A stretch of DNA of 34,347 nucleotides, from contig CAMVKI010000004.1 of the NCBI GenBank assembly GCA_947168005.1, positions 1 through 34,347 on the forward strand. Reading direction: 5' to 3'. Shown in pieces: positions 1-34,347 of the stretch (the first letter of the stretch is position 1; every line of letters starts with the position of its first letter). The stretch is from an uncultured Clostridia bacterium (lineage in GTDB: Bacteria; Bacillota; Clostridia; Oscillospirales; Oscillospiraceae). Below the pieces are notes generated by a model. That model did no database searches, had not been told where the DNA came from, and worked only from the letters and a program-made list of their open reading frames with translations. Both the position numbers and the translations under genes were made by a program.

Positions 1-2
1 TC

Positions 3-707
3 CTCCTGCTCGCGGCGGCAGGCGTCATCGGATGGTTTCTTCCGGTCCTTATCACCGAAAATCAAGATGCCCTGCTGGAGGGAAACCCGGAGCCGGTCTC
101 GATCCAACAGATCGATGTCAGTTATCAAACCGATTTGAGCGCCGCCGATAAGCTGCGTTTGCTGCGAGAAAACCCCTTGGCGGATACAGTCCCGCTGGAA
201 CGGGGGATCTTTATGACGGAGCAGGAGGCTCGTTCCGTTATGGAGCAATTTCAGAAGGAATTGACCGGGAACCCTCTTGAACTGGAAGCAAAGGATCTCA
301 GGGTCGAACCGATGCTGCTCAGCTTTGGTTCAGAGGGGTCTGTCCTTGTATGGGATCTGGAGATCGCCCTGGACGGCGATTGGCACATCGAAGCGGTGCT
401 GGACGATCAGACGGGCCTGCTGCTGGAATGCAGCTTATCCGGCTATCCGGCATGGTGGGATACCCTGTTTCATGATTTGGAAAGCGTTACAAACCTTCGG
501 AAACACATCTGTTCCGTGCTGGGAGACGCCCTGTGCGCACACTGCAGCCGGCAATTATCTATTGCATATACCGTTTCCTTGACGGAAGAGGATATGCAGG
601 ACTTTGGGGGAAGCGGGGTGTTTCTGCTTTCAGAAAACGGGGAAGAACGGCTGCGTATTCCATTTCTGCTCATTTTGAGGGAGGGACTCCTCACAGTCAA
701 CCAATAA
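3..707 (+). CDS. 5'-truncated membrane-anchored protein of unknown function
   Basis: Frame stays open upstream of the TTG at 135 to the window edge (LLLAAGVIGWFLPVLITENQDALLEGNPEPVSIQQIDVSYQTDLSAADKL...), giving a hydrophobic N-terminal segment followed by a soluble domain. Stop at 705-707. Confidence 0.7.
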   Translation, partial: LLLAAAGVIGWFLPVLITENQDALLEGNPEPVSIQQIDVSYQTDLSAADKLRLLRENPLADTVPLERGIFMTEQEARSVMEQFQKELTGNPLELEAKDLRVEPMLLSFGSEGSVLVWDLEIALDGDWHIEAVLDDQTGLLLECSLSGYPAWWDTLFHDLESVTNLRKHICSVLGDALCAHCSRQLSIAYTVSLTEEDMQDFGGSGVFLLSENGEERLRIPFLLILREGLLTVNQ

Positions 708-751
708 AAAAGTGAATGATGCCAAAAAGATGCCGAAAGCATGACGAACCG

Positions 752-798
752 AAGCGCTCCTTTGCTACTGTGTAAAAAACAGAGCAAAGGAGCGTTTT
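752..798 (+). promoter_or_regulatory. RBS-overlapping stem-loop / terminator-like hairpin upstream of the VanY-like gene
   Basis: CGCTCCTTTGCT (755-766) is perfectly complementary to AGCAAAGGAGCG (783-794), with inner CTGT/ACAG pairing and a following TTTT. The 3' arm contains the AAAGGAG SD of the ATG at 801. Confidence 0.7.
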
Positions 799-800
799 CT

Positions 801-1826
801 ATGTCATCAAAAGAACTGGCAAGACGACGGGCGCGGCGCAGGAGGTTCTATCTCAAGCGGTTCGCGTTCCTTGGGGGCATACTTCTTCTGACGGCGGGAC
901 TTGCGGGGCTGTTATTATCCTGCGTGCTCGCGGATCCAGCGGAGACAGTAGCTCCGTCCGGGGAGGGAAGAACTTCCCCAGCGGCGCCTGACGCCGCAGA
1001 AACGGGAGAAGTCTCCGAGACCGCATCCGAGCCGCTCCCGGAGGGTTGGGAACGGATCGACGTACCGGAATCCGCTCTGGCGGAGGGGACCCTGGTTTTG
1101 GTCAACGGGGAAGCCGCCTTTGACGCCTCCAGGGCCAAAACAATCTCCGTCTACGAGGGCAAGAACAGGAACTATCTGGTCAAGAACATCTATCTCAGCG
1201 TGACGCCGGAGACCCTGGAGGCGCTCAACGCATGGATGGAAGCATTTGCGGGGGAGACCGGGATCACGGACGTCAATATCGTCGCCGGCTGGAGAAGTCT
1301 GGAGGACCAGACCAAGCTCTATGACAACGCCGTTGCCAAAAAAGGTCAGGGCTATGCCGACACCTACCTCGCCCTGCCCGGTCACAGCGAGCATCATACG
1401 GGTCTGGCCGTCGACCTGGATACCTACAACGTCGAAGACGGGACCAGCGGCGGCTTCGACGGCGAAGGGGAATATGCCTGGGCCGTGGACCACGCCTGGG
1501 AATACGGCTTCATCCAGCGCTATCCGCCTTCCAAGAGCGGGATCACAGGAATTGACTATGAATCCTGGCACTTCCGCTACGTCGGGCTCCCGCATTCCTG
1601 TGTCATGGCAAGTGAAAACCTCTGTCTGGAGGAGTATATCGAGCTTCTGCGCGGCTATCCCTTCTTCGGCGAACACCTCAGCGTGTGCTGCCTCGGCGTC
1701 GATTACGAGCTCTATTTCTGCCCAAAGGACCGGGTGATCGTCCCAACAGCGGGGCGTTACACGGTCTGCGGCAACAATGTGGACGGGTTCGTGGTGGTGC
1801 TCAAAAAAACGGAGCCCGCGGCCTGA
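801..1826 (+). CDS. D-alanyl-D-alanine carboxypeptidase, VanY/M15B family, N-terminal membrane anchor
   Basis: N-terminal TM segment (FAFLGGILLLTAGLAGLLLSCVL), GWRSLEDQ, PGHSEHHTGLAVDL (SxHxxGxAxD) and ESWHFRYVG motifs. AAAGGAG SD 8 nt before ATG 801. An in-frame ATG at 741 also exists. Confidence 0.9.
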   Translation: MSSKELARRRARRRRFYLKRFAFLGGILLLTAGLAGLLLSCVLADPAETVAPSGEGRTSPAAPDAAETGEVSETASEPLPEGWERIDVPESALAEGTLVLVNGEAAFDASRAKTISVYEGKNRNYLVKNIYLSVTPETLEALNAWMEAFAGETGITDVNIVAGWRSLEDQTKLYDNAVAKKGQGYADTYLALPGHSEHHTGLAVDLDTYNVEDGTSGGFDGEGEYAWAVDHAWEYGFIQRYPPSKSGITGIDYESWHFRYVGLPHSCVMASENLCLEEYIELLRGYPFFGEHLSVCCLGVDYELYFCPKDRVIVPTAGRYTVCGNNVDGFVVVLKKTEPAA

Positions 1827-1857
1827 CGGCTCCACACACGGAGCGGTCAGGCCGCGG
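1803..1857. terminator. Convergent-gene hairpin region with alternative stems (vanY-like / marR)
   Basis: CCGCGGCCTGAC (1816-1827) pairs with GTCAGGCCGCGG (1846-1857), with inner GCTCC/GGAGC. Alternative stem GGAGCC(1811-1816)/GGCTCC(1828-1833) is followed on the minus strand by G+T7 (1809-1803). Confidence 0.6.
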
Positions 1858-1866
1858 ACAGCAGAC

Positions 1867-2328
1867 TCAATCGGGAACTGCCAGCAGCTTATAGAGCAGC
1901 TTATAGAGCACAGCGGCCTCCTCGGGGGACAGGGTCACGCAGGCCCGCATGCCCTCGGGGACGGCCAGGGCCTTTTCCCGCAGGGCCGTTCCCGCCTCCG
2001 TCAGCCGGACCACCAGAACCCGCTCGTCGGCCTCGCTGCGCCTGCGGGTGACGTAGCCCTTGGCCTGGAGGCTTTTGAGCAGAGGCGTCAGGGTGCCGCT
2101 GTCCAGATAGAGGCGCTGCCCCAGCTGCTTGACGCTGAGCTCGCCCTCCTCCCAGAGGACCATCATGGTGATGTACTGGGTGTAGGTCAGGTCCAGGGCC
2201 TCCAGATGGGGCCGATAGTGCCGGATGATCTCCCGGGAGGCGGCATAGAGGGGGAAGCAGAGCTGGTTTTCCAGCTTCAGACCGGCATAGCGGTCCGGCG
2301 CGGCGGCCTCAGGCATGGGTCCGGTCAT
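1867..2328 (-). CDS. MarR family transcriptional regulator
   Basis: LENQLCFPLYAASREIIRHYRPHLEALDLTYTQYITMMVLWEEGELSVKQLGQRLYLDSGTLTPLLKSLQAKGYVTRRRSEADERVLVVRLTEAG is characteristic of the MarR/OhrR winged helix. Confidence 0.92.
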   Translation of the reverse strand: MTGPMPEAAAPDRYAGLKLENQLCFPLYAASREIIRHYRPHLEALDLTYTQYITMMVLWEEGELSVKQLGQRLYLDSGTLTPLLKSLQAKGYVTRRRSEADERVLVVRLTEAGTALREKALAVPEGMRACVTLSPEEAAVLYKLLYKLLAVPD

Positions 2329-2575
2329 AGGCCTGACGGACGGCGATGGCGAGCTGGTCGGCGCAGGAGGTGGGCTTGTAGCCGCAGGTGTTGCCCTTCA
2401 GATAGCTCTCGATCTGCTCCACGGTCATGCCGTTGACGAGCTTGCTGATGGCCTTCAGGTTGCCGTTGCAGCCGCCGATGAACTCCACGTCGCTCACAAC
2501 GTCGCCGTTCAGGTCGAAATTGATCTGCACGGAGCAGACGCCCCGGGTCCGGTAAGATTGTCTCATTTGTTTCAT
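2309..2575 (-). CDS. TSCPD domain-containing protein (TIGR03905-like)
   Basis: YRTRGVCSVQINFDLNGDVVSDVEFIGGCNGNLKAISKLVNGM...GNTCGYKPTSCADQLAIAV is characteristic of the TSCPD family. ATG at 2575 is preceded by GGAAAGG. 3' end overlaps the MarR start. Confidence 0.85.
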   Translation of the reverse strand: MKQMRQSYRTRGVCSVQINFDLNGDVVSDVEFIGGCNGNLKAISKLVNGMTVEQIESYLKGNTCGYKPTSCADQLAIAVRQAYDRTHA

Positions 2576-2601
2576 CCTTTCCAATTAGATTGCATACAAC
2601 C

Positions 2602-2630
2602 AATATACAGGCTTCCGGGCGGTTTGTCAA
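2602..2630 (-). promoter_or_regulatory. Predicted sigma-70/A promoter for TSCPD-marR
   Basis: Minus strand TTGACA (2630-2625), 17-bp spacer, TATATT (2607-2602). Confidence 0.7.
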
Positions 2631-2681
2631 GAGCCGCGGCGGAACGGGATGAAAAAAACAGCGCCTTTTTGATAGAAACAC

Positions 2682-2710
2682 TTGCACATCGGCCCAGAAC
2701 GCGCTATAAT
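2682..2710 (+). promoter_or_regulatory. Predicted sigma-70/A promoter for the aquaporin gene
   Basis: TTGCAC (2682-2687), 17-bp spacer, TATAAT (2705-2710). A CAAAAGC-AAAG-GCTTTTG hairpin (2719-2736) lies just after the predicted TSS. Confidence 0.7.
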
Positions 2711-2758
2711 AATCAGGACAAAAGCAAAGGCTTTTGATCAGAAAAGGAGGTAATGTAC

Positions 2759-3463
2759 ATGAAAGATCTGAGAAAGTATGTCGCGGAATTCATCGGCACC
2801 TTTGTCCTGGTTCTGGTGGCCTGCGGCACCGCCGTCGCCATCGGCTGCGACGTGCAGGGCGGTTATCTGGCGGTTGCCGGCGCCTTCGGTCTGGTCATTG
2901 TCGCCATGGCCTATTCCATCGGCAACATCTCCGGCTGCCACATCAACCCCGCTGTCTCCATCGCCATGCTGGTCAGCAAGAAGATGAACGTCAAGGACTT
3001 CTGCTGCTACGTGATTGCCCAGTGCCTGGGCGCCATTGCCGGCGCCGCTCTGCTGGGCGTGCTCTTCGGCTTCGACTGCGGCTTCGGCGCCAACGCGCTG
3101 CAGAAGCTCGGCGAGGTTCAGGTCACCCCGACCCAGGGCTTCATCGCCGAGGTCGTGCTGACCTGTATCTTCGTCCTTGCCATTCTGGGCGTCACCTCCC
3201 GCGAGGCCTTCAGCAAGGTTGCCGGTCTGGTCATCGGCGGCACCCTGACCTTGGTCCATCTGCTGGGCATTGCCCTCACCGGCACCAGCGTGAACCCGGC
3301 CCGTTCTCTCGGCCCCGCCATCTTTGCCGGCGGCGACGCCCTGAGCCAGGTCTGGATCTTCATCCTGGCCCCGCTGGTCGGCGGCATCCTGGCCGCTCTG
3401 ATCTGGATGTTCCTCGACAAGAAGGATCCCGAGCCCAAGAAGAGCAACAACAAGAAGAGATAA
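2759..3463 (+). CDS. aqpZ: MIP family aquaporin (AqpZ-like)
   Basis: Two NPA motifs (GCHINPAVSIAML, GTSVNPARSLGPAI) and six hydrophobic segments. AAGGAGGT SD gives better spacing to ATG 2759 than to ATG 2753. Confidence 0.92.
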   Translation: MKDLRKYVAEFIGTFVLVLVACGTAVAIGCDVQGGYLAVAGAFGLVIVAMAYSIGNISGCHINPAVSIAMLVSKKMNVKDFCCYVIAQCLGAIAGAALLGVLFGFDCGFGANALQKLGEVQVTPTQGFIAEVVLTCIFVLAILGVTSREAFSKVAGLVIGGTLTLVHLLGIALTGTSVNPARSLGPAIFAGGDALSQVWIFILAPLVGGILAALIWMFLDKKDPEPKKSNNKKR

Positions 3464-3476
3464 GCTCCTTTTACAG

Positions 3477-3512
3477 AAAACGTCCGCGGTCCCGTGACCG
3501 CGGACGTTTTTT
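3477..3512. terminator. Bidirectional intrinsic terminator between aquaporin and beta-galactosidase genes
   Basis: AAAA-CGTCCGCGGTC-CCGT-GACCGCGGACG-TTTTTT: perfect 11-bp GC-rich stem, A-tract on one side and T-tract on the other. Confidence 0.93.
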
Positions 3513-3524
3513 GTGCACTCCGTA

Positions 3525-6473
3525 TCATTCGGCTTCGACGCGGATCACAAAGCAGAGCACATAGTCCTCCGTGACGGGATAGGTGAACTCCGGCGCGGTC
3601 CGGGGGCCGCAGGAGCCGGTGCCGATGCCCTGCTGGAAGGCCTGAATCGATACATAGGTCCCGGTGCAGAGCTCGTCCTCCCGGTGCTTCATCTTCGTCA
3701 GCGCCAGATCGGAGCAGGGCTTGACGCCCAGCTCGAAGGGCCGGTCCACGGCCTCAAAGCGGACGCGGAGCGCTCCGTCGGAGAGCTCGGCCCAGCTGCA
3801 GTCACAGCGGTTGCCGCTCTCCTGGGGCTTGATATTCGGCTCGGTCATATCCGTCACGCGGGCCTGAGCTTCTCCGATGGGGAACTGCTCCTTCATATCG
3901 CAGTAGCTCTCGCCGGTCCGCCCGCGATACCGCACCCGGTCAAAGCTGCGGTGCAGGCGGAAGACCTTGCCGAAGCGGGGAAGGGTCCCCTTGCCCCGGA
4001 CACAGTGCAGACGGCTGGTGACGAGGACCCCGTTTTCGGTGCCCTCATAGGTATCCGTGAGCTCGAAGGCCGTCAGGGGGTCCCGGCTCAGCCGGGAACG
4101 GACTTCGCAGCCGTGGGGGCTCTGCTTGACCGAGAGGACCGTCTCTTTGGTTCCGTACCACTTTTTCATGGTGTTGCCGCCCTGGGGGTCCCGGTCGTTG
4201 TCCGTGGCGGCCCGCCAGAGGCTCGTGGAGGGCGTCATGGCCGTGAGCTTGTGGCCGTTGGGCAGGTCCAGGCAGAACCGTCCGTCGGTGAAGCGGACCG
4301 AGGCCGGAAGCGGACGGGTCTCCGGCAGAGGCAGCTCCGGCTCCTCCAGGGTGAGCTGCTCCACGGAAACCTCCCGGCCGGTGCGGGTATCGGTGGTGAC
4401 GACGGCGGCCATGAGGCCGTCCTTCGTCCTCGCGCCCAGGGGCAGCTCCACCCGAAGCTTCGACAGCGGAGCGAGCTCGGGGCGGAGCTCCGTCTCGCTG
4501 CCGTCATTCCAATGGAAGCGCAGCCGGTAGGCGGAGCCCGGCGTAAAGGCCGTGGTGTTGAAGAGCTCGAAGGTATTGCCCTCCAGGTGCCGGACCCGGA
4601 TGGGCCGATAGAGGTGACGGACGATCCAGGCCCCGGTGGAGGGGCTGCGGTCCGGGTAGAACAGACCGTCCACGCAGAAGTTTCCGTCGTGGGTCCATTC
4701 CCCGTGGTCGCCGCCGTAGGTATAGCTGCCGTCGGCGTGGAGCACCGCGTGATCGACCATCTCCCACACGCAGCCGCCCAGAAGATTGTCGTGGCCGTAG
4801 ATGAGCTTCCAGTAGGCCTCGGCGTTGCCGGGGCCCACGCCCATGGCGTGGGCGTACTCGCAGAGGAAGTAGGGCCGGTCGTTCAGCGGCGCTTCCTTGC
4901 GCCGGTGCTCGGCCACGGCCAGCACGTCCTCGGGCTCCGGGTACATCTCGCTGCCAATGTCGTAGGCCTTTCGCCTGCAGTGGATGATGGACTCGTAGTG
5001 GACAGGCAGGGAAGTCCGGGCCTTGAGCCAGTGATACATGGCGTCGGTGTTTTTGGTGCCGCCGGACTCGTTGCCCAGGGACCACATCAGGATACAGCTG
5101 TTTCCGTGGAGCTTGTCCCGGCCGTAGAGCCGGGCGATCCGGTCCAGATACCGGGGCTCCCAGCTGGGGTTGTCGGAGATCAGATCGTAGCTGGGGGGCA
5201 GATGGTGGGCCCAGGTGCCGTGGGTCTCCAGGTCGTTTTCGTCGATGATGTAGAGGCCCAGCTCCTCCGCCAGCTCCAGGAGCAGGGGATCGGGGGGATA
5301 GTGGGAGGTACGGATCGTGTCGATGTTGAAGGCCTTGCAGGTCCGCAGGTCCCGCTCGATCTCGGCGGGAGTCAGGGTGTAGCCCTCTGTGGGGGAGCTA
5401 TCGTGGTGGTTGACGCCCTTGAGCTTCAGCTTTTTCCCGTTGAGCAGGAAGACGTCGCCCCGAATCTCCACGGTCCGGAAGCCGATCCGCTCCTTGACGC
5501 AGCAGCTTTCCGTCTCATAGTAGAGATCGTAGAGGACAGGGAACTCCGCGTTCCATTCTGTCACCGCCAGATCCTCGAAGCAAAGCTGGGCGTTCCCGTT
5601 GATTACAAGCGCCTCGGCGCTGCGGGACAGGCCGTGTCCGGACAGGGTAAAGCGGACCCTGGTCCCCTCGGCGGCCTCGGCGCGCAGGGTCAGGGCATAG
5701 GAGCTTCCCCGTTTTTCGGTCTTTGCGTCGATGTCCCAGAGATCCGTGGGCTCGGAGACCCGCAGCAGCACGTCCCGGAAGATGCCGTTGTTCCGGAACA
5801 TGTCCTGGCATTCCAGATAGGTCCCGGTACACCAGCGGCGCACCAGGGCCAGCAGCTCGTTCTTCCCCGGCCGCAGGAAGGGCGTCAGGTCGAACTCCGC
5901 CGTGTTGTGGGCGCCTTCGGAGTAGCCGACGAACTGCCCGTTGACGTAGAGCTCCAGACAGCTGGCGACGCCGAGGAAGGAGATCACATACCGGCGCTCC
6001 TCCGGCCCCAGCTCCAGAAAGCGGCGGTAGACGCCCACGAAGTTGTACTCGTCCTTGGGCGTTTTCCACCGGGGAGAGATTCCCTGATCGAAGCCGATCC
6101 AGGTGAAGACCCGGCCCACGGGCTCGAGGGTGGGGATCCGCGGGGGATCGAAGGGGAATTGATAGCGGACGTTCAGATAGAAGGGCCGGTCGATGCCGTG
6201 GAACTGCCAGCAGCCCGGGACGGGCATGGTGTCAAAGCGGAGCGCGTCGGTATCCAGCACCGCGGGCAGCTCGGCGGGCCGGGGATAGAATTTGAAATCC
6301 CAGTCCCCGTTCAGGCAGAGGACCTTGGAAGAGCCGTAGCGCTTCTCCAGGGGGCCCACGGCGTCGGCCCGCTCCCGGTCGGGATAGGGGATGAAATAGC
6401 TTCTGGGCGGGAGCTTGTTTTGCTCATAGACCGCAAAGCTGTGGTAGTTTTCGCTGTTGATCTGATATTTCAT
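3525..6473 (-). CDS. lacZ: Glycoside hydrolase family 2 beta-galactosidase (LacZ-type)
   Basis: 982 aa; IRTSHYPPDPLLLELAEELGLYIIDENDLETHGTW, ILMWSLGNESGG and YFLCEYAHAMGVGPGN catalytic-region motifs. Confidence 0.93.
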   Translation of the reverse strand: MKYQINSENYHSFAVYEQNKLPPRSYFIPYPDRERADAVGPLEKRYGSSKVLCLNGDWDFKFYPRPAELPAVLDTDALRFDTMPVPGCWQFHGIDRPFYLNVRYQFPFDPPRIPTLEPVGRVFTWIGFDQGISPRWKTPKDEYNFVGVYRRFLELGPEERRYVISFLGVASCLELYVNGQFVGYSEGAHNTAEFDLTPFLRPGKNELLALVRRWCTGTYLECQDMFRNNGIFRDVLLRVSEPTDLWDIDAKTEKRGSSYALTLRAEAAEGTRVRFTLSGHGLSRSAEALVINGNAQLCFEDLAVTEWNAEFPVLYDLYYETESCCVKERIGFRTVEIRGDVFLLNGKKLKLKGVNHHDSSPTEGYTLTPAEIERDLRTCKAFNIDTIRTSHYPPDPLLLELAEELGLYIIDENDLETHGTWAHHLPPSYDLISDNPSWEPRYLDRIARLYGRDKLHGNSCILMWSLGNESGGTKNTDAMYHWLKARTSLPVHYESIIHCRRKAYDIGSEMYPEPEDVLAVAEHRRKEAPLNDRPYFLCEYAHAMGVGPGNAEAYWKLIYGHDNLLGGCVWEMVDHAVLHADGSYTYGGDHGEWTHDGNFCVDGLFYPDRSPSTGAWIVRHLYRPIRVRHLEGNTFELFNTTAFTPGSAYRLRFHWNDGSETELRPELAPLSKLRVELPLGARTKDGLMAAVVTTDTRTGREVSVEQLTLEEPELPLPETRPLPASVRFTDGRFCLDLPNGHKLTAMTPSTSLWRAATDNDRDPQGGNTMKKWYGTKETVLSVKQSPHGCEVRSRLSRDPLTAFELTDTYEGTENGVLVTSRLHCVRGKGTLPRFGKVFRLHRSFDRVRYRGRTGESYCDMKEQFPIGEAQARVTDMTEPNIKPQESGNRCDCSWAELSDGALRVRFEAVDRPFELGVKPCSDLALTKMKHREDELCTGTYVSIQAFQQGIGTGSCGPRTAPEFTYPVTEDYVLCFVIRVEAE

Positions 6474-6476
6474 GGT

Positions 6477-7853
6477 TCAGTCCTTTTTCTCGCAGATGGC
6501 CTCTCCCGCCTTGTAGATGTCGCCGGCGCCCACGGTCAGGATGATGTCTCCCGGGCGGGCGATGTTCCGCAGATAGGCGGAGACCTCCGGCAGGGTGTCG
6601 AAGCAGAGAGAGCCGGGGATCTCGGCGGCCAGGTCGCTGGAGTGGATGTTCAGGGTGTTGCGCTCCCGGGCGGCGTAAATCTCCGTCAGCACCAGCACGT
6701 CGGGCTTCCGCAGCTCCTCCACGAACTGGCCGAAGAGGGCCTTGGTCCGGGTGAAGGTGTGGGGCTGGAAGGCCACGATGACCCGCTCGTAGCCCATGGT
6801 GCGCACCGCCTCCAGCATGGCCCGGACCTCGTGGGGGTGGTGGGCGTAGTCGTCGTAGACGTCGGCGCCGTTGCACTGCCCCTTAAATTCGAGCCGCCGC
6901 CCCGCGCCCCGAAAGCCGGTAAGGGCCTTTGCCGCCACAGCGCCGTCAATGCCCATGTGCCAGGCCACGGCGCAGGCGCCCAGGGCGTTGATGAGGTTGA
7001 ACTTGCCGTAGACCGAGAGCGAGAGCTCGCAGTAGGGCTCCCCGGCGCAGATCACCGTGCAGCGCCGCCAGTCCTCGGAGACCTTCTCCGGGTGGACGTC
7101 GTTGGCCGCGCTCAGACCGAAGCGCAGATAGGACAGGCCCCGCAGGGCGTCGGCGGTGTTGGGATCGTCGCCGTTGGCGATGACGATGCCCTCGGGAGGC
7201 ACCAGCTTGGCAAAGTGCCGGAAGGAGGCCTTGATCTCGCCGAGGTCCTTGAAGAAGTCCAGATGGTCCTCCTCGATGTTGTTGATGACGGCAACGGTGG
7301 GGGAAAAGTTGTGGAAGGAGTTGCAGTATTCGCAGCTCTCGGCAATGATCGTGTCGCCGCTGCCCACCCGGTGCCCGGCGTGGAGCAGGGGCAGATAGCC
7401 GCCGATCATGACCGTCGGGTCCCGCTCCGCCTCCATGAAGATGTGGGTAATCATGGCGGTGGTGGTGGTCTTGCCGTGGGTGCCGGCGATGCAGACCGCG
7501 TTTTGATATTCCTGCATCAGCACGCCCCAGGCCTCTGCCCGCTCGAAGACGGGGATGCCGGCGGCTCTGGCGGCGGCAATCTCCGGGTTGTCGTTGTGGG
7601 CGGCGGCGGTCCGGACGACGCAGGCCGCGCCCCGGACGTTTTCCGCCCGGTGGCCGATGTAGACGGTGATCCCGGCGGCCTTGAGCTCGTCGGTGGAGAC
7701 GGAGGAATTCATATCGGAGCCGCTGATCTCCATGCCGCGCTCCCGAAGCACAAGGGCCAGGGGCCGCATGGAAACGCCGCCGATGCCCACCAGATGAACG
7801 CGCTTGCCGGGCTGGAAACAGGCCCGGATCTTTTTTACGGTTTTCGCTTGCAT
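6477..7853 (-). CDS. murC: UDP-N-acetylmuramate--L-alanine ligase
   Basis: HLVGIGGVSMRPLALVLRERGMEISGSDM, GTHGKTTTTAMI, YDDYAHHPHEVRAMLEA, FQPHTFTRTKALF. ATG at 7853 preceded by AGGAGGT; track start at 7907 is too far upstream. Confidence 0.93.
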   Translation of the reverse strand: MQAKTVKKIRACFQPGKRVHLVGIGGVSMRPLALVLRERGMEISGSDMNSSVSTDELKAAGITVYIGHRAENVRGAACVVRTAAAHNDNPEIAAARAAGIPVFERAEAWGVLMQEYQNAVCIAGTHGKTTTTAMITHIFMEAERDPTVMIGGYLPLLHAGHRVGSGDTIIAESCEYCNSFHNFSPTVAVINNIEEDHLDFFKDLGEIKASFRHFAKLVPPEGIVIANGDDPNTADALRGLSYLRFGLSAANDVHPEKVSEDWRRCTVICAGEPYCELSLSVYGKFNLINALGACAVAWHMGIDGAVAAKALTGFRGAGRRLEFKGQCNGADVYDDYAHHPHEVRAMLEAVRTMGYERVIVAFQPHTFTRTKALFGQFVEELRKPDVLVLTEIYAARERNTLNIHSSDLAAEIPGSLCFDTLPEVSAYLRNIARPGDIILTVGAGDIYKAGEAICEKKD

Positions 7854-7922
7854 ACGCGATACCTCCTGCAGTGGAATGTCCGCGAAGCGCGGAAAATTTC
7901 TGCTCAAAACTGCTTTCTATCT

Positions 7923-7951
7923 ATTATAGTATGGAATGGCGGAATGCGCAA
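7923..7951 (-). promoter_or_regulatory. Predicted sigma-70/A promoter for murC-lacZ
   Basis: Minus strand TTGCGC (7951-7946), 17-bp spacer, TATAAT (7928-7923). Confidence 0.65.
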
Positions 7952-8026
7952 GTGTTTTTTCATTTTCTCTCCGGAGAGAACATAGGCTTTCCACGGAGGC
8001 CCCGGCCTTCCGGAAAGGGGAGAACG

Positions 8027-9388
8027 ATGGAAAATCTGCTGCTGCGTTTTGAACAGACGCTCTGGGGATGGCCCCTGCTCACGCTGCTGCTCGGGGCGGG
8101 GCTCTGGCTCCATCTCCGCCTGGGCCTGCTGCCCCTGCGGGGGCTGCCCGAGGGCCTGCGCCTGAGCTTCCGCAGGCGAAGGGGCGGACAGGGCGGGGTC
8201 AGTCCCTTTGCCGCCCTCTGCACGGCCCTCTCGGCCACCGTGGGCACGGGAAACATCGTGGGCGTCGCCACGGCCCTCTCCCTGGGCGGCCCCGGGGCCC
8301 TGCTCTGGATGGAGCTCAGCGCCCTGACGGGGCTGTCTCTCAAATACGCCGAGGGAGTCCTGGCGATCCAATACCGCCTGAAGGACGGAGCGGGCCGGCC
8401 CTGGGGCGGGCCCTTCGCCTATATCCGTCTGGGGCTCGGGAGCTGGGCAAGGCCTCTGGCCCTTTCCTTTGCCCTCCTCGGGGCGGCCTCCGGTCTCTTC
8501 GGCGTGGGGACCTTTGTGCAGATCGGCAGCGTCAGCGCCTGCCTGTCGGTCCTGCTCCAGCGGCAGACGGGCACGCTGACGCTGCTGCGCCTACCCTGGG
8601 GCGGGACCGCGCCTCTGGCCGGGACCCTCCTGGGCTTCGCCCTGGCGGCCCTTGCCCTCTGGGTGATGCTGGGAGGCATACGCCGGGTCAGCCGGCTCTC
8701 GGCGGTTCTGGTCCCCGTCATGGGAGGGCTCTATGTGCTCTGCTGTGTGTGGATTTTGTTCCGCTTCCGGGCAGAGCTTCCGGCGGTGCTCGGACGGGTC
8801 TTTGCCTCCGCTCTCCAGCCCGCCGGGATCGGCGGCGGGGTGCTCGGCGCCGCGGCGGCGGGGGTCAGCCGGGGCGTCTTCTCCAACGAGGCGGGGCTGG
8901 GCACCGCGCCCATCGCCGCGGCCTCCGCCGAGGGCGTCACGCCGAGGGAGCAGGGGCTGATCTCCATGACGGCGACGGTCTTTGACACCTTTTTGATCTG
9001 CACCCTCACGGGGCTTGTGATCCTGACGACGGGCTCCGAGGGGGCGGGGATTGCCGCGGCCATGACGGCCTTTGCCCGGGGCCTGCCCCTGCCTGAGCTG
9101 CTTTCTGAGGCACTCATCTGCGGGATTCTGACCCTCTTCGCCTTTACGACGGTCACGGGCTGGAGCTGCCTGGGGACCGCCTGCCTGGATGCTCTTACCG
9201 GCGGCTCCGCCCGGCTGCGGAAGCGCTATCTGGTGCTCTACGCCGCCACGGCGGCCGTCGCGCCCCTCTGCTCCGTGCGCGGCGTCTGGGCCGCGGCAAA
9301 TCTCTGCAACGGGCTGATGGCGATTCCCAACGTAATTGCCCTGCTTCTTCTGTCCAATCGGGTCGCGGATTCTTCCTCTTTGCCTTGA
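8027..9388 (+). CDS. Alanine/glycine:cation symporter, AGCS family
   Basis: FAALCTALSATVGTGNIVGVATALSLGGPGALLWMELSALTGLSLKYAEGVLA and GVFSNEAGLGTAPIAAASA are AGCS signatures. ATG at 8027 with AAAGGGGAG SD. Confidence 0.92.
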   Translation: MENLLLRFEQTLWGWPLLTLLLGAGLWLHLRLGLLPLRGLPEGLRLSFRRRRGGQGGVSPFAALCTALSATVGTGNIVGVATALSLGGPGALLWMELSALTGLSLKYAEGVLAIQYRLKDGAGRPWGGPFAYIRLGLGSWARPLALSFALLGAASGLFGVGTFVQIGSVSACLSVLLQRQTGTLTLLRLPWGGTAPLAGTLLGFALAALALWVMLGGIRRVSRLSAVLVPVMGGLYVLCCVWILFRFRAELPAVLGRVFASALQPAGIGGGVLGAAAAGVSRGVFSNEAGLGTAPIAAASAEGVTPREQGLISMTATVFDTFLICTLTGLVILTTGSEGAGIAAAMTAFARGLPLPELLSEALICGILTLFAFTTVTGWSCLGTACLDALTGGSARLRKRYLVLYAATAAVAPLCSVRGVWAAANLCNGLMAIPNVIALLLLSNRVADSSSLP

Positions 9389-9413
9389 TTTTCCCGCTGT
9401 TCCGCGGTATAAT
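9385..9413 (+). promoter_or_regulatory. Predicted sigma-70/A promoter for the inositol monophosphatase-family / M3 lipoprotein pair
   Basis: TTGATT (9385-9390, overlapping the upstream stop), 17-bp spacer, TATAAT (9408-9413). Confidence 0.65.
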
Positions 9414-9439
9414 AGGAAAAAAAGAAAGAGGGGGATTGC

Positions 9440-10228
9440 ATGCTGCAGCGCTTGACGGACATTGCCCGGGAGGCCGGGGAGATTATCCGCTCCGCAAGAG
9501 AGGTGGAGCGGACCGTCCGGGAAAAGACAGGTCCGCGGGATCTGGTGACGAAATATGATCTGCTGGTGCAGGAGTATCTGCGCCGGGAGCTTTTGAAGCT
9601 CCTGCCCGAGGCGGGCTTCCTGGGAGAGGAGGACGAGAACCGGGAGGATCTCTCCGAAAAGGAATGGGTTTTCATCGTGGACCCCATCGACGGGACGACG
9701 AACTTTGTCCAGGGCTTTCACAACAGCTGCGTCAGCATAGGCCTTGCGCGGCGCGGGCAAATGGAATACGGCGTGGTCTGCAACCCCTACGACGGGGAGC
9801 TCTATGCCGCCCGCCGCGGCGAGGGGGCGACGCTGAACGGAGCGCCGATCTCCTGCGCGGACAAGGCGCTGGACCACAGCCTGCTGATCTTCGGCTCCGC
9901 CCTCTATTACCGGGAGCTGGTGCCCGAGACTCTGCGGCTCTTCAACGCGGCCTTCCCCCTGGTGCAGGACATCCGGCGCTTCGGCTCCGCGGCCCTGGAC
10001 CTCTGCTATCTCGCCGCCGGGAAGGCGGGAGTCTTCTTCGAGTGCAGGCTCTGTCCCTGGGACTACGCGGCGGGCTCGCTGATCGCGCAGGAGGCCGGCT
10101 GCGTTGTGACCCAGATGGACGGAACGCCGCTGGACCTTTTCCGAAAGTGCGGCGTCCTGGCCGGAAGTCCCATAGCCTGGCAGGGCCTGCGCGAGGTCTT
10201 TCAAAATCAAAAGGGAGAAATACTATGA
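9440..10228 (+). CDS. Inositol monophosphatase family protein
   Basis: GFLGEEDE, FIVDPIDGTTNFVQGF and CPWDYAAGSLIAQEAGC are IMPase metal- and substrate-binding motifs. Confidence 0.93.
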   Translation: MLQRLTDIAREAGEIIRSAREVERTVREKTGPRDLVTKYDLLVQEYLRRELLKLLPEAGFLGEEDENREDLSEKEWVFIVDPIDGTTNFVQGFHNSCVSIGLARRGQMEYGVVCNPYDGELYAARRGEGATLNGAPISCADKALDHSLLIFGSALYYRELVPETLRLFNAAFPLVQDIRRFGSAALDLCYLAAGKAGVFFECRLCPWDYAAGSLIAQEAGCVVTQMDGTPLDLFRKCGVLAGSPIAWQGLREVFQNQKGEIL

Positions 10229-12117
10229 GAAATCACAAATATCAAAAACCCCTTCGGCTGGCGGCTCTGCTCCTTGTGACGGCTCTGCTGCTGTCCGGCT
10301 GCTTCGGGGTCTTCCCCCCGGTTCCGTTCCCGATGGTCCCCACGATGGACACGCCTCCGGCCTCCACCGAGCCGATCCCGACCTTCACGGAGAGCCCGTC
10401 GGCTACAGCCACGGAGGCGCCCCCCACCATGGAGCCCTTCGATCCCAAGGAAGAGGCCATGATCCGCTGGCAGAACGCCGGACAGAAGGACTATCTGCCT
10501 GAGGAGCCCGTGGAGCTGGTGCCCTTTTCGGAGATGAAATACGTTCATCCGGACGTGGAGGCCCTCTATTCGGACTTTGACGCGCTGACGGCCAAGGCGA
10601 AGGACAGCGACGACACGGAGGCTCTGCTGAACGATTATTACGAGCTCTACACCCGATACGTCAGCTTCTATTCCATGGACGCCCTCGCCAATATCCGCTA
10701 CAGCCAGAACACCACGGACAGCTACTACAAGGACGAATACGACTTCTGCGAGAACGAGAAGCCCAACCTGGAGGAGAAGCTGGAGGCCCTGTGCAAGGCC
10801 TTTGCCAAGTCTCCGGTCCGGGACGGCCTGGAGGAGGCCTACTTCGGATCAGGCTATTTTGAAAAGTATGACGACTACGAGGTCTATACCAACCCGGAAT
10901 ACCTGCGGCTGTCCAAGGAGGAGGAAGCTCTGCTTTCCGAGTACCGCAGTCTGACGGCCGATCAGCAGGTGAGCTTCAACGGCGAGACGAAAACCCTGGA
11001 CGAATGGCTGGAGACCGACGATTATTATGTATACATCGGCGCGCTCCAGGCCTACTACGAGCAGTACAACAAATCCATCGGCGACGTGTACGTCCGTCTG
11101 CTGAAGGTCCGGCAGCAGCTGGCCGCCGCCCTGGAATACGACAGCTATGCCGAATACAGCTATGACATCACCTATCAGCGGGACTACAGCCCGGAGGAGG
11201 GCGAGACCTTCCTCAGAGGGATTCGGGAGCATCTGGTCCCCGTGCTGGGACAGGTTTCCGAGAACTGGGCCCTCTCCAATCTGAGCGTCGGCACCGCCAC
11301 GGAGAACGGCATGCAGGAGATGCTCCGTTCCGCCGCCCGGAACATCGGCGGCACGGTCTGGGACGCCTACCGCTTTATGCGGGCCTACGAGCTCTGCGAC
11401 ATTGCCAAGTCGGCGGTCAAGGTGGAGTCCTCCTTCCAGACCTATCTCTTTGACTATGAATCCCCCTTTGTCCTGGTGAACGCCCAGGGCAGCGGGGACG
11501 ACTATATGACCTTCTCCCACGAATTCGGCCATTTCACCGACTCCTACTACAACTACGGCGCCGGCGAGGACCTGGAGACCGCCGAAACCTTCTCCCAGGC
11601 CATGGAGTTTCTGGCCCTCAAATACACAGACACCCTGTCCGAGCGTCAGAAGACCAGACTGCTGAAATCCGCCCTGGTGGACTCCCTGAAAACCTTTGTC
11701 TACCAGGGAGCCTACGCCGATTTCGAGGCGCGGGTCTACGCGCTGGACCCGGACGAGATCACGGTGGAAAAGATCAACGAGCTCTTCCTGGAATGCAGCA
11801 GGGAATACGGAATCAGCGAAGAGGGCTTCGACTTCTACTATTCCCAGTGCTGGATCGACGTGATCCACTTCTTCGAGGTGCCCTATTATATCATCAGCTA
11901 CTGTGTCTCCGCGGAGACCGCCCTCCAGGTCTATCAGCTGGAGGCGGAGACGAAGGGCGAAGGCGTGGACGCCTATTTCCGGCTTCTGGACCGGGATTAC
12001 GAGGCCGGGGTCCAGCAGGTCATGGAGGACGCGGAGATGGAGAATCCCTTCCGGGAAGAGGTCCTGAAGGAGGCCGCGGACTTCTTTGTGGAGGCGCTGG
12101 AGCTGAACAAACAGTAA
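10225..12117 (+). CDS. M3-family (oligoendopeptidase-like) metallopeptidase lipoprotein
   Basis: Lipobox LLLSGC; FSHEFGHFTDSYYNYGAGEDLETAETFSQAMEFLAL (HExxH plus downstream Glu). ATG at 10225 overlaps the preceding TGA (ATGA). Confidence 0.87.
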   Translation: MRNHKYQKPLRLAALLLVTALLLSGCFGVFPPVPFPMVPTMDTPPASTEPIPTFTESPSATATEAPPTMEPFDPKEEAMIRWQNAGQKDYLPEEPVELVPFSEMKYVHPDVEALYSDFDALTAKAKDSDDTEALLNDYYELYTRYVSFYSMDALANIRYSQNTTDSYYKDEYDFCENEKPNLEEKLEALCKAFAKSPVRDGLEEAYFGSGYFEKYDDYEVYTNPEYLRLSKEEEALLSEYRSLTADQQVSFNGETKTLDEWLETDDYYVYIGALQAYYEQYNKSIGDVYVRLLKVRQQLAAALEYDSYAEYSYDITYQRDYSPEEGETFLRGIREHLVPVLGQVSENWALSNLSVGTATENGMQEMLRSAARNIGGTVWDAYRFMRAYELCDIAKSAVKVESSFQTYLFDYESPFVLVNAQGSGDDYMTFSHEFGHFTDSYYNYGAGEDLETAETFSQAMEFLALKYTDTLSERQKTRLLKSALVDSLKTFVYQGAYADFEARVYALDPDEITVEKINELFLECSREYGISEEGFDFYYSQCWIDVIHFFEVPYYIISYCVSAETALQVYQLEAETKGEGVDAYFRLLDRDYEAGVQQVMEDAEMENPFREEVLKEAADFFVEALELNKQ

Positions 12118-12156
12118 TTTTCTTACAAAACAGGGTTTAGAACCCCCAAAAACTGT

Positions 12157-12193
12157 GCATCCTCACTTTGTATTACAAGAAAAGGGAGGATGC
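12157..12193 (+). promoter_or_regulatory. SD-sequestering hairpin upstream of the CBS gene
   Basis: GCATCCTC (12157-12164) is perfectly complementary to GAGGATGC (12186-12193); the 3' arm includes the GGGAGG SD for ATG 12197. Confidence 0.55.
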
Positions 12194-12196
12194 TTT

Positions 12197-12625
12197 ATGC
12201 AAGTCAAGGATATGATGTCCAGCCATCTGATCACCGTGGACCGGGAGGAAAACGTCGCAGCCGCGGCCCGGCTGCTGAGCCGCCACAACGTGGGGGCCCT
12301 GCCTGTCACCGACGGCGGGAGGCTGGTGGGGATGCTGACGGACCGGGACATCGCGGTCCGCTGTGTGGCGGCCAACTTCGACCCGAATCTCACCAGGGTA
12401 CGCGCCGTCATGAGCACGGGAGCCGTGACCATCTCCGCCGAGGACAGCGGCCTGAAGGCCGCCCAAACCATGGGCAGGCACCAGGTCCGCCGCCTGCCCG
12501 TGACAAGCAACGGCAGGCTTGTCGGGATGCTCAGCCAGGCAGACCTGGCCCTCGGAGGCGAAAACGGCGACGCAGTCTCGAAGGCCTTCCGCGAGGTCTA
12601 TGAGCAATATGACTCCATAAATTAA
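12197..12625 (+). CDS. Tandem CBS-domain protein
   Basis: MQVKDMMSSHLITVDREENVAAAARLLSRHNVGALPVTDGGRLVGMLTDRDIAVRCV, then a second CBS copy (AQTMGRHQVRRLPVTSNGRLVGMLSQADLAL). Confidence 0.92.
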   Translation: MQVKDMMSSHLITVDREENVAAAARLLSRHNVGALPVTDGGRLVGMLTDRDIAVRCVAANFDPNLTRVRAVMSTGAVTISAEDSGLKAAQTMGRHQVRRLPVTSNGRLVGMLSQADLALGGENGDAVSKAFREVYEQYDSIN

Positions 12626-12628
12626 ATA

Positions 12629-12660
12629 GCGCGGCCGTTCATCGGCCGCGCTTATTATTT
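12629..12660 (+). terminator. Intrinsic terminator after the CBS gene
   Basis: GCGCGGCCG-TTCAT-CGGCCGCGC followed by TTATTATTT. Confidence 0.85.
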
Positions 12661-12672
12661 ATGGGATCATAT

Positions 12673-13254
12673 TCATTTCTGCTCTGTCTGAGGCTTCCTC
12701 CACTCTCCGACAAAATAGCGGACATAGAGGATGAGGGCCACAAAGACGCAGATCATGCAGACGACGATGATCGCCGTGGTGAGCCAGGCGGGCATCTCGT
12801 AGTGCAGCAGCTTCGGCAGCAGCAGGGCCAGGGCGGAGACGTAGAGCACCACCGTGGAGACCTTGCCGTACCAGTGGGCGTAGGGGACCCGGTTGGTCTT
12901 GCGGATCGTGATGTAGCCGAGGATGCCCATGCAGGTCTCGCGAAAGACGCAGAGCCCCAGCAGGAACCAGAGCATGGGATAGGAGAAGGCCAGGCAGAGC
13001 ACCACGGTGACCTGGGTCACCTTGTCGGCAAAGGGGTCGAGGGCCTTGCCGAGATCGGAGACCATATTGAATTTTCTGGCAATGACGCCGTCGAAAACGT
13101 CTGTGAGCGCGGACACCGCCAGTAGAATGATGGTCAGCGTCGGGTTATTCAGGCCCACGTAGGCCCAGATGATAAACGGTACCAAAAGCAGCCGGAACAT
13201 GGACATAAAATTGGGAATGGTCCAGACCTTTCCGCTGCGAAACAGCTTGAACAT
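12673..13254 (-). CDS. pgsA: CDP-alcohol phosphatidyltransferase, likely CDP-diacylglycerol--glycerol-3-phosphate 3-phosphatidyltransferase
   Basis: DVFDGVIARKFNMVSDLGKALDPFADK matches DGxxARx8Gx3Dx3D. PgsA-like size and N-terminus (IPNFMSMFRLLLVPFIIW). Confidence 0.85.
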   Translation of the reverse strand: MFKLFRSGKVWTIPNFMSMFRLLLVPFIIWAYVGLNNPTLTIILLAVSALTDVFDGVIARKFNMVSDLGKALDPFADKVTQVTVVLCLAFSYPMLWFLLGLCVFRETCMGILGYITIRKTNRVPYAHWYGKVSTVVLYVSALALLLPKLLHYEMPAWLTTAIIVVCMICVFVALILYVRYFVGEWRKPQTEQK

Positions 13255-13289
13255 ATTACACCCCCGATGGGCTCATTTCTCTCCACACT

Positions 13290-13317
13290 ATTATATCGAA
13301 AAAAGTGATTCTGTCAA
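13290..13317 (-). promoter_or_regulatory. Predicted sigma-70/A promoter for pgsA
   Basis: Minus strand TTGACA (13317-13312), 16-bp spacer, TATAAT (13295-13290). Confidence 0.75.
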
Positions 13318-13371
13318 CAGGAAAAATACAGAAGATTCTGTATAATGACCCCTCCGGCGCGGGCGGGGTGC

Positions 13372-14256
13372 TCAGTTGGCGGAGAAGAACTGCGGGTCCT
13401 CGCTCAGGCGGTCCAGGATGTAGTTGACGTTCGCCTGCATGGCGTAATAGTTCTCCTGCTCCTCCTCGGTAAAGCTCTCGTCGGCCCGGTAGGAGACAAT
13501 GTAGATCGGATGATCGACGTAGGTGCCGAGCAGGAAGGCGTCCGGGTTCTCCGGCATGTCGTCAAAAAAGAGCTCGAAGACAGGGCAATCCTGATAGCTG
13601 AATTTCACCGACTTCTCCTCGACGTCGATCTGGGCCAGATCCTTCCAGCGGGAGGGATAGTAGAGGGTGCAGACGGAGGTCTCGATGGGAAATTCCTCTC
13701 CAAGCTCCACAACGGGGAGCTCGTTGGGGGCAAAGTCATAGTCCTCGATCAGATTGTCGATGATGACGCCCACGCCGAGCTGCAGCCTCGTCAGGGTCTC
13801 GTAGTTTTCGGAATCCGGCGGAACCTCCGCGAATACCACAGTCAGGACCCGAGGCGTCTCGCCGCCGTAGAGGGTGCCCAGCAGCTCGCCCTCCCGGTCG
13901 TCCGCATGGAGCCAGAAGAGCTCGTAATTGTCCTTGGTGAAGAAGCCCAGGATATAGGGATCGTTGTTGACGACGGAGGTCTGCACCTCGGCGCCGAACT
14001 CCTCGGGGGCCCGCAGGGTCGCGAAGGGGGTCTCGATGGGGAAGAAGACCTTGGGCTTCTCCGTCTCGGTGACGACGGGGTCCGCGGTGGGGCCGTCGTT
14101 GTCCGCGGGGAGGCTGTCCGCCGGCTGCTGGGCCGTGGGCTTCTCGGCGGAGGGAATGGCGGCCGTGTGCTCGGTGCTGCCCTCCTGGGGGGTGGAGCAG
14201 GCGCAGAGCGCGAGCAGGCAGAGAATCGCAAGAATCAGAGAAAGTGCTTGTTTCAT
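13372..14256 (-). CDS. Predicted lipoprotein of unknown function
   Basis: Signal peptide with lipobox MKQALSLILAILCLLALCACST; GAGGTGAAAG SD upstream of ATG 14256. Confidence 0.8.
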   Translation of the reverse strand: MKQALSLILAILCLLALCACSTPQEGSTEHTAAIPSAEKPTAQQPADSLPADNDGPTADPVVTETEKPKVFFPIETPFATLRAPEEFGAEVQTSVVNNDPYILGFFTKDNYELFWLHADDREGELLGTLYGGETPRVLTVVFAEVPPDSENYETLTRLQLGVGVIIDNLIEDYDFAPNELPVVELGEEFPIETSVCTLYYPSRWKDLAQIDVEEKSVKFSYQDCPVFELFFDDMPENPDAFLLGTYVDHPIYIVSYRADESFTEEEQENYYAMQANVNYILDRLSEDPQFFSAN

Positions 14257-14299
14257 AGCTTTCACCTCGTAAAATTTGTATTGAATGGGAGCGTACCGC

Positions 14300-15160
14300 T
14301 CAGCTCCGCGCCGCCTCGGGGGCGGTGCAGTATTCCGTCCAGTCGTGTTCCAAATCAACGATTTCATAATCTCCGTGGCCGCCGCTTCGCTTCTCCGGCG
14401 GGGGAGGGGTCATATAGTCGCCGTATTGCAGGCGCAGGTAGGCGTCGTACTGCGCGGGAACCGGACAGCGCATATCCTCGAACTGCAGCCGGACGGGCTC
14501 GCTGCCGTAGCAGGAGGCGGGGTAGCGCTTCGACATATTTGCCCAGAGATGGCAGAGATATTTTCCCTTTTTCGCGGCGCAGATCCGGCGCAGGAGCCAG
14601 CCGCGAATCCGGTCTCTGCGCGCCGGGGACAGCCTGCGGACCAGGGAGATCAGACCCACCGTAAAGCGGCTGCTGCGGCGGATGAAGGTCTCCCTGTCGA
14701 TTTGGTAGCTGATCTCATCCTCCCGCAGATAGTAGCAGATTTTGAGCATCGAGCGCTTGAGCCGGTAATCCGAATCGTTTCGGATATAGATGATGGGGAA
14801 GACGTCCACCCAGACGCCGTGGTGGGAGGGAATCGCCATATCCCGCTTCCGGAGCATGGCGGTGCCGTTCTTCCGGACGTGGGCGTAGGGCATGGCGTAC
14901 CAGGGATCGGTTTCGGTGGTTTGGACGAAATAGCCGTCTCCGAGCTCCGCCTGTGCCACGGCCAAAAAGCGATTGTAATCCGCCAGGGGCATCTGGACGT
15001 CGATGTCGTCGTCCCAGGGGATGACGCCCCTGTGCCGCACCGCGCCCAGCAGAGTGCCGCCGCAGAGATACCAGCGGAGCCCGTGCTTTTCGCAGACCTG
15101 GCTGATCTCCTTCAGGATTCCCAGCTCGCAGAGCTGGATCTCTCGCAGAGTGTTGCCCAT
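14300..15160 (-). CDS. LicD family protein (nucleotidyltransferase-fold phosphotransferase)
   Basis: REIQLCELGILKEISQVCEKHGLRWYLCGGTLLGAVRHRGVIPWDDDIDVQMPLADYNRF is the canonical LicD N-terminus. Start set at ATG 15160. Confidence 0.9.
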   Translation of the reverse strand: MGNTLREIQLCELGILKEISQVCEKHGLRWYLCGGTLLGAVRHRGVIPWDDDIDVQMPLADYNRFLAVAQAELGDGYFVQTTETDPWYAMPYAHVRKNGTAMLRKRDMAIPSHHGVWVDVFPIIYIRNDSDYRLKRSMLKICYYLREDEISYQIDRETFIRRSSRFTVGLISLVRRLSPARRDRIRGWLLRRICAAKKGKYLCHLWANMSKRYPASCYGSEPVRLQFEDMRCPVPAQYDAYLRLQYGDYMTPPPPEKRSGGHGDYEIVDLEHDWTEYCTAPEAARS

Positions 15161-15173
15161 ATACGCTCTCCTT

Positions 15174-16484
15174 TCATTTGCCGCGGCGGAAACCGGAGCG
15201 CCGGAGCCCGGCAAGGATTTCCAGCAGGACTCTGGGATGCAGACTTCGGACCATCAGCGCGTTGTTCCGGCGGATGGGCTTGAAGAGGAAGCCGATGATG
15301 ACGTTTGTGAAGAACTGGGTGATCAGGGAGGCGACGGCTGCGCCGATGGCGCCGAGGAAGGGGATCAGACACAGGTTCAGCACCACGTTCGCCAGAGCTC
15401 CGGTGACGTTGATCCGGAGCAGATACTTCTGCTTGCCCTCGGCGAGGATCCAGATATTCCGGACCGAGCCGTAATGGGAGAAGGTGACGTACCAGACCGC
15501 TACCCGGAGAATCTCCGCGGTTCTGGCATAGTCGTCGCCGTAGAGGATATGGACGATGGGCGCCGCCAGCAGGGTCATGCCCACGCTCTGGGCCAGGGAG
15601 AGCCAGGTGATGATGCTGTAGAGTTGGGTGACGCGCTTTTCATACAGGTCCTCCGCCTGGTCCTTCTGCTCCAGGATGACGGGCCTGGCGGAGTCGATGA
15701 CCGCGGAAAAGACGAAGGCGGTCATGCCGATGCAGGTGATGGCCGCGGAATAAAAGCCCGTCTCCTCGGAACCGATCATGAGCCGCAGCATGATCCGGTC
15801 CGTATGCTGGAAGACCATGACCATCAGGCTCGGGATGATGTAGTATTTGCTGCGGGAGAGCATTTCCCGTCCGAGCTGCCGGTTCACGGATAAGCGATGC
15901 GCCCCGACCTTCCGGTAGATCAGAATGAGCGTCAGGGAAATCACAAAGTATTCCAGAACGTGGGACAGGGCGAAGAGATAGACGCTCTTGTGGGTTGCCA
16001 GCAGATAGGTCTTGTAGACCGCGACGATGATATAGGCGCAGAGGCTGGCAATGGAGGGGAATTTGGAGAGCAGCTTGGACTGAAACCAGAACTGGGTCAT
16101 CTCCGTCGCCTGGAAGAGCAGGGAAAAGCTGTACAGAATACAGACGACGATGGTCTCGGTTTCGTTCCAGTTGGCAATGGAAACGAAGGCGACGGAGCCG
16201 ACCATGCAGAAGAGGCTGGAGAGGATATTGATGAACAGAGCTGTGCCCAGAATCGTGCCGTCCCGCTCCGGGGCCTTGACGAACTCCTTGACCAGAGTCT
16301 GATTGAGGCCCAGCTGCATGATGGGCATGGTGAAGGCCACGACGGACATGACGTAGCTGAGGCTTCCGTAATTGGAGGGGCCCAGGTAGCGCACCGTCAG
16401 CAGGCCGATCACAAAATTGATCAGGGATTGGACGATCTTGCAGGCAATGATCCACGCCGCGTTTTGAAAGACATTGCGCTTCAA
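15174..16484 (-). CDS. Oligosaccharide flippase (Wzx-like, MOP superfamily)
   Basis: MKRNVFQNAAWIIACKIVQSLINFVIGLLTVRYLGPSNYGSLSYVMSVVAF, with multiple TM segments. Confidence 0.9.
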   Translation of the reverse strand: MKRNVFQNAAWIIACKIVQSLINFVIGLLTVRYLGPSNYGSLSYVMSVVAFTMPIMQLGLNQTLVKEFVKAPERDGTILGTALFINILSSLFCMVGSVAFVSIANWNETETIVVCILYSFSLLFQATEMTQFWFQSKLLSKFPSIASLCAYIIVAVYKTYLLATHKSVYLFALSHVLEYFVISLTLILIYRKVGAHRLSVNRQLGREMLSRSKYYIIPSLMVMVFQHTDRIMLRLMIGSEETGFYSAAITCIGMTAFVFSAVIDSARPVILEQKDQAEDLYEKRVTQLYSIITWLSLAQSVGMTLLAAPIVHILYGDDYARTAEILRVAVWYVTFSHYGSVRNIWILAEGKQKYLLRINVTGALANVVLNLCLIPFLGAIGAAVASLITQFFTNVIIGFLFKPIRRNNALMVRSLHPRVLLEILAGLRRSGFRRGK

Positions 16485-16520
16485 TTCATCGCCTCCTGTC
16501 AGAATTTTCAGAAAGTTGGA

Positions 16521-17489
16521 TTACCGGCTGTATTTTCGGTAAAAGATCGCCTTATAGAGAGGGTAGAAGCCGTGGGCGACGATCCAGGCCATGCGCCGCT
16601 CGTGCTTCCTGGGGCTCCGGAAGGCGGGATAGAGGGTCTTCACGGTCCGGATGCAGTCACGCTGCTGCTCCAGGAAGCGCCGGTCTCTGGTCCGGCAGAG
16701 CACCCCCAGGAAGGCGAGGTCGGTTCGGAGCTCCATGCTCACCAGCAGGTCCGCCAGAGCGGGGAAGCTTTCCCGGACGATCTCCTTTTTGCGCTGACAG
16801 AAATAGAGCATATCCAGATGCTTTTCCGAGACGGAATCTCTGGAATTGGAGCCGTCCCGCAGATAGTACAGGTAGACGCTCTCGTTATGCTGAACGGTTT
16901 TTGGCTGAAGGGCGTAGCATTGGAAGAGGAAAAAGCCGTCCTCGTTGACGCTTCTGCCTTCCACAAAGCGGACAGACTGAAAGAATGCCCGGTCAAAGAG
17001 CTTGGCGCAGGCGGAGTTGGTCTGGGCCTCGCCCTCCAGAGAGAGCTTCAGCATCTCATCCCCGGAGCGGAGGATCAGGGAATGGTCCTCGCCGGGCGTG
17101 GAAACCGTACCGTCGGGCCGCACCGCGCTTTTGATCGCCAGAGACAGGTCCGCGCCCTGCTCCTCCAGGTCCTTCACCAGCAGAGCGAGCGCATGCTCCA
17201 GCAGGGCGTCGTCGCTGTCCACGAAGGTGAAGCAGTCCCCGGTCATGGCATCGAGCCCGGCGTTCCGGGCCGCGGAAACACCCCGGTTCTCCTGGTGGAT
17301 CACCCGGATCCGGGGATCGGTTTTCGCGTATTTGCGGCAGAGCGTCAGAGAATCGTCGGAGGAGCCGTCGTCGATAAGCAGAAGCTCCAGATTGGGATAG
17401 CTCTGCTTTTGAATCGACTCGATACAGCGGGGTAGATAGGCCTCGCTGTTATAGATCGGAACAATGATGCTGATTTTTCGAGCGGACAC
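16521..17489 (-). CDS. Glycosyltransferase family 2
   Basis: ISIIVPIYNSEAYLPRCIESIQKQSYPNLELLLIDDGSSDDS...NAGLDAMTGDCFTFVDSDD. Confidence 0.93.
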   Translation of the reverse strand: MSARKISIIVPIYNSEAYLPRCIESIQKQSYPNLELLLIDDGSSDDSLTLCRKYAKTDPRIRVIHQENRGVSAARNAGLDAMTGDCFTFVDSDDALLEHALALLVKDLEEQGADLSLAIKSAVRPDGTVSTPGEDHSLILRSGDEMLKLSLEGEAQTNSACAKLFDRAFFQSVRFVEGRSVNEDGFFLFQCYALQPKTVQHNESVYLYYLRDGSNSRDSVSEKHLDMLYFCQRKKEIVRESFPALADLLVSMELRTDLAFLGVLCRTRDRRFLEQQRDCIRTVKTLYPAFRSPRKHERRMAWIVAHGFYPLYKAIFYRKYSR

Positions 17490-17537
17490 GGGACGCCTCC
17501 TCTCTGTAGGATGCAGGCTTCGGCGAACAGGCAGCTC

Positions 17538-18725
17538 TCAGGAGCGGGGCTCCTGATACAGCTCCAGATAATGTCGATAAGACAGATTTTTATCAAAGGC
17601 CGCTGCCCGGGCTGCGCAGGCCTCGGCGCTGCAGGGCCGCGCCGCGCGGAAATGGCGGAGCGTCCGCTCCAGGGCGTCCAGGTCGTCTGTGGGGACCACG
17701 GCCCCGCAGCCCTCGGTCACTGCCTCGGGACTGCCCCCGGCGTCGAAGGTCACCACGGGGGTTCCGCAGGCCAGGGCCTCGAGGTTGACCGTGGGGAAGG
17801 TGTCCTCCCGGGTCGGATTCAGAAACACGTCGGCGGCGCTGTAGAGCTCCGCCAGCTCCCGCCGGTCCGCCGTGCGGCGGACGGAGATGATTTGCTCCGG
17901 CAGGCTCCGCCTTTGCTTCTCGTCGATGCCCACCAGAAGAATCCGAAAGCCCTCTCCCAGGCGCCGGGCCAGCTCAATAAAGACGTCCAGCCCCTTCCGC
18001 CGCCCCCAGTCGAAGGCGACGCCGAGAATCAGGAAGTCGCTGCCGATGCCGTAACGCGCCCGCAGATCGCTTTCAAGGGGACGGAACACCGTCAGATCAA
18101 TGCCATTCGGGATGAGCCTGGCGGGAAACTCCCGCAAAAAGGAGGCGCGAATCTGGCGGAGCATCCAGTCGGAGGGGGCGATCAGGGTCAGGTCCAGACC
18201 CCGGACCATCTCCCGCTTTGCCTGCCAGAGCGCGGCGCTCCGGTCCCGGAACCAGCTGAAGCTCCGCCGCTGGGGACAGCTTATGCAGCCGCTTTTCCAC
18301 TGCTCGCAGCCCGAGAGGGCGTAGTGGGTGCAGCAGCCGGTGAAGGCCCAGCAGTCGTGGAAGGTCCAGAAGACCCGGATCTGCTTTTCCCGCAGATACG
18401 AGAAGAGCAGCGCGAGATTGCAGTTGTGGCTGTGCAGATTGTGAAGCTGTACCGCGTCGGGCTGAATCCGATCCAGCTCCGCCAGGAGCCTGCGGGTCAT
18501 GGCTTCGGAGACGAAGCCGTAGTTCCCGCTCACTCTGGAGCGCAGGGCCTGGAGCCGGATTTCCCGCTCGTCGGCATAGCGGATGCCCATGGGCTCCTCG
18601 CTCCGCGCGCCGCTGTAGAGAACGTAATTTTCGATCCCGGCCTCCGTGAGCAGCAGACTGAGCTCCCGGCAGATGACGCCGGTGCTGCCCCTGCCGCAGG
18701 TGGCGTTGATTTGTACCAGTTTGAT
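17538..18725 (-). CDS. Glycosyltransferase family 4; natural N-terminus begins at a non-canonical codon
   Basis: Family-typical N-terminus IKLVQINATCGRGSTGVICRELSLLLTEAGIENYVLYSGARSEEP is encoded in frame upstream of the track's ATG 18590. C-terminal domain has FLNPTREDTFPTVNLEALACGTPVVTFDAGGSPEAV. Confidence 0.8.
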   Translation of the reverse strand: MKLVQINATCGRGSTGVICRELSLLLTEAGIENYVLYSGARSEEPMGIRYADEREIRLQALRSRVSGNYGFVSEAMTRRLLAELDRIQPDAVQLHNLHSHNCNLALLFSYLREKQIRVFWTFHDCWAFTGCCTHYALSGCEQWKSGCISCPQRRSFSWFRDRSAALWQAKREMVRGLDLTLIAPSDWMLRQIRASFLREFPARLIPNGIDLTVFRPLESDLRARYGIGSDFLILGVAFDWGRRKGLDVFIELARRLGEGFRILLVGIDEKQRRSLPEQIISVRRTADRRELAELYSAADVFLNPTREDTFPTVNLEALACGTPVVTFDAGGSPEAVTEGCGAVVPTDDLDALERTLRHFRAARPCSAEACAARAAAFDKNLSYRHYLELYQEPRS

Positions 18726-19796
18726 TCAGATCATCTCCCAGAAGAAATGGTAGGGGAAGATATGAAGGATATTCTGCGAGGGGGCGTAGACGATGAAGCG
18801 GAAAGCAAAGAAGCAGAACAGAACCACATTCGCCGCCATGCTGGTCGCACGCCAGCGGGGGGAGGCGTTTACCATGATCCGGGGCAGGGCGATGGGCAGG
18901 AAGATCATATAGTAATAACCCATGCGCATGACCAGGAAGTTCAGGGGCACGAACATCTGAATTGCCGTGGTGACCAGCAGAAAGTTCCGCAGGCCGACGG
19001 TATCCTGGTCCAGATCATCTTCTTCCGTGACAACGAATGAGAAGACGCAGAAGAGGATCAGCAGGAACAGCATGGTATAGGCCCCGGTGTAGCTGTCGCC
19101 AAGGCCCTCATAGTCCTGAATCAGGCCGTGGAGCAGGGAGAAGATCGGCTGATTGAAGACGTAGATCAGTCCCATGACGAGGACCACGAAGATCACGGAG
19201 CGCTTCATGATCCGGAACCAATAGATCGGATACATGACCGCCAGCACAATGGCGCTGCGGTGGAAGAAATAGGCGGCCAGGACGACAAGAAGATAGGGAA
19301 TCGGTTTTTTCTCCTTTGTAAAATAATAGGCAACAATCCCGAGCCCGATGGCGATAATCTGCCGCATACCGGAGAAGTACATATAAAAGACGGAGAAGAA
19401 CATGAACAGGGCGATGGTGGTCATGGGATTTTCCACATTCTTCGCGTAGAACCAGGCGACTGGCAGAAGGCTGATAAAGGCGATCACAGCCAGCAGAAAT
19501 TGATAGCTGCCCGTGAGGCTGTGCACAAGCTTGCAGAGCAGGGCGAAGGCCGGCTCCTTGTAGGAAAGGGCGTAGGCGAGGTTGTGGTTGGCAAAGCGCC
19601 GGAAGACCGTCTCGTAGTTGTTTGTATCGTTGCCGACGGAGTGAGCCCGGAGGGCGGAAAGGAAAAAGAGAAGAGAAAAAAACAGGAGGATAGCCGCTTT
19701 CTTGTAAACACGCCGGTCCGTGTCTATCAGCCGCGGAAGGCGGGCCAACAAACACGGAAGGGCGGGCACGATAAACAACAGCAAGTAGATGTTCAT
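18726..19796 (-). CDS. EpsG family polysaccharide polymerase-like membrane protein
   Basis: Polytopic membrane protein with GNDTNNYETVFRRF, SYKEPAFALLCKLV, FSGMRQIIAIGLGIVAYYF and FHRSAIVLAVMYPIYW, typical of EpsG. Confidence 0.87.
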   Translation of the reverse strand: MNIYLLLFIVPALPCLLARLPRLIDTDRRVYKKAAILLFFSLLFFLSALRAHSVGNDTNNYETVFRRFANHNLAYALSYKEPAFALLCKLVHSLTGSYQFLLAVIAFISLLPVAWFYAKNVENPMTTIALFMFFSVFYMYFSGMRQIIAIGLGIVAYYFTKEKKPIPYLLVVLAAYFFHRSAIVLAVMYPIYWFRIMKRSVIFVVLVMGLIYVFNQPIFSLLHGLIQDYEGLGDSYTGAYTMLFLLILFCVFSFVVTEEDDLDQDTVGLRNFLLVTTAIQMFVPLNFLVMRMGYYYMIFLPIALPRIMVNASPRWRATSMAANVVLFCFFAFRFIVYAPSQNILHIFPYHFFWEMI

Positions 19797-19800
19797 GGAT

Positions 19801-20748
19801 TTATTCCGTCCTGATTCTTCGGAATAGTCGATAATAGGCCTTTCTGACGGTGGGACGGAGCTGTCCGTAAGCAGAGGCCAACAGCAGCCGGAGCCGGGCA
19901 GAGAGCGTCAGCCTGCCCCGTTGCCGCAGGACCTGTTTGCAAGAGCGCAGGTTCTGCCCCTCGCCCTTGAGGGCGCTGCGGAGGGCGTATTCCAGCACGA
20001 AATCGTCCCCCTCGGTGCTGAGCCGGTCGAATACCGGGAGCATTTCCCGGCAGATGGCCTGATTGTCCGCGGTGAACTTCGAGCGGTTCTTCTGGGTCTG
20101 CTGATTCGCGTGGACCCGGCTTTTTACGAGATTGTCCGGAACGACCCGGAGCGCCCAGCCGTGGGTGAAGAGCCGATACCACATCAGGGAGTCCTGGGCG
20201 TAGCGCAGGGCCTCGTCGAAGCCGCCGCACTCGTCGAAGGCCGCCTTGGGAATCAGAAAGCCGCAGCCGTTGAGGGAGCCGTGGCGCAGAACCTGGTGCA
20301 GGGCCTCCCGGGGGCTCATGTCCCGCCGGAGGCGGCAGGCTGCCTTCGTGTCCGGCATGGGGGCGGAGTTCTGGTCGATGGTGGAGAAATTGCAGTAGAC
20401 CAGGGCTTTCCCGTCCTCCGCGGGCAGGGCCGCCACCTGGGCCTCCACCTTGCGGGGCTCATAGAGGTCGTCGTGGGACAGCCAGGAGAAATACGCTCCG
20501 CGCATATTCCGGATGCCGCAGTTGAGGGCGGAGGAGACGCCGCCGTTTTCCTTTTCAAAATAGCGGATTTGATCCCCGTATTCCGCCGCAATCCGGGCGG
20601 TCAGGCCGCCGTCGCGGGAGCCGTCGTTGACGACGAGGATCTCGATGGGCGTGTAGGTCTGGGCGAGGGCGCTGTCAATGGCCTCCCGCAGATAGTCGCC
20701 GCCGTTGTAGACGGGAATGATGATGGATACCAGAGGTTTGGAAGTCAT
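19801..20748 (-). CDS. Glycosyltransferase family 2
   Basis: MTSKPLVSIIIPVYNGGDYLREAIDSALAQTYTPIEILVVNDGSRDGG...YFSWLSHDDLY. Start placed at ATG 20748. Confidence 0.92.
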   Translation of the reverse strand: MTSKPLVSIIIPVYNGGDYLREAIDSALAQTYTPIEILVVNDGSRDGGLTARIAAEYGDQIRYFEKENGGVSSALNCGIRNMRGAYFSWLSHDDLYEPRKVEAQVAALPAEDGKALVYCNFSTIDQNSAPMPDTKAACRLRRDMSPREALHQVLRHGSLNGCGFLIPKAAFDECGGFDEALRYAQDSLMWYRLFTHGWALRVVPDNLVKSRVHANQQTQKNRSKFTADNQAICREMLPVFDRLSTEGDDFVLEYALRSALKGEGQNLRSCKQVLRQRGRLTLSARLRLLLASAYGQLRPTVRKAYYRLFRRIRTE

Positions 20749-20848
20749 ACTTGCAGGACATCTCCGTTCTCTTCGCTCAGAATCGGCCGAAAGCAGGCGC
20801 TTTCGTTTCCGCCATACACCGCGTGGAGGTCTCTGAGCTTCGTATGGC

Positions 20849-20875
20849 TGCCTCTGCCGGAGACCGGCAGAGGCA
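20849..20875. repeat. Perfect inverted repeat (12-bp arms, 3-nt loop) between the giant secreted-protein gene and GT2
   Basis: TGCCTCTGCCGG-AGA-CCGGCAGAGGCA; no adjacent strong T-tract on the minus strand. Confidence 0.7.
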
Positions 20876-20905
20876 TTGAAATTGAATTGCTGCGCGGAAA
20901 CAGGA

Positions 20906-23900
20906 TTACTCCTCGACAAGAATGCCGCGGAGCGCCGCGATCTGCTCGGCGGTAATGCCGCAGTCCATCAGGTAGTTCCGGACGCGCTCGTTGAAGTTGC
21001 TGCCCTCGTAGTTCTCCGCCAGGTAGTTGCGCACGTTGTCGATGGCGCCCTGATCGGAGCCCTTGGAGGTGCAGTATTCCACGATGCAGTCCCGCTCGGC
21101 GACGCCGATGGCGCCTTCCGCCAGGAAGCAGACCACGCCGGAGCGGTCCAGACCGTAGGTGCAGTGGACGTAGACGGGGTAGTTGTCCGGGTTGCAGAGA
21201 TCGTCGAAGATCGCCTTGATCCTGGCCTTGCCGTCCTCGGTGAAGATGTTGTTGTACAGCGGGCAGTTGTAGTACTTGTGCAGCACGCCCTCGCCCAGGG
21301 GGTCGGTCAGACCCACGGAGCTCGCGGCGACCTCTTCCTGGTTCCGGAGGTCGATTTCAGCCTTGACGTGGTAGCTGTTCTTCAGAAGGTCGATGTCGTA
21401 TTCCTTCACGTACTCGGGCAGAGGAGTGGTGTGCAGAGCGCCGTCGAATTCGCCGCCGCGGAGCAGCAGGCCGCTCTTGACGTCCTTGCCGTCGGTGGTC
21501 TTGATGCGGTCCATCATGCCCACGTCGCGGCCGTTGCGGACGCCCACCAGATAGAAGGCGGGGGGAATCATGCGGCCCTGCTCGTCGAAGTTGAAGTACT
21601 GGTCGCCCTTGAGGAAGTCGTTGGTCTTGTCCTTGTGGATCTTGAAGCGGCCCACGGCCAGCTGGCCGGTGGTGCGGACGTAATAGTAATAGCCGTCCTT
21701 CAGAATCAGACCCAGGTCGGGCTCGATCTCGCCCTGGTCGTTGTAGTAGTACAGCAGATCCTGCATCGTGCCGTCCGCGCCGAACTGATAGTAGCCGACC
21801 TCGAGGGGTTCGTCGCCGATGTACTGGGCGCTCAGATAGACGCGCTTGTTCTTGGCGTACTTGTGGCCGTCGTCGATGAAGTAGTAATTGCCTTCCCACT
21901 TGATGAGCTGATAGCAGTTCTGCCGGATGCCGTTGAGGTAGAAGAAGCCGTCGTCCTGGGGACCGTTCTTGACGATGAGCCTGCCCTCGGCGTCGAACTC
22001 ATAGTAGGCGACGGGGAAGGGAGTGCCCTCCACAAACTGAGAGCCGAGGTAGACGCGCTTGTTCTTGGCGATCTTGTGGCCGTCGTCGATGAAGTACCAG
22101 TAGCCCTCGTACTCTACAAGCTGGTAGCAGTTCAGACGGATGCCGTTGCGGTAGAAGAAGCCGTCGGGCTGGGGACCGTTCTTGACGATGAGCCTGCCTT
22201 CCGCGTCGAACTCATAGTAGCCGACGGCGAAGGGGGTGCCCTCCACGAACTGGGCGCTCAGATAGATGCGCTTGTTCTTGGCGATCTTGTGGCCGTCGTC
22301 GATGAAGTACCAGCTGCCCTCGTATTCCACCAGCTGATAGCAGTTCTGGCGGACGCCGTTGACGTAGAAGAAGCCGTCGGGCTGAGGACCGTTCTTGATG
22401 ATCATGCGGCCCTCTTCGTCGAACTCGTAGTAGGCCACGGTGAAGGGAGTGCCCTCCACGAACTGAGCGCTGAGGTAGACGCGCTTGTTTTTGGCGATCT
22501 TGTGGCCGTCGTCGATGAAGTACCAGTTGCCCTCGTACTCCACGAGCTGATAGCAGTTCAGGCGCAGGCCGTTGCGGTAGAAGAAGCCGTCGGGCTGGGG
22601 GCCGTTCTTGACGACCATGCGGCCCAGCTCGTCAAACTGATAGTAGCCCACGGCGAAGGGAGTCCCCTCCACAAACTGGGCGCTCAGATAGATACGCTTG
22701 TTCTTGGCGTACTTGTGACCGTCGTCGATGAAGTACCAGTAGCCCTCGTACTCTACGAGCTGATAGCAGCTCAGCCGGACACCGTCGCGGTAGAAGTAGC
22801 CGTCGTCCTGGGGACCGTTCTTGAGGATCATGCGGCCCAGCTCGTCGAAGACGTAGACGCCGTTGGGCATCAGGCCGTTGCAGCGGGTGCAGTTATAGGA
22901 GCCGGTCACGCCGAAGCAGCCGCTGTCGAAGTAGTAATAATAGTCGCCTTCCTTGACCATGCCGGCGGGCTGGGGAACGCCGTTCTCCAGGTAGGTGTGC
23001 TGGCCGTTGCAGTAGAAGACGCCGCTGGCGTCGGTGACGTACTCGCCGATCAGGACGCCCTCGTCGGTGAACTCATAGAGCTTGCTGGGATCGTTGGAGG
23101 CCTTGATCAGGCGGATGCCCTCGTGGCGGTAGCCCTGACGGTCAAAGCCGTAGGTGTTGCCCTCGATCTCCGCCCAGGCCACGTTGGCGTAGGTGTTGCC
23201 GGCGGTGCAGCGGTAGTAGTCGGGGCCGTAGTAGTACCTGGTGCCGTTCTCGTCGGAAACCCAGGTGCCGTGCAGCAGCTTGCCGTTCTCGAAGTCGAAG
23301 GGCACGCCCGCCAGAGTGACGGTGCCGTTCAGACCCGCATAGCTGCTGGTGTTGAAGTAATACCAGCCGTCCTCGGTGTTCTGCCAGCCCTTCATCAGGT
23401 TGCCGCCGATGGCGTAGTAGGTGTTGCCGTTCAGCTCGAAGACGCCGGTGCCCAGGGGATAGACGTCGCCGCAGACGGAGCAGACGAACTGGCCGTCGGT
23501 CAGGACGTAATCGTGGCCGGAGATCGGGAGATCGGTGCCCCAGTCGATGACGGAGCCGCAGGTCTCGCAGTAGGTGCGGCCGGTGTAGCCGGCGTTGACG
23601 CAGGTGGGAGCGAGCTCAAGGGCGGTGAGCTCGGCGTCGTGATCGTGCCAGGGGTTCACGACGCCGTTGATCTTGGTAACGACGTCGATGCCGCCGTTGA
23701 AGCTGCCCTCGGTGGCGTCGGTGTAGAGGATTTTGCCGACCTCCACATTCGCGGTCACGTTGACCTTCGGGCAGTAGTTGGTGGCGAACTTCTCCGCCTT
23801 GGTGAGGTACGAATCGGGCCAAACGTCCAGGGTGTTCTCGTCATAGGACCAGAGACGCACGGGGATGCTGGCAAGAATCTGCTCGCCGGTCAGCGCGCAG

Positions 23901-26713
23901 TCGGCGCTCTTGGTGATGGTGAGCGTCACACGGTTGGGCTCGACCGCGTTGACCGTATAGGCAGCGGTGACGCCCTCCGGCGTGGAGATGTGCTCCAGCT
24001 CCCACTTGTTCGCGGTGTTGAGGTAGAGGGTGGTCTCGATCTGCTGGATGTCCTCGGCGGCCTCCGCCTTGACGTCTACGTAGTACACGGAGTCGTACTC
24101 GGGGACAATGCCAAGGTCGTTGTGGCCTTCGATGGTGACGCCGGACTTGGCGCCGGCGGCGTTGACGGTGATGGACTTGGTCAGGGTGCTGTAGTTGCCG
24201 AGCTGGTCGGCAATCTCGAAGGTGACCTTGTGCAGACCGTTGGAGAGCACCACGTTGTCAACGGAGAGATTGCTGCCGGAGGCGTTCACGCCGGGCAGGG
24301 CGACGCCGTCCACGTAGATCGCGCCGGTGCTGTAGTCCAGGCCGGTGGCGTTGGACTTGTCGTAGTCCGCGACGTTGGCGTTAAAGGATACCGTGTTGAC
24401 GTCGATGGTCTGATCGGCGAAATCAATGTTGGTGTCGTTGGTGCAGTAGGTGGGATTGCTGATGACGGGGGGCTCGCGGTCGTCCACGGCGTCGCTGTAG
24501 TCCAGGGTGAAGTCGTCGAAGTAGTAGGTCAGGACCTGGGCGCGGGTGGGCTTGATGTACATACGGATGAAGGAGGGGCAGCGGCCCTGACGGGGCTGGC
24601 TGGGATCAGCGGTGGCAATGTAAGTGATGGGATGGGAAACGCCGCTGACGGTGTAGTTGCTGGGGAATTTCGCCTTGACGTAGACCCAGCGGTTCTCGGG
24701 GATGTCCGCTTCCTTCAGGGCGTTGAGGTTCTTGCCGTTGTACTGCATGTTCAGCTCGGTGGTGCCCACGACATGGGGCTCGCCGGTCTCGGCGTCCCGG
24801 TCGCCGTAGTAGCAGGTGAACTGCATGGACAGGGAGCCTGCGGTGTCGCCGTCGGGGTTCGAGAAGCCCTTGGGCACGTAGACCCAGGCGCCGATGCCGG
24901 TGGGATTCTCACCGTTGTCGGAGTCGCGCAGCACGGTGCGCTCGCTGATCTTATAGAGGATCGCGTAGGTCCAGCTGTTGAAATCGCAGTTCCGGAAGTC
25001 ATAATTGACGCCGAGCGCCTTATCGCCGTTATGGACCTTGCCGCCGTTCTCGCGGGTGGAGATGAAGGTCTCGGAGGGGCAGGACATGGAGATCTGGCCG
25101 CCGTCTCTCAGCATAAAGAACTGATCGTCCAGGGCGACGCCGTGATCGTCGAAGTACTGCCTCGCTTCGCCGAAGCCGGCGAAGCCGGACTTCTCGCCGT
25201 CCTCATAGTCCCAGACGACCACGGAGCCCTTGCCGTAGGTGACGTTGTAGGTCATTTCCGTGTTGGTGGGCAGATAGGTCAGCGTAATGACCACGGAGGG
25301 GATGGAGGTGTCTTCGGTGGCGGTGAAGACGAGACCGTTCAGCGTGCCGCCGTTCTCGACCGACAGAGCGGTCTGATAGGTGGAGGCGTCTGTGTAGACG
25401 TTGGCTTCGCCGATCCGCGCAATGACGGGAAGGGTGATGCTGCGGGGCTTGTCGGGCGTGGAATAGGGAAGCGTGGTCTCCGTGGAGGAGAGGTAGAGGG
25501 TGGTGGGGTTCGCGACGTTGATGGTCTTGCTGCCGACGACCTCGCCGCCGGAGAGGACCTGAATGTCAACCTGACCCAGGGTGCCGTTGGAGACGAAAAC
25601 GCCGTCGGAGACGGTGCCGAAGCTGGGATCGGAGAGAGCCCAGCTCATGTCGGCGGGAAGCTCCATGCCGTAGCCGTGGGTGTCGATGGCTTCCGCGTCA
25701 AAGCTGTAGGTGGTGCCGGGAGCAAAGTAGTCGTAAGCGCCCAGAATGTTCACGTTGTTGAGGATGCCGGTGGGCGCCACGTTGGAGGTGATGAGGATGC
25801 TGTTGATGGTGGGACGCTCCGCGCCGTCGCAGGGGACGCAGCGCATGGTGTTGACGGTCTCGCCGGCGCGCTTGGTCACGAAGGAGGAGGAGCCGCCGCC
25901 GTCGCAGTTGACGGCCCACTTGCAGCCCAGAGCCAGCATGGACTCGCCCAGCTCGTAGTTGCAGAAGCCCACGGAGTTGTTGGCGCCGCGGCCGTCGTTC
26001 ATGACGATCACGAGGGTGCCGTCCTCCTTGACGCCCAGCATGGAGCGGGCGGCGGAGGAGGAGGTGCGCTCCTCAGTCTTGCTGACGAGCTGACCGTCCT
26101 TGACGGTGAAATCGAAGTTGGCGGAGACGGCCTGCCAGCAGTTCGCGGGGATGCCGTCGGCGTAGTTGTGGAGCTCGCAGGAGATTTCGCCGGTGTCGGG
26201 GTCCTTGATCACGGCAAGGAAGGTCTTCGCGTGGTGGGAGCCCTGGGAGAGGTTCACGCCGTTATAGACCAAAAAGTCGATGGGGGCGTTGGAGTCATAG
26301 GCAAGAGAGGTGTTCATGGCGCCGATGACGTTGTAGCCCAGGACGTCCTCATAATACTGGACGGTCTCGGTGACGCCGGCCACCTTCCAGTTGTTGACGT
26401 CGCTCAGGTCCGTGTCGATGCCGTAATAGCCGGGGACGATGGAGACGTCGGGGTTGGAGGGATCCACCTCGATGATGTGCATCACCTGACGGCGATTGCC
26501 GGCGGAGTTGTTGAGGACCATCTCGGTTTCGGTGGCCGCGCCGGGAACCAGCGTGTACTCCTTCCGGGAGATCACGTTGTAATAGTCGTTGGTGCCGAAG
26601 CCGACAGGATCTGGCGCGTTGTCCGGCATTGCGAAAGCAGCCATGGGCACTGCGCTCAAAATCATAACGGCGCTCAGAATCAACGCTATCATTTTAGTTG
26701 CGCTTTTTTTCAT
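20906..26713 (-). CDS. Secreted multidomain protein: NAGPA-type phosphodiester glycosidase, beta-sandwich/Ig-like region, wall-binding-like repeats, C-terminal HCX5R tyrosine/dual-specificity-type phosphatase
   Basis: Signal peptide MKKSATKMIALILSAVMILSAVPMAAFA; NAGPA-like ARSMLGVKEDGTLVIVMNDGR...LGCKWAVNCDGGGSSSFV; five WYFIDDGHK/GFFYRNG repeats; C-terminal SGLLLRGGEFDG...AEIDLRNQEEV...YPVYVHCTYGLDRSGVVCFL. Confidence 0.85.
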   Translation of the reverse strand: MKKSATKMIALILSAVMILSAVPMAAFAMPDNAPDPVGFGTNDYYNVISRKEYTLVPGAATETEMVLNNSAGNRRQVMHIIEVDPSNPDVSIVPGYYGIDTDLSDVNNWKVAGVTETVQYYEDVLGYNVIGAMNTSLAYDSNAPIDFLVYNGVNLSQGSHHAKTFLAVIKDPDTGEISCELHNYADGIPANCWQAVSANFDFTVKDGQLVSKTEERTSSSAARSMLGVKEDGTLVIVMNDGRGANNSVGFCNYELGESMLALGCKWAVNCDGGGSSSFVTKRAGETVNTMRCVPCDGAERPTINSILITSNVAPTGILNNVNILGAYDYFAPGTTYSFDAEAIDTHGYGMELPADMSWALSDPSFGTVSDGVFVSNGTLGQVDIQVLSGGEVVGSKTINVANPTTLYLSSTETTLPYSTPDKPRSITLPVIARIGEANVYTDASTYQTALSVENGGTLNGLVFTATEDTSIPSVVITLTYLPTNTEMTYNVTYGKGSVVVWDYEDGEKSGFAGFGEARQYFDDHGVALDDQFFMLRDGGQISMSCPSETFISTRENGGKVHNGDKALGVNYDFRNCDFNSWTYAILYKISERTVLRDSDNGENPTGIGAWVYVPKGFSNPDGDTAGSLSMQFTCYYGDRDAETGEPHVVGTTELNMQYNGKNLNALKEADIPENRWVYVKAKFPSNYTVSGVSHPITYIATADPSQPRQGRCPSFIRMYIKPTRAQVLTYYFDDFTLDYSDAVDDREPPVISNPTYCTNDTNIDFADQTIDVNTVSFNANVADYDKSNATGLDYSTGAIYVDGVALPGVNASGSNLSVDNVVLSNGLHKVTFEIADQLGNYSTLTKSITVNAAGAKSGVTIEGHNDLGIVPEYDSVYYVDVKAEAAEDIQQIETTLYLNTANKWELEHISTPEGVTAAYTVNAVEPNRVTLTITKSADCALTGEQILASIPVRLWSYDENTLDVWPDSYLTKAEKFATNYCPKVNVTANVEVGKILYTDATEGSFNGGIDVVTKINGVVNPWHDHDAELTALELAPTCVNAGYTGRTYCETCGSVIDWGTDLPISGHDYVLTDGQFVCSVCGDVYPLGTGVFELNGNTYYAIGGNLMKGWQNTEDGWYYFNTSSYAGLNGTVTLAGVPFDFENGKLLHGTWVSDENGTRYYYGPDYYRCTAGNTYANVAWAEIEGNTYGFDRQGYRHEGIRLIKASNDPSKLYEFTDEGVLIGEYVTDASGVFYCNGQHTYLENGVPQPAGMVKEGDYYYYFDSGCFGVTGSYNCTRCNGLMPNGVYVFDELGRMILKNGPQDDGYFYRDGVRLSCYQLVEYEGYWYFIDDGHKYAKNKRIYLSAQFVEGTPFAVGYYQFDELGRMVVKNGPQPDGFFYRNGLRLNCYQLVEYEGNWYFIDDGHKIAKNKRVYLSAQFVEGTPFTVAYYEFDEEGRMIIKNGPQPDGFFYVNGVRQNCYQLVEYEGSWYFIDDGHKIAKNKRIYLSAQFVEGTPFAVGYYEFDAEGRLIVKNGPQPDGFFYRNGIRLNCYQLVEYEGYWYFIDDGHKIAKNKRVYLGSQFVEGTPFPVAYYEFDAEGRLIVKNGPQDDGFFYLNGIRQNCYQLIKWEGNYYFIDDGHKYAKNKRVYLSAQYIGDEPLEVGYYQFGADGTMQDLLYYYNDQGEIEPDLGLILKDGYYYYVRTTGQLAVGRFKIHKDKTNDFLKGDQYFNFDEQGRMIPPAFYLVGVRNGRDVGMMDRIKTTDGKDVKSGLLLRGGEFDGALHTTPLPEYVKEYDIDLLKNSYHVKAEIDLRNQEEVAASSVGLTDPLGEGVLHKYYNCPLYNNIFTEDGKARIKAIFDDLCNPDNYPVYVHCTYGLDRSGVVCFLAEGAIGVAERDCIVEYCTSKGSDQGAIDNVRNYLAENYEGSNFNERVRNYLMDCGITAEQIAALRGILVEE
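21785..22849 (-). repeat. Five tandem 213-bp (71-aa) coding repeats inside the giant secreted protein
   Basis: Unit FDELGRMVVKNGPQPDGFFYRNGLRLNCYQLVEYEGNWYFIDDGHKIAKNKRVYLSAQFVEGTPFTVAYYE. The GGCCGTCGTCGATGAAGTA core recurs at 213-bp spacing (e.g. 22078 and 22291). Confidence 0.92.
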
Positions 26714-26775
26714 TTGTACACTCCTTACTTGATGATTTTATTATAATCGGAATCCCGCCTGCGTCGGGATGCCGA

Positions 26776-27777
26776 TCATAATCCAGATGTAGGGGAGACG
26801 CTTCCCTCCGCCGGGCCCGGCCCGCTGTCGGCAAGGGCTCGGGCCGCCAGCGCTGCGTAATCCGCGGCGGCCGGGGCCGACAGGATCAGGGCCTCGGTCC
26901 TCTGGGCCAGGGCGTCCAGCAGAGCGGCTTCCCGTTCGGACAGCTCCTCCAGAGAGAATTGCCGGTTGTAATAGCTCAGAGCCAGCAGGGCGGGGGAGCA
27001 GTACCAGCGCAGATCGTAGCGGTTCAGGAGACCTGCCCGCCGCCGGGCCTCCTCCCGTCCGAGGGGACCGCCGGCGATCCCGCGGTCGAGGAAGAACAGA
27101 TGGGTCGCCGCGGCGGGACTTCGGCGGAAGCGGGCCGCCCGCTCCCCGGCGCTCCGCCCGGCTTTGCCCCGATAGCTGTTCGTCCAGGGCACGGGATAGA
27201 GCTTTTCCCCGTCGAAGATGCAGATGTCCTCGCTCAGGAGCTCCGCGCCCCAGTCCTCCGAGAGCCGGAGGGCGGTGAAGGTCTTGCCCCCGTTGGGCGG
27301 CGCCATGATCAGAGCGGCGTTCCGGCCCAGCGTGAAGGCGGAGCCGTAGAGCAGGGCGAAGCCTTGCCGCAGAAGGAGGGCGTTTGCCAGCTCAAAGAGG
27401 ACGTAGCTGATCGGATGGAGATTCATGACCTTGAGCCGGACCGCCTTTCGGTAGGTCCGGCCCACCCTGGCGTAGACGGTGTCGCCCTCGATCCGAAGGG
27501 ACCAGCGAAGCGACCAGGGACCTGGGAGCTTGCGGGAATAGAGGAGCTCCATCCCGTCCCGCTTCGCGCAGAAATACCGGAAGCGCCCCTCCCGGTGCTC
27601 CGTTTCCTCCGCCGGGAAGACGTCCCGATCCCGGACCGTCTCCAAAACGAGCTTGCATCGGCAGCGCTGAAAGTCCTGCTCGGAGGCAGGAGGCGCGTCC
27701 GAGCCGAAGCTCCAGCGAAAGTGCTTCTCGTTGGTCTTCAGACCGACCAGATTCTCTGCGAATACGTAATAATTCAT
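26776..27777 (-). CDS. HPr kinase-like P-loop protein (HprK-related) of unknown function
   Basis: ALLYGSAFTLGRNAALIMAPPNGGKTFTALRLSEDWGAELLSEDICIFDGEKLYPVPWTNSYR: Walker-A-like GGKT and the following LSED-x-(n)-G arrangement resemble HprK-related kinases. Start set to ATG 27777; upstream part of the track ORF overlaps the GT4 gene out of frame. Confidence 0.6.
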   Translation of the reverse strand: MNYYVFAENLVGLKTNEKHFRWSFGSDAPPASEQDFQRCRCKLVLETVRDRDVFPAEETEHREGRFRYFCAKRDGMELLYSRKLPGPWSLRWSLRIEGDTVYARVGRTYRKAVRLKVMNLHPISYVLFELANALLLRQGFALLYGSAFTLGRNAALIMAPPNGGKTFTALRLSEDWGAELLSEDICIFDGEKLYPVPWTNSYRGKAGRSAGERAARFRRSPAAATHLFFLDRGIAGGPLGREEARRRAGLLNRYDLRWYCSPALLALSYYNRQFSLEELSEREAALLDALAQRTEALILSAPAAADYAALAARALADSGPGPAEGSVSPTSGL

Positions 27778-27791
27778 ACAGGACACCCGCT

Positions 27792-28907
27792 TCAGGAAAG
27801 ACCGTAAATCCGCCGCATGATCGCGTTGACCTTCTCCAGGGAGAACTGCTCGGCGATGGGAAGCCCTCGCTCCGAGAGGAGCTTGTACAGCGCCGGGTCC
27901 GAGATCAGCCGTTCGATGCCGGCGGCCAGGGAGGCCTCGTCGGTGAACAGGCAGGAGCAGCCAGGCACATCGTAGCGGGGAACGTATTCCCGGGAGCCCC
28001 GGTTGTCGGAGCAGAGCACCGGGAGCCCCGCGGCCATGGCCTCGATGGGCGCGAGGCCCAGGCCCTCGCGGATGGAGGAGAACACGTGAATATCCGCAGC
28101 TCTGCACAGCGCCGGAATGTCGTCCCGGTATCCGAGCAGATGCACCTGTTCCGCAACGCCGAGCTTGTTTGCCAGCAGGCGCAGCCTGTCATGCAGAGGG
28201 CCCTCGCCGGCGATCAGATAGTGAATCCGACGGTTTTTCATCCGGGCCAGGGTCCGGATGACGACGGCGTGATTCTTGTTGGCGTTCAGCTCGCCCACGG
28301 AAATCAGAACCACGGCATCGGCGGGAAGCCCGAGGGAGGCCCGCTGTTCGCTCCGATCCATGGCCGCGGTTCGGAAGCGCTCCACGTCCGCGCCGACCCC
28401 GGGCACGTATTCCACCCGCCGGGCCTTCATCCGTGTCCGCGCGATCTCATAATCCTCGTGATTGATTGTAATCAGCGTATCGGTAAAGCGGGAGCAGCAG
28501 TGCTCGATGGGGTAGTAGAACAGCCAGTTGACAAAGGGCGCCCCGCGATAGAAGTGGAAGCCGTGAGTCGTATAGTAGACCTGTACCCCTTCTTTGCGCA
28601 GATCCTTGCAGGCCAGCCGGGTGCAGACGCCGGCCACCGGTGTGTGACAGTGCACGACGTCATAGCGCTTTTCCGCGACAAGGGCTCTGAGCTGGCGAAT
28701 CGCCCGGAGATTGACCGGATGGAAGGGGGTGCGGGACCAGTCGATCTGATGGACGGCGCAGCCCCAGTCCCGGTAGAGCTTCGGCACGCTGACGTCGGAT
28801 TCATTGACGGCAATCTCCACCGTGTTTCCGCCGTCGATCAGGTCTTTTATGAAGCTTGTAAAAAATCCCATTGTCAGCCCAATGGTGGTAACGTACAGGA
28901 TTCTCAT
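27792..28907 (-). CDS. Glycosyltransferase family 4 (EpsD-like)
   Basis: MRILYVTTIGLTMGFFTSFIKDLIDGGNTVEIA...DVVHCHTPVAGVCTRLACKDLRKEGVQVYYTTHGFHFYRGAP...SSIREGLGLAPIEAMAAGLPVLCSDNRGSREYV. Confidence 0.92.
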   Translation of the reverse strand: MRILYVTTIGLTMGFFTSFIKDLIDGGNTVEIAVNESDVSVPKLYRDWGCAVHQIDWSRTPFHPVNLRAIRQLRALVAEKRYDVVHCHTPVAGVCTRLACKDLRKEGVQVYYTTHGFHFYRGAPFVNWLFYYPIEHCCSRFTDTLITINHEDYEIARTRMKARRVEYVPGVGADVERFRTAAMDRSEQRASLGLPADAVVLISVGELNANKNHAVVIRTLARMKNRRIHYLIAGEGPLHDRLRLLANKLGVAEQVHLLGYRDDIPALCRAADIHVFSSIREGLGLAPIEAMAAGLPVLCSDNRGSREYVPRYDVPGCSCLFTDEASLAAGIERLISDPALYKLLSERGLPIAEQFSLEKVNAIMRRIYGLS

Positions 28908-28950
28908 AAACGTCTCCTAAAACAGACCGCTGCGGAAAACGGCTGGAGTT

Positions 28951-29727
28951 TTATCTTTTCGCGCCTTTTTTGGCGTCTTTTTTCACGTCTTTTTTCGCGT
29001 CCTTTTTGGAGTCGTCGGTTTTCGGTATCTCTCCGTAGGGCGTGTAATAGCGGTAGTACTTCTTCTTGCCGTGTCTGCCGTAGTATTTTTCCTTGGACTT
29101 GGAGCCCGCGTTGTTCAGCACGACGCCGAGGGGGGTGCAGCCCGCCTTTTTGAGCTGCTCCACCGCGTCCTGGGCGGCCTTGTAGGGGACGTGGGTGCTG
29201 CCGATCACAAGAAGGGCGCTGTCGCAGTTCGCGGCGATGACCGCCGCGTCGATGACCAGACCGATGGGGGGCGTGTCGATGATGACGTAATCATAGACCT
29301 CGCTGACGGCTTCGATCAGATCGGAGAAATAGCTGCTGTTCAGGAGCTTGACCGGGTTCGGGGGATACTTTCCCGAGAAGAGCACGTGGAGATTGGGATA
29401 CTGGGTCTTGTAGACCGCGTCCTTGAGCTCCGTCATGCCGCTGATGGTCTCGCTCAGACCGTTGACGTTGGAGGAATCGGAGTTTCTGCCGACCATGACG
29501 GACTTCCGCAGGTCCGCGTCGATGACCAGGACCCGCTTGCCCAGCTCCGAGAGACTGCGTCCCAGATGCAGGGACAGAACGGTCTTGCCCTCGTTCTGCT
29601 CCACGCTGGTCAGGGCGATGACCTTGACGTCCGGCCCGCTGAACTGAATGTTGGTACGCAGGACGTTGAAGGCCTCCTGAACGAAATAGTTTTCCACACC
29701 GGGGATTGTAATGGTTGTCTTGTTCAT
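28951..29727 (-). CDS. CpsD/CapB family bacterial tyrosine kinase (BY-kinase)
   Basis: EAFNVLRTNIQFS, VEQNEGKTVLSLHLG (Walker A), RVLVIDADLRKSV (A'), YDYVIIDTPP (Walker B); Tyr-rich C-terminus YYGRHGKKKYYRYYTPYGE plus (KKDA)n tail. Confidence 0.92.
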   Translation of the reverse strand: MNKTTITIPGVENYFVQEAFNVLRTNIQFSGPDVKVIALTSVEQNEGKTVLSLHLGRSLSELGKRVLVIDADLRKSVMVGRNSDSSNVNGLSETISGMTELKDAVYKTQYPNLHVLFSGKYPPNPVKLLNSSYFSDLIEAVSEVYDYVIIDTPPIGLVIDAAVIAANCDSALLVIGSTHVPYKAAQDAVEQLKKAGCTPLGVVLNNAGSKSKEKYYGRHGKKKYYRYYTPYGEIPKTDDSKKDAKKDVKKDAKKGAKR

Positions 29728-29731
29728 CGGA

Positions 29732-30559
29732 TCACCCTCTCTCCTCGTTCGGCTTGTTTTCGGCGGCCGCGGGAGGGGCGGCATTGCCGTAGCTGCCGTA
29801 TTTGTAGGGCTGATACCTGCCGTAGGCCTTGTAGCGGCTGTATTTGTACTTTTTGTACTTCTTCCCGGAGGCGTCCTCCGCGTTGGGGATGATGCCGAGG
29901 ACGCTGAGGTTCAGGTACTTTGCCACGTCCTCCTCGGTCTTCACCTTGTCGTCGCAGAGGAAGGCGACAAAATAGGCAAAGTAGGCAATGACCGCGGCGA
30001 TGACGCCGGCCAGGCTGTACTTGAACAGGCCGATGGAATTGCTCGGCTTGTCGGGGACCTTGCCTAAGCTGTAGATGTTGACCTGATCCAGGCTCATGGT
30101 GGAGGAGATTTTTTCCGCGCCGATCTGACAGACGGTGTCCACAATCCGCTTCGACTGCACCGGAGAGGGCGTCTCCACCGAGACCTCGAGGATTCGGGTT
30201 CCGTCGGGGTTCCGGGTGGTGATGCACTTGGAGAGCTCGGAGGCGGTCATATCCAGCCCGAGCTTATCGATCACATCGTCCAGCACCTCGTAGCTGCGGA
30301 TCATATAGACGCAGTCGTTGACGACGTTCAGCGCCAGGGTGAAATCCGACTGGGTGTAGGAGGAATCGCCCTCCCGCTCCTGCTTCAGGATATAGACCGT
30401 GGCGGTGGATTTGTATTTCGTGACCTTAAAGAACTTCGCGTAGACGTAGAGCCCGGCGATGGCAAGGGCGGCAGCGGCGAAGATCGGAATCAGATGCCAT
30501 ATGAAAATATGCCAGAGATCCATCAGGTCAAAGGTGCTAAGCGTTGATTCTTTTTTCAT
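29732..30559 (-). CDS. CpsC/Wzz-type chain-length determinant and kinase modulator with Tyr-rich cytoplasmic tail
   Basis: Two TM segments flanking an extracellular domain (LWHIFIWHLIPIFAAAALAIAGLYVYAKFFKVTKYKSTATVYI; YSLAGVIAAVIAYFAYFVAFL). Tail KKYKKYKYSRYKAYGRYQPYKYGSYGN. Confidence 0.9.
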   Translation of the reverse strand: MKKESTLSTFDLMDLWHIFIWHLIPIFAAAALAIAGLYVYAKFFKVTKYKSTATVYILKQEREGDSSYTQSDFTLALNVVNDCVYMIRSYEVLDDVIDKLGLDMTASELSKCITTRNPDGTRILEVSVETPSPVQSKRIVDTVCQIGAEKISSTMSLDQVNIYSLGKVPDKPSNSIGLFKYSLAGVIAAVIAYFAYFVAFLCDDKVKTEEDVAKYLNLSVLGIIPNAEDASGKKYKKYKYSRYKAYGRYQPYKYGSYGNAAPPAAAENKPNEERG

Positions 30560-31293
30560 GGCTGTTCATAGGCTCCTCTGTTAAATATGATCTGAGCGGC
30601 CTTCCGGTAGAAGAGCTGCTCCGCGTAGTCCGCGCCGAAGCGCTTGAGAATCAGCGCAAAGGCCTGGGTCAGCTCCGGCGGCCGCTCCGTCAGATCGTGA
30701 GCGTCTGAGCAAACCAGGTCCGCGAGGCGGCGCTTCAGAAGCTGAAGCCCCATCTGCTTTGCCTGCCGGGTCCAGTTGCCCAGCACGGAATCCGCGTCGA
30801 TCTGGATCAAAACGCCCTTGTTTTTCAGCTCGTCAAAGACGTCCCAGCAGCGATACAGCTCCCCGTAACGCTCCGCGTGGGCGAGAATCGGGTGGTATCC
30901 GGCGTTCAGAAGGCGGTAAAGCGCGTTTTTGATGGTATAGGCGGACTCGTCGGCGTGAAAATCCACCAGCACATACCGGGTGCCGTTGAGGGTATTGCAG
31001 GCGCCCCGGTCCAGCCATTCCACGGCGGAGGGGCCCCAGCGCAGCTCGTTTCCGAGGGCGACAAGCGCGTCCGGATGGAGCCTCGCCGCCGCCTCGCACA
31101 GCTCCGCGTAGGCGGCCCGGGTCCGCTCGGTATTGTCGCCGAAGAGACCGTAATGGAAATGCGGCGTCACGCAGAAAAGCCGCGTTCCCGCCGCGTAGGC
31201 CCGCTCAAAGATCGCCAGCATCTGCTCCGGCGTCCTTGGACCGTCGTCTGTGCGGCAGAGCATGTGGATATGAATATCCGCAAAAACTGTCAT
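30556..31293 (-). CDS. CpsB/CapC family PHP-type tyrosine-protein phosphatase
   Basis: FADIHIHMLCRTDDGPRTPEQMLAIFERAYAAG, VTPHFHY, PILAHAERY, LVCSDAHD metal-binding motifs. TGA overlaps the CpsC ATG. Confidence 0.92.
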   Translation of the reverse strand: MTVFADIHIHMLCRTDDGPRTPEQMLAIFERAYAAGTRLFCVTPHFHYGLFGDNTERTRAAYAELCEAAARLHPDALVALGNELRWGPSAVEWLDRGACNTLNGTRYVLVDFHADESAYTIKNALYRLLNAGYHPILAHAERYGELYRCWDVFDELKNKGVLIQIDADSVLGNWTRQAKQMGLQLLKRRLADLVCSDAHDLTERPPELTQAFALILKRFGADYAEQLFYRKAAQIIFNRGAYEQP

Positions 31294-31377
31294 ATTCGCG
31301 TCCAGTCCTTTTCAACTTTCAAGGGAAAAATTCAATCAGGTCAAACATAATAACATAACCCAAAATAACTCAAAAAT

Positions 31378-31405
31378 ATTATATCATTTCACACTTATTT
31401 GTCAA
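31378..31405 (-). promoter_or_regulatory. Predicted sigma-70/A promoter of the exopolysaccharide operon
   Basis: Minus strand TTGACA (31405-31400), 16-bp spacer, TATAAT (31383-31378), in an AT-rich island before the CpsB-type gene. Confidence 0.85.
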
Positions 31406-31435
31406 CATTCATATTAAATAAAACATTCCGCGCAG

Positions 31436-31472
31436 AAAACCCGCCCGGTCCTCACACAGAGAATCGGGCGGG
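31436..31472 (-). terminator. Probable intrinsic terminator of the SPFH gene
   Basis: Minus strand CCCGCCCG (31472-31465)/CGGGCGGG (31447-31440), 17-nt loop, followed by TTTTC. Confidence 0.55.
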
Positions 31473-31485
31473 CTGTGAAAAAAGC

Positions 31486-32799
31486 TTACTGAATGTCCTT
31501 GTCATCGAAGATATCGCCGCATTCCGGGCAGAATCTGGGCGGATTCTTCGGGTCCTCGGGCTCCCAGCCGCACTTGTCGCACTTGTAGAGCGGAGCGTCG
31601 GCGGGCTTCTTGGCGCCGCACTCGGCACAGAACTTGCCCTTGTTCACCGCGCCGCAGGAGGGGCAGGTCCAGCCGGCCTTGTCGGCGGGCTTGGGCGCGC
31701 CGCACTCGGCGCAGAACTTGCCGGTGTTCACCGCGCCGCAGGCGCACTTCCAGGAGTCGGCCTTGGGCGCCGCGGGCGCCTGCTGGGGCTGCTGCTGACC
31801 CATGGCGAAGAGGTTCTGGGCGTTGACGCCGCCGGCCTGCTGGGCCATGCCGTAGCCGATAAAGCCGTTCATCGCGCCATTGGGGTTCTTGGCGGCGTCC
31901 TTCATGGCCTGGCTCTGGGCCTCCACGAGGGTGGCGGCGGCCATGGTGGGATCCCGCATAATGGCGGCGTGCTGGGCCTTCTTGATGAGCTCCTGATCCT
32001 CCTCGGAGAGGGTGATGGGGTTCATGGCGATGGAGACGACCTGGAGGCCCCGGAGCTCGCCCCACTTCTTGGAGAGGGCGGCGTTCATGGCCTCGCTCAG
32101 CTCCTCGGCGTGGCCGGGCAGAGCGGAGGGACGAACCTGCATCTCGGAGATTTTGGCGAAGGCGGGCTGCAAGGCGGAGATGAACTCGGTCTTCAGCTGG
32201 GCGTCGATCTGATCTCTGGTGTAGGCCTTCTCCACGTTGCCGCAGACGTTGGCGTAGAACAGCAGGGGATCCGCCACCCGGTAGGAGTACAGACCGCTGC
32301 AGCGGACGGACACGTCGATGTCGAGATTGATGTTGCGGTCCACGACCCGGAAGGGGATGGGCGTCGGGGTGCCGAACTTGTTGTCGATGATCTCCTTGGT
32401 GTTGAAGTAGTAGACCCGCTGATCCTTGCCGGGATCGCCGCCGAAGGTGAAGCGCTTGCCGATCTGCTTGAAGGTCTCCAGAATCCCCTTGCCCAGGCTG
32501 CCGGTGAAGATGGAGGGCTCGGTGGAGGTGTCCCAGATGAATTCGCCGGGCTCCGCGCAGACCTCTACGATCTTGCCCTGCTCCACGATGATCATGCACT
32601 GGCCGTCGGCCACCGCCACGACGGAGCCGTTGGAGATGATGTTGTCGTTGCCCTTGGTGTTGCTGGAGCGGCCGGAGATCCGTTTCTGGCCCTTGACGGC
32701 CAGCACGTTCTTGTCAATCGCGTCGCAGTAGAAGAATTCCTTCCACTGATCGGCCAGCACGCCGTTCAAAGCGCCAAGTCCTGCTGCAATAAGTCCCAT
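31486..32799 (-). CDS. SPFH-domain protein with C-terminal zinc ribbons
   Basis: FFYCDAIDKNVLAVKGQKRISGRSSNTKGNDNIISNGSVVAVADGQCMIIVEQGKIVEVCAEPGEFIWD is typical of bacterial SPFH/YdjI-like proteins. C-terminal CxC/CxxC...CAECG ribbons. Confidence 0.85.
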   Translation of the reverse strand: MGLIAAGLGALNGVLADQWKEFFYCDAIDKNVLAVKGQKRISGRSSNTKGNDNIISNGSVVAVADGQCMIIVEQGKIVEVCAEPGEFIWDTSTEPSIFTGSLGKGILETFKQIGKRFTFGGDPGKDQRVYYFNTKEIIDNKFGTPTPIPFRVVDRNINLDIDVSVRCSGLYSYRVADPLLFYANVCGNVEKAYTRDQIDAQLKTEFISALQPAFAKISEMQVRPSALPGHAEELSEAMNAALSKKWGELRGLQVVSIAMNPITLSEEDQELIKKAQHAAIMRDPTMAAATLVEAQSQAMKDAAKNPNGAMNGFIGYGMAQQAGGVNAQNLFAMGQQQPQQAPAAPKADSWKCACGAVNTGKFCAECGAPKPADKAGWTCPSCGAVNKGKFCAECGAKKPADAPLYKCDKCGWEPEDPKNPPRFCPECGDIFDDKDIQ

Positions 32800-32871
32800 A
32801 GTATGTGCTCCTTTCGATGTTCAATGTAGATTCCTGGGGCGGATCGCGCTCGATCCGATATTCCGTCTGAT

Positions 32872-32900
32872 ATTATACAATACCTTTCGCCGTTTCGCAA
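32872..32900 (-). promoter_or_regulatory. Predicted sigma-70/A promoter for the SPFH gene
   Basis: Minus strand TTGCGA (32900-32895), 17-bp spacer, TATAAT (32877-32872). CGGATCG-CGCT-CGATCCG hairpin (32840-32857) in the 5' UTR. Confidence 0.65.
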
Positions 32901-32957
32901 CGGAAAATGAAAAAATATTTTTTCCCCGCGCGGAGGGACTGCGGCGCAGAATTATGA

Positions 32958-32986
32958 TTGACGAACGGAGGAAGATGGAGTACAAT
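32958..32986 (+). promoter_or_regulatory. Predicted sigma-70/A promoter for the oligoendopeptidase gene
   Basis: TTGACG (32958-32963), 17-bp spacer, TACAAT (32981-32986). Confidence 0.6.
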
Positions 32987-33038
32987 AATTCCATAGGATT
33001 ACCGCCTAAATACGCTGTTTGAGAAAGGATTGCACAAC

Positions 33039-34347
33039 ATGGCTGAAACGAAAAAGATTCCGGAGCGCGGCGAGATCGCCCAGGCGGACCGCTGGGCCGT
33101 CGAAGACCTCTATCCCAGCGACGAGGCCTGGAAGGAAGACCTGGAAAAGCTGAAGAAGCTTTCCGAAGAGCTGGCCGGCTTTGCCGGGAAGCTCGGGGAG
33201 AGCGCCTCCAATCTGCTGGCCTTCGCGCAGAAGACCGAGGAGGCCGGCGTCCTGCTGAGCAACATCTACAACTACTCCTCCCGCCGCAACGACGAGGATA
33301 CCCGGGTCGCCAAGTACCAGGAGATGAACGGCATGGCAATGTCCGCCTATGTGGGCTTCAGCTCCGCCACCTCCTTTGAGACGCCGGAGATCATGGCGAT
33401 CCCCGAGCAGACCATGGAGCGCTTCTACCGGGAGGAGCCCGGCCTGGAGCGCTACCGCCGCTACATCTTCAATATCCGCCGCCACGCCGCCCACGTTTTG
33501 AGCCCCAGCGAGGAGAAGCTGCTGGCCATGGCGGGGGAGATGATGCAGTCTCCCGACGACGTCTACTCCAAGTTTGCCGACGCCGATCTGACTTTCCCCG
33601 ACGCCGTGGACAAGGACGGCAACAAGCATCCTCTCTCCCAGGGCACCTACATTTCTTATATGGAGTCCGACGACCGGGAGCTGCGCAAGTCCGCCTTTAT
33701 GAACACCTACAACACCTGGGCCGCCTACAAGAACACCGTGGCCGCGGCGCTGAACGCCCAGGTCAAGGCCCTGCAGTTCAACGCCGACGCCCGGAAGTAC
33801 GCCTCACCCCTGGAGGCCTCCCTGGACAACACCAACGTCCCCGTCAGCGTCTATCACAATCTGATCGAGGCCGTTCATCAGAACTTCGACAAGATGCACC
33901 GCTACGTCCGGCTGCGCAAGAAGCTCCTGGGCGTGGACGAGCTCCACTTCTACGATCTCTACACCCCTCTGGTCCCCGGCGCCGACGCGAAGATCCCCTT
34001 CGAGCAGGCCAAGCAGACGGTCTACGAGTCCCTGGCCCCCATGGGCGAGGACTATCGGAAGATCCTGAAGGAGGGCTTTGAAAACCGCTGGATCGACGTC
34101 TATCAGAACGTGGGCAAGCGCAGCGGCGCCTACTCCGCCGGCGCCTTCGTCCATCCCTTCGTCCTGCTCAACTACACCGGCACCCTGGACAGCCAGTTCA
34201 CCCTGGCCCATGAGATGGGCCACGCCCTCCACTCCTGGCACTCCAACAAGTACCAGAACCCGGTGGACGCCGACTATGTGATCTTCGTGGCCGAGGTGGC
34301 CTCCACCTGCAACGAGGTGCTGCTGATGCGCCACCTGCTGAACAAGA
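33039..34347 (+). CDS. pepF: Oligoendopeptidase F (M3B family), 3'-truncated by the window end
   Basis: Open frame from ATG 33039 to the window end, absent from the ORF track. MAETKKIPERGEIAQADRWAVEDLYPSDEAWKEDL...YASPLEASLDNTNVPVSVYHNLIEAV...GAYSAGAFVHPFVLLNYTGTLDSQFTLAHEMGHALHSW. Confidence 0.93.
   Translation, partial: MAETKKIPERGEIAQADRWAVEDLYPSDEAWKEDLEKLKKLSEELAGFAGKLGESASNLLAFAQKTEEAGVLLSNIYNYSSRRNDEDTRVAKYQEMNGMAMSAYVGFSSATSFETPEIMAIPEQTMERFYREEPGLERYRRYIFNIRRHAAHVLSPSEEKLLAMAGEMMQSPDDVYSKFADADLTFPDAVDKDGNKHPLSQGTYISYMESDDRELRKSAFMNTYNTWAAYKNTVAAALNAQVKALQFNADARKYASPLEASLDNTNVPVSVYHNLIEAVHQNFDKMHRYVRLRKKLLGVDELHFYDLYTPLVPGADAKIPFEQAKQTVYESLAPMGEDYRKILKEGFENRWIDVYQNVGKRSGAYSAGAFVHPFVLLNYTGTLDSQFTLAHEMGHALHSWHSNKYQNPVDADYVIFVAEVASTCNEVLLMRHLLNK

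Follow-up and report, generated by a model that had tools for sequence, protein, structure and literature searches.

A predicted secreted protein joining a NAGPA-type glycosidase to a Cys-based phosphatase in a capsule locus of an Oscillospiraceae bacterium

In the lysosomal mannose-6-phosphate pathway, NAGPA, the uncovering enzyme, uncaps its substrate to a phosphomonoester. NAGPA domains are common in bacteria, where their natural substrates are mostly obscure. ShfP-like cell-surface calcineurin phosphoesterases are secreted proteins of large size that combine several domains, among them Ig or wall-binding modules, and some of them carry NAGPA and the phosphoesterase on one chain (PMC11488536). 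Large Bacillota proteins with Ig domains, wall-binding hairpins and a TelC plus NAGPA core have also been described, and a role in conflict was suggested for them (PMC12419801). Given these published NAGPA giants with calcineurin-like or TelC partners, the general design of the protein reported here is already known. A further parallel is pneumococcal Pce, a secreted enzyme that carries repeats of the choline-binding type and strips phosphodiester decorations off the wall polymer of its own cell, taking about 20% of the phosphocholine from teichoic acids (PMC4929436). Among phosphatases of the Y_phosphatase3 fold, the P-loop Asp serves as general acid in MptpB, and the Lys in HCXXGKDR defines the atypical lipid phosphatases, such as MptpB and Listeria LipA (PMC3091653).

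The protein studied here shares with the uncovering enzyme the NAGPA fold, as judged by profile (3ohg, 6pku), the DGGGS motif and a predicted cleavage of sugar-1-phosphodiesters, but its NAGPA domain belongs to a 1935-aa bacterial surface protein whose gene lies in a cps locus and whose chain also carries a second enzyme for phosphate chemistry. That second enzyme is a Cys-based phosphatase of PTP fold, unlike the metal-dependent calcineurin-like partner of ShfP-like proteins, for which the giant gives no Pfam match. The TelC plus NAGPA giants likewise have a second enzyme in addition to the NAGPA core, along with Ig-like domains and hairpins that bind the cell wall, whereas here the second enzyme is a phosphatase, the gene sits in a cps biosynthesis locus with LicD, and a conflict role is not indicated. 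The fold, the HCX5R signature and the P-loop Asp are common to MptpB, LipA and our protein, which differs in its Leu in place of the P-loop Lys, its predicted extracellular location and its fusion to a glycan enzyme. Pce, in turn, is a metal enzyme that cuts the phosphodiester itself and works without a phosphatase, and choline binding is only putative in the giant. A Cys-phosphatase partner, the split form and the LicD link, all described below, were not found in the literature searched.

The gene occupies positions 20906..26713 on the minus strand of the window, a 34,347-nt stretch of a contig from an uncultured Clostridia bacterium; all coordinates below refer to the window and, unless stated otherwise, to this strand. 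As the original prediction had it, the gene is a single 1935-aa frame, which begins with ATG and has a signal-peptide-like N-terminus (residues 1-28, 26630..26713; Lys-rich start, hydrophobic core, AFA-M), and the product is predicted to be extracellular. The signal peptide call and the topology calls below were made by sequence inspection and residue counts rather than with a trained predictor. The genome that holds the window is 84% complete, and most of those compared with it are draft MAGs. A different genus (G107) encodes a full-length ortholog with 67% identity, which speaks against an assembly artefact. The gene is GC-rich, and the 1956-aa open frame antisense to it (20876-26746, plus strand) is in all likelihood its shadow ORF; all domain evidence sits on the minus strand. 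An NCBIfam TraW match at residues 1377-1401 is far under the cut-off and was rejected as chance.

Both ends of the protein match the families originally named for them and keep the catalytic motifs. The N-terminal NAGPA phosphodiester glycosidase domain spans residues 44-310 (25784..26584), within which the Pfam family NAGPA (PF09992, DUF2233) matches residues 128-308 (25790-26332) with an E value of 2.2e-22 and 80.5 bits against a cut-off of 25. Profile searches against the PDB match 3ohg (5e-17) and 6pku (6e-12), the NCDGGGSSS motif is intact, and the DGGGS/Arg region is conserved on sequence comparison. The same genome encodes a second NAGPA protein, with S-layer-homology-like repeats, on a short contig (C275; L005 / L023), and the viral contigs searched hold distant NAGPA domains only.

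The C-terminal domain (residues 1717-1935, 20909..21565) is assigned as a Y_phosphatase3-type Cys phosphatase by Pfam (PF13350, residues 1722-1894, E 2.1e-19, 70.9 bits against a cut-off of 22.2) and by its AF2 model, which adopts a PTP fold. Foldseek matches this model to a Y_phosphatase3-type PTP of C. difficile (E 1e-10) and to MptpB, and more weakly to the glucan phosphatases SEX4 and laforin among dual-specificity folds. The active-site loop HCTYGLDR (His1850-Arg1857) lies at 21143..21166; the HCTYGLDRSG segment that had been placed at 21137-21166 is exactly there, and the AEIDLRNQEEV strand noted upstream of it is present at 21329-21361. The HCX5R signature is intact in all but two of 51 relatives, one of which has Gly for Cys while the other could not be read by the pattern, and each of the 50 relatives whose signature could be read keeps the P-loop Asp. 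The Gly belongs to a close relative (L010, G230:C71) that reads HGTHGADR and has thus lost the catalytic Cys, either as a possible pseudoenzyme or through an error in sequencing. At the diagnostic position of the P-loop Lys, the window protein has Leu, half of the 51 relatives have Ala and one of them has Lys. The analogy to LipA and phosphoinositide phosphatases made in the original prediction therefore fails, because the Lys of HCXXGKDR is replaced (PMC3091653), and a LipA-like function is rejected as an assignment.

Several segments lie between the two enzymes. Residues 311-497 (25223..25783) are described as a putative Ig/beta-sandwich-like segment from their position; Big_2 directly follows NAGPA in a relative. 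Residues 498-748 (24470..25222) are modelled by AF2 as a CBM-like beta-sandwich domain (pLDDT 81), and Foldseek matches it to CBM28/27/22/30/11 with E values of 3e-5 to 6e-4; the top entry is a flagellar filament sheath protein, and otherwise the nearest structures are carbohydrate-binding modules. Putative Ig-like and cohesin-like segments, recognized by eye in alignment A3, follow in residues 749-1000 (23714..24469), where a search for a family match gave none, and then a small module with a CxxC motif (residues 1038-1081, 23471..23602) whose Cys residues are conserved in the same alignment. Degenerate repeats of the CROP/choline-binding type, recognized with a profile of relatives, cover residues 1091-1298 (22820..23443). 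The five tandem repeats reported earlier are 71-aa units of this type with 63-82% identity to the first unit (residues 1299-1653, 21755..22819). These five units gave no match when searched alone against the PDB, and a profile built from five giants matches CROP repeats, choline-binding proteins and the pneumococcal phosphorylcholine esterase Pce; Choline_bind_3 is also matched in relatives of the giant. In view of the profile matches, the label of wall-binding-like repeats was a fair one, and binding of choline or glycan by them is putative.

The giant gene sits in the middle of a collinear minus-strand cluster that runs from CpsB (31293) to LicD (14300) and forms a Wzx-type cps locus in the order CpsB, Wzz, BY-kinase-like ATPase, GT4, P-loop protein, giant, GT2, EpsG, GT4, GT2, Wzx and LicD. 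The CpsB/CapC (PHP phosphatase), Wzz, ATPase and first GT4 genes occupy 27792..31293, the P-loop protein gene 26776..27777 (likely start MNYYVF), the GT2, EpsG-type, GT4 and GT2 genes 16521..20919, the flippase gene 15174..16484 and the LicD family phosphotransferase gene 14300..15214 (PF04991, E 3.8e-41), about 5.7 kb downstream of the giant. A Pfam scan of the P-loop protein gave no match. Its motif, PPNGGKT or PPNMGKT, occurs in the gene directly upstream of the fusion in both genera that have it (window 26776-27777; L015 598-1587) and is reminiscent of HPr-kinase-like P-loops.

We found the same fused protein in one further genus of the family, in a goat omasum MAG (RGIG2819, G107), where it is 67% identical overall and 92% identical in the NAGPA domain and is flanked by the same P-loop gene on one side and a GT2 on the other. 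Nei-Gojobori dN/dS values between the two proteins are 0.047 for NAGPA and 0.18 for the phosphatase; they are rough because dS is above 1, and on them both enzyme domains are under purifying selection. The searches covered samples of the family, order and class rather than every genome: beyond these two, about 700 sampled family- and order-level genomes contain no further NAGPA plus phosphatase fusion, and the class-level sample of 79 genomes contains no other long frame with both domains, as judged by listed frame lengths (a 1347-aa frame of G730 was viewed partly). The architecture, which the original prediction had proposed to look for across Firmicutes, is thus represented in these samples by one genus besides that of the window. 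A scan of genome contigs returned the G107 locus and one distant phosphatase only.

NAGPA giants without a phosphatase domain occur in many genera, and many of them end in the same kind of repeat. In eight non-fused genomes, both a giant (alignment A2, E <= 1e-35) and a phosphatase (alignment A1, E <= 1e-20) are present, and in six of the eight (G218, G061, G494, G485, G381, G623) the two genes lie within 14 kb on one contig; in the remaining two they are on different contigs of draft assemblies. The probability of six or more linked pairs under random placement is about 2e-10, and the close spacing may reflect that both genes share cps loci. Genome-level presence and absence overlap weakly in the order sample (p 0.015 with and 0.04 without the window's genome), so the signal between giant and phosphatase is one of physical linkage.

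LicD is the most frequent neighbor family after the giant itself in neighbor clustering, being found at 17 of 22 NAGPA-giant loci. At phosphoglycosyltransferase loci without a NAGPA giant, hand-counted from tables for 69 genomes of the order, LicD lies within 20 kb in 6 of 66 cases (Fisher p 3e-9 for the comparison, a value that overstates independence since some loci come from related genomes). More distant NAGPA giants have LicD nearby in one of about twenty cases, and G310 has a NAGPA giant with no LicD found in its genome. Most genomes with a giant also have no detected phosphatase, indicating that neither LicD nor the phosphatase is an obligatory partner. Enzymes of the LicD family have been proposed to make decorations linked through phosphodiesters, as on enterococcal EPA (PMC7188991), and a literature search for LicD together with NAGPA found nothing relevant.

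A FastTree of 58 domains places the fused phosphatase within a clade (support 0.99) in which every other complete member is membrane-anchored; the support for its exact sister is just 0.045. Five of the six phosphatases linked to giants belong to this clade, and that of G485 comes from a distant one. In cps-type members with a membrane helix, 7-15 Lys or Arg residues precede the helix and 0-5 follow it, and on this excess the catalytic domain is predicted to lie outside. Some of these membrane-anchored relatives adjoin CpsB, Wzz or kinase genes in cps loci. Because extracellular Cys phosphatases of this kind recur in the cps loci of the order, calling one in such a locus unusual, as had been done, was too strong. 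Regulation of the cytoplasmic BY-kinase by the phosphatase is unlikely, given the signal peptide of the fused protein and the N-in/C-out prediction for the single-gene relatives. A further phosphatase of this clade, membrane-anchored and encoded on its own, is found in the window's genome at a site not recognized as a cps locus (G000:C53:1818-3254; L002, L016). Several membrane-anchored phosphatases (L002, L009, L014, L026, L031 and others) carry a CROP/choline-binding-type repeat within their N-terminal ~90 aa, before the basic stretch and helix, and by the positive-inside rule this repeat would be cytoplasmic.

With moderate confidence, we propose that the giant is secreted, stays bound to glycan and edits the capsule or wall polysaccharide of the cell that makes it. 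Its NAGPA domain would hydrolyze a sugar-1-phosphodiester in this polymer, which the LicD of the same locus probably puts in place, either itself or by an indirect route, and would leave a phosphomonoester that the C-terminal HCX5R phosphatase would then take off; in several relatives, a separate phosphatase, usually membrane-anchored with its catalytic domain outside, would perform the dephosphorylation. The CBM-like domain and the CROP/choline-binding-type repeats would keep the enzyme on the glycan. The chemical coupling of the two enzymes, which the original prediction had put forward as uncapping followed by dephosphorylation, is backed by their fusion in two genera, by their adjacent but separate genes in others (a Rosetta stone pattern) and by LicD near most relatives. 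The activity of both domains, the bond cleaved, the order of the steps and the cell's own polymer as substrate are what we infer from sequence. Against the editing proposal, the cps neighborhood may reflect a general gathering of surface-glycan genes. The giants that lack LicD or a phosphatase, the weak genome-level overlap, the distant phosphatase of G485 and the lost Cys of the G230 relative also count against it. More tentatively, such loci might form a system in which a LicD-type enzyme writes a phosphodiester unit, NAGPA uncaps it and a fused or anchored Cys phosphatase erases it, tuning surface charge after export.

The locus and fusion evidence fits polymer release or turnover equally, in which NAGPA would cut the sugar-1-phosphate-6-MurNAc anchor of a capsule or wall glycopolymer and the phosphatase would clear MurNAc-6-phosphate. 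Phosphodiester attachment to the C6 of MurNAc is the Gram-positive prototype (PMC7831098), and the anchor is the type of bond cut by mammalian NAGPA (sugar-1-phosphate to a C6 hydroxyl). We nevertheless regard this explanation as rather unlikely, since it leaves the LicD neighborhood unexplained and no LCP match was found among the window ORFs scanned.

Less probable again is that the two enzymes have unrelated targets, with NAGPA editing glycan and the phosphatase acting on phosphotyrosine of surface or host proteins. Some Y_phosphatase3 enzymes are indeed protein tyrosine phosphatases, as is the best match in the PDB, but extracellular phosphotyrosine is not known in these bacteria. That the phosphatase is repeatedly linked or fused to a glycan enzyme also counts against it, as do sister phosphatases of one genus, which are encoded in tandem arrays and carry CBM_4_9, Big_3 and dockerin domains, again tying the phosphatase branch to extracellular carbohydrate. 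These CBM_4_9 and dockerin domains, together with the CBM-like domain of the giant and the rumen or gut setting of the goat omasum ortholog, would fit an enzyme with a nutritional role, stripping glycans that bear phosphate (phosphomannan, for example) and come from the diet, from yeast or from other bacteria; the gene's place amid a cps biosynthesis cluster, with relatives likewise placed in many genera, makes such foraging improbable. An exported effector against the envelope of competitors, resembling the TelC plus NAGPA giants (PMC12419801) with their suggested conflict role, is the explanation we credit least, as the giant has no TelC or NlpC/P60 Pfam match (Pfam may not cover prok-TelC), its catalytic domains are conserved rather than diversifying, and its position beside cps biosynthesis genes and LicD is fixed.

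The editing proposal suggests that bacteria with such loci pare back the phosphate decorations of the glycan coat on their own surface; if true, the phosphate on the capsule would be edited once the polymer has been exported, which would matter for the surface charge of gut bacteria, for phage binding and for host recognition. The LicD neighborhood and the phosphatase fusion provide a concrete, testable guess at the substrate of this NAGPA subfamily. The data also point to an extracellular, glycan-tied family of Cys-based phosphatases in Oscillospirales-type gut bacteria; the substrates usually assumed for such phosphatases are proteins or lipids. No relatives of the phosphatase were found on the viral contigs searched, and plasmids gave three weak matches. 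The tandem arrays of the sister phosphatases (L064, G327:C100, with matches in G303, G345 and G362) consist of 5-6 genes for proteins of ~800-1300 aa each, and a Pfam scan of two of the proteins found Y_phosphatase3, CBM_4_9, Big_3 and dockerin type I. They are possible cellulosome-borne Cys phosphatases, a kind of enzyme for which our literature search found no paper. At the class level, one genome (G727; C147, C152, C236, C269) holds nine matches to the phosphatase family, several of them in tandem.
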